A program made the position numbers and the translations under genes. Source: Streptomyces sp. SS1-1 (GTDB lineage: Bacteria > Actinomycetota > Actinomycetes > Streptomycetales > Streptomycetaceae). From it: DNA of 64,000 nt. Within the stretch, counting starts at the first letter, position 1, and the number at the start of each line of letters is the position of its first letter. Location of the stretch: the NCBI RefSeq assembly GCF_008973465.1, contig NZ_WBXN01000004.1, positions 1,798,001 to 1,862,000 of the forward strand. The letters run 5' to 3'. The notes under the pieces were generated by a model. That model ran no database searches. It worked only from the letters and a program-made list of their open reading frames with translations, and was not told the origin of the DNA. Below, piece by piece: positions 1-64,000 of this stretch.

Positions 1-4444
<4,444 letters not shown>

Positions 4445-4529
4445 CGGCTCTCCCGTCGTCGTCATGTGTCTGGGGGTCCCCCGGGAACAAGGCCGGGAGC
4501 AGGTGCAAGGGACGACGTTGGCCCTCTGC

Positions 4530-4556
4530 GTGATCGCAAAATTTCGTGCAGGTTAC
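4530..4556 (-). promoter_or_regulatory. GlnR-like binding boxes upstream of gltB
   Basis: On the minus strand I read GTAAC, six bases, GAAAT, six bases, ATCAC. This follows the actinobacterial GlnR pattern gTnAc-n6-GaAAc-n6-gTnAC with correct spacing over three boxes; the fourth box is degenerate. It lies about 90-110 bases before the gltB start, where a promoter would be expected. GlnR controls nitrogen assimilation genes in streptomycetes. Direct control of this gltB is inference from the pattern only. Confidence 0.45.
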
Positions 4557-4601
4557 ATGATGGAACGACTCTCGGGAACCGGGATACTCCGTTCCATCAT
4601 G
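4556..4601. repeat. 12-bp perfect inverted repeat in the gltB upstream region
   Basis: CATGATGGAACG (4556-4567) is mirrored by CGTTCCATCATG (4590-4601) around a 22-base spacer. The arms contain GGAAC, and the spacer contains a further GGAACC. It abuts the GlnR-like boxes. It could be an operator for a dimeric regulator or a structured 5' leader. No known consensus is matched with confidence. Confidence 0.5.
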
Positions 4602-4841
4602 CGGACACCACGGCCTGCGGCAGGGGTCCCGCGCACGTGGCTCGAAGTATGTGGTGGACCGCACGAGGCAGGTCCATGCCCGACGGTCCTCAGGGAGGCG
4701 GAAGGGGCGTCGTCGCCCACCCCGCGCGTGCACCCCAGGCGTCATTGCCCACAGTGCTTACGGCTCATGCCCGGTGGTCATGCCCCCGAAACCCGCGAGT
4801 AACGGAAACTTATGCGGTCCCTCGCATACGTTCCAGCCGCG

Positions 4842-5573
4842 CTATCCTACGGCCGTTCCGAAGAAACTGCCCAGGGCGTACGTCACACCGGCCGCCGCGC
4901 CACCCAGGGCGAGCTGCCGCAGACCGCTGTACCACCAGCTGCGCGCCGTGACCTTGGCGACGACCGCGCCGCACAGGAACAGCCCGAAGAGCGCGACCAG
5001 CACCGCCGGCCACAGCGTGGTGGCGCCGAGCAGGTACGGCAGGACCGGCAGCAGGGCGCCGAGGGCGAAGGACCCGAACGACGACACGGCCGCGACCAGC
5101 GGCGAGGGCAGGTCGCCCGGGTCGATGCCGAGCTCCTCGCGGGCGTGTATCTCCAGGGCCACCTCGGGGTCGCGGGAGAGCTGCTCGGCGACGGCGCGCG
5201 CGAGGTCCGCGTCCACACCCCGGGCCTCGTAGAGGGCCGCCAGCTCGGCCTCCTCGTCCTTGGGGTGCTTGGTCAGCTCGCGCCGCTCGACGGCCAGTTC
5301 GGCCTCGACGAGCTCGCGCTGCGAGGCGACCGAGGTGTACTCGCCGGCCGCCATGGAGAAGGCGCCGGCGGCGAGGCCCGCGAGGCCGCTGAGCACGACG
5401 GTCTGGTGGCTGACCGCACCGCCGGCGACACCGGTCATGAGGGCGAGGTTGGAGACCAGGCCGTCCATCGCGCCGAAGACCGCGGGGCGCAGCCAGCCGC
5501 CGTTCACATCGCGGTGGGTGTGGTTGTCGCGGTGCGCCTCGTGCAGCGCGGCCTCGGTGTCGATGATGGCCAT
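4842..5573 (-). CDS. VIT1/CCC1 family iron/manganese transporter
   Basis: A 243-residue protein of the vacuolar iron transporter (CCC1/VIT1) family, which moves Fe2+ or Mn2+ across a membrane. The N-terminal transmembrane pair carries the family pattern FGAMDGLVSNLALMTGVAGG and GAFSMAAGEYTSVASQRE. A cytoplasmic acidic helical segment (about residues 85-160, rich in Glu and Asp) matches the metal-binding domain. Three hydrophobic segments fill the last 80 residues. ATG 5573 is preceded by a GGGGGGAA ribosome site. Two iron-box-like palindromes lie in the 120 bases upstream, which suggests iron-responsive control. The family call is firm; substrate and direction (import or efflux) are not visible. 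Confidence 0.9.
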   Translation of the reverse strand: MAIIDTEAALHEAHRDNHTHRDVNGGWLRPAVFGAMDGLVSNLALMTGVAGGAVSHQTVVLSGLAGLAAGAFSMAAGEYTSVASQRELVEAELAVERRELTKHPKDEEAELAALYEARGVDADLARAVAEQLSRDPEVALEIHAREELGIDPGDLPSPLVAAVSSFGSFALGALLPVLPYLLGATTLWPAVLVALFGLFLCGAVVAKVTARSWWYSGLRQLALGGAAAGVTYALGSFFGTAVG

Positions 5574-5593
5574 GAAGTTCCCCCCGGAGGAAG

Positions 5594-5612
5594 TCAGGTA
5601 AGGCTGTCTTTA
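5594..5612. promoter_or_regulatory. Iron-box-like palindrome (proximal) before the VIT gene
   Basis: TCAGGTAAGGCTGTCTTTA matches 13 of 19 positions of the actinobacterial IdeR/DmdR iron box TTAGGTTAGGCTAACCTAA. It lies 21 bases in front of the VIT start codon. A second similar site is at 5675-5693. The functional role is inferred from the neighbour being a metal transporter. Confidence 0.45.
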
Positions 5613-5674
5613 GACGCGTTCTACTCTTCGACAACGCCAAATCTACGCTTCCGCATTCCCTCCCGCCAGCAAGG

Positions 5675-5693
5675 AAAGGCTGGGCTAACCTGC
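5675..5693. promoter_or_regulatory. Iron-box-like palindrome (distal) before the VIT gene
   Basis: AAAGGCTGGGCTAACCTGC matches 13 of 19 positions of the IdeR/DmdR box, including an unbroken GGCTAACCT half. It is placed about 100 bases upstream of the VIT start and also lies upstream of the divergent ARH operon. Confidence 0.45.
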
Positions 5694-5848
5694 GGTTTTC
5701 CCTGGAAACCCGCCACACGGCCGGGGCCTCGGAGGACAGCTCGACCGGGTGACAGTGGCCCCGGTGAGGCTCAGGTCAACCGCCGACGGTGGGACACATC
5801 CGCAAAGGGCTCCGCGCCCTGGCGGAACCCCCGGAGGAGAGGCCGCGT

Positions 5849-6898
5849 ATGGCATCGATCGCCCGCATCCCCCCGGTTCCGGCGCCCGGTGACGCCGGAG
5901 AACTCCGCGAGCGGGCCCGCGGCGCCCTGCTGGGCCTGGCGGTCGGCGACGCGCTGGGCGCTCCCGCCGAGAACCTGAAGCCCTCGGAGATCCGTGCCCG
6001 GTGGGGCCGGATCACCGGGTTCGTGGCCGAGCGCCCCTGCGGCACCGACGACACCGAGTACGCGATCTTCTCGGGGCTGCTGCTCGCCCGGCACGGCTCG
6101 GCCCTCACCCCGGCCCATGTCGAGGCGGCCTGGCACGAGTGGATCGCCGGCCGCGCCGAAGGACCGTTCCGGGGCGCCGGGTTCAGCGAGCGGGGCACGC
6201 TGGAGAACCTGCGCCGCGGTCTCGCCGCCCCCATCTCCGCCCAGCACCGGCACGCCTGGAGCGACGGGCTGGCGATGCGGGCGGCGCCCTTCGGGGTGTT
6301 CGCGGCGGGCCGCCCGGCGGAGGCGGCCCGGCTGGTCGCCATCGACGGCTCGGTGAGCCACGACGGCGAGGGCATCTACGGCGGCCAGGCCGTGGCCGCC
6401 GGAGTGGCCGCGGCGATGGCGGGGGCGCCGACCCCGGTGGTGGTGGCCTCGGCGCTGGCCGTGGTCCCGGACGACTCCTGGACGGCCCGCTCCCTGCGCC
6501 GGGCCGCCGCGGTCGCCCACGAGGGGGAGCGCGCGGTGCGCTCCGCGGTGGTGATCGGCGGCTACCCGTGGACCGACCTCGCCCCCGAGGCGGTCGCCCT
6601 GGCCTTCGGGGCGTACGCGGCGGCCGACGGCGACTTCGTCCAGGCGGTCCTGACGGCGGTGAACATGGGCCGCGACGCCGACACGACGGCCGCGGTCGCG
6701 GGCGCGCTGGCCGGGGCGACGCGGGGCGAGGGGGCGATCCCCCCGGACTGGGCGGCCGCGATCGCCCCGGCCCGCGGCAGCTGCCTGCCGTCGATGGCGG
6801 GCCACCACGTCCTGGACGTGGCGGAACTGCTGATCCCCGGCGACGACCGCAAATGGATCACCGGAGCCCTCACCCCCACCAAGGAGCCCCTCGGATGA
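5849..6898 (+). CDS. ADP-ribosylglycohydrolase (DraG/ARH) family protein 1
   Basis: First gene of a seven-gene operon. A 349-residue dinuclear-metal hydrolase of the ADP-ribosylglycohydrolase fold, predicted to cleave an N- or O-linked ribosyl bond. All three hallmark motifs are intact: GLAVGDALGAP (residues 29-39), GTDDT (65-69) and GRDADT with metal-binding Asp276 and Asp278. I chose ATG 5849, which follows GGAGGAGAGG; an in-frame GTG at 5789 would add 20 residues without a good ribosome site. The stop overlaps the next start as ATGA. No substrate can be read from sequence: known relatives act on ADP-ribosylated proteins, ADP-ribose or nucleoside-like small molecules. Confidence 0.88.
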   Translation: MASIARIPPVPAPGDAGELRERARGALLGLAVGDALGAPAENLKPSEIRARWGRITGFVAERPCGTDDTEYAIFSGLLLARHGSALTPAHVEAAWHEWIAGRAEGPFRGAGFSERGTLENLRRGLAAPISAQHRHAWSDGLAMRAAPFGVFAAGRPAEAARLVAIDGSVSHDGEGIYGGQAVAAGVAAAMAGAPTPVVVASALAVVPDDSWTARSLRRAAAVAHEGERAVRSAVVIGGYPWTDLAPEAVALAFGAYAAADGDFVQAVLTAVNMGRDADTTAAVAGALAGATRGEGAIPPDWAAAIAPARGSCLPSMAGHHVLDVAELLIPGDDRKWITGALTPTKEPLG

Positions 6899-8478
6899 CT
6901 CCCCCGACCCCCTGGTCCGACCCCACCCCCGCGGACACATCCCCACCCACAGCGGCTCCGGCGATCCTCCCGCCACCGGACACCCCGGCCTCCCCCGACG
7001 ACGACCCCACCGGAACGGCCCCACCCACCCCCACCCTCCTCCTCCCACCCCCCGAACCCGCAGCCGCCGACGAGCACGCCCCGCCGGGGCCACCTGCACC
7101 CGACCACGAAAGCCGCACACCCACCCCCGCCCTCCTCCTCCCACCCCCCGAGCCCGCAGCCGCCGACGACGAGCACGCCCGGCCGGGGCCACCCGCACCC
7201 GACCACGAAAGCCGCACGGGTGGTGCGGGTGGGAAGCTCCCGGCCGAAGGCGAAGCCGAGGCCGTACTCGCCCCCGCGCCGGCGCAGCATCCTCGTGCGG
7301 GTGGGAAGCTCCGGGCCGAAGGCGAAGCCGAGGCCGTCCCCACCCACCGGCCGGCGCAGCCGACAGCGCACCGCGTCAGAGGGCTCCTCCTCGGCCTGGC
7401 CGCAGGCGACGCCGCCGGATGGCCCGCCGCCCGGCACCGCGCCGCCCGGATGCCGGACTGGACCCGCCGTCTGACCCGCGAACTGGAGACGTTCGCCGAG
7501 CAGAACGCCACCACCACCCTCCCCGTGCCGATCGCCCTCAACCAGCCCCCCGAACCCCTCCGCCTCGGCCCCTCCGACGACGCCGAGTGGGCGGCCTTCA
7601 CCGCCGAGGCCCTGCTGCGGGCCGGCGACGACACCGCCCTCGGCGACCTCAGCCGCGACCGCCGCGTACGCGCCGCGATCGACCTCACCTGGAACGCCGT
7701 CGCCGGCGAGGTCGCCGCCGCCGCCGACCGCGCCCCGGAAGTCGAGTCGGCGGTCCTCCCCCTGCGCGCCCGCATCTCCGTCCGCGCGGGCCTCGGCAAC
7801 CTCGCCACCGGCCTGCGCCCGCCCGCCACCGGCCACGACAACCCGCACTTCTTCGACGACGCGGCCTGCGTCCGGGCGTGCGTCCTGGCCGTCGCCCACC
7901 CCGGCGACCCCGCCCGCGCCGCCGACCTCGCCGAGTTCGACGCCCGGTACACCCAGGACGGCGACGGCGTCCTCGGCGCGCGGGCGATGGCGGCGGCCGT
8001 ATCGCTCGCCCTCACCGGCACGCCCACCGGCGCCTGCGTGGCGGCGGCGCTCACCGAGCTGCCCGCCGGGACGGAGATCGGCCGCAACGCCCGGCACGCC
8101 GTGGACCTCGCCCACGCCGCCGCCGGCGCCTTCGCCCTGGTCCCCCTCCTGGAGCACCAGATCGTCGACCACGTCTACAGCTACGGCGTCGCCGCCGCCG
8201 AGACCGTGCCGGTCGCCCTCGCCCTGACCCTCGCCGCGGGCGGCCGTATCGCCGAGGCGGTCCCGGCCGCCGCCTGTCTGTCCCGGGTGGCCGACTCGGC
8301 CCCGGCCCTGGCCGGCGCCCTGACCGGCGCCCTGGGCGGCGACGCCTGCGTCCCGGCCGCCTGGCGGGACACCTGCCGCACCCTGTCCGGCTGTGCGCTC
8401 CCCCGGCTCACCGGCACCGACCTGGTGGAACTCGCCGACCTCCTGGAAGCCGCACAACCGCACCCACCAGGAGGATGA
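6895..8478 (+). CDS. Divergent ADP-ribosylglycohydrolase-like protein with repetitive Pro-rich N terminus
   Basis: 527 residues. Residues 1-155 are low-complexity Pro/Ala/Glu sequence with internal duplications. From about residue 160 a DraG/ARH domain follows (GLLLGLAAGDAAGWP). Its metal motifs are altered: the usual TDDT is SDDA (Asp228 and Asp229 kept), and the C-terminal GRDADT is SRVADS, so the first Asp is Val465 while Asp467 remains. The enzyme may be weak, use a different metal site, or act as a non-catalytic partner. It is translationally coupled to both neighbours: ATGA overlap upstream, and 7 bases from the next start downstream. The domain call is good; activity is uncertain. Confidence 0.78.
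   Translation: MTPPTPWSDPTPADTSPPTAAPAILPPPDTPASPDDDPTGTAPPTPTLLLPPPEPAAADEHAPPGPPAPDHESRTPTPALLLPPPEPAAADDEHARPGPPAPDHESRTGGAGGKLPAEGEAEAVLAPAPAQHPRAGGKLRAEGEAEAVPTHRPAQPTAHRVRGLLLGLAAGDAAGWPAARHRAARMPDWTRRLTRELETFAEQNATTTLPVPIALNQPPEPLRLGPSDDAEWAAFTAEALLRAGDDTALGDLSRDRRVRAAIDLTWNAVAGEVAAAADRAPEVESAVLPLRARISVRAGLGNLATGLRPPATGHDNPHFFDDAACVRACVLAVAHPGDPARAADLAEFDARYTQDGDGVLGARAMAAAVSLALTGTPTGACVAAALTELPAGTEIGRNARHAVDLAHAAAGAFALVPLLEHQIVDHVYSYGVAAAETVPVALALTLAAGGRIAEAVPAAACLSRVADSAPALAGALTGALGGDACVPAAWRDTCRTLSGCALPRLTGTDLVELADLLEAAQPHPPGG
7021..7336 (+). repeat. Two pairs of direct repeats inside the ARH2 coding sequence
   Basis: A tandem pair of about 95-100 bp (roughly 7021-7116 and 7117-7218) encodes LLLPPPEPAAAD followed by EHA and PGPPAPDHESR twice. 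Just after it, a 42-bp element at 7223-7264 recurs at 7295-7336 with one mismatch and encodes AGGK-L-AEGEAEAV twice. All keep the reading frame. The GTGCGGGTGGG core of the 42-bp unit resembles short intergenic repeats I associate with streptomycetes, which is recollection and unchecked. Confidence 0.8.
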
Positions 8479-8485
8479 TTCCGGC

Positions 8486-9661
8486 ATGACGCCCAAAGCA
8501 GATGAAAGCAGTGGTCCGCGTCTCGACGAACGGATCACCGGCGCCCTGGTGGGCGCGGCGGTCGGCGACGCCCTCGGCGGCCCGGTGGAGGGCTACTCCC
8601 CCGACCAGATCCTGGAGCGCCACGGCGGCCGCGTCCACGGCGTCGTCGGCCCCTGGAACGGCGACGACTGGCGCACGGCACGCCCCATCGCGCCGTACCA
8701 CAAGGGCGACGGGCACGTCACCGACGACACCTTGATGACGCACGCCCTGGTCCGCGTCTACGCGGCCGTCCGTGACCACCTCGACGCGTACGCGATCGCC
8801 GGCCACCTGGTCCCGGACCTGATGACCACCCCGCGCTGGATCCCGGAGCTGGAGGCGGAGGCGCTTCCCCTGCACCGGATCTTCCTCGCGGAGAAGTGGC
8901 TGGTGGCCCGCCTGCACTACGGGCACGTGGACCCCCGCGAGGCCGGCGTCGGCAACATCGTGAACTGCGGCGCCGCGATGTACATGGCCCCGGTCGGCCT
9001 GGTGAACGCGGCCGACCCACGGGCCGCGTACGCCGAGGCCCTGGACGTCGCGGGCGCGCACCAGTCGTCGTACGGACGGGAGGCGGCCGGCGTCTTCGCG
9101 GCGGCGGTCGCGGCGGCCTGCGTCCCGGGCGCCACCCCGGAGTCCGTCGTCGACACCTGCCTCGCGCTCGCCAAGGACGGCACCCGCGAGGCCATCGAGA
9201 AGTGCTGCGAGACCGCCGCGGCCCACCGCGACGTCGAGTCGGCGCTGGTCCCGCTGCGCGAGGCGGTCGCCCCCTACGACACCGTCGGCCCCGACTACCG
9301 CCGGCCCTCGCTCGGCGCCCGCCGCCCCTCCCGGCTGCACGCGATCGAGGAGCTGCCGATCGCCCTGGCCATGGTGCTGATCGCCGGCGGCGACCACCGC
9401 CGGGCGGTGCTCGGCGCGGTCAACTACGGGCGGGACTGCGACTCCATCGCGACGATGGCGGGCGCGGTGACGGGCGCCCTCGGCTCCCCCGTCCCGGACG
9501 AGTGGGCGAAGACGGTCGCGGAGGCCAGCCGCCTCGACCTGTGGGAGCCGGCCCGCGTCCTGACCGACGTGGCCCGCGAGGTGCACGCCCGTGACCTGGC
9601 CCGCCGCCGCGCGCACGAGGCGGCGTTCCGGGTGCTGGAGGGCCGGCCGTGCTCCGACTGA
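8486..9661 (+). CDS. ADP-ribosylglycohydrolase (DraG/ARH) family protein 3
   Basis: 391 residues with a complete ARH core: GAAVGDALGGPVEGY near residue 25, VTDDT with Asp80 and Asp81, and NYGRDCDS with Asp317 and Asp319. The ATG at 8486 has a strong AGGAGGAT ribosome site. Compared with its upstream neighbour all expected metal ligands are kept, so this is a likely active paralogue. It overlaps the next gene by 13 bases. The four ARH proteins are clearly different from one another and so are old duplications or independent recruits, each probably with its own substrate or role. Confidence 0.88.
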   Translation: MTPKADESSGPRLDERITGALVGAAVGDALGGPVEGYSPDQILERHGGRVHGVVGPWNGDDWRTARPIAPYHKGDGHVTDDTLMTHALVRVYAAVRDHLDAYAIAGHLVPDLMTTPRWIPELEAEALPLHRIFLAEKWLVARLHYGHVDPREAGVGNIVNCGAAMYMAPVGLVNAADPRAAYAEALDVAGAHQSSYGREAAGVFAAAVAAACVPGATPESVVDTCLALAKDGTREAIEKCCETAAAHRDVESALVPLREAVAPYDTVGPDYRRPSLGARRPSRLHAIEELPIALAMVLIAGGDHRRAVLGAVNYGRDCDSIATMAGAVTGALGSPVPDEWAKTVAEASRLDLWEPARVLTDVAREVHARDLARRRAHEAAFRVLEGRPCSD

Positions 9662-11055
9662 CCTGGGTCCAGCCCGAGGACCTGCTCGGCCACGAACTGC
9701 GGCAGGCCGCCCTGGACGGCCGGGAGCCCGCGCGGATCGCGGCCCGCTGGGAGGCGGCGGGCGGCCGTACGGCCCCGCTCCGGGCGGGCGCCTCGGCGGA
9801 GCCGGCGTCCCGGTACCTGCGGACGCTGGCCGAGGACCTGCTGGACGAACTGGCGGACCTGCCCAGCCGGACCGCCGACCGCGAGCCCACCGGCCTCGCC
9901 GCCATCAGGGCGCTCTGCCCCCACTGGCCGGCGCCGCCCGCCGCCCCCGTCCGGACCACACCGGCCCGGCTGGAGGCCGCCTGGCTGGGCCGGGCCGTCG
10001 GCTGTCTGCTCGGCAAGCCGGTCGAGAAGCTCCCCCTCGACGCCCTCCGCGCGCTCGCCCGGCCCACCGGGAACTGGCCCCTGCGCGGCTACTTCACGGC
10101 CAGGGGCGTCCCGGCGGACCTGCTGGCCGCCCACCCCTGGAACCGCCGCTCCGCCGCAACCTCGCTCGCCGAGAACATCGACGGCATGCCGGAGGACGAC
10201 GACCTCAACTACCCGCTGCTCAACCTCCTCCTGCTCCAGCGGTACGGCCGCGCCTTCACCACCGCGGACGTGGCCCGGCTCTGGCTGGACGAGCTGCCCG
10301 CGGGCCGTACGTTCACGGCCGAGCGCGTCGCGCTGCGCAACCTCCTCCTCGGTGTCGAACCGCCGCACACGGCCCGCCACCGCAACCCGTTCCGCGAGTG
10401 GATCGGCGCCCTCATCCGGGCCGACGTCCACGGCTGGACCCACCCCGGCGATCCGGGCGCCGCGGCCGAGCAGGCCCACCGGGACGCCACCCTCACCCAC
10501 ACCGCCACCGGCGTCCACGCGGCGATGTTCGCGGCGGCGGTCATCGCCCGCGCGGCGAGCGCGTCCGGCCCCGGGGACGTCCACGCCTGTCTGCGCGCCG
10601 GGCTCGCCGTGATCCCGCCGGAGTCCCGGCTGGCCCGGGCGGTCGGGCACGCGACGGCGCTGGCCCGGACGCACGAGGACTTCGACACCGTCGTCGACCT
10701 GCTCCACGCCCGGTACGGGCCGGACCACCACTGGGTCCACGCCGTCCCCAACACGGCCCTGATCGCCGCCGCCCTCACCCACGCGGACGGCGACTTCACC
10801 GGCTCCATCTGCCGTGCCGTGTCCGGCGGCTGGGACACCGACTCCAACGGGGCGACGGCGGGCAGCGTCGCCGGTCTCCTCGCCGGCTCCCCCGCCGCCC
10901 TGCCCGACCGCTGGACCGCCCCGCTGAAGAACCGTCTCGCCACCTCCGTCGGCGGCCTCGACGGCATCGGCTTCGACACCCTCGCCGGGCTCACGCACGA
11001 CCTCGCCCACGACCCCGCCCCGGACCTCAGCCCCTTGGAGGCCACCCGCCCATGA
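9649..11055 (+). CDS. ADP-ribosylglycohydrolase (DraG/ARH) family protein 4
   Basis: 468 residues, the longest intact paralogue. About 105 N-terminal residues precede the ARH core (LGRAVGCLLGKPVEKL). The acidic metal motif is PEDDDLNYP with Asp183-185 in place of TDDT, and the C-terminal motif is GGWDTDSNG with Asp396 and Asp398. This variant motif set is typical of a distinct ARH subgroup. GTG 9649 starts inside the end of the previous gene, and the stop overlaps the ribokinase start as ATGA, so translation is probably coupled. Substrate unknown. Confidence 0.85.
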   Translation: MLRLTWVQPEDLLGHELRQAALDGREPARIAARWEAAGGRTAPLRAGASAEPASRYLRTLAEDLLDELADLPSRTADREPTGLAAIRALCPHWPAPPAAPVRTTPARLEAAWLGRAVGCLLGKPVEKLPLDALRALARPTGNWPLRGYFTARGVPADLLAAHPWNRRSAATSLAENIDGMPEDDDLNYPLLNLLLLQRYGRAFTTADVARLWLDELPAGRTFTAERVALRNLLLGVEPPHTARHRNPFREWIGALIRADVHGWTHPGDPGAAAEQAHRDATLTHTATGVHAAMFAAAVIARAASASGPGDVHACLRAGLAVIPPESRLARAVGHATALARTHEDFDTVVDLLHARYGPDHHWVHAVPNTALIAAALTHADGDFTGSICRAVSGGWDTDSNGATAGSVAGLLAGSPAALPDRWTAPLKNRLATSVGGLDGIGFDTLAGLTHDLAHDPAPDLSPLEATRP

Positions 11056-11945
11056 CCGACATCGTCGTGCTCGGCAGCACGAACATGGACCTCGTCACCT
11101 ACGTAGAGAAGGCCCCGCAGCGCGGCGAGACCGTCACCGGCCGGGAGTTCCGCACGATCCCCGGCGGCAAGGGCGCCAACCAGGCGACCGCCGCGGCCCG
11201 CGCGGGCGGCGACGTGCTGATGATCGGCGCCGTCGGCAACGACATGTACGGCACCCGGCTGCGCTCCGCCCTCGAACAGTCCGGCGTCGACACCGACGAC
11301 CTGCGCACGGTCGAGGGCCCCTCGGGCACCGCGCACATCGTCGTCGACGACGAGGGCGGCAACGCGATCGTCGTCATCCCCGGCGCCAACGGCACCCTCG
11401 ACCATCTGAGCCCCGGCGACGAGGGCGTCATCGCCGACGCCGACACCCTGCTGCTCCAGCTGGAGATCCCGCTGGCCGCCGTGCTCGCGGGCGCCCGCGC
11501 CGCCCGCCGCCACGGCGTCCGCACGATCCTCACCCCGTCCCCCGCCCAGCCGCTCCCCGACGAGCTCCTCGGCGCGATCGACCTGATCGTCCCCAACGAG
11601 CACGAGGCCGCCACCCTCACCGGCCGCGCCGACCCCCGCCAGGCGGCCGGCGCCCTCCTCGACCTCGTCCCCGAGGTGGTCGTCACCCTGGGCGCGTCCG
11701 GCAGCCTGTACGCCGCCCGGGGCGCCGAGCCGCTGACCGTCCCCGCCCCGCGGGTCACCGCCGTGGACTCCACCGGCGCCGGCGACACCTTCGTCGGCGC
11801 GCTCGCGGTGGCGCTCGGCGAGGGACGGCTGATGCCCGACGCGCTGACCTGGGCGTCCTGCGCGGCCGCCCTGTCCGTGCAGCGGGAGGGCGCCACGGTG
11901 TCGATGCCGTACCGCCCCGAGATCGACGAACGGTACGCGTCATGA
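11052..11945 (+). CDS. Ribokinase-type PfkB sugar kinase
   Basis: 297 residues. PfkB-family kinase that phosphorylates ribose or a ribose-containing compound at the 5 position. Visible motifs are the substrate-side GGKGANQATAAARAGGDV at about residues 40-57, the NAIVVIPGAN strand typical of true ribokinases, and the C-terminal DSTGAGDTF with the catalytic Asp and anion hole. It is coupled by ATGA to the fourth ARH gene and to the CoA-transferase gene. Sitting beside four predicted ribosyl hydrolases, it plausibly phosphorylates ribose or a ribosyl product that they release; that link is inference. Confidence 0.87.
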   Translation: MTDIVVLGSTNMDLVTYVEKAPQRGETVTGREFRTIPGGKGANQATAAARAGGDVLMIGAVGNDMYGTRLRSALEQSGVDTDDLRTVEGPSGTAHIVVDDEGGNAIVVIPGANGTLDHLSPGDEGVIADADTLLLQLEIPLAAVLAGARAARRHGVRTILTPSPAQPLPDELLGAIDLIVPNEHEAATLTGRADPRQAAGALLDLVPEVVVTLGASGSLYAARGAEPLTVPAPRVTAVDSTGAGDTFVGALAVALGEGRLMPDALTWASCAAALSVQREGATVSMPYRPEIDERYAS

Positions 11946-13141
11946 CCGGGGCCGCCCCGGCGCCCCTGGCCGGACTGCGTGTGCTCGACCTGGCCACCCT
12001 GTTCGCCGGACCCCTCGCCGCCACCCTGCTCGGCGACTTCGGCGCGGAGGTGATCAAGGTCGAGCACCCGGAGAAGCCCGACCCGTCGCGCGGCCACGGC
12101 CCCGCCAAGGACGGGGTGGGACTGTGGTGGAAGGTCCTCGGCCGCAACAAGCGCACGATCACCCTGAACCTGTCCCGGCCCGGTGGCCGCGCCACCCTGC
12201 TGCGGCTGGCCGCCACCGCGGACGTCGTCATCGAGAACTTCCGCCCCGGCACCCTGGAGAAGTGGGACCTCGGCTGGCCGGAGCTGTCGGCCGCCAACCC
12301 CCGTCTGGTGCTGACCCGGGTCACCGGCTTCGGGCAGTTCGGGCCGTACTCCCACCGCCCCGGCTTCGGCACGCTGGCCGAGGCGATGAGCGGCTTCGCC
12401 GCGCTCACCGGGGAGCCCGACGCGCCCCCGACGCTCCCGCCGTTCGGTCTGGCCGACTCGATCGCGGGCCTCGCCACCGCGTACGCCGTGATGACGGCCC
12501 TCGCGGCCCGCGAGCGCACCGGCGAGGGGCAGGTCGTGGACATGGCCCTCATCGAGCCGATGCTGTTGGCCCTCGGACCCCAGACGACCTGGTACGACCA
12601 GCTCGGCTACGTCCAGGAGCGCACCGGCAACCGCTCCGCGAACAACGCCCCCCGCAACACCTACCGCACGGCCGACGGCACCTGGGTCGCCGTCTCCACG
12701 TCCGCCCAGTCGGTCGCCGAGCGGGTGATGCGGCTCGTGGGGCGCCCCGACCTGATCGACGAGCCGTGGTTCGCGACGGGCGCGGACCGGGCCCGGCACG
12801 CCGACGTGCTGGACCGGGCGGTCGGCGACTGGATCGCCCGGCACACCCGCGCGGACGTGCTGGCCGCCTTCGAGAAGGCGGAGGCGGCGGTGGCCCCGGT
12901 CCAGGACGTCCGGGACGTGATGACGGACCCGCAGTACGCCGCGCTCGGCACCGTGACCACCGTCGACGACCCCGAGCTGGGCGCGCTGCGCATGCAGAAC
13001 GTCCTCTTCCGGCTCTCCGCCACGCCCGGCGCGATCCGCTGGGCGGGCCGCCCGCACGGCGCGGACACCGACGAGGTCCTCACCGGCCTCGGCCTGTCCC
13101 CCGCCGACCTCGCGGCCCTGCGGGAGGAGGGCGCCCTGTGA
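11942..13141 (+). CDS. CaiB/BaiF family III CoA-transferase
   Basis: 399 residues. Family III CoA-transferases move CoA between carboxylic acids through an aspartyl-CoA intermediate. The N terminus has the family start (GLRVLDLATLFAGPLAA, GAEVIKVEHP), and the likely catalytic residue is Asp172 in GLADSIAG, matching the position of Asp169 of formyl-CoA transferase. It is coupled by ATGA upstream and GTGA downstream to a CitE-type lyase. Family III transferases paired with CitE/MCL-type lyases activate and then cleave C4-C5 hydroxyacids such as malate or citramalate in known pathways; the acid used here is not visible. Confidence 0.87.
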   Translation: MTGAAPAPLAGLRVLDLATLFAGPLAATLLGDFGAEVIKVEHPEKPDPSRGHGPAKDGVGLWWKVLGRNKRTITLNLSRPGGRATLLRLAATADVVIENFRPGTLEKWDLGWPELSAANPRLVLTRVTGFGQFGPYSHRPGFGTLAEAMSGFAALTGEPDAPPTLPPFGLADSIAGLATAYAVMTALAARERTGEGQVVDMALIEPMLLALGPQTTWYDQLGYVQERTGNRSANNAPRNTYRTADGTWVAVSTSAQSVAERVMRLVGRPDLIDEPWFATGADRARHADVLDRAVGDWIARHTRADVLAAFEKAEAAVAPVQDVRDVMTDPQYAALGTVTTVDDPELGALRMQNVLFRLSATPGAIRWAGRPHGADTDEVLTGLGLSPADLAALREEGAL

Positions 13142-13989
13142 CCGGCCCGGCGGAGACCAGCCCGTACCCGCTGACCTGGCTGTACGCCCCCGGGGACCGT
13201 CCGCGGGTGGTCGCGGGGGCGCTCGCGTCGGGCGCCGACGTCGTCATCGTCGACCTGGAGGACGCGGTGGCCCCGGACCGCAAGGACCATGCCCGGGCGG
13301 CCACGGCCGAACTGCTCTCCGCGCCGGAGCACCCGGTGCCGGTCCACGTCCGGGTGAACGCCCTGGACACCCCGGCGGGGGCGCGGGACCTCGCGGCGCT
13401 GGCCGCCCTGCCGGGTCTGGCCGCGCTGCGGCTGCCGAAGGTGACGTCGGCCGACCAGATCATCCACCTCGCCGAGACCACCCCGGCCGCGGCGCCGGGC
13501 ACGACCCGGCTGCACGCGCTGCTGGAGTCGGCCCTCGGCATCGAGCGGGCGCACGCGATCGCGTCCGCGCATCCGGCCCTGCGCGGCATCTCGCTCGGCG
13601 AGGCGGACCTGAGGGCCGACCTGGGTGTACGGGGCGACGCCGGGCTCGACTGGTGCCGTTCCCGCGTCGTGGTCGCCGCGCGGGCGGCCGGGCTGCCCCC
13701 GCCCGCCCAGTCCATCCACCCGGACATCCGCGATCTGGAGGGCCTGGCGGCGACCTGCGCGCACGGCCGCGCGCTCGGTTTCCTGGGCCGCGCGGCCATC
13801 CACCCCCGGCAGCTGCCCGTGATCGAGCGGGCGTATCTGCCCACGGAGCGGGAGCTGGAGCAGGCGGAGACGATCGTGAAGGCGGCGGCGACCGACCAGG
13901 GGGCGCTGGCCCTGCCGGACGGGCGGTTCGTGGACGCGGCGGTGGTGGCGGCCGCGCGGCGGACGCTGTCCCTGGCCCGCCGCGGCTGA
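13138..13989 (+). CDS. CitE/HpcH-type CoA-ester lyase
   Basis: 283 residues, TIM-barrel lyase of the CitE/malyl-CoA lyase family, which cleaves or forms beta-hydroxyacyl-CoA. The sequence shows DLEDAVAPDRKDHAR after the first strand, the Arg of HVRVNALDT, the metal-binding Glu of LLESALGIE and the Asp in GEADLRADLG. GTG 13138 overlaps the stop of the CoA-transferase. It is the last gene of the operon, followed at once by a strong hairpin terminator. The neighbouring CoA-transferase probably supplies its CoA ester. Candidate products are acetyl-CoA plus glyoxylate or pyruvate; this is inferred from the family. Confidence 0.85.
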   Translation: MTGPAETSPYPLTWLYAPGDRPRVVAGALASGADVVIVDLEDAVAPDRKDHARAATAELLSAPEHPVPVHVRVNALDTPAGARDLAALAALPGLAALRLPKVTSADQIIHLAETTPAAAPGTTRLHALLESALGIERAHAIASAHPALRGISLGEADLRADLGVRGDAGLDWCRSRVVVAARAAGLPPPAQSIHPDIRDLEGLAATCAHGRALGFLGRAAIHPRQLPVIERAYLPTERELEQAETIVKAAATDQGALALPDGRFVDAAVVAAARRTLSLARRG

Positions 13990-13996
13990 GACACGG

Positions 13997-14027
13997 CGAA
14001 GGGCGCCCGGTGGCCGGGCGCCCTTCG
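13997..14027. terminator. Hairpin terminator between the ARH operon and lgt
   Basis: Perfect 14-bp stem CGAAGGGCGCCCGG / CCGGGCGCCCTTCG with a 3-base loop, 7 bases after the citE-like stop. It lies between convergent genes and can serve both strands. Confidence 0.85.
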
Positions 14028-14046
14028 TGCTGTGCCGGTTCGCGGG

Positions 14047-15045
14047 TCAGCCCTTGCGGGCCGACTCGGCCTCGTCGCGCGACTCCTTCGTGTCCTCGAC
14101 CGCGTCCTCGGACTCGGGCTTGGACTCTGCCCCGGTCTTGGACTCGGCCTCGGACGTCTTCCCGTCCTCGGTGGCGGCGTCGGTCTCCGCCTTGTTCTCG
14201 TCGGACGCGCCGCCCGAGTCGCCGTCGGCCGCACCGGGCTCGACGACGGGTTCCCGCCCGGGCCGCTTCTTCGCCGACACCACGATGTACAGCACGGCGA
14301 GCAGGAAGACCAGCAGCGCGGTCCAGTTGTTCAGCCGCAGGCCGAGGATGTGGTGGGCGTCGTCGACCCGCATGTACTCGACCCAGAACCGGCCGACGCA
14401 GTACGCGGCGACGTACAGGGCGAACGCCCGGCCGTGGCCCATCTTGAAACGGCGGTCGGCCCAGATCACCAGCAGGGCGACGCCGATGCACCACAGGGAC
14501 TCGTACAGGAACGTCGGATGGTAGGTGCCCGGCACCCGCCCGTCCGTGGAGGACGTGATCTCCAGCGCCCACGGGACGTCGGTGCGGCGGCCGTACAGCT
14601 CCTGGTTGAACCAGTTGCCCCAGCGGCCGAGGGCCTGCGCGAGGGCGATGCCGGGGGCGACGGCGTCGGCGTACGCGGGGAGCGGGATGCCACGGCGGCG
14701 GCAGCCGATCCACGCGCCGAGCGCGCCGAGCGCGATCGCGCCCCAGATGCCGAGACCGCCCTCCCAGATCTTGAAGGCGTCCACCCAGTCACGGCCCTCG
14801 CTGAAGTACAGCTCGTAGTCCGTGATCACGTGGTAGAGGCGCCCGCCGACCAGGCCGAACGGGACGGCCCAGACCGCGATGTCCGCGACCGTGCCGGCGC
14901 GCCCGCCCCGGGCGATCCAGCGCTTGTTGCCGAGCCAGACGGCTACGAAGACACCGATGATGATGCAGAAGGCGTAGCCGCGCAGCGGAATGGGACCGAG
15001 GTGGATCACCCCGCGCGACGGGCTGGGAATGTAGGCAAGTTCCAT
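14047..15045 (-). CDS. lgt: Prolipoprotein diacylglyceryl transferase
   Basis: 332 residues. Lgt attaches diacylglycerol to the lipobox Cys of prelipoproteins in the membrane, the first step of lipoprotein maturation. The core shows GGLGIWGA, GRWGNWFNQELYG (the Lgt signature) and HPTFLYES, with about seven membrane segments over residues 1-265. The last 65 residues are a highly charged Glu/Asp/Lys/Ser tail absent from E. coli Lgt, as is common in actinobacteria. The second lipoprotein enzyme, lspA, is also in this window at 52555-53154. It lies 86 bases downstream of the DsbA-like gene. Confidence 0.95.
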   Translation of the reverse strand: MELAYIPSPSRGVIHLGPIPLRGYAFCIIIGVFVAVWLGNKRWIARGGRAGTVADIAVWAVPFGLVGGRLYHVITDYELYFSEGRDWVDAFKIWEGGLGIWGAIALGALGAWIGCRRRGIPLPAYADAVAPGIALAQALGRWGNWFNQELYGRRTDVPWALEITSSTDGRVPGTYHPTFLYESLWCIGVALLVIWADRRFKMGHGRAFALYVAAYCVGRFWVEYMRVDDAHHILGLRLNNWTALLVFLLAVLYIVVSAKKRPGREPVVEPGAADGDSGGASDENKAETDAATEDGKTSEAESKTGAESKPESEDAVEDTKESRDEAESARKG

Positions 15046-15131
15046 GGCAAGGTCGACGCTACCCTGCCGGGCGGCACCGATGTCGGGCCGCCCGGCTACG
15101 GGTCCATAACAGGCCGTGCCCGTACGGGCGC

Positions 15132-15905
15132 TCAGCCCTTCGCGTTCTCCTCCACCATCTGCTTGAGCTTGGCCGGCGTCATCGTCTGGTCCTGGTAGAT
15201 GTTCTTGCCGTTCAGCAGGACCGTGGGCGTGCCGCTGAAGCCGCCCGCCTTGAAGGCGTCGTTGGACTTCGTCACCCAGCTGTTGTGCGTGCCGTCCTCG
15301 ACGCAGGTGCGGAAGGCGGGCGTGTCCAGGCCGTCCACCTTGGCGGCGAGCTCCAGCAGCTTGCTGTTCTTCCCGAAGGCGTCGTCGGCCTCCGGCGGCT
15401 GGTTGCGGTACAGCACGTCGTGGTACTCGACGAACTTCCCGGCGTCCTGGGCGCAGGCGGCGGCGTTGGCCGCGTTGCGGGAGCCGGTGCCGCCCATGTT
15501 GCCGTCGATGATCGTCGCCAGGTGGTACTCGACCTTGAGCTTGCCGGAGTCGGTGAGCCCGTGGATCGTCGAGCGGTAGGCGTCCTCGAAGGACTTGCAG
15601 GCCGGGCAGCGGAAGTCCTCCCAGACCGTGAGCGTCGAGGGGGCGCTCGCCTTGCCGACCGGGATGGCGAGGCCGTCCTTGCCCTGGGCGCCGGAGGGGC
15701 CGACGACCGGCCCGGCGTCGCTGCCGCTGTCCTTGCCGGCGTTGGCCGCGACGACGCCGATCACGGCGGCGAGGCCCAGCACGCAGACGACGCTCGCGCC
15801 CACGATCAGCGTGCGGCGCCGCCGGTCCGCCGCCTTCTGCTTCTCCCGCTCGGCCGCCAGCTTTTCCCGGGCGGTCCGCTTCGCGTCTCGATTCTTTTCG
15901 CTCAC
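15132..15905 (-). CDS. Membrane-anchored DsbA-like thioredoxin-fold protein (CPAC)
   Basis: 257 residues from GTG 15905. The N terminus is a basic, helical cytoplasmic stretch (Lys/Arg/Glu rich, residues 1-35), then one membrane segment (about 36-58), then an extracytoplasmic thioredoxin-4/DsbA domain with the redox motif CPAC in DFRCPACKSF and the cis-Pro region GFSGTPTVLLNGK. It is predicted to oxidise or isomerise disulfides of exported proteins. Longer starts up to 16088 would run through the trp terminator and are rejected. A paralogue with CPVC lies at 44184-45023. The ribosome site before 15905 is weak, so the exact start is less certain. Confidence 0.85.
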   Translation of the reverse strand: MSEKNRDAKRTAREKLAAEREKQKAADRRRRTLIVGASVVCVLGLAAVIGVVAANAGKDSGSDAGPVVGPSGAQGKDGLAIPVGKASAPSTLTVWEDFRCPACKSFEDAYRSTIHGLTDSGKLKVEYHLATIIDGNMGGTGSRNAANAAACAQDAGKFVEYHDVLYRNQPPEADDAFGKNSKLLELAAKVDGLDTPAFRTCVEDGTHNSWVTKSNDAFKAGGFSGTPTVLLNGKNIYQDQTMTPAKLKQMVEENAKG

Positions 15906-15917
15906 AACCGCAGGAAC

Positions 15918-15950
15918 GAACCGGGGAGGCGCATCGCGCCTCCCCGGTTC
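15918..15950. terminator. Hairpin terminator after trpA
   Basis: Perfect 15-bp stem GAACCGGGGAGGCGC / GCGCCTCCCCGGTTC with a 3-base loop. On the minus strand it follows trpA and ends 13 bases before the start of the DsbA-like gene, so it probably closes the trp transcript. Confidence 0.8.
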
Positions 15951-16026
15951 CAGGTCCACCCGTTCGAGCGACTCGTACGGAAGGCCCTTCTTCCGACGAT
16001 GTCCCGCGCCCGGCGCGCGGTACCGG

Positions 16027-16841
16027 CTACGCCTTGCGGCGCACGCCCTGCGCCAGCTCGCCGGCGAGGGCGCGGACGGCCTCGACACCGGCCGCGTCGT
16101 CCGGCGCGTCCAGCATCCCCTTGACGAAGGCGGAGCCGACGATCACGCCGTCCGCGAACCCGGCGACCTCGGCGGCCTGGTCCGCGTTGGAGACGCCCAG
16201 GCCGACACAGACGGGCAGGTCGGTGCCGGTGGCCCGGGTGCGGCCGACCAGCTCGTGCGCCTGCGCGCCGACGGACGCGCGGGTGCCGGTGACCCCCATC
16301 AGGGAGGCGGCGTACACGAAGCCGCTGCCGGCCGCGGTGATCTCGGCCAGCCGCTCGTCCCTGCTGCTCGGCGCGACGACGAACACGGTCGCCAGACCGT
16401 GCTTGTCGGCGTGCTCCCTCCACAGCCCCGACTCCTGGACGGGCAGGTCGGGCAGGATGCAGCCGGCGCCGCCCGCCTCGGCCAGCTCGGCGGTGAACCG
16501 CTCGACGCCGTAGCGGTCGATGGGGTTCCAGTACGTCATGACGAGGATGGGCTTGCCGGTGGCCGCGTGGGCCTCGCGGACGGTCCGCATCACGTCGGCG
16601 ATCCGCACCCCGCCGCGCAGGGCGATGTCGTCGGCGGTCTGGATGACCGGGCCGTCGAGCACGGGGTCGCTGTGCGGCAGGCCGACCTCGACGACGTCGG
16701 CGCCGCCCTCCAGGGCGGCCTTGACCGCCGCGATGCCGCCGTCCACGGTGGGGAAGCCGGCCGGCAGATAGGCGATCAGCGCGGACCGGCCCTCCGCCTT
16801 GGCGGCCGCGAGGGTGTCCGACAGCAGCTGGATGTTCCCGC

Positions 16842-16845
<4 letters not shown>
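16027..16845 (-). CDS. trpA: Tryptophan synthase alpha subunit
   Basis: 272 residues. TrpA cleaves indole-3-glycerol phosphate to indole and glyceraldehyde 3-phosphate and passes indole to TrpB through the complex tunnel. The catalytic Glu and Asp sit in [19 protein letters not shown], and the phosphate loop is present ([16 protein letters not shown]). The start overlaps the trpB stop as ATGA, giving coupled 1:1 synthesis. It is the last enzyme gene of the trp operon before the hairpin at 15918-15950. Confidence 0.97.
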
Positions 16846-18131
<1,286 letters not shown>

Positions 18132-18214
18132 GCGTGTACCTCACGGTGAGTGTTGATGGAAAACACGATTCGCCGTGGGGCGGGGGTGATCACCTGACTG
18201 CGGGCAGGAGCCCC

Positions 18215-18233
18215 GCGCCCCTAAGAGGGGCGC
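18215..18233. terminator. Hairpin overlapping the trpM stop codon
   Basis: Perfect 8-bp stem GCGCCCCT / AGGGGCGC with a 3-base loop that includes the trpM stop codon. It lies 84 bases upstream of trpB. It may be a weak terminator, an attenuator or an RNA-processing site setting trpB/A levels relative to trpC; which of these cannot be told from sequence. Confidence 0.5.
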
Positions 18234-18388
18234 TGCCATCGCCGCCCGTTGACCTGCCCGGGCTCGTCCCCGATGACGTAGCGCACACGACGGCCGTGCA
18301 CCCGGCGGGCGGGGGCGCGGCAGCCACGGGGGCGGCAGCCGCGCGCGAGGCGGGCGTACCGGTCCGTGGTGGTGGTCGTGGGCGTCAT
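18221..18388 (-). CDS. trpM: TrpM-like small basic protein
   Basis: A 55-residue reading frame between trpC and trpB, ATG 18388 to TAG. It begins with a Thr run (MTPTTTTT), then DRYARLARGCRPRGCR, and ends near VNGRRWQRPS; it is very Arg rich and has two Cys. A small gene called trpM occupies the same place in S. coelicolor (about 63 residues) and was reported to modulate tryptophan synthesis and differentiation. I assign this by position and character, not by alignment. Its start lies 22 bases after the trpC stop, and its end is embedded in a hairpin. Confidence 0.65.
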   Translation of the reverse strand: MTPTTTTTDRYARLARGCRPRGCRAPARRVHGRRVRYVIGDEPGQVNGRRWQRPS

Positions 18389-18409
18389 CGGGGCGATTCT
18401 AACCGGGGC

Positions 18410-19219
18410 TCAGCCGCGGCCGTGCCGCAGCGCCGGGTGCTCGCCGGCCGCCACCAGGTCGGAGACCGCGGTCTTCGGGTCCTTGCCGGTGACCAGGGAC
18501 TCGCCGACCAGGACCGCGTCGGCGCCGGAGTTGGCGTACGCGATGAGGTCGTGCGGGCCGCGGACGCCGGACTCGGCGACCTTGACGAGGGTGTCCGGGA
18601 TCTCGGGCGCGACGCGCTCGAAGGTGCCCCGGTCGACCTCGAGGGTCTTCAGGTTGCGGGCGTTGACACCGATGATCCTGGCGCCGGCGTCGACCGCGCG
18701 GTCGACCTCGTCCTCGTCGTGGACCTCGACGAGCGGGGTGAGCCCGATGGACTCGGCGCGCTCGATCAGGGACTCCAGGGCGGACTGCTCGAGGGCCGCG
18801 ACGATCAGCAGCGCGAGGTCGGCGCCGTACGCGCGGGCCTCCCACAGCTGGTACGACGTGACGATGAAGTCCTTGCGCAGCACGGGGATGTCGACCTTGG
18901 CGCGGACGGCCTCCAGGTCGGCCAGCGAGCCGCCGAAGCGGCGCTGCTCGGTGAGGACGGAGATGACGGCGGCGCCGCCCGCCTCGTAGTCGGCGGCGAG
19001 CCCGGCCGGGTCGGCGATCGCGGCCAGCGCGCCCTTGGACGGGCTGGAGCGCTTGACCTCGCAGATGACCTTGACGCCGTCGCCGCGGAGCGCCGCGACA
19101 CCGTCCTTCGCCGCGGGGGCCTTCGCCGCGCGCTCCTTGAGCTCGTCGAGGCTGACGCGCGCCTGCCGCTCCGCGAGGTCGGCACGGACTCCGTCGATGA
19201 TCTCGTCGAGCACACTCAC
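18410..19219 (-). CDS. trpC: Indole-3-glycerol phosphate synthase
   Basis: 269 residues from GTG 19219, which is preceded by GGAAGGGGG. TrpC closes the indole ring from carboxyphenylaminodeoxyribulose 5-phosphate. The catalytic Lys is in [11 protein letters not shown], the second Lys in PVLRKDF, and the phosphate-binding end reads [10 protein letters not shown] and [11 protein letters not shown]. It is monofunctional: no fused TrpF domain is present, in keeping with PriA at 24729-25454 taking the TrpF step. Confidence 0.96.
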
Positions 19220-19354
19220 GCGAGCGGCCCCCTTCCAGACGGTTGGCTGAGAAAGCGGTTCAAAACCGATGGTCACTGCGATGGTATCCGGAGGTGGGCC
19301 GAGCCCTCGCATCCGGTTGACGCCGGTCCCAGTACCTGGACCTCCGTCGGTTGA

Positions 19355-19801
19355 TCAAGGATGCAGTCGGCCACCGAACGGCGAGTTCCGGACAACGGTG
19401 AAGAGCAGGGTCAGGGCGCCGACCGCCCACAGGTGCGCCGGGGCGAGATCGATCCGCAGCGGACGGCCCCGGACGGACCGGATCACCCAGACGGTCCACA
19501 GCACGGCGAGGAGCGCGTAGCCGGCCACGGCGAGCGCGTTGTCCTGGAGGGCGGCCGCGAGGTCGCCGTGCACGAGGGCGTGCGCGCCGCGCAGCCCGCC
19601 GCAGCCCGGGCAGAAGATCCCGGTGTACTCCAGGAGGGGGCAGGCCGGGTAGTGGCCCGGTTCGTTCGGGTCGACCGCGCCGACGTAGGCGAAGGCCCCG
19701 GCGACGGCCGCGAGCACGCCCACCGGGACGGCGACGCGGCGGGCGAGGGCGCCCGCGCCGGTCGCCGGCGTCCCGCGGCTGTCGGTGTCCACGTCGAGCA
19801 T
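19355..19801 (-). CDS. DUF2752 membrane protein
   Basis: 148 residues from ATG 19801, or 162 if ATG 19843 is used; neither has a clear ribosome site. The DUF2752 signature is plain: Cys-Pro near EYTGIFCPGCGGLRG, then AHALVHGDL and a conserved Asn. Three membrane segments are predicted (about 20-40, 85-105 and 118-135). The function of this family is unknown; in actinobacteria I recall it next to trp genes. It is 135 bases upstream of trpC and reads the same way. Confidence 0.8.
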   Translation of the reverse strand: MLDVDTDSRGTPATGAGALARRVAVPVGVLAAVAGAFAYVGAVDPNEPGHYPACPLLEYTGIFCPGCGGLRGAHALVHGDLAAALQDNALAVAGYALLAVLWTVWVIRSVRGRPLRIDLAPAHLWAVGALTLLFTVVRNSPFGGRLHP

Positions 19802-19879
19802 TGTGCCCCGGACAGGCGTGAGGGGCGCCCCCGGGCACTCCATCGGTGCCGGGTCGCCCCTCGGTGCGTCACGCGGTGG

Positions 19880-20131
19880 TCAGCCCTTGGCGCCGGCCGC
19901 CTGGCGCTCCTCGGTGGTGAGGTGCGGCTCGTGGGCGTCCTTGGGCTGGCCGAGTCCCATGGCGCTCATGACCCAGCCGACGATGCCGCCGAGGATCACG
20001 ACGCCCATACCGGCCCAGAAGCCCGCGGGCTGGGCCATCACCATGAAGGCGCCCGCCACGCAGAAACCGATGAAGGCGATCGTGACACCGGTCCAGGCGG
20101 CCAAAGTGTGACCGTGGCTGCTGCCCGCCAT
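19880..20131 (-). CDS. HGxxPAAW-type small membrane protein
   Basis: 83 residues. The N-terminal HGHTLAAW resembles the HGxxPAAW motif after which a small actinobacterial family is named, here with Leu in place of Pro. Two membrane helices follow (about residues 15-35 and 42-60) and a charged tail. It has a good GAGGAG ribosome site. It lies in the trp region between two other membrane proteins. The role is unknown; membrane proteins in actinobacterial trp operons may serve transport or complex assembly, which is speculation. Confidence 0.8.
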   Translation of the reverse strand: MAGSSHGHTLAAWTGVTIAFIGFCVAGAFMVMAQPAGFWAGMGVVILGGIVGWVMSAMGLGQPKDAHEPHLTTEERQAAGAKG

Positions 20132-20241
20132 TGCTTGCTCCTCGTTGCCGTGTACGTGTCGTACGTGGGGTGAGCCGGTCGCTCCCCGTCATTGTCCCGC
20201 ACGCGCGCGCGTGCGGTCACCGGGGGTCGCGGCCGCGGACG

Positions 20242-20874
20242 TCAGGCTCCCGTGGGGTCCTCGCCCCGGTCGAGCGCCTTCCAGATCTCCTCGGGACGGT
20301 CGGGGTCGGCGGGGCGGGCCGCGCGGCGCGGGCGCGGGGTGCCGTCGCGTTCGTAGCGGCCGGACATGCCGGGCCAGATCCGGCCGTAGCGCAGGGCGAG
20401 GAGCCCGGCGAGCAGGATCAGGGCGCCGCCGGCCGCGGCGGCGTACGGCCAGGCGGTGTGGGTGAGGGACGCGACGGTGGCGGCGGTGTCGCCGGAGGCC
20501 CGCGCGGCCTGCTCGTCGAGGGCGGAGCTGTCGGAGGCGCCCAGCAGGGCGGCGGCGACCGTGCCGGCGCCGGACAGCGCGAGCAGGGCGGCGACCAGGA
20601 CGCGGCCGGCGCGGCGCACGGCGAAGACGGCGACGAGCGCGGCGAGCCCGACTATCGCCAGGGCCGCGGGGACCCCGGTGACGTCGCTGCCCTTGGCGGT
20701 GAGGGGGAAGGAGCCGCCGGCCACCGCGGCGGTGCCCTCCGACCAGCGCTGCCGGGTGGCGAGCAGGGCCACGGCCGCGCCGAGCGCCCCGCTCAGCAGG
20801 GCGAGGGCCAGACTCAGACGGCCCGCGCGGGCGGGGCCCGGGGCTTCGGAACGGGGATGAGGAACAGCAGTCAC
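20242..20874 (-). CDS. Trp region-associated membrane protein
   Basis: 210 residues from GTG 20874, with an in-frame GTG at 20886 as alternative. Four membrane segments: about 22-42, 65-85, 92-112 and 145-165. The loop after the first helix contains RQRW and the last helix ends in RYGRIWPGMSGRYE, which fits the Trp_oprn_chp family found next to trpE in actinobacteria. The C terminus is charged (PDRPEEIWKALDRGEDPT). It is separated from trpE by a 12-bp hairpin. Molecular role unknown. Confidence 0.8.
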   Translation of the reverse strand: MTAVPHPRSEAPGPARAGRLSLALALLSGALGAAVALLATRQRWSEGTAAVAGGSFPLTAKGSDVTGVPAALAIVGLAALVAVFAVRRAGRVLVAALLALSGAGTVAAALLGASDSSALDEQAARASGDTAATVASLTHTAWPYAAAAGGALILLAGLLALRYGRIWPGMSGRYERDGTPRPRRAARPADPDRPEEIWKALDRGEDPTGA

Positions 20875-20885
20875 GTACTCCACTA

Positions 20886-20927
20886 TCACCCGAACCCGGC
20901 CCGAACGGTGACCCGGGGTTCGGGTGA
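20886..20927. terminator. Intercistronic hairpin between trpE and the membrane-protein gene
   Basis: Perfect 12-bp stem TCACCCGAACCC / GGGTTCGGGTGA with an 18-base loop, 27 bases after the trpE stop and just before the start of the downstream gene. It could be a partial terminator or an mRNA processing or stability element. There is no U-run. Confidence 0.55.
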
Positions 20928-20954
20928 CTGACGCCACGTGGCCGTCCGGAGAGG

Positions 20955-22430
<1,476 letters not shown>

Positions 22431-22441
22431 GGCGGCCGACC

Positions 22442-22840
22442 CTACTGATCCGCGGCGGGCGCGGCGGTGGCGGCGTCGCCGAGGAGGACGTCCGCGTCGA
22501 AGCAGGTCCGGGCCCCGGTGTGGCAGGCGGCGCCGACCTGGTCGACCAGGACGAGCAGCGTGTCGGCGTCGCAGTCCAGGGCGACCGACTTCACCCACTG
22601 GACGTGACCGGAGGTGTCGCCCTTGACCCAGTACTCCTGACGGCTGCGCGACCAGTAGGTGCAGCGGCCGGTGGTGAGCGTGCGATGCAGCGCCTCGTCG
22701 TCCATCCAGCCGAGCATCAGCACCTCGCGGGTGTCGTACTGCTGGGCGATGGCGGGCAGGAGTCCGTCGGCGCTGCGCTTGAGGCGTGCGGCGATCTCGG
22801 GGTCCAGCGCACTGGGCGTGCGGGGCGTGCTGGTGGTCAT
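22442..22840 (-). CDS. hisI: Phosphoribosyl-AMP cyclohydrolase
   Basis: 132 residues from ATG 22840; ATG 22849 would add three. It opens the adenine ring of PR-AMP in histidine synthesis. [10 protein letters not shown] and the metal-site [14 protein letters not shown] with ACHTG and RTCF are visible. It is monofunctional: the phosphoribosyl-ATP pyrophosphohydrolase domain is absent. It is split from the main his operon (23576-29281) by a divergent gene and instead leads into trpE. Confidence 0.95.
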
Positions 22841-22923
22841 GCCTGCCATTGTGCCGCGCGCGGCGGGCTGCTCCGGGCGGGCGTCCACTGGGCGGACCCG
22901 GTACGCGGTCGTAGGCTGACAGC

Positions 22924-23559
22924 ATGTCGACCTTCGCACAGCGTGAACGACTCCTCCTCGCCGACCTCTTGGAGGCCGAGGGCCCCGAGGCCCCGACGCT
23001 CTGCGAGGGCTGGCGCACCCGTGATCTCGCCGCGCACGTGGTGGTGCGCGAGCGCCGTCCCGACGCGGCCGCCGCCATGCTGATCAAGCAGTTGGGCCCG
23101 CGCCTGGACAAGGCGATGGAGGAGTTCGCGGCGAAGCCGTACGAGGAGCTGATCCAGCTCATCCGGACGGGCCCGCCGCGTTTCTCGCCCTTCCAGCTCA
23201 AGCAGATCGACGAGGCGTCGAACACCATCGAGTTCTACGTCCACACGGAGGACGTCCGCCGGGCCCAGCCGGACTGGACGCCCCGCGAGCTGGACCCGGT
23301 CTTCCAGGACGCCCTGTGGTCCCGTCTGGAGCGCGCCGCCCGGCTGATGGGCCGGGGCGCCCCGACGGGTCTGGTGCTGCGCCGCCCGGACGGCCAGACG
23401 GTCGTCGCCCACCGGGGCACGCCGGTGGTGACGGTGACCGGCGACCCGTCCGAGCTGCTGCTGTTCGCCTACGGCCGGCAGGGCGCGGCGAAGGTGGAGC
23501 TGGACGGCGACAAGGACGCGATCGCCAAGCTGCACGAGACGAAGCAGCTCGGGATCTGA
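22924..23559 (+). CDS. TIGR03085-type DinB/MDMPI-fold protein
   Basis: 211 residues. It starts with a DinB/maleylpyruvate isomerase-like helical bundle: [20 protein letters not shown] then [17 protein letters not shown], with His41 at the family's first metal-ligand position and His in [11 protein letters not shown] as another. Such proteins use mycothiol or bind a metal; this subgroup (TIGR03085) has no assigned reaction. The C-terminal part (about 145-211) is a separate alpha/beta piece. It diverges from hisI by 83 bases and converges on hisF. Confidence 0.82.
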
Positions 23560-23575
23560 CGCCTGGGACGCCGGG

Positions 23576-24331
23576 TCAGCGCACCGGGTGCCCGGCGCCG
23601 CGCAGCGCGTCCTTGACCTGGCCGATCCTGAGGTCGCCGAAGTGGAACACCGACGCCGCCAGGACCGCGTCGGCGCCGGCCTCGACGGCCGGGGTGAAGT
23701 CGGCGAGCTTTCCGGCGCCGCCGGAGGCGATCACCGGGATCGTGACGTGCTTGCGCACGGCCCGGATCATCTCCAGGTCGTAGCCGTCCTTGGTGCCGTC
23801 GGCGTCCATCGAGTTCAGCAGTATCTCGCCGGCGCCCAGCTCGGCGGCCTGGTGCGCCCATTCGACGGCGTCGATGCCGGTGCCCTTGCGGCCGCCGTGC
23901 GTGGTGACCTCGAAGGTGCCCTCGGGGGTGCGGCGGGCGTCCACCGAGAGGACCAGGACCTGCCGGCCGAAGCGCTCGGCGATCTCCCGGATGAGGTCCG
24001 GGCGGGCGATGGCGGCCGTGTTCACGCCCACCTTGTCCGCGCCGGCGCGCAGCAGCTTGTCCACGTCCTCGGCGGTGCGGACGCCGCCGCCGACGGTCAG
24101 CGGGATGAACACCTGCTCGGCGGTGCGGCGCACCACGTCGTAGGTCGTCTCCCGGTTGCCCGAGGAGGCGGTGATGTCCAGGAACGTCAGTTCGTCGGCG
24201 CCCTCGGCGTCGTACACCTTGGCCATCTCGACGGGGTCGCCCGCGTCGCGCAGGTTCTGGAAGTTGACGCCCTTGACGACCCGGCCGTTGTCCACGTCCA
24301 GGCAGGGGATGACTCGGACCGCCAGGGTCAT
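23576..24331 (-). CDS. hisF: Imidazole glycerol phosphate synthase cyclase subunit
   Basis: 251 residues. HisF uses ammonia from HisH to convert PRFAR to imidazole glycerol phosphate and AICAR. The catalytic Asp pair is in [15 protein letters not shown] and VLSVDARR, with GGVRT and GGAGKL phosphate loops. It is the last his gene in this block. Its start overlaps the ridA-like stop as ATGA. Its partner hisH lies three genes upstream. Confidence 0.97.
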
Positions 24332-24732
24332 TGATCCACGGCTCCTCTGTATGCCTCTAGCTCCACTTCGACCAGGATGCGCGGGTCGACGAACCCCTCC
24401 ACGACCAGCAGGGTCGTGACGGGGCGCACCTGGTCGAAGATCTCCTTGTGGGCGCGGCCCACCTCGTCGACGTCCCGCATGTGGCTCAGATACATCCGGG
24501 TGCGGACGACCGACTCGGGGCCGAGCCCGAACGCGGCGATCGCCTCCAGCGCGCCGGTGAAGGCCGCCTTGGCCTGCTCGTACGGGTCGCCCTCCCCGTA
24601 CAGGACCGGTCCCCGGAAGGCGGTGGTGCCGCCCACCAGGACGCGGTCGCCGGCCGCGACGGCGCGCGCGAATCCGAAGGGCTCCTCCCAGGGGCTTCCG
24701 CTCTGCACGCGCCGCACGGGCTCGGACGTCAT
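24328..24732 (-). CDS. RidA/YjgF family protein inside the his operon
   Basis: 134 residues. RidA proteins hydrolyse reactive enamine/imine intermediates. The trimeric barrel signature is visible: [62 protein letters not shown] and the closing [14 protein letters not shown]. The Arg that binds the carboxylate is expected near VVRTRMY, but in the C-terminal strand the canonical Arg-Xaa-Ala-Val is replaced, so it may belong to a non-canonical (Rid) subgroup. It overlaps priA and hisF by ATGA on both sides, so it is translated with them. Confidence 0.85.
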
Positions 24733-25454
24733 GACGCCACGGCCTCCAGCGCCTCCTCCAGCGTGAACGCCTTCGCGTACAGCGCCTTGCCGACGATGGA
24801 GCCCTCGACGCCGAGCGGGACGAGCTCGGCGATGGCCCGCAGGTCGTCCAGGGAGGACACGCCGCCGGAGGCGACGACGGGCCGGTCGGTGGCCGCGCAG
24901 ACGTTCTTCAGCAGCTCCAGGTTGGGGCCCTGGAGCGTGCCGTCCTTGGCGATGTCGGTGACGACGTACCGGGCGCAGCCCTCCTTGTTCAGGCGCTCCA
25001 GCGTCTCGTAGAGGTCGCCGCCGTCGCGGGTCCAGCCGCGGCCGCGCAGCGTGGTGCCGCGGACGTCCAGGCCGACGGCGATCTTGTCGCCGTGCTCGGC
25101 GATGACCTTGGCGACCCACGCGGGGCTCTCCAGGGCGGCCGTGCCGAGGTTGACGCGGGTGCAGCCGGTGGCGAGCGCGGCGGCGAGGGTGTCGTCGTCG
25201 CGGATGCCGCCGGACAGCTCGACCTTGATGTCCATGGCCCGGGCGACCTCGGCGATCAGCTCACGGTTGTCGCCGGTGCCGAACGCGGCGTCCAGGTCGA
25301 CCAGGTGCAGCCACTCGGCGCCGGAGCGCTGCCAGGCGAGGGCGGCCTCCAGCGGGGAGCCGTAGGAGGTCTCGGTGCCGGACTCGCCGTGCACGAGGCG
25401 GACGGCCTGGCCGTCGCGGACGTCGACGGCGGGGAGGAGTTCGAGCTTGGCCAT
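24729..25454 (-). CDS. priA: Bifunctional HisA/TrpF isomerase (PriA)
   Basis: 241 residues. In actinomycetes this barrel performs both the HisA (ProFAR) and TrpF (PRA) Amadori isomerisations. The acid/base pair is the Asp of [13 protein letters not shown] (near residue 11) and the Asp of [13 protein letters not shown]. The window has trpC, trpB, trpA and trpE but no trpF, which fits PriA filling that step. ATG 25454 is chosen; the longer start at 25496 runs into hisH. It is coupled by ATGA to the ridA-like gene. Confidence 0.95.
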
Positions 25455-25458
25455 GTCT

Positions 25459-26097
25459 CTACAGGCTTCCGATCCAGTTGGTGAGGAGCTGGGCACCGGC
25501 GTCGCCGGACTTCTCGGGGTGGAACTGCGTGGCCCACAGGGCGCCGTTCTCCACGGCGGCCACGAACGGCTTCCCGTGCGTCGACCAGGTGACCTTGGGG
25601 GCGGTCATCAGCGGGTTCTCGGTCTGGAAGCTCCAGTCGTGCACGGCGTAGGAGTGCACGAAGTAGAAACGCGCGTCGGCGTCCAGGCCGGCGAACAGCT
25701 CGCTGCCGCCCGCCGCCTCGACGGTGTTCCAGCCCATGTGGGGCACGATGTCGGCCTGCAGCGGCTCGACGGAGCCCGGCCACTCGCCCAGGCCCTCGGC
25801 CTCGACACCGTGCTCGATGCCGCGCGCGAAGAGGATCTGCATGCCGACGCAGATGCCCATGACGGGGCGTCCGCCGGACAGCCGCCGGTCGATGATCCAG
25901 TCGCCGCGCGCGTCGGTGAGCCCCTGCATACAGGCGGCGAAGGCGCCGACGCCGGGCACGAGCAGCCCGTCGGCGTTCATGGCCTTGTCGAAGTCACGGG
26001 TGATCTCGACGTTCGCCCCGGCGCGGGCGAGGGCCCGCTCGGCGGAGCGTACGTTGCCGAAGCCGTAGTCGAAGACCACGACGTTCTTGCTGGTCAA
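25459..26097 (-). CDS. hisH: Imidazole glycerol phosphate synthase glutaminase subunit
   Basis: 212 residues from a TTG at 26097. HisH releases ammonia from glutamine for HisF. The catalytic Cys is in GICVGMQ and the His-Glu pair in QFHPEKS; the oxyanion region PGVGAF is present. I chose TTG because GGAGG stands 7 bases before it and because it overlaps the stop of the upstream small gene as TTGA. An in-frame GTG at 26103 would be only two bases from the ribosome site. Confidence 0.95.
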
Positions 26098-26258
26098 TTC
26101 CACACCTCCAGCCTCAAGACGCCGGCGAGAAGGCACAGCGCGGCACTGATGGAGAGCAGCACGATGAGGCTCTTGGGCATCTGCTGCTTGGCGAAGGAGA
26201 TGATGCCGCCGACCAGGAAGAGGCCGACGACGATCAGGATGGTGGACAGCCCGTTCAT
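26094..26258 (-). CDS. Small membrane protein between hisB and hisH
   Basis: A 54-residue reading frame, ATG 26258 to TGA, beginning [20 protein letters not shown]. Two hydrophobic helices (about 4-22 and 30-48) are joined by [10 protein letters not shown]. It begins 4 bases after the hisB stop and its stop overlaps the TTG start of hisH, so it fills the gap exactly and is almost certainly translated with the operon. I do not recognise a family. It could tether or organise the HisH/HisF/PriA enzymes at the membrane, but nothing in the sequence proves this. Confidence 0.78.
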
Positions 26259-26262
26259 GGGG

Positions 26263-26856
26263 TTACAGCGCGCCCTTCGTCGACGGCAGGATGCCGGCCG
26301 CGCGCGGGTCGCGCTCGGAGGCGTAGCGCAGGGCGCGGGCGAGGGCCTTGAACTGGCACTCCACGATGTGGTGGGCGTTGCGGCCGTAGGGCACGTGCAC
26401 GTGCAGGGCGATCTGCGCCTGCGCCACGAAGGACTCCAGGATGTGCCGGGTCATCGTGGTGTCGTACTCGCCGATCATCGGCGCCATGTTCTCGGGCTCG
26501 GTGTGCACGAGGTAGGGGCGGCCGGAGAGGTCGACGGTGACCTGGGCGAGGGACTCGTCCAGCGGGACCGTGCAGTTGCCGAAGCGGTAGATGCCCACCT
26601 TGTCGCCGAGGGCCTGCTTGAAGGCGGCGCCCAGCGCGAGGGCGGTGTCCTCGATGGTGTGGTGGGAGTCGATGTGCAGGTCGCCCTCGGTCTTGACCGT
26701 GAGGTCGAACAGGCCGTGCCGGCCGAGCTGGTCGAGCATGTGGTCGTAGAAGCCGACGCCGGTCGCCACGTCGACCTTGCCGGATCCGTCGAGGTCGATC
26801 TCGACGAGGACCGACGTCTCCTTCGTCACCCGCTCTATGCGTCCTACGCGGTTCAT
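26263..26856 (-). CDS. hisB: Imidazoleglycerol-phosphate dehydratase
   Basis: 197 residues, the usual length for monofunctional HisB. It dehydrates imidazole glycerol phosphate to imidazole acetol phosphate using a di-manganese site. The metal motifs are [14 protein letters not shown] and [18 protein letters not shown]. It lacks the histidinol phosphatase domain of the E. coli fusion. ATGA overlap with hisC. Confidence 0.97.
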
Positions 26857-27959
26857 GCGCTCTGCTCCTTCTTCAGTTCACGGACCGCGTCGAGGAACGC
26901 GTCGTTCTCTTCGGGGGTGCCGGCGGTGACCCGCAGCCAGCCGGGTACGCCGTTGTCCCGGACCAGGACGCCCCGGTCGAGGATCTTCTGCCAGACGGCG
27001 TGGGCGTCGTCGAACCGTCCGAACTGCACGAAGTTGGCGTCCGAGGCGGTGACCTCGTAGCCGATGGCGCGCAGTTCGGTGACGAGCCGGTCGCGTTCGG
27101 CCTTCAGCTGCTCGACGTACTTGAGCAGCGTGCCGGTGTGCTCCAGGGCGGCCAGGGCGGTCGCCTGGGTGACGGCCGACAGGTGGTACGGCAGCCGGAC
27201 GAGCTGGACGGCGTCGACCACGGCCGGGTCGGCGGCGAGGTAGCCGAGGCGCAGGCCCGCCGCGCCGAACGCCTTGGACATGGTCCGGGAGACGACGAGG
27301 TGGGGCCGTCCGTCGAGCAGCGGCAGCAGCGAGTCGCCGTGGCTGAACTCGACGTACGCCTCGTCGACGACGACGATCGACGGCTTCGCCGCCTGCGCGG
27401 CCTCGTACAGGGCGAGGACGGTCTCGGGCGGGACCGCGTTGCCGGTGGGGTTGTTGGGGGTGGTGATGAAGACGACGTCGGGCCGGTGCTCGGCGATGGC
27501 CTTCTCGGCGGCGGCGAGGTCGATGGTGAAGTCGTCGTCGCGCGGGCCGGAGATCCAGCCGGTGCCGGTGCCGCGCGCGATGAGCCCGTGCATCGAGTAC
27601 GACGGCTCGAAGCCGATCGCGGTACGGCCGGGGCCGCCGAAGGTCTGCAGCAGCTGCTGGATGACCTCGTTGGAGCCGTTGGCCGCCCACACGTTGGCGA
27701 GGCCCACCGGGTGGCCGGAGGTCTCGGTCAGGTAGGCGGCGAGGCGGGTGCGCAGCTCGACCGCGTCCCGGTCGGGGTAGCGGTTGAGGTCGCGGGCGGC
27801 CTCGCGGACGCGCTCGGCGATCCGCTCGACCAGGGCCTCGGGCAGCGGGTAGGGGTTCTCGTTGGTGTTGAGCCGGACGGGGACGTCCAGCTGGGGCGCT
27901 CCGTAGGGGGACTTGCCGCGCAGCTCGTCCCGGACGGGCAGGTCGTCGATGCGGGTCAC
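26853..27959 (-). CDS. hisC: Histidinol-phosphate aminotransferase
   Basis: 368 residues from GTG 27959. PLP class I/II aminotransferase that makes histidinol phosphate from imidazole acetol phosphate and glutamate. It shows [11 protein letters not shown], the TTPNNPTGN loop, VVDEAYVEF and the PLP lysine in [17 protein letters not shown]. It overlaps hisD (GTGA) and hisB (ATGA). Confidence 0.96.
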
Positions 27960-29281
27960 TTGCTCTCGGGTACCTTCCAGCCGAACCGTGCCTTGATCGC
28001 CGCGCCGTGGGCCGGCAGATCCTCCGCCTCCGCGAGCGTCACCACGTGATGCGCGACCTCGGCGAGCGCGTCGCGGGTGTAGTCCACGATGTGGATGCCG
28101 CGCAGGAAGGACTGGACGGACAGCCCGGAGGAGTGGCAGGCGCAGCCGCCGGTGGGCAGGACGTGGTTGGAACCGGCGGCGTAGTCGCCGAGGGAGACCG
28201 GCGCCCAGGGGCCGATGAAGATCGCGCCCGCGTTGCGTACCCGGTCCGCGACGGCGGCGGCGTCGGCCGTCTGGATCTCCAGGTGCTCGGCGCCGTACGC
28301 GTCGACGACGCGCAGGCCCTCGTCGACGCCGTCGACGAGGACGATCGCGGACTGCTTGCCCTTCAGGGCGGGCACGATCCGGTCGTCGATGTGCCGGGTG
28401 GCCGCGACCTGCGGCTCCAGCTCCTTCTCCACCGCGTCCGCGAGCTCCACGGAGTCGGTGACGAGGACGGCGGCGGCCAGCGGGTCGTGCTCGGCCTGGC
28501 TGATCAGGTCGGAGGCGACGTGCACCGGGTCGGCCGTGGAGTCCGCGAGGACCGCGATCTCGGTGGGGCCGGCCTCGGCGTCGATGCCGATCTTGCCGGT
28601 GAAGTAGCGCTTGGCGGCGGCGACCCAGATGTTGCCGGGGCCGGTGACCATGTTGGCGGGCGGGCAGGACTCGGTGCCGTACGCGAACATCGCGACGGCG
28701 GTGGCGCCGCCGGCGGCGTACACCTCGTCGACGCCGAGCAGCGCGCAGGCGGCGAGGATCGTGGGGTGCGGGAGTCCGCCGAACTCGGCCTGGGCCGGGG
28801 AGGCGAGCGCGATCGACTCGACGCCGGCCTCCTGGGCCGGGACGACGTTCATGATCACGGACGACGGGTAGACCGAGCGGCCGCCGGGCGCGTACAGGCC
28901 GACGCGGTCGACGGGCACCCACTTCTCGGTGACCGAGCCGCCGGGGACGACCTGGGTGGTGTGCGCGGTGCGGCGCTGCTCGCGGTGGACGAGCCGGGCG
29001 CGGCGGATGGACTCCTCCAGGGCCGCGCGCACGGCCGGGTCGAGCTCCGCGAGGGCCTTCTCCAGGGCCTCGGCGGGGACCCGCACCTGGTCGAGCCTGA
29101 CCCCGTCGAACTTCTCGGCGAAGTCGATCAGCGCCGCGTCGCCCCGATGATGCACGGCCTCGCAGATCGGACGCACCTTCTCCAGGGCGGCCTGAACATC
29201 GAAGTCGGCTCGGGGCAGCAGGTCGCGCAGGGCGGGGCCCTCGGGGAGGGCGTCGCCGCGCAGATCGATTCGGGAGATCAC
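27956..29281 (-). CDS. hisD: Histidinol dehydrogenase
   Basis: 441 residues from GTG 29281. It oxidises histidinol to histidine in two NAD-dependent steps at a zinc site. It shows [44 protein letters not shown] and the C-terminal zinc-site region with [10 protein letters not shown]. Longer upstream frames lack support. It is the first gene of the his operon, with a 17-bp palindrome about 42 bases before its start. Confidence 0.96.
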
Positions 29282-29322
29282 GTACCCAATTCTCTCAGAC
29301 CCGCGTCCGGCGCCGGGGACGC

Positions 29323-29339
29323 GTATCAATGGCTGATAC
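29323..29339. promoter_or_regulatory. Palindrome upstream of hisD
   Basis: GTATCA (29323-29328), five bases, TGATAC (29334-29339): a perfect 6+6 palindrome 42 bases before hisD in the divergent region with the gene at 29459. It has the form of an operator for a dimeric repressor. No regulator is identified. Confidence 0.35.
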
Positions 29340-29458
29340 AGACCGTCCCGGGAACCCGGAAGATCCTCTTCACGTCTTGCGTTCGGGGCGTCACTCAGCG
29401 GGCATGACGGTGGTACGGGGCGAGTGACCGGCGAGTAGCCGAGGAGGATGAGCAGGAC

Positions 29459-31036
29459 GTGACCGAGGGGGCCGGCATCCGGGACGGGGACCTGCCGGAC
29501 GATCTGACCGCCGCAGAGGCCGGGATGTGGCAGGCGTTCCGCAACGGCAGCGTGTACGACCTGAGCAGCGGCGACACGGTCGTCGACGATCCGCACGGCG
29601 GGCATCCCTGGGGCGACGAGCGGACCGTGCGGGCCCGCATCGTGTGCTGGCTGCTGCTGGACGGGCCGCCGCCGCTGGCGGGCCGGGTCTCCTCGCTGAA
29701 GCTGGTGGGCGTGCAGGTCAGCGGCGCGCTGGACCTGGCGGGCGGCACCGTGGAGCCGTACGTCGAGATGCGGGGCTGCCGCTTCGAGCGGGAGGTGCTG
29801 CTGCCGGAGGCCCGGTTCACGACGCTGCGGCTGGTGGACTGCTCGGTGCCGCGTCTGGAGGCGGCGCGGGTGCACACCGAGGGCGATCTGCATCTGCCGC
29901 GCTGCCGCTTCCACAACGGGGTGCGGATCACGGACGCCCACATCGGCACGGATCTGCTGCTCAGCCAGGCGGTGGTGTACCGGGACCGCAGCGGCCGTTC
30001 GATCGCCGGGGACGGCTTGAACGTCGGGCAGGACCTCCAGGCCGAGATGCTGGAGTCACACGGCGAGCTGAGTCTGCGGGGCGCGAGCATCGGCGTGTCG
30101 CTGAGCCTGCGCGGGGCCCGGCTGGTGAACCCGTACACCCGGCTCGCGCTGAACGCGCCGCAGCTGACCGTCGGACGGACCCTGTATCTGACCCCGGCGG
30201 GGGTCGGCAGTCCGCTGCTGAGCGGGCGCACTCCCGCGCGCGGGACGCGGGTGCAGCGGTTCGAGTGCCGGGGCGGGGTGCGGCTGGACGACGGGCGGTT
30301 CGGGGACGCGGTCGACCTGGAGCGGGCCCGGTTCGTCTTCACGGACGAGCAGGAACTGTCGATGCGCCGCGTCCAGACGCCGGAGCTGCGCTTCCTCGGG
30401 GAGCGGATGGAGCGCGGCCGGGTGCTGCTGTCGGGGGCGCGGGTGGTCAACCTGGTGGACCGGGCGGACGCCTGGCCGGGGCCGGGGCTGCTGCACATGG
30501 GCGGCTTCGGCTACGAGAACCTGGTGCCGCGCGGCCCGTTCCCGCTGGAACGGCGGCTGGAGTGGGTGGCCGCCGCGACCGCCGAGTACAACCCGGAGCC
30601 GTACGAGCTGCTGGCCTCCGTGCTGCGCGCGGGCGGGGAGGACGAGGACGCGCGCGAGGTGCTGCTCGCCAAGCAGCGCCGGCGCCGCGAGACGCTGCCC
30701 CCGGCCGGGAAGCTGTGGGGGTACGTCCAGGACTGGATGGTCGCCTACGGCTATCGGCCCGGGCGGGCCGCGGTGTGGATGGCGATCCTGTGGGCGGCGG
30801 GCTCGGTGGCCTTCGGGTACGCCGACCATCCGCCGATCAAGGGCGGCGAGCATCCGACGTGGAACCCGACGCTGTTCGCGCTGGACCTGCTGCTGCCGGT
30901 GATCGATCTGGGGCAGGTGGGGTTCTGGCAGTTCAGCGGTGTCTGGCAGTGGCTGGCGACGGTGATGATCCTGCTGGGCTGGATCCTGGCGACGACGGTG
31001 GCGGCGGGGGCGACGCGGACACTGCGGCGGAACTGA
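29459..31036 (+). CDS. Membrane protein with beta-repeat domain
   Basis: 525 residues from GTG 29459. Residues about 60-330 contain repeated short beta segments each ending in a turn ([56 protein letters not shown]), which suggests a parallel beta-helix like pentapeptide-repeat proteins. The last 110 residues have three hydrophobic helices (about 430-450, 467-490 and 498-520) after a basic KQRRRRE stretch. So this is a soluble repeat domain anchored by a C-terminal membrane bundle. The function is unknown; it diverges from hisD by about 180 bases. Confidence 0.75.
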
Positions 31037-31205
31037 GGCGCGCGGGGCTTTCGATGATGTGGGGATCTGTGTGACCCATGAGCTGATTGCATGGATGTCC
31101 GACTGTTGTTGAACAGTTGACTTTTACCGGTTCTTGACCGGCGGGGATACAACTTTCGCCGTCTTGGCCGTTCCCTCTGGCGCGGGTGTGACCTGCGGAC
31201 CTTCA

Positions 31206-32252
31206 ATGGTCGACACCATGGCTCTGCTGCTCCCGTTCGGCCGGGCGTCCCGCACGCCCCGGCCCTCAGCGCAGCACCCCGCCGCCGGGCTCCCCGCCGA
31301 CGACGAGGTGCTCCTCGACGCGCCCGACGACCGCCTGGGCCCCGCCCTGGTCGCGGCCGGGCAGGGGTCCCACCACGCCGCGGCGGACCTGCTCGCCGCC
31401 ACCCGCGCGCACGGGCGGTGGGAGGACCGCGACCGGTACGTCCTGCGGCTGGCCGCCTTCGCCCGCTCCCGCCCCGAGTGGGTGCAGGCGTGGTACGCGG
31501 ACGCGCCCGACGACCCGGACGTCCTGCTGCTGCGCGCCCAGCTCGCCGTGGACCACGCCTGGCGGTCCCCGGCCCGCGCCGAGCTGCTGCGCGGGGTGAG
31601 CCCGCTGATCACCGCCGCCGCCCGCGCCGACGACCGCGACCCGGTGCCCTGGCGCCTCGCCCTGGACCACGCGCGCGGCTCCCGGGCCGGCCACACCTAC
31701 TTCGGGGAGCTGTGGGAGGCGGCCCTGCGCCGCGCACCGCTGCACTACGGCTGCCATGTCGCCGCCCTGACGTACCTGGCCTCCTCCTGGCACGGCTCCC
31801 ACCGGGAGTGCCTGGACTTCGCCGACCGGGCCGCCCAGGACTCCCCCGCCGACTCCCTCGTCCAGGCGCTGCCGGCCCGGGCCGCGCTGGCCTATCTCGA
31901 CGACGGGTGCGGCCCCGGGGTGCCCCCGGAGCGGCTGCACGCGGCGGCCGACCGGGCGGTCGCGCTGTCGGCCCGCTTCCCGGCGGCCGACCCGTGGCCC
32001 GCCGCGGTACGCAACAAGCTCACGTACGTCCTGGTCGAGCTCGGCCGCTGGGAGGACGCCCTGGAGCAGCTGCGGCTGATCGGGCCGTACGCCACGTCCT
32101 ACCCGTGGAGCCGCTTCGCGGAGGATCCGCTGAGCCGCTTCCTGGAGGTGCGGCAGCAGGTCCGGCGGCACGTGGGCTCCGCCCCGGCCCGGGGGCGCTC
32201 CGGACATCCACCAGGTGGGCGCGCCGGACGCGCCGGACGGCGCGACCACTAG
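31206..32252 (+). CDS. Hypothetical protein, helical TPR-like
   Basis: 348 residues from ATG 31206; ATG 31218 or TTG 31134 are possible and none has a strong ribosome site. It is largely Ala/Leu/Arg-rich helices with repeated Trp and Leu positions (RPEWVQAWYADAPDDPDVLLL, ELWEAALRRAPLHYGCHVAAL, LGRWEDALEQLRLIGPYAT) that resemble a tetratricopeptide-like array. No membrane segment or catalytic motif is seen. It ends 11 bases before the LON-domain gene and is probably cotranscribed with it. Confidence 0.7.
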   Translation: MVDTMALLLPFGRASRTPRPSAQHPAAGLPADDEVLLDAPDDRLGPALVAAGQGSHHAAADLLAATRAHGRWEDRDRYVLRLAAFARSRPEWVQAWYADAPDDPDVLLLRAQLAVDHAWRSPARAELLRGVSPLITAAARADDRDPVPWRLALDHARGSRAGHTYFGELWEAALRRAPLHYGCHVAALTYLASSWHGSHRECLDFADRAAQDSPADSLVQALPARAALAYLDDGCGPGVPPERLHAAADRAVALSARFPAADPWPAAVRNKLTYVLVELGRWEDALEQLRLIGPYATSYPWSRFAEDPLSRFLEVRQQVRRHVGSAPARGRSGHPPGGRAGRAGRRDH

Positions 32253-32263
32253 GCTTTGGCGCC

Positions 32264-33001
32264 GTGACCGTCCGCCTTCCGCTCTTCCCCCTGAACTCGG
32301 TGCTCTTCCCCGGGCTCGTCCTGCCGCTGAACGTCTTCGAGGAGCGGTACCGCGCCATGATGCGCGAACTGCTGAAGACCCCCGAGGAGGATCCGCGCCG
32401 TTTCGCCGTGGTCGCCATCCGCGACGGCCACGAGGTGGCCGTGAGCGCCCCGGGGATGCCCGATCCCACCGCCGTGCCCGAGCGCGGCCCCGCCGCCGGC
32501 TTCGGCCCCGACCCGCTCAAGGCCTTCCACTCCGTGGGGTGCGTCGCGGACGCTGCGACGATCCGGGAGCGGGCCGACGGCACCTTCGAGGTGCTGGCGA
32601 CGGGCACGACCCGGGTGCGGCTGGTCTCCGTCGACGCCTCGGGCCCGTTCCTGACGGCCGAGCTGGAGGAGCTGACCGAGGAGCCGGGCGACGAGGCGGG
32701 GGCGCTCGCCGAAGGGGTGCTGCGGGCCTTCCGGCAGTACCAGAAGCGTCTCGCCGGCGCCCGCGAGCGGTCCGTGTCCACCACGGCCGACCTGCCGGAC
32801 CAGCCGTCGGTCGTGTCCTATCTGGTGGCCGCCGCGATGATGCTGGACACCCCGACCAAGCAGCGCCTGCTCCAGGCCCCGGACACCGCGTCCCGGCTGC
32901 GCGACGAGCTGAAACTCCTTCGCGCCGAGACCTCGATCATCCGTACCCTGCCCTCGCTCCCGGCGTCGGACCTGACCCGCGGACCGACCAGCCTCAACTG
33001 A
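32264..33001 (+). CDS. LON substrate-binding domain protein
   Basis: 245 residues. The N-terminal half matches the Lon protease N domain (LPLFPLNSVLFPGLVLPLNVFEERYRAMM and later ATGTTRVRLVSV), but there is no AAA+ ATPase or Ser-Lys protease part, so it is a stand-alone LON-domain protein. These may bind unfolded or specific substrates; no reaction is known. A helical C terminus follows (PTKQRLLQAPDTASRLRDEL), as in the Lon N-terminal helical bundle. GTG start. It is followed after 26 bases by ybaK. Confidence 0.87.
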   Translation: MTVRLPLFPLNSVLFPGLVLPLNVFEERYRAMMRELLKTPEEDPRRFAVVAIRDGHEVAVSAPGMPDPTAVPERGPAAGFGPDPLKAFHSVGCVADAATIRERADGTFEVLATGTTRVRLVSVDASGPFLTAELEELTEEPGDEAGALAEGVLRAFRQYQKRLAGARERSVSTTADLPDQPSVVSYLVAAAMMLDTPTKQRLLQAPDTASRLRDELKLLRAETSIIRTLPSLPASDLTRGPTSLN

Positions 33002-33027
33002 CGCACCACCCTGGGGAACGGCCACCA

Positions 33028-33528
33028 ATGGCGAAGAAGTCGAAGAAGCAGCAGCCGGGCGGCACGCCGGCCACCGTCGCGCTGACCGCGGCCGGTGTCG
33101 CGTACACCGTCCACTCCTACGAGCACGACCCCGCGCACCCCTCGTACGGCGAGGAGGCCGCGCAGGCGATGGGCGTCTCCCCGGACCGGGTCTTCAAGAC
33201 GCTGGTCGCGGACGTGGACGGCGCCCTGACCGTGGCCGTCGTCCCGGTGGCGGGCCAGCTGGACCTCAAGGCGCTGGCGGCGGCGGTCGGCGGCAAGCGC
33301 GCCGCCATGGCGGACCCGGCGCTCGCCGAGCGCACGACCGGCTATGTGCGCGGCGGCATCTCCCCGCTGGGCCAGCGCAAGAAGCTGCCCACGGTCCTGG
33401 ACGCCTCCGCCGCGGACCACGCCACGATCTGCGTCTCGGCGGGCCGCCGGGGCCTGGAGGTCGAGCTCTCCCCCGGCGACCTGGCGGCGCTCACGGGCGC
33501 GGTCCTCGCTCCCGTCGGACGCGGGTGA
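33028..33528 (+). CDS. ybaK: Cys-tRNA(Pro) deacylase, YbaK/EbsC family
   Basis: 166 residues. YbaK hydrolyses cysteine wrongly attached to tRNA-Pro. Family features: the conserved Lys in VFKTLVADV, the GGKRAAMADP loop, GYVRGGISPLGQRKKLPTVLD (family signature GGxSPxG) and ICVSAGRRGLEVELSP. The first ten residues are a Lys-rich extension. It lies between the LON-domain gene and the bL37-like gene on the same strand. Confidence 0.92.
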   Translation: MAKKSKKQQPGGTPATVALTAAGVAYTVHSYEHDPAHPSYGEEAAQAMGVSPDRVFKTLVADVDGALTVAVVPVAGQLDLKALAAAVGGKRAAMADPALAERTTGYVRGGISPLGQRKKLPTVLDASAADHATICVSAGRRGLEVELSPGDLAALTGAVLAPVGRG

Positions 33529-33591
33529 GCCCCCGGCCTGGCCTGTACGCGCCCTCGACGGCGGGGCCGTCCTCGGCTAAGCACCAAGGAC

Positions 33592-33666
33592 ATGTCGAAG
33601 AGGACGCGCAAACGGAAGTGGCGTATCAAGAAGGGCCGTGCGAACCACGGACGCCGTCCGGCGTGA
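33592..33666 (+). CDS. 24-codon basic protein resembling ribosomal protein bL37
   Basis: ATG 33592 to TGA 33666 encodes 24 residues, MSKRTRKRKWRIKKGRANHG followed by RRPA. Half the residues are Arg or Lys. AAGGA lies directly before the start. The length, the basic N terminus and the ANHG-basic-Arg-Pro end match my recollection of actinobacterial ribosomal protein bL37 described from mycobacterial ribosome structures, which is also 24 residues. This is a match from memory without alignment. A hairpin terminator follows at 33681. Confidence 0.65.
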   Translation: MSKRTRKRKWRIKKGRANHGRRPA

Positions 33667-33680
33667 GGTGACGGCCCACC

Positions 33681-33707
33681 GCTCAGGGGGCCCACCGCCC
33701 CCTGGGC
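33681..33707. terminator. Hairpin terminator after the bL37-like gene
   Basis: Stem GCTCAGGGGGC / GCCCCCTGGGC, 11 bp with one wobble and a 5-base loop, between convergent genes and usable by both. Confidence 0.7.
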
Positions 33708-34454
33708 TCAGCCCTTCGACGGGCCGTACGGGTCCTTCGTCTGCCCCTGCGGGGGCTGCTGCTGGTACGGGTCCGGCTCCCGCGGACCGAACAGCGCGGT
33801 CAGCCCGAGGTGCACCACCAGGGCCGCGAGCGGCCAGGCCAGCCAGGCGCCCTTCGCGCCGAGCTTCAGCGGCGCCGGGAAGGTGACGCCCTTGCCCACC
33901 GCCTTGGCGTGGGCGATGACATTGTCCGTGGGGCCCAGCCAGACCCCGATCCGCCAGGCGAGGAGCGACCCGAGGAAGCCGCCCAGGGCCAGCCCCACCA
34001 CGAGCGGCACTCCGCCGCGCCGCCGCCACAGGAACACGGCCACGGCGCTCACCAGGCCGAACGCGAGCGCGAGCAGCGTGAAGGTGCCGTCCACCCCGAT
34101 GGCCTGCTCGCCCTCGGAGTCCTTGAAGTACACGACCCAGCCGTCGTCGACGACGTCCCCGACGAGCGGCACGCTGGGCGCCAGCCGCCACCACAGCACC
34201 CCGAGCAGCGCGCCGAGGAGCGCGACCACCACGGTGATCACGGCGCCCTCGCGCAGTTCGGTCTTCATACCGGGACCGTCCTGTCCGTACGAGCCCGGCG
34301 CGCCGTACGGGCCGGGCGAGCCCTGCGGACTCCCGGCGGCGTCGGATATGGCGTCGTGCGGCACGGCGGCCGTGTACCCGGCAGCGGGCGGCTGCCACCC
34401 CCCGGAGGAGGACTGGTCACGCGGCGGCGGAGGAGGAGTCAGCGGAGCGGTCAC
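33708..34454 (-). CDS. Pro-rich membrane protein (possible DUF2567)
   Basis: 248 residues from GTG 34454. About 65 N-terminal residues are Pro/Gly/Gln/Tyr rich and probably disordered in the cytoplasm. Four hydrophobic helices follow (about 72-92, 125-145, 152-175 and 205-222). The loop after the first helix contains WWRLAPSVPLVGDVVDDGWV and DSEGEQAIGVDG, which I associate with DUF2567-like actinobacterial proteins, with limited confidence. No enzyme motif is seen. Confidence 0.7.
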   Translation of the reverse strand: MTAPLTPPPPPRDQSSSGGWQPPAAGYTAAVPHDAISDAAGSPQGSPGPYGAPGSYGQDGPGMKTELREGAVITVVVALLGALLGVLWWRLAPSVPLVGDVVDDGWVVYFKDSEGEQAIGVDGTFTLLALAFGLVSAVAVFLWRRRGGVPLVVGLALGGFLGSLLAWRIGVWLGPTDNVIAHAKAVGKGVTFPAPLKLGAKGAWLAWPLAALVVHLGLTALFGPREPDPYQQQPPQGQTKDPYGPSKG

Positions 34455-34488
34455 CCTGCCATCGTGCCAGGCCGCCCCGTGCGGCGCG

Positions 34489-35313
34489 TCACCGGACGGC
34501 CGCCCGGCGGTAGGCCCACGTGGCGACGGCCAGCGAGACGACACCGACCACCGCGCACACGGCCAGGTCACCGAGGACGAAGCCCCAGGCGGGCCGCTCC
34601 CCGAAGGTCCGCGCGAACGCCTCCACGCCGTACGTCGAGGGCAGCAGGTCGCGGGCGAACCGGACCACGCCGGGCATCCGGTCGGCGGGCAGGACGCCCA
34701 GGAGCAGCGCCGCCGACATCCCGAGCTGCCCGAGCAGGGTGGCCAGCTCGGGGCGCGGCGCGAGCAGACCGAGGGCGGCGCCGAGCCCGGCGAGCGCGGC
34801 TCCGGCGAGCGGGATCACCGCGACGAGGATCCACAGATGGGTCATCGGCAGGCCGAACAGCAGACAGCCGGTCACCGCGGTCACCACGGTCCCCGGCACC
34901 GTGAAGGAGGCGTACGCCCCGGCCGCGCCGAGCACCACGGCCGCGGGCGGCACCGGGAGCGTGGCGTAGTGGTCGAGGCCGCCGCTGGCGCGCAGCTGCC
35001 CGAAGTACTGGGCGAGCAGGTTCAGCGCGACGAAGGCGACGACCAGCACCGACGAGCCGGCCACCACGGCCTGCGCCTCGGCCCCGCCGTCGACGACACC
35101 GCGCATCAGGATCATGATGCCGACCGACTGGAAGGTCGCCACGAACAGCAGCGGGATGCGGGCGACCCGCGCCCGGGACAGCTGGGCCCGGTACACGGCG
35201 CCCAGCGACGGCCACAGCCGTGCGCGCGGCCCGAGCTCGGCCGGGGCCCGGCCGGACGTCTCGTCCGCGGCCAGGGCGCCGCCCGGCAGAACCTCGGCGG
35301 GTACGACACTCAC
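34489..35313 (-). CDS. ABC-2 type transporter permease
   Basis: 274 residues with six membrane helices from about residue 50 onward (RIPLLFVATFQSVGIMILM; AVVAGSSVLVVAFVALNLLA; and four more). The fold and the GVLPADRMPGVVRFARDLLPSTYGVEAF segment fit ABC-2 exporter permeases of the drug or polysaccharide type. The partner ATPase gene lies 88 bases upstream on the same strand. Substrate unknown. It has a GTG start. Confidence 0.87.
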   Translation of the reverse strand: MSVVPAEVLPGGALAADETSGRAPAELGPRARLWPSLGAVYRAQLSRARVARIPLLFVATFQSVGIMILMRGVVDGGAEAQAVVAGSSVLVVAFVALNLLAQYFGQLRASGGLDHYATLPVPPAAVVLGAAGAYASFTVPGTVVTAVTGCLLFGLPMTHLWILVAVIPLAGAALAGLGAALGLLAPRPELATLLGQLGMSAALLLGVLPADRMPGVVRFARDLLPSTYGVEAFARTFGERPAWGFVLGDLAVCAVVGVVSLAVATWAYRRAAVR

Positions 35314-35401
35314 GTGGCGCTGCTCCCTTTCGCACGGGGGATCGAGACAACGGTGGCCCTGCTCCGTACGCCATCCCGTACGGATCCGGCGCTCGGCGTG
35401 C

Positions 35402-36421
35402 TCACGCCTTCACCAGCCCCTTCTGCGCGGCACCGCCCAGCGCCAGGTAGACGTCCTCCAGGCTGGGCGTGGCGAGCGTGAAGTCGTCCAGCGCGGCGAA
35501 GGCGGCTCCGCCGGTGACGGTGGCGACGACCGTGCGGGCCTCCTCGGGGGCGAGCCGCAGGGTCCAGCGGCGGCCGGACTCGAGGGCGCGGTCCTGGAGC
35601 GCGGCGACCTCGGGCACCTCCAGGGGCGCCCGCTCCCGCCACAGCAGCTCGACGCGGACCTCGCCGGCGACGTGCTCCTTGAGGCCGGACGGCGTGTCGC
35701 AGGCGATGACCCGGCCCCGGTCGAGGACGGCGACCCGGTCGAGGACGGTCTCGGCCTCGATGACGTTGTGGGTGACGAGCAGCACGGTGGTGCCCCGCTC
35801 GGCCCGCCGGCGGTCCACGGCCGACCACACGGCCCGCCGGGCGACCGGGTCCATGCCGGTGGTCGGCTCGTCCAGGACGAGCAGCGGCCGCTCCCCGACC
35901 AGCGCGGTGGCGAAGCAGGCGAGGCGGCGCTGCCCTCCGGAGAGTTTCTTCAGGGGGCGTCCGGCGATCGGGGCGAGCCCCAGCTCGTCGAGGACGGCGT
36001 CCCGCTCGGCCCGGGCCCGCCGGACGTCCAGGCCGCGCAGCCGTCCGGTGGTCTCGGCGGCGAGGGACACGGTCAGCTCGTCCAGGGCCGACGACTCCTG
36101 GCCGAGGTAGGCGAGGATGCGCGCGGCCCGCTCGGGGTGGCGCACGATGTCGTGCCCGAGGATCTCGACGCTGCCGGAGTCGGGCCGCATCAGCCCGGTC
36201 AGCTGCCGTACGAGGGTGGTCTTGCCGGCGCCGTTGGGCCCGAGCAGTCCGAAGATCTCGCCCTGGGCGATGTCGAGCCGGACGTCGTCGGTGGCCCGCA
36301 CCGCGGGGGTGCCGGGCGCTCCGCGGCGCCCCCGGACCGCCGGGTAGGTCTTGGTCAGCCCGCGCACGGCACACACGACGTCACCACCGTGCCGAAGTGC
36401 CTGTCCCGCGCGCGTACTCAC
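35402..36421 (-). CDS. ABC transporter ATP-binding protein (ABC-2 exporter type)
   Basis: 339 residues. Walker A GPNGAGKTT, Q-loop LGQESSALDELTV, signature LSGGQRR, Walker B LLVLDEPTTGMDP and the switch His in VTHNV are all present. The C-terminal 110 residues form the extra domain typical of DrrA/CcmA-like exporters. It pairs with the permease at 34489-35313. GTG 36421 is the start. Substrate unknown; drug or lipid export is plausible by family only. Confidence 0.93.
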   Translation of the reverse strand: MSTRAGQALRHGGDVVCAVRGLTKTYPAVRGRRGAPGTPAVRATDDVRLDIAQGEIFGLLGPNGAGKTTLVRQLTGLMRPDSGSVEILGHDIVRHPERAARILAYLGQESSALDELTVSLAAETTGRLRGLDVRRARAERDAVLDELGLAPIAGRPLKKLSGGQRRLACFATALVGERPLLVLDEPTTGMDPVARRAVWSAVDRRRAERGTTVLLVTHNVIEAETVLDRVAVLDRGRVIACDTPSGLKEHVAGEVRVELLWRERAPLEVPEVAALQDRALESGRRWTLRLAPEEARTVVATVTGGAAFAALDDFTLATPSLEDVYLALGGAAQKGLVKA

Positions 36422-36532
36422 AAGGCACGAGGGTACGGGGTCCGGATGCCCGATCCGTCCCCGGGGCGGCCCGTCACGGCGAATCGCCTGCTCGCCGCCC
36501 GCGTCGGCACGCCGGGCGCGGCCCGGCGGGGC

Positions 36533-37756
36533 TCAGTCCGCCGCGGACGCGTGCTCGGCGGTACGGACGTCGATCTCGCGCCAGAAGCCGGCCCGGATCG
36601 CGTACCGGTCGTGCTCGTCGATCTGGTCGTCCTTGTGGGCGAGCAGCCCGAAGCGGGCCGCGTACCGCAGCAGCTCGCCGTCGATGCGGTGCGGGATGCG
36701 CGGGTACATGGACGACAGCTTCTGCAGGTGTCCCTGCTCCCCGAGCCGTCCCATCCAGCGGCGGGCGAAGACCTGCCCGACCTCGTACGGGTCGCCGCCG
36801 ACCGTCGTGATGTCCTCCTCGCGGTCGGCCCAGCGCTGTTCGGCGCTGGTGAGCTGCGCGAGGGTCGGCATGGAGGCGATCTCGGGCGGCTCGGACGCGG
36901 TGCCGGGGCGGTCCACCCAGCCCTTGTCCGAGGACCAGCGCAGGGTCGCGTTCGCCGGGGGCTGGGGGTGCTGGACGCCGGGTGCGCGCAGGGCGGCGAG
37001 GTCCTTCGGCGTGGGGACGCCCTTGGGCGCCGGGACCCGTTCGGGGGCGCCGGTGTCCGCGCCGGCGGCCGGGGCGTGCTCGGGCTCCTCGGTGGGGCGT
37101 TCCGTCCGCGCGCCGAGCGCGGAGTCCGGCAGCGGCGCGGACAGGATGGCGGCGATCTCCGGGCGGGGCACCGGCGGCGGCGCGCAGACGCCGGTCAGCT
37201 CCTTGGCGCGGACGGCCTGGGTGATCCAGGCGCGGTCCAGCACCCGGCGTTCGTCCGCCTCGGCGACCAGGTCCTCGGACTGGTTGTAGTCGCCGTCGGC
37301 GGCCTGCACGGCCCACAGATGGACGGCGACCCCGTGCTCCTTGGCGGCCATCATGCCGGGGAGCAGGTCGCCGTCGCCGGTGACCAGCACCACGTCGGAG
37401 CAGGCGCGGTTGCGGGCGAGTTCGGTGAGTTCGGCGTGCATCGCGGCATCCACGCCCTTCTGCGCCCAGCGCCCGTCGCTGCGGGTCAGGGCGCCGAGCC
37501 GGACGGTGACCCGCGGCATCACGCGCAGCCGGCGGTGTTCGGGCTGGGGCACGCGATCGGGGGCCCCGTCGAACCAGTAGATGCGCAGCAGGGGCTGCTG
37601 GGTGTCCGACTCGGCGCAGGTGCGCAACGCCTGGATGAGGGCGGCGTGGTCGACGCTGATCCGCGACCGGGAGGGTTCCCCGGCGAGCAGGCTGGCGGCG
37701 GCCCCCAGCAGATACCCGGCGTCCACCAGGACGATGCAGCGGTCCACACGACTCAC
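36533..37756 (-). CDS. NYN/PIN-like nuclease domain protein
   Basis: 407 residues. The N-terminal NYN domain (about 1-175) has the acidic residues expected for a metal-dependent RNase: VLVDAGYLLG, KGVDAAMHAELTELA and VVLVTGDGDLLPGMMAAKEHG. A Pro/Ala/Glu linker (about 205-300) joins it to a C-terminal helical module (about 310-395) with DPYEVGQVFARRWMGRLGEQG and IPHRIDGELLRYAARFGLL, resembling a winged-helix/OST-HTH-like nucleic-acid-binding domain. So this is probably an RNA processing or decay enzyme. GTG 37756. Confidence 0.82.
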   Translation of the reverse strand: MSRVDRCIVLVDAGYLLGAAASLLAGEPSRSRISVDHAALIQALRTCAESDTQQPLLRIYWFDGAPDRVPQPEHRRLRVMPRVTVRLGALTRSDGRWAQKGVDAAMHAELTELARNRACSDVVLVTGDGDLLPGMMAAKEHGVAVHLWAVQAADGDYNQSEDLVAEADERRVLDRAWITQAVRAKELTGVCAPPPVPRPEIAAILSAPLPDSALGARTERPTEEPEHAPAAGADTGAPERVPAPKGVPTPKDLAALRAPGVQHPQPPANATLRWSSDKGWVDRPGTASEPPEIASMPTLAQLTSAEQRWADREEDITTVGGDPYEVGQVFARRWMGRLGEQGHLQKLSSMYPRIPHRIDGELLRYAARFGLLAHKDDQIDEHDRYAIRAGFWREIDVRTAEHASAAD

Positions 37757-37994
37757 CCTCTTCCCGGGAGGTTTGCTTCAGGCTTCCTTCGAGTCTGCCC
37801 GACCGTGCGGGGGTTAACGGGCCGAACTCGATCTTCGGCGTGGCGTTTCGGCGTATCGGGTCGGCGCCTTGGCGGGGCGGGCGTCCCGACAACCGCCACT
37901 ACACAGGGTAATTATCCGACATGCACTCTTTGTCAGCCTATGTGAATCTGGTCCCGGCCCTGGCCCCTAGATCCCCCACAGGAGGCAGATCACC

Positions 37995-38162
37995 ATGGCC
38001 AAGAACAAGAAGCAGGACCGTAAGCAGCCCCAGTCCGCGCGTGGTGCCCGGCAGAACGAGACCACCACGGTGATGGAGCCCCCGGCCGAGCCCGCTCTCG
38101 CGCAGGCCGGCCCCGGCGACATCGCCCGCAAGGGCCGGCAGAAGCGCTTCGGTCACAACTGA
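37995..38162 (+). CDS. Small basic hypothetical protein
   Basis: 55 residues, ATG 37995 to TGA, with an ideal AGGAGG ribosome site. It starts MAKNKKQDRKQPQSARGARQ, has an acidic/Pro middle (ETTTVMEPPAEPA) and ends DIARKGRQKRFGHN. There is no Cys, no membrane segment and no recognised domain. It stands alone between divergent and convergent genes and is followed by a terminator, so it has its own transcription unit. It may be a nucleic-acid- or ribosome-associated peptide; unproven. Confidence 0.75.
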   Translation: MAKNKKQDRKQPQSARGARQNETTTVMEPPAEPALAQAGPGDIARKGRQKRFGHN

Positions 38163-38198
38163 GATCTGCGTAAGGGTTGTTGAGACCCGGATACGACG

Positions 38199-38230
38199 AA
38201 GGGGCGCGTCCCGTGCGGGAGGCGCCCCTT
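38199..38230. terminator. Hairpin terminator between the 55-aa gene and dnaE
   Basis: Stem AAGGGGCGC...GCGCCCCTT extended inward by TCCCG/CGGGA across one G-G mismatch, with a 2-base loop. It lies between convergent genes. Confidence 0.75.
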
Positions 38231-38252
38231 TCGTACGGCCGCGGGTGCCGTC

Positions 38253-41200
38253 TCAGCCGGCCAGGCAGGACGGGCCGAGCAGCACCTTGAGATCGCCGAA
38301 CAGCGCCGGATCGGGCTTCACCCGGTGCCGGTCGAGCCGCAGCACGGTCGTCTTCGTCGGGCCCTGGAGCTTGATGCGGACCTCGCTCTCGCCCTTGTGG
38401 TGGCTGAGGATCTCGCCGAGCCGGCTGACCATCGGCGGGGTGACCCGGGTGGCCGGGATGGTGAGGACCACCGGCGCGTTGGCGCCCGCGTTGGACAGGT
38501 CGGGGACCTGGAGCTCCATCGCGACCAGCCGCGGCACGTCCTCGCGCTTGTCGAGCCGGCCCTTGACGAACACGACCGCGTCCTCGACGAGTTGGGTCGA
38601 CACGAGCTGGTAGGTCGCCGGGAAGAACATGCACTCGATGGAGCCCGCGAGGTCCTCGACCGTGGCGATCGCCCAGGCGTTGCCCTGCTTGGTCATCTTG
38701 CGCTGCAGGCCCGAGATGATGCCGCCGATGGTGACGACCGCGCCGTCCGCGTGCTCACCGCCGGTGAGCTGGGAGATGCCCGCGTCCGCCTTGTCGGACA
38801 GCACGTGCTCCAGGCCGAAGAGCGGATGGTCGGAGACGTACAGACCGAGCATCTCCCGCTCCTGGGCGAGCAGATAGGTCTTGTCCCACTCCTCGTCGGT
38901 GAACTGCACGTCGAGTCCGAAGCCGGGCTCGTCGTTCTGCTCCTCGCCCATCCCGCCGAAGAGGTCGAACTGGCCCTCGGCCTCCTTGCGCTTGACCGCC
39001 ACCACGTTGTCGATCATCGGCTCGAAGTGGGCGGTGAGGCCCTTGCGGGTGTGCCCGAGGCTGTCGAACGCGCCCGCCTTGATCAGCGATTCGGTGGTCC
39101 GCTTGTTGCAGGCGGCGGCGTCGATCTTGTCGAGGTAGTCGGGGAAGGAGGAGTACTTCCCCTTCGCCTTGCGGCTCTTGATGATCGACTCGACGACGTT
39201 GGTGCCGACGTTGCGGACGGCTTCCAGGCCGAAGAGGATCACGTCGTCGCCCTGGGCGGCGAAGTTGTGCACCGACTCGTTCACGTTCGGCGGGAGCACG
39301 CGGATGCCCATGCGGCGGCACTCGTTGAGGTAGATCGCCGACTTGTCCTTGTCGTCCTTGACGGACGTGAGCAGCGCGGCCATGTACTCGGCCGGGTGGT
39401 TCGCCTTGAGGTAGGCGGTCCAGTACGACACCAGGCCGTACGCGGCCGAGTGCGCCTTGTTGAACGCGTAGCCGGCGAACGGGACCAGCACGTCCCACAG
39501 GGCCTGGATGGCCTCGTCGCTGTAGCCGTTCTTACGGGCGCCGGCCTGGAAGATCGTGAAGTTCTTCGCCAGTTCCTCGGGCTTCTTCTTGCCCATCACA
39601 CGGCGGAGGATGTCGGCCTCGCCGAGCGAGTAGCCGGCGACGATCTGGGCGGCCTTCTGCACCTGCTCCTGGTAGACGATCAGGCCGTAGGTGACGTCCA
39701 GGACCTCCTTGAGGGGCTCCTCGAGCTCCTTGTGGATGGGCGTGATCTCCTGCTGCCCGTTCTTGCGCAGCGCGTAGTTCGTGTGGGAGTTCATGCCCAT
39801 GGGGCCCGGGCGGTACAGGGCCGACACGGCGGAGATGTCTTCGAAGTTGTCCGGCTTCATCAGGCGCAGCAGGGAGCGCATGGGGCCGCCGTCGAACTGG
39901 AAGACGCCGAGGGTGTCGCCGCGCTGGAGCAGTTCGAAGGTCGTGGGGTCGTCCAGCGGGAGGCTCAGGAGATCGATGTCGATCCCCTTGTTGGACTTCA
40001 CCATCTTCACGGCGTCGTCCATGATCGTCAGGTTCCGCAGGCCGAGGAAGTCCATCTTCAGCAGGCCGAGCGACTCGCAGCTCGGGTAGTCCCACTGCGT
40101 GATGGTCACGCCGTCGGTGTGCCGGACCCAGACGGGCACGTGCTCGGTGATGGTCTCGCTGGACATGATCACGCCGGCGGCGTGCACACCCATCTGCCGG
40201 ACCAGGCCCTCCACACCGCGCGCGGTGTCGATGACCTTCTTCACGTCCGGTTCGTTCTCGTACATCGCGCGGACCTCGCCCGCCTCCGAGTACCGGGGGT
40301 GGCTCGGGTCCGTGATGCCGGAGAGCGGGATGCCCTTGCCGAGGACGTCGGCGGGCATGGCCTTGGTGATGCGGTCACCCATCGCGTACGGGTAACCCAG
40401 CACGCGCGCGGAGTCCTTGATCGCGTTCTTGGCCTTGATGGTGCCGTAGGTGCCGATCATGGCGACCTTGTCGGCGCCGTACTTCTCCGTCACGTACCGG
40501 ATCACCTCGACGCGCCGGCGCTCGTCGAAGTCGATGTCGACATCGGGCATGGAGATGCGCTCGGGGTTGAGGAACCGCTCGAAGATCAGGCCGTGCGGGA
40601 TGGGGTCGAGGTCGGTGATGCCCATGGCGTACGCCACGATCGAGCCGGCCGCGGAGCCTCGGCCGGGGCCGACCGCGATGCCGTTGTTCTTCGCCCACAT
40701 GATGAAGTCGGCCACGACGAGGAAGTAGCCGGGGAAGCCCATCGAGATGATGACGTCCATCTCGTAGTCGGCCTGCTTCTGCCGGTCCTCGGGGATGCCG
40801 CCCGGGAAGCGGCGCTCCATGCCGCGGCGGACCTCCTCCTTGAACCAGGTGACCTCGGTGTAGCCCTCGGGGATGTCGAACTTGGGCATGAGGTCGCGCT
40901 TCTCGAACATGCCCGTGGTGTCGACCATCTCGGCGATCAGGAGGGTGTTGGCGCAGCCCTCCTGCCAGGCGTCCGAGGAGTCGATGGCGTACATCTCGTC
41001 CGTGGACTTCAGGTAGTAGCCGGTGCCGTCGAACTTGAAGCGGTCCGGGTCGGAGAGGTTCTTGCCGGTCTGGATGCAGAGCAGGGCGTCGTGGGCGGTC
41101 GCCTCGTGCGCGTACGTGTAGTGCGAGTCGTTGGTGACCAGCGGCGGGATGCCGAGCTTCCTGCCGATCTCCAGCAGGCCGTCGCGGACCCGGTGCTCGA

Positions 41201-41792
41201 TGTCGATGCCGTGGTCCATCAGCTCCAGGAAGTACCGGTCCTTGCCGAAGATGTCCTGGTAGTCGGCGGCGGCCTTGAGCGCCTCGTCGAACTGGCCGAG
41301 CCGCAGCCGGGTCTGGACCTCGCCGGAGGGGCAGCCGGTGGAGGCGACGATGCCCTCGGACCACTGGGAGATGGTCTCCTTGTCCATCCGGGGCCACTTC
41401 TGGAGCCAGCCCTCGGCGTAGGCGTCGGAGGAGAGCCGGAAGAGGTTGTGCAGCCCCTTGCTGTTCACCGCCCACATCGTCTTGTGGGTGTAGCCACCGG
41501 AACCGGAGACGTCGTCGCGCTTCTGGTGGGGCTGGCCCCACTGGATCTTGCGCTTGTTGCGCCGGGACTCGGGGGCGACGTACGCCTCGATCCCGATGAT
41601 CGGGGTGATCCCGGCCTTCTGCGCGGAGTGGAAGAAGTCGTACGCCCCGTGGAGGTTGCCGTGGTCGGACATGGCGATATGGGTCATGCCCATCTCGTTG
41701 CACGCGTTGAACATGTCCTTCAGCCGCGCGGCACCGTCCAGCAGCGAGTACTGGGTGTGGACGTGCAGGTGCGTGAACGGCGGCTTCGACAC
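38253..41792 (-). CDS. dnaE: DNA polymerase III alpha subunit
   Basis: 1179 residues from GTG 41792 with GGAGG seven bases upstream. This is the replicative polymerase subunit. The N-terminal PHP domain starts FTHLHVHTQYSLLDG. The catalytic Asp triad region is MPDVDIDFDERRR, and GPGRGSAAGSIVAYAMGI lies before it. The finger domain, helix-hairpin-helix (RNVGTNVVESI) and OB fold (VTIGGIISGLQRKMTKQGNAWA) follow in order. The length is typical of actinobacterial DnaE1. Confidence 0.97.
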   Translation of the reverse strand: MSKPPFTHLHVHTQYSLLDGAARLKDMFNACNEMGMTHIAMSDHGNLHGAYDFFHSAQKAGITPIIGIEAYVAPESRRNKRKIQWGQPHQKRDDVSGSGGYTHKTMWAVNSKGLHNLFRLSSDAYAEGWLQKWPRMDKETISQWSEGIVASTGCPSGEVQTRLRLGQFDEALKAAADYQDIFGKDRYFLELMDHGIDIEHRVRDGLLEIGRKLGIPPLVTNDSHYTYAHEATAHDALLCIQTGKNLSDPDRFKFDGTGYYLKSTDEMYAIDSSDAWQEGCANTLLIAEMVDTTGMFEKRDLMPKFDIPEGYTEVTWFKEEVRRGMERRFPGGIPEDRQKQADYEMDVIISMGFPGYFLVVADFIMWAKNNGIAVGPGRGSAAGSIVAYAMGITDLDPIPHGLIFERFLNPERISMPDVDIDFDERRRVEVIRYVTEKYGADKVAMIGTYGTIKAKNAIKDSARVLGYPYAMGDRITKAMPADVLGKGIPLSGITDPSHPRYSEAGEVRAMYENEPDVKKVIDTARGVEGLVRQMGVHAAGVIMSSETITEHVPVWVRHTDGVTITQWDYPSCESLGLLKMDFLGLRNLTIMDDAVKMVKSNKGIDIDLLSLPLDDPTTFELLQRGDTLGVFQFDGGPMRSLLRLMKPDNFEDISAVSALYRPGPMGMNSHTNYALRKNGQQEITPIHKELEEPLKEVLDVTYGLIVYQEQVQKAAQIVAGYSLGEADILRRVMGKKKPEELAKNFTIFQAGARKNGYSDEAIQALWDVLVPFAGYAFNKAHSAAYGLVSYWTAYLKANHPAEYMAALLTSVKDDKDKSAIYLNECRRMGIRVLPPNVNESVHNFAAQGDDVILFGLEAVRNVGTNVVESIIKSRKAKGKYSSFPDYLDKIDAAACNKRTTESLIKAGAFDSLGHTRKGLTAHFEPMIDNVVAVKRKEAEGQFDLFGGMGEEQNDEPGFGLDVQFTDEEWDKTYLLAQEREMLGLYVSDHPLFGLEHVLSDKADAGISQLTGGEHADGAVVTIGGIISGLQRKMTKQGNAWAIATVEDLAGSIECMFFPATYQLVSTQLVEDAVVFVKGRLDKREDVPRLVAMELQVPDLSNAGANAPVVLTIPATRVTPPMVSRLGEILSHHKGESEVRIKLQGPTKTTVLRLDRHRVKPDPALFGDLKVLLGPSCLAG

Positions 41793-41949
41793 GACGTGGC
41801 CTCCATGGGAAAACGCTCGGTGACAGGCGGGCGGACACTTCCGGGGACAGCGTCGAAGTCTATGCCTCGGGACTGACACCCACGGGCCTCCCCCGCGTAC
41901 CTTCACAGCGAGGGCCCGCGGGCACTTTCCGGCGGGCCCGCCCGTTCGA

Positions 41950-41970
41950 TACGACAGAAACGCTGTCGTA
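41950..41970. promoter_or_regulatory. Palindromic operator candidate before the DUF2252 gene
   Basis: TACGACAG (41950-41957), AAACG, CTGTCGTA (41963-41970): perfect 8-bp arms, 26 bases before the DUF2252 start, in the divergent region with dnaE. The geometry fits a TetR- or LexA-like dimer. No regulator is encoded nearby. Confidence 0.45.
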
Positions 41971-41995
41971 CACATGCACCAGGAGGCACCCAGCG

Positions 41996-43321
41996 ATGTC
42001 GGTCCCCCAGCTCAACGACGAGCAGCGCGGCGACGAGATCCTCGCCGTCTTCGGCACCGCCTTCGGCGAGCTCCTGGCCGCCGACCCGGCCGCGTTCCGC
42101 GTGAAGTTCCGGAAGATGGCGGCCTCGGCCTTCGCCTTCTACCGGGGCACCGCGTGCCTCTTCTACCACGACCTGGCCGCGGAGAAGCGGGGCGGCCCGT
42201 ACCTGGACGAGCGCACCTCGCGCGTGTGGATCCACGGCGACCTCCACGCGGAGAACTTCGGCACGTACATGGACTCCAACGGCCGCCTGGTCTTCAACGT
42301 CAACGACTTCGACGAGGCCTACGTCGGCCCGTTCACCTGGGACCTCAAGCGCTTCGCCGCCTCCGTCGCCCTCATCGGCTACGCCAAGGCGCTGAGCGAC
42401 GACCAGATCAGCGAGCTGGTGCGGATCTACGCGGACGCCTACCGCGCGCGGATCCACGCCCTCGCGACCGGCGCCAAGAGCGACGAGGTGCCGCCGTTCA
42501 CGCTGGACACCGCCGAGGGCCCGCTGCTGGGCGCCCTGCGCGCCGCCCGCTCGCTGACCCGCTTCGAGCTGCTGGACTCGATGACGGAGATCCGCGACTT
42601 CGAGCGCCGCTTCGCCCCCGGCGGCGGTGCCATCGAGCTGGACGCGGCCACGCGGTACAAGGTGCTCGCGGCCTTCGACGGCTATCTGGAGACGCTGCCG
42701 GACGCCTCGCTGGCCCGCCCCGACTCCTACCGCGTGAAGGACGTCGTGGGGCGGCGCGGCATCGGGATCGGCTCGGCGGGGCTGCCGTCGTACAACATCC
42801 TGCTGGAGGGCCACAGCGACGCCCTGGAGAACGATGTGGTGATCTACATCAAGCAGGCCCAGACCCCGGCCGTCTCCCGGCACATCACGGACCCGGCGAT
42901 CGCCGGGTACTTCCAGCACGAGGGCCACCGCACGGTGATCTCCCAGCGCGCCCTCCAGGCGCACGCCGACCCCTGGCTCGGCTGGACCGAACTGGACGGC
43001 GCGGGCCAGCTGGTCGCGGAGGTCTCGCCGTACGCCGTGGACCTGGACTGGGGCGACATCGACGACCCGGAGGAGATCGCGGCGGTCGTCGCCGACCTCG
43101 GCCGGGCCACCGCGGCGATGCACGCGGCGGCGGACGACACCTCCGGGGAGTCGCTGGTGCCGTTCTCCACCGAGCGCGCCATCGACGCGGCGATCGCCGC
43201 CGACGAGGAGAGCTTCGCCGAGCTGCTGGTCTCCTTCGCGCACGACTACGGCGCACGCGCGCGTGCCGACCACCAGATCTTCGTGGACCTCTTCCGCAAC
43301 GGCCGGATCCCGGGTCTGTGA
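41996..43321 (+). CDS. DUF2252 kinase-fold protein
   Basis: 441 residues with AGGAGG before ATG 41996. DUF2252 proteins have a protein-kinase-like/aminoglycoside-phosphotransferase fold. The Brenner-type catalytic segment is WIHGDLHAENFG (about 78-89) and the metal-binding segment VNDFDEA (about 101-107). An unusual order is evident: the catalytic HGD comes early and an ATP-lobe-like Lys (VIYIKQAQ) comes later. The substrate is unknown. A palindromic operator candidate precedes it. Confidence 0.85.
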   Translation: MSVPQLNDEQRGDEILAVFGTAFGELLAADPAAFRVKFRKMAASAFAFYRGTACLFYHDLAAEKRGGPYLDERTSRVWIHGDLHAENFGTYMDSNGRLVFNVNDFDEAYVGPFTWDLKRFAASVALIGYAKALSDDQISELVRIYADAYRARIHALATGAKSDEVPPFTLDTAEGPLLGALRAARSLTRFELLDSMTEIRDFERRFAPGGGAIELDAATRYKVLAAFDGYLETLPDASLARPDSYRVKDVVGRRGIGIGSAGLPSYNILLEGHSDALENDVVIYIKQAQTPAVSRHITDPAIAGYFQHEGHRTVISQRALQAHADPWLGWTELDGAGQLVAEVSPYAVDLDWGDIDDPEEIAAVVADLGRATAAMHAAADDTSGESLVPFSTERAIDAAIAADEESFAELLVSFAHDYGARARADHQIFVDLFRNGRIPGL

Positions 43322-43411
43322 CGAAGGGGTCACCCCCCGTCCTTCCCGGCCTCCTCACAGCCACCCTTTAGGGGTCTCTTACAGCCCTTCGTGCCACACT
43401 CTTCTCTCGTT

Positions 43412-44104
43412 ATGGACATCTCCGGGACCCAGCTCCGAGCGGTACGCGCGGCGCTGTTCACGTCACTCGTGGTGACGTTGAGCACGGCGTCGCACGTCCT
43501 GCTGTCCCGGGCACCCCTGCCGCTGAACACGGTGGCGCTGCTGGCGGCCGCCGTGTTCGCGCTGGCGTACGCGCTGGCCGGCCGGGAGCGTGGCTTCGGG
43601 CGGATCGCCGCCCTGCTGATCCCGCTGGAGCTGGCCGCCGACACGATCCTCACCACCGGGCAGCACGTCTGCTACGGCAGGGCGGGCGGCCCGGTCGCGG
43701 GCCCGCTGGCCTCCGTCGGCTGGGACGTGCTGTGCGGCGACGGCACCCGGGTCGGCGCCCCGCTGGCCCAGGTCACCGGCACCGACCCGGACCGGCTCGG
43801 CGGGCTCCTCGCGCACGCCGACCCGGCCACCGCCTGGTTCCTGCTCGCCGCCCACGTCGGTGTGGGCCTCGCCGCCGCGGCCTGGCTGCGGCGGGGCGAG
43901 CGGGCCCTGGCCCAGCTGCTGCGCGCGGTCGCGGCGACCACGTTCCGGCCGCTGATGCTGGCGGTCGCCGCGGTGACGGTCCGCCTGACCGCACCGGCCC
44001 GGCGCCTGCCGCGCCCGGCCCACCGGGCGGCCTCCGCCCTCCTCCTGCTCCTCGTGCACTCCCTGGGACGGCGTGGACCGCCGTGCTCGCCCGCGTTCGC
44101 GTGA
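43412..44104 (+). CDS. Integral membrane protein
   Basis: 230 residues from ATG 43412; GTG 43391 is an alternative. No ribosome site is seen before either, so it may be leaderless. Five hydrophobic helices are visible (about 12-32, 38-55, 63-80, 140-160 and 175-200). A Cys pair in the loop HVCYGRAGG and DVLCGDG is probably extracytoplasmic and could form a disulfide; the next gene is a DsbA-like oxidoreductase 79 bases away, which fits. I do not recognise a family. Confidence 0.7.
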   Translation: MDISGTQLRAVRAALFTSLVVTLSTASHVLLSRAPLPLNTVALLAAAVFALAYALAGRERGFGRIAALLIPLELAADTILTTGQHVCYGRAGGPVAGPLASVGWDVLCGDGTRVGAPLAQVTGTDPDRLGGLLAHADPATAWFLLAAHVGVGLAAAAWLRRGERALAQLLRAVAATTFRPLMLAVAAVTVRLTAPARRLPRPAHRAASALLLLLVHSLGRRGPPCSPAFA

Positions 44105-44183
44105 ACGCCTTCTGAGCACTACGGCCCACCCGTACGTATCCCGCACACGACGTGTGCGCGTCCCCATGCATGGAGATCACCCA

Positions 44184-45023
44184 ATGAGCAAGCGGAACAG
44201 CCAAGCGGCGAAGTCGGCGGCCCGAGAGCGCCTGCGCGCCGAACGCGAACGCGAGGCCAAGCGCGCGAAGGTCAGGCGCCAGATCATCGTGGCCGCCTCG
44301 GTCGTCGGCGTCCTGGCGGCAGCGGGCGGAATCGGCTACGCGGTCGTCCAGGCGAACAAGCCCAGCTACTGGGAGTCGCTGACCGACGCCAAGGTCACGG
44401 CCCCGTCCCACACGACCGGTACCAATGGCACGACGGTCGTCATCGGCAAGGACAGCGCCAAGAAGACCCTCAAGCTGTACGAGGACCCGCGCTGCCCGGT
44501 CTGCGCCTCCTTCGAGCAGGCCGTCGGCCCGACCGTCGAGAAGGACATCGAGGCCGGCAAGTTCAAGCTGCAGTTCGTCGGCGGCACCTTCCTCGACGGC
44601 GACCAGATGAAGGACAGCAAGATCGGGGCCAACGGCGAGGGGTCGAAGAACGCGATGAGCGCCCTGGGCGCCGCGCTGAACGTGAGCCCCGAGGCGTTCC
44701 TCTCCTACAAGAGCGCCCTGTACTCGGAGAAGTTCCACCCGCTGGAGTCCGAGGACAAGTTCAAGGACGACGCGTACCTGATCAAGGTGGCGGACTCCGT
44801 CCCCGCTCTGAAGGGCAACACCAAGTTCCAGGACGCGGTCAAGAAGGGCACGTACGACGCCTGGGCCCTGGCCATGTCGAAGACCTTCGACACCAACAAG
44901 GACGGTGTGACGGGCACGCCGAGCCTCGTGATGAACGGCAAGATCCTGGAGAAGTCCGACGCCAACCAGCCCTGGACGGTGGCCGAGTACACCAAGGCCG
45001 TGGACGCGGCCCTCAAGGGCTGA
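44184..45023 (+). CDS. Membrane-anchored DsbA-like thioredoxin-fold protein (CPVC)
   Basis: 279 residues. Basic N terminus (Arg/Lys/Glu helix, residues 1-32), one membrane segment (33-55), then a thioredoxin-4/DsbA domain with CPVC in DPRCPVCASF and the cis-Pro loop GVTGTPSLVMNGK. It is predicted to form or rearrange disulfides outside the membrane. It has the same architecture as 15132-15905, but CPVC instead of CPAC. GGAGATCACCCA precedes ATG. A strong hairpin follows at 45075. Confidence 0.87.
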   Translation: MSKRNSQAAKSAARERLRAEREREAKRAKVRRQIIVAASVVGVLAAAGGIGYAVVQANKPSYWESLTDAKVTAPSHTTGTNGTTVVIGKDSAKKTLKLYEDPRCPVCASFEQAVGPTVEKDIEAGKFKLQFVGGTFLDGDQMKDSKIGANGEGSKNAMSALGAALNVSPEAFLSYKSALYSEKFHPLESEDKFKDDAYLIKVADSVPALKGNTKFQDAVKKGTYDAWALAMSKTFDTNKDGVTGTPSLVMNGKILEKSDANQPWTVAEYTKAVDAALKG

Positions 45024-45074
45024 CGTCCGCCTTCGGGCGCCGCTGACCGCAAGGAAGCCGGACCTCCGTGTGAA

Positions 45075-45106
45075 GGGCGGGCGAATTTCCTGGAATTCGC
45101 CCGCCC
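45075..45106. terminator. Hairpin terminator between the DsbA-like gene and phoD
   Basis: Perfect 13-bp stem GGGCGGGCGAATT / AATTCGCCCGCCC with a 6-base loop. Only 31 bases separate it from the phoD GTG, so it may also lie in the phoD promoter region. Confidence 0.75.
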
Positions 45107-45137
45107 GTGCGAGTACCCCTCAGTAACCTGATCGGCT

Positions 45138-46799
45138 GTGACCAGTCGATACAGATCATCCGATCAGTACAACGCGCTCAGCCCACGCCGCCGTTCGGTC
45201 GTCAAGGCCGCGGCGGCGACGGCTGTCCTGGCCGGCCCGCTCGCCGGCGCCCTTCCCGCCCGCGCCGTCGACGCGGCCCCCGCCTTCCTGCACGGTGTCG
45301 CCTCCGGCGACCCGCTGCCCGACGGCGTCCTGCTGTGGACCCGGGTGACGCCGACGCCCGACGCCCTGCCCGGTTCCGGGGTCGGACCGGACATCACGGT
45401 GAGCTGGACCGTCGCCCTGGACAAGGGGTTCACCCAGGTCGTCTCCCGGGGCTCGACGACCGCGACCGCCGCCGCCGACCACACCGTCAAGGCCGACATC
45501 CGCGGCCTGTCACCGGCCACCGACTACTGGTTCCGCTTCTCGGCCGGCGGCACCGACTCCCCGGCGGCGCGCACCCGCACCGCGCCGGCGGCGGACGCCC
45601 CGGTGGCCAACCTCCGCTTCGGCGTGGTCTCCTGCGCCAACTGGGAGGCCGGCTACTTCTCCGCGTACCGCCACCTCGCGGCCCGCGGCGACCTCGACGC
45701 CTGGCTCCACCTCGGCGACTACATCTACGAGTACGGCTCCGGCGACTACACCAACCGCGGCAAGGTCGTGCGCCCGCACGCCCCCACCCACGAGATCGTC
45801 ACGCTCGCCGACTACCGGATCCGGCACGCCAAGTACAAGACGGACCCCGACCTCCAGGCCCTGCACACCAAGGCCCCGGTCATCGCGATCTGGGACGACC
45901 ACGAGTTCGCCAATGACACCTGGTCGGGCGGCGCCGAGAACCACACCGAGGGGGCCGAGGGCGCCTGGGCGGACCGGCAGGCCGCCGCCAAGCAGGCGTA
46001 CTTCGAGTGGATGCCGGTGCGCCCGGCGATCGCCGGCACCACCTACCGCCGGCTGCGCTTCGGCAAGCTCGTCGACCTGTCCCTGCTCGACCTGCGCTCG
46101 TTCCGCTCCCAGCAGGTCTCCATCGGCAACGGCGAGGTCGACGACCCCGACCGCACGCTGACCGGGCGCGCCCAACTGGACTGGCTGAAGGCGAACCTGA
46201 AGTCCTCGGACACCACCTGGCGGCTGGTCGGCAACTCCGTGATGATCTCGCCGTTCGCGGTCGGCTCCCTCTCCGCCGACCTGCTCAAGCCGCTCGCCAA
46301 GCTGCTGGGCCTGCCGCAGGAGGGGCTCGCCCTCAACCCCGACCAGTGGGACGGCTACACGGACGACCGGCGTGAACTCCTCGCGCACCTGCGGTCGAAC
46401 GCGATCCGCAACACGGTCTTCCTCACCGGCGACATCCACATGGCGTGGGCGAACGACGTCCCCGTGGACGCCGGCACCTACCCGCTGTCGGCCTCCGCCG
46501 CCACGGAGTTCGTCGTCACCTCGGTGACGTCGGACAACCTGGACGACATCGTCAAGGTTCCCGAGGGCACGCTCTCGGCGATCGCCGCCCCGGTCATCCG
46601 CGCCGCGAACCGGCACGTCCACTGGGTCGACACCGACCGCCACGGCTACGGGATCCTGGACATCACGGCCGACCGCGCGCAGATGGACTACTACGTCACG
46701 TCCGACCGCACGAAGCAGGACGCCACCTCCAAGTGGACCCGCTCCTACCGCACCCGCAACGGCACCCAGAAGGTCGAGCGCACGTACGACCCGGTGTGA
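45138..46799 (+). CDS. phoD: Secreted alkaline phosphatase/phosphodiesterase PhoD
   Basis: 553 residues. PhoD releases phosphate from phosphomono- and diesters outside the cell with an Fe/Ca site. The N terminus is a twin-arginine signal: [15 protein letters not shown] (from residue 15), then a hydrophobic stretch and an AxA-like cleavage region near residue 43. The metal sites are visible: [42 protein letters not shown] and LTGDIHMAW. In streptomycetes phoD is under PhoP control; I could not find a convincing PHO box in the short space before the GTG. Confidence 0.93.
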
Positions 46800-46806
46800 C
46801 CGGGAC

Positions 46807-47376
46807 CTAGAGGGATTCCAGGAAGCCGAGTGCCACCCGCCAGGTGGCCTCGGCCGCCTCCTCGTCGTAGTCCGGGAGGTCCGGGTCGGTGTAGAGGTGC
46901 CCGGCGCCCGCGTACCGGTAGACCTCGACGTCGGCGCCCGCCCGGCCCATCTGGAGGTACCAGGCGCTCAGCCAGTCGTCCGTCTCGAACGGGTCCGGCT
47001 CGGCCACGTGCAGCTGCACCGGCAGGTCGTCCACGGAGGCGTTCACCGCGATGTCCGAGGTGCCGTGCAGGAGCAGCAGCCCGCGGGCCTTGTCGTCGCC
47101 GAGCGCCAGCGTCTGCGCGATGGAGGCGCCGAGCGAGAACCCGGCGTAGACCAGCCCCCGCTCCGAGTAGGGGGCCGCGGCCAGCACGGCCCGCTTCAGC
47201 AGCTCGTCCTTGCCGATCGACGTGTTGAACTCCATGCCGTCCTCGACCGTCTCGAAGGTGCGCCCTTCGAACAGGTCCGGCGTCCACACCTCGTGTCCGG
47301 CGGCACGCAGCCGGTCCGCGGCCTGCCGCACCGCGGGCCTGAGCCCATAGGTCGAGTGAAAGAGCATGATGTTCAT
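46807..47376 (-). CDS. Dienelactone hydrolase family protein
   Basis: 189 residues from ATG 47376. Alpha/beta hydrolase of the dienelactone hydrolase type. The nucleophile elbow is GFSLGAS, with Ser where classical dienelactone hydrolase has Cys. The Asp is expected in the VAEPDPFETDDW loop and the His in YAGAGHLYTDP. So this is probably a small esterase or a serine variant. Convergent with phoD, 7 bases apart. Confidence 0.85.
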   Translation of the reverse strand: MNIMLFHSTYGLRPAVRQAADRLRAAGHEVWTPDLFEGRTFETVEDGMEFNTSIGKDELLKRAVLAAAPYSERGLVYAGFSLGASIAQTLALGDDKARGLLLLHGTSDIAVNASVDDLPVQLHVAEPDPFETDDWLSAWYLQMGRAGADVEVYRYAGAGHLYTDPDLPDYDEEAAEATWRVALGFLESL

Positions 47377-47469
47377 GAGCCCATGGTGCCAGCCGGTCCG
47401 GCGAGGCCGTGACCAGCGCCTCATCGCCCCCGATGTTCAGGCCCCCCGGAGGCTGGTTACGTTCGAGGG

Positions 47470-48591
47470 ATGGAGACCATACTCCGACCCCTGCTCGTGA
47501 TCGGCGGCTCGGTCCTGCTCACCCTGCTCATCGGGTGGGCCACCGACCGCCTGATGCGCAAGGCCGACGAACGCCACGGCGAGACCCCGCTGTGGGGGCT
47601 GCTGCGCCGCGCCCGCGTCCCCTGGCAGGTCGTGCTGTGCGCGGCCCTGCTCAGAGGGTCCTACGACGAGTCCCGGCTGCTCCAGCAGCACCACGTCGCC
47701 GTGGGCCGGGTGCTCACCCTGGTGCTGATCGGCGCGGCGGCCTGGCTGGCGATACGGATCGCCGCCGCGGTCGTGGAGACCTCGTACAGCCGTTACGCCC
47801 GCGCACATCACGATCCGGCCCGGGTCCGCCGGGTCCGCACGCAGGTGACGCTGATCATGCGGGTGGTGTCCGCGGTCGTCGGCGTGGTGGCGGGGGCCGC
47901 GATGCTGCTGACGTTCCCGGCGTTCCGCGCGGCCGGCGCCTCGCTGCTGGCCTCGGCCGGCATCCTCGGCATCGTCGCCGGTGTGGCCGCCCAGTCGACG
48001 CTGAGCAACATGTTCGCCGGCCTGCAGATCGCCTTCGGCGACATGGTGCGCATCGGGGACACGGTCGTCGTGGACGACGAGTGGGGCACGGTCGAGGAGA
48101 TCACCCTGACCTTCCTGACCGTACGGACCTGGGACGAACGCCGGATCACCATGCCGGTGTCGTACTTCACGGCGAAGTCGTTCGAGAACTGGTCGCGCGG
48201 CGGCGCCCAGATGACCGGCACCGTCTATCTGCACGTCGACCACTCGGCCCCGCTGGACGCGATGCGCGAGAAGCTCCGCGACATCGTGCGCGAGTGCCCG
48301 GCCTGGGACGGCCGCAGCCACGGCCTGGTCGTCACCGACTCGACGCCCTCCACCATGGAGGTCCGCGCCCTGGTCACCGCGAAGGACGCCGACGACCTGT
48401 GGACGATCCGGGTCACCGTGCGCGAGCAGCTGATCCGCTGGCTGACCGAGCGGCACCCGTACGCGCTGCCCCGCGTCAACGCGGCGGACGCGGTCCTGCC
48501 GCCCGGCTTCCCGGTGCCCGGCCGGGTCCCGCCGGCCCGCCGCACCCTCCCCCGCGGCCAGCAGTCCTCGGCACGTTCCGACCGCCCCTGA
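47470..48591 (+). CDS. MscS-type mechanosensitive channel
   Basis: 373 residues. Four membrane segments (about 8-25, 55-72, 77-100 and 125-150) precede the pore helix GILGIVAGVAAQSTLSNMFAG. Beta-domain: RIGDTVVVDDEWGTVEEITLTFLTVRTWDERRITMP. MscS channels open on membrane tension and release solutes after hypo-osmotic shock. A soluble alpha/beta C terminus and a basic Pro/Arg tail follow. It converges on the SDR gene with only 5 bases between. Confidence 0.9.
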   Translation: METILRPLLVIGGSVLLTLLIGWATDRLMRKADERHGETPLWGLLRRARVPWQVVLCAALLRGSYDESRLLQQHHVAVGRVLTLVLIGAAAWLAIRIAAAVVETSYSRYARAHHDPARVRRVRTQVTLIMRVVSAVVGVVAGAAMLLTFPAFRAAGASLLASAGILGIVAGVAAQSTLSNMFAGLQIAFGDMVRIGDTVVVDDEWGTVEEITLTFLTVRTWDERRITMPVSYFTAKSFENWSRGGAQMTGTVYLHVDHSAPLDAMREKLRDIVRECPAWDGRSHGLVVTDSTPSTMEVRALVTAKDADDLWTIRVTVREQLIRWLTERHPYALPRVNAADAVLPPGFPVPGRVPPARRTLPRGQQSSARSDRP

Positions 48592-48596
48592 CGGCC

Positions 48597-49337
48597 TCAG
48601 TGACCGCGCTCGGCGCCGCCGTTGACCTGGATGATCTGTGAGGTGATGTGGGCGGCGCCGTGCGACGCCAGCCAGTGCAGCGTCGCGGCCACGTCGCCGG
48701 GCGTCCCGGCCCGCCCGTCGGCCGTCTCGGCGACGAGCCGGGCGCGCCGCTCCTCGCTCATGGCGTCGCCGAAGAACTCGGTGTCCTCGACGTATCCGGG
48801 GGCGACGACGTTCACGGTGATCCCGCGCGGCCCCAACTGCCGGGCGAGGTCGTGGGCGTACGGGTGCAGCGCCGCCTTGGACGCCGCGTACGCCCCGCTG
48901 CCCGAGCCGCGGTAGGCCGCGATGGAGCTGAGGAACAGCACCCGCCCGCCGGGGTCGGCGAGCCGGTCCTTGAGGGCCTCGGTGAGCAGGGCGGCGGTCA
49001 GCGTGTTCAGACCGAAGTTCAGGGTCCAGTCGTGCAGGACGACGTCGAGCGGTTCGTCGCTGTCCACCCGGGGCTCCAGGCCACCCGAGCCACCCGCGCT
49101 GTGGACCAGCACGTCCACCGTGCCGAACTCGGCGGCGACGAAGCGCTCCACCGCACGCGCCCCGCGCGGCCTGCTCAGATCCGCCGCGAAGGTCAGGGCG
49201 CCGGGCACCCCCGCCTGCTCCAGGACCTCGGCGCGCCGCCCGAGCAGCAGCACCTGGTCCCCGTCCGCGGCGAACAACCGGGCCGTCGCGAGCCCGATCC
49301 CCGTACCGCCTCCACTGATGACAACGTTGCGAGCCAT
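48597..49337 (-). CDS. Short-chain dehydrogenase/reductase
   Basis: 246 residues from ATG 49337. Classical SDR: cofactor motif SGGGTGIG (residues 8-15), HSAGGSG, the catalytic Ser in LFLSSIAAYRG and YAASK with the catalytic Tyr and Lys. The C terminus reads SHGAAHITSQIIQVNGG, as in FabG-like oxidoreductases. The residue after the second strand (GRRAE) suggests NADP preference. Substrate unknown. Confidence 0.9.
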   Translation of the reverse strand: MARNVVISGGGTGIGLATARLFAADGDQVLLLGRRAEVLEQAGVPGALTFAADLSRPRGARAVERFVAAEFGTVDVLVHSAGGSGGLEPRVDSDEPLDVVLHDWTLNFGLNTLTAALLTEALKDRLADPGGRVLFLSSIAAYRGSGSGAYAASKAALHPYAHDLARQLGPRGITVNVVAPGYVEDTEFFGDAMSEERRARLVAETADGRAGTPGDVAATLHWLASHGAAHITSQIIQVNGGAERGH

Positions 49338-49375
49338 GATCAGATGGTACGAAGCCCGGGGCCCCGGCGGGTGGA

Positions 49376-50962
49376 TCAGCGCAGACTGCGCACGTCCAGA
49401 TGCCGCAGCACCCGGTCCACGACCTCGGGGTCGGCCCCCGGCTCGGTGCGGGCCGCGAGGATCTCGTGGCGGGCCGCGCTCAGCAGCTCGCTCTGGATGC
49501 GCCGGACCCGCTTGAGCCGTTTCGCCCGCTGGTGCTGGGCCTCCCGGCGTTCCTCCTCGCCCAGGTCGGGGCTGATCCGCACGCCGATGTCCAGGGCCCG
49601 CCGCAGCATCTGCTCGGACAGCTCGTCGGGCAGCTCCTCGACGGCCTCGATCTCCCGCAGTCTGCGTTTGGCCGCCTTGGCCGCGCGGGTCGCCAGCGAC
49701 CGTTCGTACTCCTTCTCCCATTCGCTGTCGGCCTCCACCCCGAGCCGTCTGACCAGCCACGGCAGGGTCAGCCCCTGGAGGACGAGGGTCGCCATGATCA
49801 CGCCGAACGCGATGAAGACGATCTCGTCCCGGTCCGGGAAGGGGGATCCGGCGTCGGTCTCCAGCGGGATGGCCAGCGCCAGCGCGACGGACGCCACCCC
49901 GCGCATCCCCGACCACCACATGACGACGGTCTCGCGCCAGGTCATCGGGATCTCCTCCTCGACGTCCCGTCTGGCGTGCATCCGTTTGGCGAGCCAGCTG
50001 GCCGGCAGCAGGTAGAGCAGCCGCACGACCACGACGACGCCGACCACGGCGCCCGCCCAGGTGAGCATCTCGCCCCAGCGCCCGGCTGCGGTGCCGAGCG
50101 CGTTGTGCAGTTCCAGGCCGACCAGTCCGAAGGCGACACCGGTGACCAGCGTGTCGACGATGTCCCAGAAGGTGTGCCCGGCGAGCCGGGTCATCACGTC
50201 GTCGGCGTCGGTGGCGTACTCGGCGAGGAACAGGGCGGTGACGAGCACCGCGAGCACCCCGGAGCCGTGCAGCTCCTCCGCCATCACGTAGGAGGCGTAC
50301 GGCACCAGGAGGGAGAGCCCGATCTGCAGGGTGGGGTCGCCCAGCAGGTCCATCAGCTTGTAGGCGCCCCAGCCGAGGGCGAGCCCGACGGCCAGCGCGA
50401 CCACGGCCGACAGCACCAGGTCGAGCCCGGCCTGCCACGGGGAGAAGGTGCCGCTCACGGCGGCGGCGATGGCCACGTGGTACAGCACGATCGCCGTGAC
50501 GTCGTTGAACAGGCCCTCGCCCTCCAGGATGGACACCAGGCGGCGCGGCAGCCCGAGCTGTCCCGCGACGGCGGTGGCCGCGACCGGGTCGGGCGGCGCG
50601 ACGAGGGCGCCGAGCGCGACGGCCGCCGCGAGGGGCAGGCCCGGCACGATCGCCTGCGCGACCGCGGCCACGCACACCGTGGTGACGAACACCAGGGCGA
50701 CGGCGAGCAGGAAGATGGGCCGTACGTTCGCCGCGAACTGCCGCCAGGACGTGCGCCGTACGGCGGCGTAGAGCAGCGGTGGCAGCAGCAGCGGCAGGAT
50801 CAGGTCGGGCGGGACGTCCACGTTGGGGACGAACTCCAGCAGCGCGAGGACGATCCCGAGCAGGGTCATGAGCACCGGGGCCGGCAGGCCGACCCGCTCT
50901 CCGACGGGGACGCTCACCAGGGCCCCGAGCAACAGCACGAACAGCAGGGCCAACTGATCCAC
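49376..50962 (-). CDS. CPA1 family Na+/H+ antiporter
   Basis: 528 residues from GTG 50962. Twelve or so membrane helices over the first 400 residues. The monovalent cation:proton antiporter signature is evident: ALGALVAPPDPVAATAVAGQLGLPRRLVSILEGEGLFND, with the transport Asp in GLFND. WWSGMRGVASVALALAIP matches the conserved C-terminal transport helix. A basic/acidic helical tail of about 120 residues (ATRAAKAAKRRLREIE...) is probably cytoplasmic and regulatory. Predicted role: pH or sodium homeostasis. Confidence 0.9.
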   Translation of the reverse strand: MDQLALLFVLLLGALVSVPVGERVGLPAPVLMTLLGIVLALLEFVPNVDVPPDLILPLLLPPLLYAAVRRTSWRQFAANVRPIFLLAVALVFVTTVCVAAVAQAIVPGLPLAAAVALGALVAPPDPVAATAVAGQLGLPRRLVSILEGEGLFNDVTAIVLYHVAIAAAVSGTFSPWQAGLDLVLSAVVALAVGLALGWGAYKLMDLLGDPTLQIGLSLLVPYASYVMAEELHGSGVLAVLVTALFLAEYATDADDVMTRLAGHTFWDIVDTLVTGVAFGLVGLELHNALGTAAGRWGEMLTWAGAVVGVVVVVRLLYLLPASWLAKRMHARRDVEEEIPMTWRETVVMWWSGMRGVASVALALAIPLETDAGSPFPDRDEIVFIAFGVIMATLVLQGLTLPWLVRRLGVEADSEWEKEYERSLATRAAKAAKRRLREIEAVEELPDELSEQMLRRALDIGVRISPDLGEEERREAQHQRAKRLKRVRRIQSELLSAARHEILAARTEPGADPEVVDRVLRHLDVRSLR

Positions 50963-51043
50963 GGTCAGCGCTCCGACGGATAGGCGTCCACGGGACAGAC
51001 CTCAAGCCTGCCACGCCTCGCGCCCCACCAGCGCGTTCGCGCC

Positions 51044-51520
51044 CTACTGCGTCAGGGCGCGCCGCATCGCGCGGTGGGGTATTCCGGCGTCGGGGAACTC
51101 GGGTCCGTACGCCACGTACCCCAGACGCTCGTAGAAACCCAGGGCATGGGTCTGCGCGTGCAGGTCGACGGCCGTGAGTCCCCTCACACGGGCCGCGTCC
51201 TCGACGGCCCGCACGAGGGCCGCGCCGACGCCGAGGCCCCGGGCCTCCTTGGTCACGGCGAGCCGGCCCAGCGATCCCACGAGGGGGTCCCCGCCGGTCT
51301 TGGCGGCGGCCGCCTCGCCGTACAGCAGCCGGCCGGTCCCCAGCGGCAGCCCGTCCTCGCGGACCGCGAGCACATGGACCGCGCCGGCGTCGTAGGCGTC
51401 GTACTCGATCTCCGGCGGGACGCCCTGCTCGGCGACGAAGACCTCCTTGCGCACCGCGAAGCAGGCCTCGCGGTCGGCGGGGTCCTCGGCGACCCGCACG
51501 GTGTACGCGGGGGTGCTCAT
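51044..51520 (-). CDS. GNAT family N-acetyltransferase
   Basis: 158 residues from ATG 51520 with GGAGA upstream. Acetyl-CoA-binding motif A is [20 protein letters not shown], and the C-terminal motif is [18 protein letters not shown]. The N-terminal [22 protein letters not shown] matches the ElaA/YjdJ-like branch. Acceptor unknown. It is coupled to rluD by ATGA. Confidence 0.9.
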
Positions 51521-52461
51521 GCCCAGGTCTCCTCGCGCACCTGCTCGAGGGCCTGCTGGAGGTCGGCGGGGTAGTCGCTGGCGAACTCCACCCACTGCCC
51601 GTCCCCGGGGTGCTCGAAGCCGAGGCGCACCGCGTGCAGCCACTGGCGGGTCAGCCGCAGCCGCTTGGCGAGCGTCGGGTCGGCGCCGTAGGTGAGGTCG
51701 CCGACGCAGGGGTGCCGGTGGGCGGCCATGTGGACGCGGATCTGGTGGGTGCGGCCGGTCTCCAGCTTCACGTCGAGCAGCGAGGCGGCCCGGAACGCCT
51801 CGATGAGGTCGTAGTGCGTGACGGACGGCTTGCCCTCGGCGGTGACCGCCCACTTGTAGTCGTGGTTCGGGTGGCGGCCGATCGGCGCGTCGATGGTGCC
51901 GCTGGTCGGATCGGGGTGGCCCTGCACGAGCGTGTGGTACCGCTTGTCGACCGTGCGCTCCTTGAACTGACGCTTGAGCGAGGTGTACGCGTACTCGGAC
52001 TTGGCGACGACCATCAGGCCGGAGGTGCCCACGTCGAGCCGGTGCACGATGCCCTGGCGCTCGGCGGCGCCGGAGGTGGAGATGCGGTAACCGGCGGCGG
52101 CGAGGCCACCGATCACCGTCGGCCCGCTCCAGCCCGGCGAGGGGTGCGCGGCGACACCGACGGGCTTGACGATCACGACCACGTCGTCGTCGTCATGGAC
52201 GATCTCCATGCCCTCGACGGGCTCGGCGACGACCTGGACGGGGGCGGGGGCCTGCGGCATCTCGACCTCGAGCCAGGCCCCGCCGTGCACCCGCTCGGAC
52301 TTCCCGACCACCGACCCGTCGACCGTGACCTTCCCCGCCGCGGCCAGCTCGGCCGCCTTCGTACGGGAGAAGCCGAACATGCGGGAGATGGCGGCGTCGA
52401 CGCGCTCGCCCTCCAGGCCGTCCGGCACGGGCAGGGTACGGATCTCGGGAATCGTGCTCAC
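51517..52461 (-). CDS. rluD: RluA/RluD family rRNA pseudouridine synthase
   Basis: 314 residues from GTG 52461. S4 RNA-binding domain first ([30 protein letters not shown]), then the catalytic domain with [16 protein letters not shown], whose Asp is the nucleophile, and the [22 protein letters not shown] signature. By length and S4 domain it is RluD-like, which modifies helix 69 of 23S rRNA; RluC-like targets cannot be excluded. It follows lspA on the same strand after about 90 bases. Confidence 0.92.
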
Positions 52462-52554
52462 CCGTCGAGTATGCCGGACGGGGCGGGCTGACCCGCACGG
52501 GCCTGTGGACGAGCACGGGCCTGTGGACAACCCGTGGCCGCCCGCCGCGTGCGG

Positions 52555-53154
52555 TCAGTCCTTGTGGACGGTCCCGTCCGGGTCCAGGCCCCGGAACGAC
52601 AGCAGCACGATCAGGACACCGCCGCACACGATCGCGGAGTCCGCGAGGTTGAACACGGCGAAGTGCTTGGGCGCGATGAAGTCCACGACGGCGCCCTCGA
52701 AGATTCCGGGCGCCCGGAAGATCCGGTCGGTGAGGTTGCCGAGGGCCCCGCCGAGCAGCAAACCGAGCGCGATCGCCCAGGGCAGGCTGTACAGCTTGCG
52801 GGCGAGGCGGGCGATCACCACGATCACGGCGGCCGCGATCACCGTGAAGATCACGGTGAAGGCCTCGCCGAAACCGAAGGCGGCGCCCGCGTTGCGGATC
52901 GCCTCGAACTTCAGCCAGTCCCCGATGATCTCGATGGGCGGCTGGTGCTCCAGCTCCGCGACCACCCACATCTTGCTGAGCAGGTCGAGGACGTACGCGA
53001 ACGCGGCCACGCCGAAGAGCACGGCGATCCGGCGCCTGCCCCGGGGCCGCTCGGCCGCCGCCGCGTCGTTAGCCCGCCGGTCGGACTGCTCCGGCCCGGC
53101 GTCCCCCGCCTCCGGGGTGTCCGGCGTACCGATGATGCGCTCCGCCTCTGCCAC
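52555..53154 (-). CDS. lspA: Lipoprotein signal peptidase
   Basis: 199 residues from GTG 53154. LspA cleaves the signal peptide of diacylglyceryl prolipoproteins made by Lgt. The catalytic Asp residues are in [12 protein letters not shown] and [12 protein letters not shown]. Four membrane helices start after about 43 charged residues that E. coli LspA lacks. The RNAGAAFGF motif is present. lgt is in the same window at 14047-15045, so both lipoprotein enzymes are encoded within 40 kb. Confidence 0.95.
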
Positions 53155-53224
53155 GTGAGTCCCTCGACCTAGGTACCTGACTGAGGACGAGAGTACGGCA
53201 CGTCCCGCGTCACCCGCCTGCCGG

Positions 53225-54112
53225 TCAGTACCGGCGTTCCTGCTTCTGCTTGCACTCCACGCACAGGGTCGCGCGCGGGAACGCCTGCATCCGGGCCTTG
53301 CCGATCGGATTGCCGCAGTTCTCGCACAGACCGTAGGTCCCGGCGTCCAGCCGTTCCAGGGCGTGCTCGGTCTGGGTGAGCATCTCGCGCGCGTTGGCCG
53401 CGAGGGCGAGCTCGTGCTCGCGCGTGATGTTCTTCGCGCCGGTGTCCGCCTGGTCGTCGCCGGCCCCGTCCCCGGAGTCGCGCATCAGGCCGGCGAGGGC
53501 CCGCTCCGAGGAGGTGATCTCGTCGCGCAGCCGCGTCTCCTCCCCCTGGAGCTCGGCGCGGGCCTCCTCGACCTCTTCCGGGGTCCAGGGGTCCTCGCCG
53601 GGGCGTACGGCCAGGTCGCCGGGGTCCGCCGCGGCGATGCGCGCCTTGGGAACGGCGGTCTTGGCCGCCGTGGCCGTGCCAGGAGTCTTCTTCGCAACCA
53701 CTGTCGTGGCTCCCGTCTGCTCCGCGGCCTGCGCCGCGCCCGCCTTCTTGGCCCTGCTCCGGGTGGCCGGCCGCTCACCGGCCGCCCGTCCCGCGTCCAC
53801 CGTCTTCTTCCCGGTCCCGCCGGCCGTGCCGGTCCTCTTCCCGGTGGTGCCCTTCCCCGTGGCGCCCTTCCCCGTGCCCTGCCTCCCGGCCGCCCCGCGC
53901 GTCCCGGCCGTCTGCGGGACGGCGGCCCCGTCGGCCACGGCCTCGGTCCGGCCCGCGCGGGACGCCGCCTCCTTCGTGGCACCGCCTCCCGCGCGCGGAG
54001 CCGCTCCGGCCTTCCCCCCTGCCGTGCCCCCGGAGGCCGCACGGCCGGAGCCACCGGCACGGGTCGAACCGCTCGACGCCGACTGCTGTACGGCGGTCTT
54101 CTTCGCCACCAT
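53225..54112 (-). CDS. DksA/TraR zinc-finger protein with long basic N-terminal tail
   Basis: 295 residues. The C-terminal 115 residues are a DksA/TraR domain: an acidic coiled-coil ([20 protein letters not shown]) and a four-Cys zinc finger with Cys263, Cys266, Cys284 and Cys287. The first 175 residues are almost only Ala, Gly, Lys, Thr, Arg and Pro with AKK/GKG/GTGK repeats, like the tail of actinobacterial histone-like proteins, and probably bind nucleic acid. DksA-type proteins bind RNA polymerase in the secondary channel. ATG 54112 has AAGGGG upstream. It diverges from the ileS leader. Confidence 0.88.
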
Positions 54113-54409
54113 GCCGCGGCCCCTTCACATTTTATGATCTTGCTCGCGAATCGTGCTGGGACGATAAATCGACTCGAGTCCCACGGCAACGGGGCACACC
54201 GCCCGATTCGCCCGCCCCGCGCAGGGAGCGCGCCGGACCTGCATCCGTTGTGCCCAGCTCCCCGCCGGGTATGCCGCCGGAAAGAACGTCCCGGGATCCG
54301 AACAGGGGTGCCGCGCCATTCGAGTCACCGCGCGCGGCCGCCGCCCGCCCCCGCGCCCCCCGCCTCCCGCACCGGAAATCCGGTCGGCCGCCGCCCCCGC
54401 GGCGCCGTA
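54113..54409. other. Divergent intergenic region between the DksA-like gene and the ileS leader
   Basis: About 300 bases without a supported gene. It must contain the promoters for both directions. It has an AT-richer patch at 54123-54175 near the DksA-like start. I could not assign a -35/-10 pair with confidence. Confidence 0.5.
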
Positions 54410-54726
54410 CACTGGGCGGAGCGAAAAGCGTGGATGGGGACGAGTAGCGGCGTACGCAGCCCAGAGCGACCCGGGGACGGTGTGAGCCCGGGGGCGAGCG
54501 CGACGTGAAGATCACCCCGGAGCCGCCGGAAGAAAGCCGCAGCAGACCACCGCGACGGCGAGTAGACCCGGTATCGCGACCCCAATGAGGGGGCTCACCG
54601 GCGCACACCCCGCGCCGGAGGGCCAAGGAGGGTGGTACCGCGGGAGCGCGCCGCACGGCGCACGGAAAGACCCAGCTCTCGTCCCTCCGGACGGAAGGCA
54701 GCAAGTCCGCCGGAGGAAGCTCGCTG
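54410..54726 (+). promoter_or_regulatory. T-box riboswitch leader of ileS
   Basis: The T-box core AAGGAGGGTGGTACCGCG lies at 54625-54642; its GGTGG bulge pairs with the free NCCA end of uncharged tRNA. A plausible isoleucine specifier ATC is at 54511-54513 in CGTGAAGATCACC. Instead of a terminator with a U-run, the end of the leader has CCTCCGG (54684-54690) complementary to CCGGAGG (54710-54716), which contains the ileS ribosome site. This predicts translational control: uncharged tRNA-Ile frees the ribosome site, as known for actinobacterial ileS T-boxes. The 5' boundary is approximate. Confidence 0.88.
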
Positions 54727-57700
54727 ATGACACAGCCGACGTACCGCCAGGTGCCCGCCCAGGTCGACCTGCCCGCGCTCGAGCACGCGGTGCTCGACTT
54801 CTGGCGCGAGCAGAAGATCTTCGCCAAGAGCCTGGAGCAGTCCGAGGGGCGCCCCGAGTGGGTGTTCTACGAGGGCCCGCCCACCGCCAACGGCATGCCG
54901 GGTGCCCACCACATCGAGGCCCGCGTCTTCAAGGACGTCTTCCCCCGCTTCCGCACCATGCGCGGCTACCACGTGGCCCGCAAGGCCGGCTGGGACTGCC
55001 ACGGCCTGCCCGTGGAGCTGGCCGTCGAGAAGGAGCTCGGCTTCTCCGGCAAGCAGGACATCGAGGCGTACGGCATCGCCGAGTTCAACGCCAGGTGCCG
55101 TGAGTCGGTGACCCGCCACACCGACGCCTTCACCGAGCTGACGACCCGCATGGGCTACTGGGTCGACCTCGACGACGCCTACCGCACCATGGACCCCGAG
55201 TACGTCGAGTCCGTCTGGTGGTCGCTGAAGGAGATCTTCGGCAAGGGCCTGCTGGTCCAGGACCACCGCGTCGCCCCCTGGTGCCCGCGCTGCGGCACCG
55301 GCCTGTCCGACCACGAGCTGGCCCAGGGCTACGAGACGGTCGTCGACCCGTCCGTCTACGTCCGCTTCCCGCTCACCTCCGGCCCGCTGGCCGGCGAGGC
55401 CGCCCTGCTGGTCTGGACGACGACCCCCTGGACGCTGGTCTCCAACACGGCGGTCGCCGCGCACCCCGACGTCACGTACGTGGTCGCCACCAACGGCGAG
55501 GAGAAGCTGGTCGTCGCCGAGCCGCTGGTCGAGAAGGCCCTCGGCGAGGGCTGGGAGACCACCGGGCGGTCCTTCACCGGCGCCGAGATGGAGCGCTGGA
55601 CGTACCAGCGCCCCTTCGAGCTGGTCGAGTTCCCGGCCGAGGCCCACTACGTGGTCAACGCCGAGTACGTGACCACCGAGGACGGTACGGGCCTGGTCCA
55701 CCAGTCCCCCGCCTTCGGTGAGGACGACCTCAAGGTCTGCCGCTCCTACGGCCTCCCCGTCGTGAACCCGGTCCGTCCCGACGGCACCTTCGAGGAGGAC
55801 GTCCCGCTGGTCGGCGGCGTCTTCTTCAAGAAGGCCGACGAGAAGCTCACCGCGGACCTCGACGAGCGCGGTCTGCTCTTCAAGCACCTCCCGTACGAGC
55901 ACAGCTACCCGCACTGCTGGCGCTGCCACACCGCGCTGCTCTACTACGCGCAGCCGTCCTGGTACATCCGCACCACGGCCATCAAGGACCGTCTCCTCGA
56001 GGAGAACGAGGGCACCAACTGGTTCCCGGACACGGTCAAGCACGGCCGCTACGGCGACTGGCTCAACAACAACATCGACTGGGCGCTGTCCCGCAACCGC
56101 TACTGGGGCACCCCGCTGCCGATCTGGCGCTGCGAGGACGACCACCTCACCTGCGTCGGCTCCCGCGCGGAGCTCAGCGAGCTGACCGGCACCGACCAGT
56201 CGGACCTCGACCCGCACCGCCCGTACATCGACGAGGTCACCTTCGCCTGCCCGACCTGCCAGAAGACGGCCACGCGCGTGCCGGAGGTCATCGACGCCTG
56301 GTACGACTCGGGTTCGATGCCGTTCGCGCAGTGGGGCTACCCGTACAAGAACAAGGAACTGTTCGAGGCCCGCTACCCGGCGCAGTTCATCTGCGAGGCC
56401 ATCGACCAGACCCGCGGCTGGTTCTACACGCTGATGGCCGTCGGCACGCTCGTCTTCGACAAGTCGTCGTACGAGAACGTCGTCTGCCTCGGGCACATCC
56501 TCGCCGAGGACGGCCGCAAGATGTCCAAGCACCTGGGCAACATCCTGCAGCCGATCCCGCTGATGGACCAGCACGGCGCGGACGCGGTGCGGTGGTTCAT
56601 GGCGGCCGGCGGCTCCCCCTGGGCGGCCCGCCGCGTCGGCCACACCACCATCCAGGAGGTCGTCCGCAAGACGCTCCTGACGTACTGGAACACGGTCGCC
56701 TTCCAGGCCCTGTACGCCCGTACGTCGAACTGGGCGCCGTCCGCGGCCGATCCGGCCCCCGCCGACCGTCCGGTCCTCGACCGCTGGCTGCTGTCCGAGC
56801 TGCACGCGCTCACCGACCAGGTCACGCAGGCGCTGGAGGGTTACGACACCCAGCGCGCCGGCAAGCTGCTCTCGGCGTTCGTCGACGACCTGTCCAACTG
56901 GTACGTCCGCCGGTCGCGCCGCCGCTTCTGGCAGGGCGACAAGGCCGCGCTGCGCACCCTGCACGAGGTCGTGGAGACGGTGACGAAGCTCATGGCGCCG
57001 CTCACCCCGTTCATCACCGAGCGGGTGTGGCAGGACCTGATCGTGCCGGTGAGCCCGGACGCGCCGGAGTCGGTGCACCTGGCGTCCTGGCCGGAGGCCG
57101 ACCTGTCGGCGATCGACCCGGAGCTGTCCCAGCAGATGGTCCTGGTCCGCCGCCTGGTGGAGCTCGGCCGCGCCACGCGCGCGGAGTCGGGCGTCAAGAC
57201 CCGCCAGCCGCTGTCCCGCGCGCTGATCGCCGCGACGGGCTTCGACGCCCTGCACCCCGAGCTGCACACGCAGATCACCGAGGAGCTGAACGTCGAGTCG
57301 CTGGCGTCGCTGTCCGAGGTGGGCGGCAGCCTGGTGGACACCACCGCCAAGGCCAACTTCCGCGCCCTGGGCAAGCGGTTCGGCAAGCGCGTCCAGGACG
57401 TGGCGAAGGCCATCGCGGCCGCGGACGCCGCCGCGCTGTCCCTGGCGCTGCGCGAGGGCACGGCCTCGGTGGAGGTCGACGGCGAGACGGTCGCCCTGGC
57501 CCCGGACGAGGTGATCATCACGGAGACGCCGCGCGAGGGCTGGTCGGTGGCGTCCGACGCCGGTGCCACGGTCGCGCTGGACCTGGAGATCACGGAGGGG
57601 CTGCGCCGGGCCGGTCTGGCCCGTGACGCGATCCGCCTGATCCAGGAGGCCCGCAAGAACAGCGGCCTGGACGTGGCCGACCGGATCGCCCTGCGCTGGA

Positions 57701-57867
57701 CGGCGACGGACCCGGCGACGGTCGCGGCCCTCGAGGGGCACGCCGGCCTGATCGCCGACGAGGTCCTGGCGACGGACTTCGCCCAGGGCGAGGCGGACGA
57801 CTCCGGCTACGGGGAGCCGTTCACCGACGAGGGCCTGACCCTGACGTTCCGCCTGCGGAAGGCGTGA
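54727..57867 (+). CDS. ileS: Isoleucyl-tRNA synthetase with altered HIGH motif (GAHH)
   Basis: 1046 residues. Class I synthetase that charges tRNA-Ile. The KMSKS motif is KMSKH starting at Lys598, and zinc-type Cys pairs are at 186/189 and 508/511. The editing domain contains LVWTTTPWTLVSNTAVAAHP. The class I signature after PPTANGMP reads Gly59-Ala60-His61-His62, not the canonical His-x-Gly-His. Length and motifs fit the eukaryote-like IleS2 type. The GxHH variant has been reported in a subset of IleS2 enzymes with extreme mupirocin resistance. It is controlled by the T-box in its leader. Confidence 0.96.
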   Translation: MTQPTYRQVPAQVDLPALEHAVLDFWREQKIFAKSLEQSEGRPEWVFYEGPPTANGMPGAHHIEARVFKDVFPRFRTMRGYHVARKAGWDCHGLPVELAVEKELGFSGKQDIEAYGIAEFNARCRESVTRHTDAFTELTTRMGYWVDLDDAYRTMDPEYVESVWWSLKEIFGKGLLVQDHRVAPWCPRCGTGLSDHELAQGYETVVDPSVYVRFPLTSGPLAGEAALLVWTTTPWTLVSNTAVAAHPDVTYVVATNGEEKLVVAEPLVEKALGEGWETTGRSFTGAEMERWTYQRPFELVEFPAEAHYVVNAEYVTTEDGTGLVHQSPAFGEDDLKVCRSYGLPVVNPVRPDGTFEEDVPLVGGVFFKKADEKLTADLDERGLLFKHLPYEHSYPHCWRCHTALLYYAQPSWYIRTTAIKDRLLEENEGTNWFPDTVKHGRYGDWLNNNIDWALSRNRYWGTPLPIWRCEDDHLTCVGSRAELSELTGTDQSDLDPHRPYIDEVTFACPTCQKTATRVPEVIDAWYDSGSMPFAQWGYPYKNKELFEARYPAQFICEAIDQTRGWFYTLMAVGTLVFDKSSYENVVCLGHILAEDGRKMSKHLGNILQPIPLMDQHGADAVRWFMAAGGSPWAARRVGHTTIQEVVRKTLLTYWNTVAFQALYARTSNWAPSAADPAPADRPVLDRWLLSELHALTDQVTQALEGYDTQRAGKLLSAFVDDLSNWYVRRSRRRFWQGDKAALRTLHEVVETVTKLMAPLTPFITERVWQDLIVPVSPDAPESVHLASWPEADLSAIDPELSQQMVLVRRLVELGRATRAESGVKTRQPLSRALIAATGFDALHPELHTQITEELNVESLASLSEVGGSLVDTTAKANFRALGKRFGKRVQDVAKAIAAADAAALSLALREGTASVEVDGETVALAPDEVIITETPREGWSVASDAGATVALDLEITEGLRRAGLARDAIRLIQEARKNSGLDVADRIALRWTATDPATVAALEGHAGLIADEVLATDFAQGEADDSGYGEPFTDEGLTLTFRLRKA

Positions 57868-57886
57868 CGCGGCCCGCTGAGCAACA

Positions 57887-57930
57887 CGAAGGCCCGGCCC
57901 GCCAAGAATCCTGGTGGTGCCGGGCCTTCG
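57887..57930. terminator. Hairpin terminator after ileS
   Basis: Perfect 12-bp stem CGAAGGCCCGGC / GCCGGGCCTTCG with a 20-base loop, 20 bases after the ileS stop. Confidence 0.75.
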
Positions 57931-58001
57931 GCGTGGTGTGCGTCGGACATCACACCCGGCTCCGAACAAACGCCGTATAGACCGTGAACACGCGTAGCAA
58001 A

Positions 58002-58039
58002 AGGGCGAGGCCCCGGAACTCAATCCGGGGCCTCGCCCT
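58002..58039. terminator. Hairpin terminator after divIVA
   Basis: Perfect 16-bp stem AGGGCGAGGCCCCGGA / TCCGGGGCCTCGCCCT with a 6-base loop, 36 bases beyond the divIVA stop on the minus strand. Confidence 0.85.
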
Positions 58040-58074
58040 GAACGCTGCCGACGCCTGAGGCGTACCGCCGTCCG

Positions 58075-59229
58075 TCAGTTGTCGTCCTCGTCGATGAGGA
58101 ACCCGCGCATCGGCGACGGAGCCTGTCCCATCGGGGACGGGCCCTGCGGCCGGACCGGAGCCATCGGCTGGGTCATCGCCGGGGACATCTGCTGCTGACC
58201 GCCGTAGGACGGGGCAGCCGGGGACGGGGCGCCGCCCATCGTCTGGTTGCCGCCGTACGACGGGGCGCTCGCGCCGGCCGGAGCCATCGAGGGCGCCGGG
58301 GACGGCGGCAGGGACGCCGTGGCCGGAGTGCGCGGCGGGGCCAGCGAGTCGTCCGCCTGGGTCTCCAGCTGACGCAGCTGGGACTCGAGGTAGGACTTCA
58401 GCCGCGTGCGGTACTCGCGCTCGAAGCCGCGCAGGTCCTCGACCTTGCGCTCCAGCGTGGCGCGGGCGGACTCCAGGGAGCCCATCGCGACGCGGTGCTT
58501 CTCCTGCGCGTCCCGCTCCAGGGCGTCGGCCTTGGCACGGGCGTCACGCTCGAGACCCTCGGCACGCGAACGCGCCTCGCCCACGATCTTGTTGGCCTCG
58601 GAACGGGCCTCCGCGATCGCCTGGTCGGCGGTCTGCTGGGCGAGCGACAGGACGCGCGCCGCGCTGTCGCCACCGGGGCCGCCCTGACCGGGACCGCCCA
58701 TCGGGCCACCCATCGGACCACCCATGGGGCCGCCCATCTGCTGCATGGGGGGCTGGCCCATCGGCCCCGGACCCTGGCCCATCGGACCGGGACCCTGAGG
58801 GCCACCCTGACCGCCGGGGCCGGCGGGCAGCTGCGGGGCACCGCTCGGCAGCTGGGGCGGACCACCCATGGGGCCACCCATCTGCTGCTGCGGCGGGCCC
58901 GATATCCCGGCGGGGACGGGTCCCCCGGGACCGCGCATGCCCTGCTGCGGCATACCGCCCTGCTGGGGCATGCCGCCCTGCTGCTGGTCCTGCGGGCCGC
59001 CCGGGCCACCCGGGCCCTCCGGAGGCTTGCGCATGTTCTGCTGGTTCTGGGCAGCAGCACGCGTCGCCGCGGCCAGCTTGGCGCGCAGGTCCTCGTTCTC
59101 GCGGAGCAGGCGGGTCAGTTCGGCTTCGACCTCGTCGAGGAAGGCATCGACCTCGTCCTCGTCATAGCCTTCTCGGAGGCGGACGGTCGTGAACTGCTTG
59201 TTCCGCACGTCCTCGGGGGTCAACGGCAT
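58075..59229 (-). CDS. divIVA: DivIVA polar growth determinant
   Basis: 384 residues. DivIVA assembles at hyphal tips and directs polar wall growth and branching in streptomycetes. The conserved N-terminal membrane-binding segment is [20 protein letters not shown], followed by a coiled coil (about 22-60). A long Pro/Gln/Gly/Met linker (about 68-180) made of GGPMGGP- and QQGGM-type repeats comes next, then a second long coiled coil (about 185-285) and a Pro-rich C terminus. The split coiled coil with a PQG-rich spacer is typical of Streptomyces. ATG has GAGG upstream. Confidence 0.96.
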
Positions 59230-59284
59230 CTCTTCACCTCAACGTAGTCGTCGGCAGTCGGCAAGACCGTATCTGTCACATCGT

Positions 59285-59572
59285 TCACATCGCGCTCCGC
59301 ACCAGCGTGATCAGGATGTAGACGATGATCAGCAGGACGAAGAAGGACAGGTCGAGCGCCACGCCCCCGAGACGCAGCGGCGGGATGAACCGCCGCAGAA
59401 GCTTCAGCGGTGGATCGGTGACAGTGTAGGTGGCCTCCAGAACGACCACCATCGCCTTGCCGGGTTGCCATGAGCGGGCGAACTGGAAGACGTAGTCCAT
59501 GACCAACCGGAAGATGAGCACGATGAGGAACACCATCAGCGCGATGTAGAGAACCTGCATGACCACGCTCAT
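59285..59572 (-). CDS. yggT: YggT family membrane protein
   Basis: 95 residues with two hydrophobic helices (about 4-28 and 72-93) and the YggT signature VTDPPLKLLRRFIPP with LGGVALDLSFFVLLI. The function is not settled; it is nearly always found between sepF and divIVA in actinobacteria and Firmicutes, which suggests a role at the division or growth machinery. It lies 59 bases downstream of sepF and 55 bases upstream of divIVA. Confidence 0.9.
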   Translation of the reverse strand: MSVVMQVLYIALMVFLIVLIFRLVMDYVFQFARSWQPGKAMVVVLEATYTVTDPPLKLLRRFIPPLRLGGVALDLSFFVLLIIVYILITLVRSAM

Positions 59573-59631
59573 GACTGGTGTTTCCCTCTCCCCTGTTCCC
59601 TGTCGGGTACTGCTCGTTCCGGTGGTGCGTC

Positions 59632-60273
59632 TCAGCTCTGGTTGAAGAACCCGCCCTCTGCGATGCGGGCCTTGTCCTCCGCCGTGACATCGACGTTAGC
59701 AGGAGACAACAGGAACACCTTCTGCGTCACCCGCTCGATACTGCCGTGAAGACCAAACACCAAACCGGCCGCAAAGTCGACAAGTCGCTTCGCGTCTGTG
59801 TCATCCATCTCAGTCAGATTCATGATCACCGGGGTGCCTTCACGGAAGTGTTCCCCGATGGTACGGGCCTCGTTGTAGGTCCGCGGGTGAAGTGTGGTGA
59901 TCCGGTACGGCTCTCGTTCAGACACGACCTTGGGCATGATCACCGGTGCGTTCTTCTCCAGGCTTGCGCGTTCTTGTGTGATGGACGCCACGGGCGCGAT
60001 GCGCGCCGGACGCCCGGATTCCGCGGACAGCGAAGCCGACCGGGACACCGGTTCGCGGGGCGCGGGCGGCTGCACGATTCGCACCTCTTCGTCCCTTTGG
60101 GACTGATGTGCACTGTGAGATGAGTGGGACGGCTCATGCCGTCGGTGGTCCCGCTCCGGCTCCGGGTCCAGTTCGGGCTCGAAGTCGTCGTCGGGGTCGA
60201 ACCCCCGGCCGTCGTACCCATCGTCCTCCACGAGGCCGAGGTAGACCGCCATCTTGCGCATCGCGCCGGCCAT
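59632..60273 (-). CDS. sepF: SepF cell division protein
   Basis: 213 residues from ATG 60273, with GGAGG nine bases before it. SepF tethers FtsZ to the membrane. The N-terminal amphipathic membrane anchor is [18 protein letters not shown], then an acidic/His-rich linker (about 25-70), then the SepF core (about 115-205): [40 protein letters not shown] and [18 protein letters not shown]. The longer frame to 60363 lacks the amphipathic start and is rejected. Confidence 0.95.
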
Positions 60274-60402
60274 TCTCTGAGTCCTCCGCTCTGTGGTGGA
60301 TCGGCTGACGACTGCCAAGTGCCTTCGATCCACGCGGTCGTCACGTCCGCCTTTCGGCGACATTGACCATATTTTCTGCTGTGGTCCGACTTCTTGGCGA
60401 CG

Positions 60403-61122
60403 TTACCCGAGCCTGGGGCGGACTCCGAGTACCGCAGTGCCGACGCGCACATGTGTCGCACCGGCCGCCACGGCCTCCTCGAGGTCCGCGCTCATCCCTG
60501 CCGACACCATGTTCGCAGCAGGATGGGCTCGGCGCAGGTCAGTCGACAAATCCATCAACCGCTCGAACGCCGCCCGTTGGCGCCCGGCGTACTCGCCGGT
60601 CAGCGGGGCGACGGTCATGAGCCCCGCCAGCCGCAGCCCCGGAGCCGCGGCCACCGAGGCGGCCAACTCCCCGATGCCGCCCGGCGCCACTCCGCCGCGC
60701 TCCCCCCGCTCGCTCTCGCCGGCGTCCAGCGCCACCTGGATCAGGCAGCCCAGCTCGCGCTCCTGCCGTACGGCCTCCTTCGACAGCGCCGTCACCAGAC
60801 GGGCCCGGTCGACGGACTGCACGAAATCGGCATAACCGGCCACGGAACGGACCTTGTTGGTCTGCAACTGGCCCACGAAGTGCCAGGTGAGGGGCAGGTC
60901 CGCACAGGCGGCGGCCTTGGGGGCGGCGTCCTGGTCGCGGTTCTCGGCGACGTGCCGCACACCGAGTTCCGCCAGGATCCGCACGTCGTCGGCGGGGTAG
61001 GTCTTGGTGACCACGATCAGGGTCACCTCGTCGCGGGAGCGCCCGGCGGCCGCGCAGGCCGCCTCGATCCGACGCTCCACTTTCGCCAGGTTTTCGGCGA
61101 GTTCATGCTTTCGGTCCGTCAT
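60403..61122 (-). CDS. yggS: YggS/PROSC family PLP-binding protein
   Basis: 239 residues from ATG 61122; GTG 61128, directly after the pgeF stop, would add two. YggS binds PLP and maintains vitamin B6 balance without a clear enzyme activity. The PLP lysine is in LIVVTKTYPADDVRIL, followed by HFVGQLQTNKV and MSAGMSADLEEAVAAGATHVRVGTA (phosphate-binding end). One departure: the family's common GENR(V/Y)QE segment reads AENRDQDA here. It is cotranscribed with pgeF and ftsZ. Confidence 0.93.
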   Translation of the reverse strand: MTDRKHELAENLAKVERRIEAACAAAGRSRDEVTLIVVTKTYPADDVRILAELGVRHVAENRDQDAAPKAAACADLPLTWHFVGQLQTNKVRSVAGYADFVQSVDRARLVTALSKEAVRQERELGCLIQVALDAGESERGERGGVAPGGIGELAASVAAAPGLRLAGLMTVAPLTGEYAGRQRAAFERLMDLSTDLRRAHPAANMVSAGMSADLEEAVAAGATHVRVGTAVLGVRPRLG

Positions 61123-61128
61123 GTCCAC

Positions 61129-61857
61129 TCAGTCCAGCCAGACATATCCCGCGAGTCGCCCCGTGGTGCGGTCGCGGCGGTACGAGAAGTGATCGGCCGA
61201 CTCCCGTGTGCACACCGGCGACTGCTCCCGGTCGCGCACCCCGAGCCGGGTGAGCTGGGCGTGCACTCCGGCGGCGACGTCCACCGCGGGGGTGCCCCAG
61301 CTGGTCTCGGCGTGCGCCGCCGGCTCGACGGCGGCCACCTCGGCGCGCATCTCCCCGGGCACCTCGTAGCACCGGCCGCACACGGTGGGTCCCGTGCGGG
61401 CGACGATCCGGGCGGGGTCGGCGCCCAGCGAGGTCATCGCGCGCACCGCCGCCGGGACGACCCCGGCGACCATGCCCGGCCGTCCGGCGTGGGCCGCCGC
61501 GGCGATCCCGGCGACCGGATCGGCCAGCAGCACCGGCACGCAGTCGGCGGTGAGGACGGCGAGGGCGAGTCCCCGCCGCGCCGTGACGACCGCGTCGACC
61601 TCGGGCACGGGGGCGTCGCCCCAGGGTCCGTCGACCACGGCGACGTCCGTCCCGTGCACCTGGTTCATCCAGACGACGTCGGCCGGGCCGAGCCCGAGCG
61701 ACTTCGCCGCGATCTCGCGGTTGGCCCGCACGGCCTCCGGGTCGTCGCCGACCGCCCCGCCGAGGTTGAGCTCCTCATACGGAGCGGCGCTCACCCCGCC
61801 CCACCGGTCGGTGAAGGCGAAGTGGGCGCCGCTCACTGTGTCGCGCTGTCCTATCAC
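61129..61857 (-). CDS. pgeF: PgeF/YfiH multicopper-oxidase-fold protein
   Basis: 242 residues from GTG 61857. YfiH/YlmD proteins have the CNF1-type fold with a zinc/copper site and act as purine nucleoside phosphorylase; in E. coli PgeF edits muropeptide precursors (UDP-MurNAc-L-Ser). The metal ligands are His in NQVHGTD, Cys in LTADCVPVLL and His in AAAHAGRPGM. It lies between ftsZ and yggS, the usual dcw-adjacent place, 10 bases after ftsZ. Confidence 0.92.
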   Translation of the reverse strand: MIGQRDTVSGAHFAFTDRWGGVSAAPYEELNLGGAVGDDPEAVRANREIAAKSLGLGPADVVWMNQVHGTDVAVVDGPWGDAPVPEVDAVVTARRGLALAVLTADCVPVLLADPVAGIAAAAHAGRPGMVAGVVPAAVRAMTSLGADPARIVARTGPTVCGRCYEVPGEMRAEVAAVEPAAHAETSWGTPAVDVAAGVHAQLTRLGVRDREQSPVCTRESADHFSYRRDRTTGRLAGYVWLD

Positions 61858-61867
61858 GTCAGAAGGA

Positions 61868-63076
61868 TCACTTGAGGAAGTCCGGGACGTCCAGCTCTTC
61901 CGCCGCGCTGTCGGCGTACGTCCGCGAGGGCGGGACCGGCGGGGCGACCGGGACGTCGGCCACCGGCTCCGGCGCCGGCTCGGGCTCCTCCTTCGGCGTC
62001 ACGCTGCCGAGGGAGCCGAAGGACGGACGGCTCTCGGGCTGCGGCCGGGCCGGCACCGGGGCGGGCTCCTCGCGGCGCGCCGGGGACGACGAGGCCGAGC
62101 CGAGGACGTTGTCCCGGCGGGCCGGCGGCTGGCCACCGTCGAAGCCGGCCGCGATCACGGTGACCCGCACTTCGTCGCCGAGGGCGTCGTCGATGACCGC
62201 GCCGAAGATGATGTTGGCCTCGGGGTGGGCGGCCTCGCTGACCAGTTGGGCGGCCTCGTTGATCTCGAACAGGCCGAGGTCGGAGCCGCCGGAGATGGAG
62301 AGCAGGACGCCGCGGGCGCCGTCGATGGACGCCTCGAGCAGCGGCGAGGAGATCGCCATCTCGGCCGCGGCCACCGCGCGGTCGTCGCCGCGCGCCGAGC
62401 CGATCCCCATGAGAGCCGAACCGGCCTCGGACATGACCGACTTGACGTCGGCGAAGTCGAGGTTGATCAGGCCCGGCGTGGTGATCAGGTCGGTGATGCC
62501 CTGGACACCGGAGAGCAGGACCTGGTCGGCCGACTTGAAGGCGTCCAGGACGGAGACCTGGCGGTCCGAGATGGACAGCAGCCGGTCGTTCGGGATGACG
62601 ATGAGGGTGTCGACCTCTTCGCGCAGTTCCGCGATGCCGTCCTCGGCCTGGTTGGCGCGGCGCCGGCCCTCGAAGGTGAACGGGCGTGTGACCACGCCGA
62701 TGGTGAGCGCGCCCAGGGAGCGGGCGATGTTGGCCACGACGGGCGCGCCGCCGGTGCCGGTGCCGCCGCCTTCACCGGCCGTCACGAAGACCATGTCGGC
62801 CCCCTTGAGGACCTCCTCGATCTCCTCGCGGTGGTCCTCGGCGGCCTTGCGGCCCACGGCCGGGTTCGCTCCGGCGCCGAGTCCGCGGGTGAGTTCGCGG
62901 CCGACGTCGAGCTTGACGTCGGCGTCGCTCATCAACAGAGCTTGCGCGTCGGTGTTGATGGCGATGAACTCGACGCCCTTGAGACCGACCTCGATCATCC
63001 GGTTGATGGCATTGACACCACCGCCGCCGACACCGATGACTTTGATGACTGCGAGGTAGTTCTGCGGTGCTGCCAC
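61868..63076 (-). CDS. ftsZ: Cell division GTPase FtsZ
   Basis: 402 residues from GTG 63076, preceded by GAGAGG at 8 bases. FtsZ forms the division ring; in streptomycetes it is needed for sporulation septa and cross-walls. The GTP site is [25 protein letters not shown] (tubulin signature) and the T7 loop [14 protein letters not shown]. The variable linker (about 315-390) is Pro/Glu rich. The C-terminal partner-binding peptide is LDVPDFLK. The longer frame to 63109 is possible but has a poorer ribosome site. Confidence 0.97.
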
Positions 63077-63182
63077 GTCGAAGGCCTCTCGCCTCGAGTT
63101 ACGGGTCACCGGAGGACGGAAGCGCTGCGCTTCGCGAACCCGGCGACTGATGCCGAATGGGACGGTCCATAGCGCCGACCCG

Positions 63183-63207
63183 AACCCTAACCCTGAAGTT
63201 TAGGGTT
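63183..63207. repeat. Inverted repeat in the ftsQ-ftsZ intergenic region
   Basis: AACCCTAA (63183-63190), nine bases, TTAGGGTT (63200-63207): a perfect 8-bp palindrome 107-131 bases before the ftsZ start. It could be a regulator site or a leader hairpin. Read on the minus strand, the arms contain TAGGGT, which is also a fair -10 sequence. Confidence 0.45.
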
Positions 63208-63243
63208 ACCAGTGTGTCTGTTCCCTGAAGTCTTCTGAACAGG

Positions 63244-63273
63244 ACACTAAGTCGACAAGTGGCGCACGTTCAA
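63244..63273 (-). promoter_or_regulatory. Candidate ftsZ promoter
   Basis: On the minus strand: TTGAAC (63273-63268), 18 bases, TAGTGT (63249-63244). Both hexamers are close to the vegetative streptomycete consensus TTGACA/TAGGAT. It is placed about 165 bases before the ftsZ GTG. S. coelicolor ftsZ is known to have several promoters in this interval, one raised during sporulation. Which one this is cannot be told. Confidence 0.5.
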
Positions 63274-63363
63274 CGAACACGCCGAACCTCCCGTTTTTCT
63301 TTTCACCCTATGTGATCAGCCGTGTCGCTGCCCAACCAGGGTGCTGGCCTGCGCGGATGTGCG

Positions 63364-64000
63364 TCAACTCCCTGATGACGCTGGGGCCGTGGGGACGCTG
63401 ACGTCGAAGTGCCGCGCACGCGGGGAGGCTTTCATGAGAGCGTGGAGTGTGCGAGCCTTCGCCGCGCCGTTCTCGCCGCTGCCCCAGGCCACGGTCGTGC
63501 CGCCGGTCAGGACGAGCGAGATGTCGTCGTAGGAACGGACCTTGACGAGCTGGGTGCCCCGTGCGACGGACGCCGGGAGGGCGCCCGCGACCCGCACCGC
63601 CTCGCGCACCAGCCGGGCCTCGCCGAAGCGCCGCAGGCTCGCCGCGGCGGAACTCGACCGGGAGACCGTCAATTCCAGCGCGGGGACGCCTTTCGGGGCC
63701 TCGGGGACCGTGGCGAACCGGACGCCCTTCCTGTCCACTTCGACGAACTTTCCGCCGCTTCGCACGATGAGGACAGGCGTACGTTCCACCACGTTCAGGG
63801 CGATTCCGTGCGGCCAGTCGCGCACCACCTCGACCTCGTCGATCCGCGGGAGTTCGCGGCGCAGACGCGCCTCGATCGCCCCGGTGTCGACCGAGACGAG
63901 TGGCGCGCCCACGGGCACGTCGGCCGTCTCTCGCACCTGCTCCGGCGTCAGAACCCGGGTCCCGGACACCGGCACCCGCTCGACCCGCAGCCACGAGGAA
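63364..64000 (-). CDS. ftsQ: Cell division protein FtsQ, N terminus beyond window
   Basis: 212 codons of the C-terminal part, open at the window edge. FtsQ (DivIB) is a membrane-anchored divisome linker. The visible part begins SSWLRVERVPVSGTRVLTPEQV, the start of the POTRA domain, and continues GAPLVSVDTGAIEARLRRELPRIDEVEVVRDWPHGIALNVVERTP, then the FtsQ beta domain with FVEVDRKGVRFATV and ends near FDVSVPTAPASSGS. The cytoplasmic tail and membrane helix lie outside. It reads toward ftsZ with 287 bases between. Confidence 0.93.
   Translation of the reverse strand, partial: SSWLRVERVPVSGTRVLTPEQVRETADVPVGAPLVSVDTGAIEARLRRELPRIDEVEVVRDWPHGIALNVVERTPVLIVRSGGKFVEVDRKGVRFATVPEAPKGVPALELTVSRSSSAAASLRRFGEARLVREAVRVAGALPASVARGTQLVKVRSYDDISLVLTGGTTVAWGSGENGAAKARTLHALMKASPRARHFDVSVPTAPASSGS

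Follow-up and report, generated by a model that had tools for sequence, protein, structure and literature searches.

Several described systems resemble parts of the locus analysed here. The Bacteroides ribose utilisation system (RUS) joins ARH-type genes with ribokinases and is not known to include a CUT1/LacI module or a CaiB-CitE pair. The itaconate (RipABC) and citramalate CoA pathways activate an acid with CoA before a RipC/CitE-type lyase acts on it, with RipA of the itaconate pathway being a class I CoA-transferase. LacI-controlled CUT1-type carbohydrate loci cluster a LacI gene, two BPD_transp_1 permeases, an SBP_bac_1 protein and putative intracellular hydrolases. The (ADP-ribosyl)hydrolases DraG, ARH1 and ARH3 have a common fold (PF03747); according to the available part of PMC7050489, known members depend on a pair of metals as well as on the cis 2'',3''-OH groups of the ribose, and the enzymes ARH1 and ARH3 cleave alpha-1'' bonds. 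S. coelicolor was described as being rich in DraG/ARH-type hydrolases, and SCO2028-SCO2031 are listed among the candidates (available parts of PMC9411070 and PMC5087735).

The window, i.e. the whole stretch of 64,000 nucleotides from Streptomyces sp. SS1-1 that was analysed, carries the following features:

5849..6898, + strand: ARH1, 349 aa; PF03747 197 bits; metal motifs GTDDTEY ... GRDADTT intact
6895..8478, + strand: ARH2, PF03747 117 bits; an ARH-fold variant with SRVADSA in place of the C-terminal DxD
8486..9661, + strand: ARH3, PF03747 164 bits; metal motifs intact
9649..11055, + strand, GTG start: ARH4, PF03747 168 bits; motifs EDDDLN and GWDTDS
11052..11945, + strand: RbsK, PfkB-family ribokinase; PfkB 218 bits, TIGR02152 310 bits
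11942..13141, + strand: CaiB, class III CoA-transferase; CoA_transf_3 (PF02515) 417 bits
13138..13989, + strand: CitE/RipC-type acyl-CoA C-C lyase; HpcH_HpaI (PF03328) 128 bits
14000..14024, no strand: 11-bp dyad without mismatches, its arms at 14000-14010 and 14014-14024, lying between the convergent citE and lgt; no T run

The coordinates and gene names that the first-pass annotation had given to these seven same-strand genes (5849-13989) were confirmed, and the near-complete coupling of the junctions that it had described was also found, with five of the six junctions overlapping (by 4, 13, 4, 4 and 4 bases) and a single gap of 7 bases between ARH2 and ARH3. The block is adjoined by VIT, gltB, lgt and trp genes. 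The dyad is perhaps the shared end of the citE and lgt transcripts; a scan of 13900-14100 revealed no terminator by the T-run rule, and an Rfam scan of 4500-14200 gave no match. We consider it slightly probable, at roughly 55%, that the operon serves the carbohydrate catabolism of an imported ribofuranosyl-containing compound.

All four of the ARH proteins exceeded the PF03747 cut-off of 26.2 bits (117-197 bits). The 7.8-Mb genome has nine PF03747 matches, four of which lie within 5.2 kb, and therefore their clustering is not due to chance and was rightly regarded as unusual. Among the pairs that matched each other, the identities were 36% (ARH4-ARH1), 32% (ARH4-ARH2) and 37% (ARH3-ARH1, which also share a 45-residue stretch at 52%), while the identity to their own counterparts at loci of other families (L112-L131) was 45-64% for ARH1, 32-53% for ARH2, 55-68% for ARH3 and 45-61% for ARH4. 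Judging from these values the four genes are old paralogues; the idea that a single ARH gene had recently been duplicated in tandem was rejected because the main paralogue matches are only 32-37% identical, compared to 45-68% for the ARH1, ARH3 and ARH4 counterparts in other families and 32-53% for ARH2. The T/S-DDT and DxDT motifs of ARH1 were preserved in 97/97 aligned rows, both metal motifs of ARH3 in 124 of 126 (the other two being gapped), and those of ARH4 in 119/119 for the first and in all 111 ungapped rows listed (of 119) for the second. In ARH2, the first Asp of the C-terminal D-x-D was substituted in 82/82 ungapped rows among those listed (of 101 rows, with three gapped and 16 outside the listing). 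ARH2 additionally has a long Pro-rich N-terminal extension, and ARH4 has approximately 105 N-terminal residues beyond its Pfam match. Since ARH2 lacks one metal-ligand Asp, the earlier description of four hydrolases stands as far as four ARH-fold genes are concerned but is not established for four active enzymes; the set may consist of three hydrolases and one variant, with ARH2 being a possible pseudoenzyme or partner subunit. ARH3, the most conserved member (mean column identity of 68-72% in two alignments), is the best candidate for the core hydrolase.

Like DraG, ARH1 and ARH3 of the known systems, the ARH1, ARH3 and ARH4 proteins of the window retain both metal motifs. However, they fall below the family-specific cut-offs. 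The DraG equivalog TIGR02662 (337 bits) gave 74.7 bits for ARH1 and 40 bits for ARH3, the Tri1 ADP-ribosylarginine hydrolase model NF041672 (490 bits) gave 42.2 and 38.1 bits, respectively, and neither profile matched ARH2 or ARH4. Moreover, the alignments revealed divergent loops around the usual G-x-G...MR stretch, with WIGA.IR in ARH4 and FDDAA in ARH2, and the genomic context is that of sugar import rather than ADP-ribosylation.

The conservation of the block was analysed across 95 distinct full-context loci, which remained from 129 examined loci (126 with ARH3) after 28 with short flanks and three exact duplicates had been removed. A gene was considered to be present when a tblastn match (E 1e-5) lay at most 9.5 kb from ARH3; ARH4 was found at 94 loci, CaiB and CitE at 90, ARH1 at 79 and RbsK at 72. 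The named loci comprise the best 80 of at least 535 matches to an alignment headed by a freshwater ARH3 and are not a random sample. The gene set spans the Actinomycetes and two MAG contigs labelled Trueperaceae, and ARH3 was present in 48/296 sampled genomes and 10/114 genera. One genome (G012) has the block scattered over four places, with matches to all seven genes persisting. In Streptomyces, 27 of the 29 block-bearing genomes gave a CaiB match at E 1e-120, the two misses being fragmented assemblies, as against 0/8 genomes without the block. Thus, the block is widespread in actinobacteria, and the regular unlinking of the ARH genes from the kinase and CoA genes, which would have spoken against a single pathway, was not observed. 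By this comparative evidence, the seven genes are one conserved unit.

Outside the gltB/lgt site, the ARH genes are adjoined by a LacI gene, two permease genes and a solute-binding protein gene at 53/53 loci, the Pfam identity of which was checked on example loci. This arrangement matches that of the LacI/CUT1 loci, but here the hydrolases are of the ARH fold, a CoA-transferase and a C-C lyase come after them, and the window copy has no adjacent LacI, permeases or binding protein. Among the 42 loci at the gltB/lgt site, all four genes were present at one Streptomyces locus (L179), LacI alone at one (L199) and neither LacI nor transporter at 40. In one genome (G023), the enzymes are gone, and just the transporter is left between VIT and lgt. 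On the ARH3 tree (87 rows), the linked binding protein is explained by only two changes. Because the importer and LacI occur at 53/53 loci elsewhere but at 1/42 at its own site, the window copy looks like a stripped descendant of an importer-linked locus. The best NCBIfam match of one linked LacI was RbsR, below its cut-off (181 of 382 bits). The binding-protein profiles name no sugar, and the nearest solved chain, Lmo0181 (5f7v), presumably an oligosaccharide binder, is too distant to name one.

The first-pass annotation had argued from the absence of a transporter and a regulator that the substrate may be internal. As an ancestral state, this was rejected on account of the linked importer, which together with LacI is kept even at the window's own site in L179. 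A more limited version, in which the stripped Streptomyces operon was repurposed for internal recycling, for instance of a ribosylated cofactor or a secondary metabolite, is in our estimation doubtful. It would be consistent with the 40 bare loci and with the best LacI match in the window genome, which reaches just 38% over residues 4-233. Also in line with it, there was no significant co-occurrence of the binding protein with the block in 37 Streptomyces genomes (both in 22, block only in seven, binding protein only in four, neither in four; Fisher p = 0.20), and statistically it is not supported that the unlinked importer necessarily serves the operon. On the other hand, the enzymes show conservation and their motifs are intact, and a related importer was kept in 22 of the 29 block-bearing genomes, in one at the block (G014) and in 21 elsewhere or on another contig, which also led us to reject its simple loss for most of these genomes. 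In the binding-protein tree, which has a very long outgroup and flagged long branches, the unlinked binding protein of the window genome nests within the linked ones.

RbsK passed the ribokinase model TIGR02152 (310.2 bits against a cut-off of 299.65) and fell short of another, PRK11142 (269.2 of 341). It was absent at 23/95 loci, with at least 14 state changes on the ARH3 tree, so that ribose as a product is not secured; at the gltB/lgt site, it was missing from 14 of the 42 loci, and none of the other six genes is as dispensable there. CaiB preserves the GLADS Asp, which we take to be of the catalytic type. Among the solved chains closest to it are those of benzylsuccinate and succinate-HMG CoA-transferases, and its best NCBIfam match was the succinate-glutarate CoA-transferase NF052585 (242.2 bits, below the cut-off of 750). 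The nearest solved chain to CitE is 3qll, which was deposited as a citrate lyase and which we take to be RipC, while the itaconate RipC model NF038242 gave 173.2 bits, below its cut-off of 375. Unlike the Rip pathway, the block has a class III CoA-transferase, and profile searches found neither RipA nor RipB partners nor a hydratase in it. The acyl donor proposed for CaiB and the substrate proposed for CitE are suggested by family resemblance only.

It is unlikely that two pathways share one transcript, i.e., that the ARH proteins and RbsK degrade an imported riboside while CaiB and CitE form a separate, co-travelling dicarboxylate pathway. The two halves can separate, since the block lacked CaiB-CitE at 5/95 loci in genomes that carry a related GntR-CaiB-CitE module elsewhere. 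An unlinked CaiB-CitE pair was found in seven genomes, with a GntR relative adjacent in six and a TRAP DctM gene coming after the pair in two; CitE is also more variable than CaiB (31-59% and 61-71% identity to the window proteins at L112-L131), and RbsK is missing from some loci as well. However, CaiB-CitE adjoin ARH3 at 90/95 loci across many families, CaiB tracks the block in Streptomyces, and most ARH-linked CaiB proteins form one 28-row clade (support 97/93), with those of L127, L136 and L208 outside. Moreover, all seven genomes without CaiB at the ARH locus hold a close relative elsewhere.

That the ARH proteins work as genuine (ADP-ribosyl)hydrolases in the removal of ADP-ribosylation, with the ribokinase and CoA genes recycling ribose to feed metabolism and the importer being incidental, is improbable, even though the fold, the intact metal motifs of three of the four proteins and the listing of SCO2028-SCO2031 agree with it, given the adjacent LacI and importer genes at 53/53 loci, the low DraG and Tri1 scores, the divergent loops, the lack of a transferase gene within the block and the inactivity of two orthologues on uracil-ADP-ribose. 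By numbering, four of the eight candidates in the available part of PMC9411070 are the ARH proteins of this operon, and SCO2028 and SCO2030, which were inactive on uracil-alpha-ADP-ribose in the available part of PMC13036486, should be the orthologues of ARH1 and ARH3. This inactivity on one substrate is weak evidence because, according to the same part of that paper, the inactive ARH proteins had been kept in 1 mM EDTA. Among the papers listed in literature searches on this combination of genes or on the locus tags of S. coelicolor, none was seen to describe the operon as a pathway.

Under the favoured reading, the catabolism of an imported ribofuranosyl compound, a LacI-type repressor would govern the enzymes as well as an ABC importer of CUT1 type in the complete form found in other actinobacteria. 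ARH3 and ARH4 would form the core, with ARH1 as an accessory and ARH2 as a variant that is maybe inactive or a partner. With a two-metal site, they would cleave the glycosidic linkages of a furanose that bears a cis-diol, for which alpha-D-ribofuranose is the likeliest candidate, and a ribokinase, encoded at the locus or elsewhere in the genome, would then yield ribose 5-phosphate. A C4-C5 hydroxy-dicarboxylic acid, either freed or co-delivered, would be activated by CaiB, probably with succinyl-CoA as the acyl donor, and CitE would cleave the CoA ester into an acyl-CoA and a 2-oxo acid. In the window lineage, from whose locus the LacI and importer genes are gone, the related unlinked importer that persists in the genome might bring in the same substrate. 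The pathway to ribose 5-phosphate and acyl-CoA units proposed in the first-pass annotation is still the best fit and is thus partly supported, without its internal substrate.

More tentatively, the genes could represent an ARH-fold branch of nutrient furanosidases that acts on an imported alpha-ribofuranoside, the aglycone of which leads to a citramalate- or malate-type acid; no catabolic pathway of an alpha-ribofuranoside via such an acid was found in the literature searched. In that case, several Streptomyces "ADP-ribosylation erasers" would belong to carbon metabolism. Methanopterin, alpha-ribazole and griseolic acid were considered as candidate compounds without being adopted, methanopterin because its 2-hydroxyglutarate is unsuited to CitE-type cleavage. 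Fungal alpha-D-ribofuranosides, the existence of which is documented in the literature, are a possible source class. Additionally, the loci of some lineages encode a GH13-like/SUMF1 protein, the model of which is of moderate quality (mean pLDDT 70) and resembles both alpha-amylase-type barrels, with Z scores reaching 17.3 (for 1jf5, with 299 aligned at an rmsd of 3.9), and SUMF1 structures, with Z near 15. This model suggests a further alpha-glycosyl part, the linkage of which it does not give; a search without a positive control found no match to this protein in the genome of the window.

The comparative evidence places the S. coelicolor ARH candidates that, by numbering, belong to this operon in nutrient catabolism, and the four ARH-fold proteins are more likely to digest nutrients than to erase ADP-ribosylation. 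The complete loci of Microbispora, Herbiconiux and Glycomyces, which hold the binding protein and the repressor, offer a direct route to the substrate. If the favoured reading is true, it would caution against equating ARH genes with ADP-ribosylation signalling. It would also add a furanosidase role to the ARH fold and provide a pathway that can be tested in actinobacteria of soil and freshwater.

The seven genes lie exactly where the first-pass annotation had placed them, in the order ARH1, ARH2, ARH3, ARH4, RbsK, CaiB and CitE. Its statement that nearly every junction overlaps was also borne out: five of the six do, by 4, 13, 4, 4 and 4 bases, while ARH2 and ARH3 are separated by a gap of 7 bases. 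The block is flanked upstream by a divergent VIT-family gene and gltB and downstream by the convergent lgt, DsbA-like and trp genes. The features discussed below are as follows.

5849-13989, + strand: the seven-gene operon
5594-5612 and 5675-5693, gap between the VIT gene and ARH1: two sites resembling the actinobacterial iron box, each matching 13 of the 19 positions of what we take to be its consensus
6895-7350: N-terminal extension of ARH2, Pro-rich, with internal repeats and a species-variable length

Part of the VIT-ARH1 stretch that holds the iron-box-like sites is conserved across 29 aligned intergenic regions, that of the window included, and the sites might link VIT to iron control, perhaps together with the operon.

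A search with ARH4 matched 30 of 61 related genomes, every one of the same genus, although some of these matches were only a 43-49% paralogue or fragments; combined searches scored the block present in 29 of 37 same-genus genomes. The order gltB-VIT-ARH1-2-3-4-(RbsK)-CaiB-CitE-lgt-trp was found in most of 27 Streptomyces loci, the exceptions being L062 and L063, which lie at other sites, L064, where ARH2 was not seen, and truncated contigs. In one genome (G012) the block lies in four separated chromosomal pieces (L063, L104, L105 and L108), in which matches to all seven genes persist; this is either a rearrangement or an assembly error. In a class-level sample, ARH3 was present in 48 of 296 genomes and 10 of 114 genera. 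The phylum-wide sample, in which the best six first-look candidates per genome were scored, gave 8 of 296 genomes, all of the same genus, and the system is therefore patchy in its distribution. The relatives kept in a genome-contig scan, the best 80 of 535, come from many families; they included Microbacteriaceae, Cellulosimicrobium, Glycomyces, Kribbella, Jiangellaceae, Micromonospora, Streptosporangiaceae, Nanopelagicaceae MAGs and two MAG contigs labelled Trueperaceae. In Kribbella pratensis, ARH3 and ARH4 are separated by an open frame of 823 residues (L207, 11126-13597) that matches no Pfam family.

All four ARH proteins match PF03747 far above the cut-off, and they account for four of the nine such matches genome-wide. 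The description of four different paralogues holds, as judged by identity within the block versus across counterparts. Among the pairs that matched, ARH4-ARH1 shared 36%, ARH4-ARH2 32% and ARH3-ARH1 37% identity (the last with an additional 45-residue stretch at 52%), versus 45-64% for ARH1, 32-53% for ARH2, 55-68% for ARH3 and 45-61% for ARH4 against their own counterparts in loci L112-L131; by sequence, they are different subfamilies. T/S-DDT and DxDT are intact in 97 of 97 aligned ARH1 rows, and ARH3 has both metal motifs in 124 of 126, the remaining two being gapped. In ARH4, the first motif, E/A-DDD, was found in 119 of 119 rows and the second, DTDS, in all 111 ungapped rows among those listed. 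ARH2 retains the N-terminal DD in 98 of 101 rows, but in every one of the 82 ungapped rows listed (101 rows, 3 gapped) Val, Leu or some other residue stands in place of the first Asp of its DxD, presumably the equivalent of human Asp314. ARH2 is accordingly a conserved variant, possibly without hydrolase activity. In their review, Rack et al. describe a binuclear metal centre in ARH proteins, with Asp316 as the bridging aspartate in human ARH3, and state that both metals, together with the cis 2'',3''-OH groups of the ribose, are required to position the substrate (PMC7050489).

The first-pass annotation had argued from the lack of a transporter or regulator that the substrate may be internal, and this argument fails once other loci are considered. 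Outside Streptomyces, a LacI regulator, two BPD_transp_1 permeases and an SBP_bac_1 binding protein precede the block (Pfam typing on examples from L112, L113, L117, L118, L127 and L128); some Streptomyces also have them at other sites (L147, L157, L159, L164, L198, L201 and L209). ARH3 was present at 126 of the 129 loci examined; 98 of these had enough flank, and 95 were left after three duplicates were dropped. Away from the gltB/lgt site of the window's block, all four genes adjoin the block at 53 of 53 loci, versus one of 42 at that site (L179), where LacI alone occurs once (L199) and none of the four at 40. Genome G023 shows the opposite deletion, with only transporter genes between VIT and lgt. 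In a tree of 87 ARH3 rows, two state changes sufficed for the linked binding protein, and 14 were needed for RbsK. Because of the locus counts, G023 and the two changes on the tree, the linkage is read as probably ancestral and later lost at the window's site. An extra protein of about 620-690 residues was found at 26 of the 53 loci outside the gltB/lgt site and at none of the 42 there. Its C-terminal domain is FGE-sulfatase/SUMF1, and in an AlphaFold model (mean pLDDT 70) it has an N-terminal barrel resembling GH13-type amylases (Z up to 17.3).

The window's genome carries an unlinked triad of two permeases and a binding protein (PermA-PermB-SBP) at C4:5729440-5732557 (L212, 7441-10558). Neither LacI nor block enzymes were called in its surroundings, and the closest LacI match genome-wide was 38%. 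The triad's binding protein shares 60% identity with the one in L179 and falls among linked ones in a quick tree with a long outgroup, in which a group of 34 Streptomyces-type rows, linked and unlinked, has 100% SH-aLRT. Among 37 Streptomyces genomes, 22 had block and binding protein (in one, G014, at the block itself), seven the block only, four the binding protein only and four neither, a co-occurrence that was not significant (Fisher p = 0.20). The unlinked importer may serve the operon.

At 90 of 95 loci the ARH genes are accompanied by CaiB and CitE, and CaiB at E 1e-120 was found in 27 of 29 Streptomyces genomes that have the block versus 0 of 8 that lack it (a p of about 1e-6, which is optimistic since the genomes share ancestry). 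The top NCBIfam match of CaiB was succinate-glutarate CoA-transferase (242 bits, cut-off 750), and its nearest solved chains were 4ed9 (an unnamed CaiB/BaiF), followed by benzylsuccinate, succinate-hydroxymethylglutarate and formyl-CoA transferases. For CitE, the nearest chain was 3qll, and the RipC profile gave 173 bits (cut-off 375). What we take to be the motif residues of both proteins are kept in most rows listed. Seven genomes were searched for unlinked CaiB since their ARH locus showed none, five with full context (L175, L176, L182, L200 and L201), one with a short upstream flank (L190) and one whose downstream side was too short to judge CaiB (L196). All seven had a CaiB elsewhere, 63-67% identical and adjoined by CitE. 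In six of them the pair has as its neighbour a relative of the GntR/FCD regulator typed in L263 (none was called in L266), and in L268 and L269 a TRAP DctM gene follows; such a TRAP partner would suit a free dicarboxylic acid as the substrate of this CaiB-CitE type. These seven CaiB form their own group (97/94), apart from the main clade of ARH-linked CaiB (28 rows, 97/93); the ARH-linked rows L127, L136 and L208 also lie outside that clade. In four Nonomuraea genomes (L263-L266), a CUT2 (ribose-type) ABC transporter set adjoins the unlinked pair (Pfam typing on L263 alone, relatives in the others). The window's genome also holds, on a 200-kb contig, a second CaiB (61%) and CitE (39%) with a cyclase, MmgE/PrpD and an amidohydrolase (L097, G000:C1:159500-165378), which suggests a ring- or dicarboxylate-degradation cluster with the same CoA module. 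Additionally, another CitE homologue and an ARH4-like paralogue (47%) occur within about 5 kb of each other (L103, G000:C4:5970320-5977083); by coordinates, some 5-16 kb separate the same pair in several further Streptomyces genomes.

Two papers include SCO2028-SCO2031 or SCO2028-SCO2030 in their lists of uncharacterised S. coelicolor homologues of DraG/ARH (PMC9411070, PMC5087735). By the gene numbering and the position of SCO2038 in the trp locus (PMC5036795), SCO2028-SCO2031 are probably this operon's ARH genes. PMC13036486 reports that purified SCO2028 and SCO2030 were inactive on uracil-alpha-ADP-ribose and that their storage buffer contained 1 mM EDTA. Our literature searches, with one result list covered in part, found no paper treating the operon as a catabolic unit, and as far as they go it is undescribed as such.

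Apart from the internal substrate, the outline of the proposed route to ribose 5-phosphate and acyl-CoA survives. Judging from the linkage at other loci, the substrate would be imported under LacI control, and the ARH proteins, by their fold, motifs and known chemistry, would hydrolyse an alpha-ribofuranosyl bond. RbsK, supported by its ribokinase profile, would convert the ribose to ribose 5-phosphate, a step weakened by the frequent absence of RbsK. The CaiB and CitE families point to CoA transfer onto a C4-C5 acid, which would then undergo C-C cleavage. The operon is real and conserved, and probably a catabolic unit.
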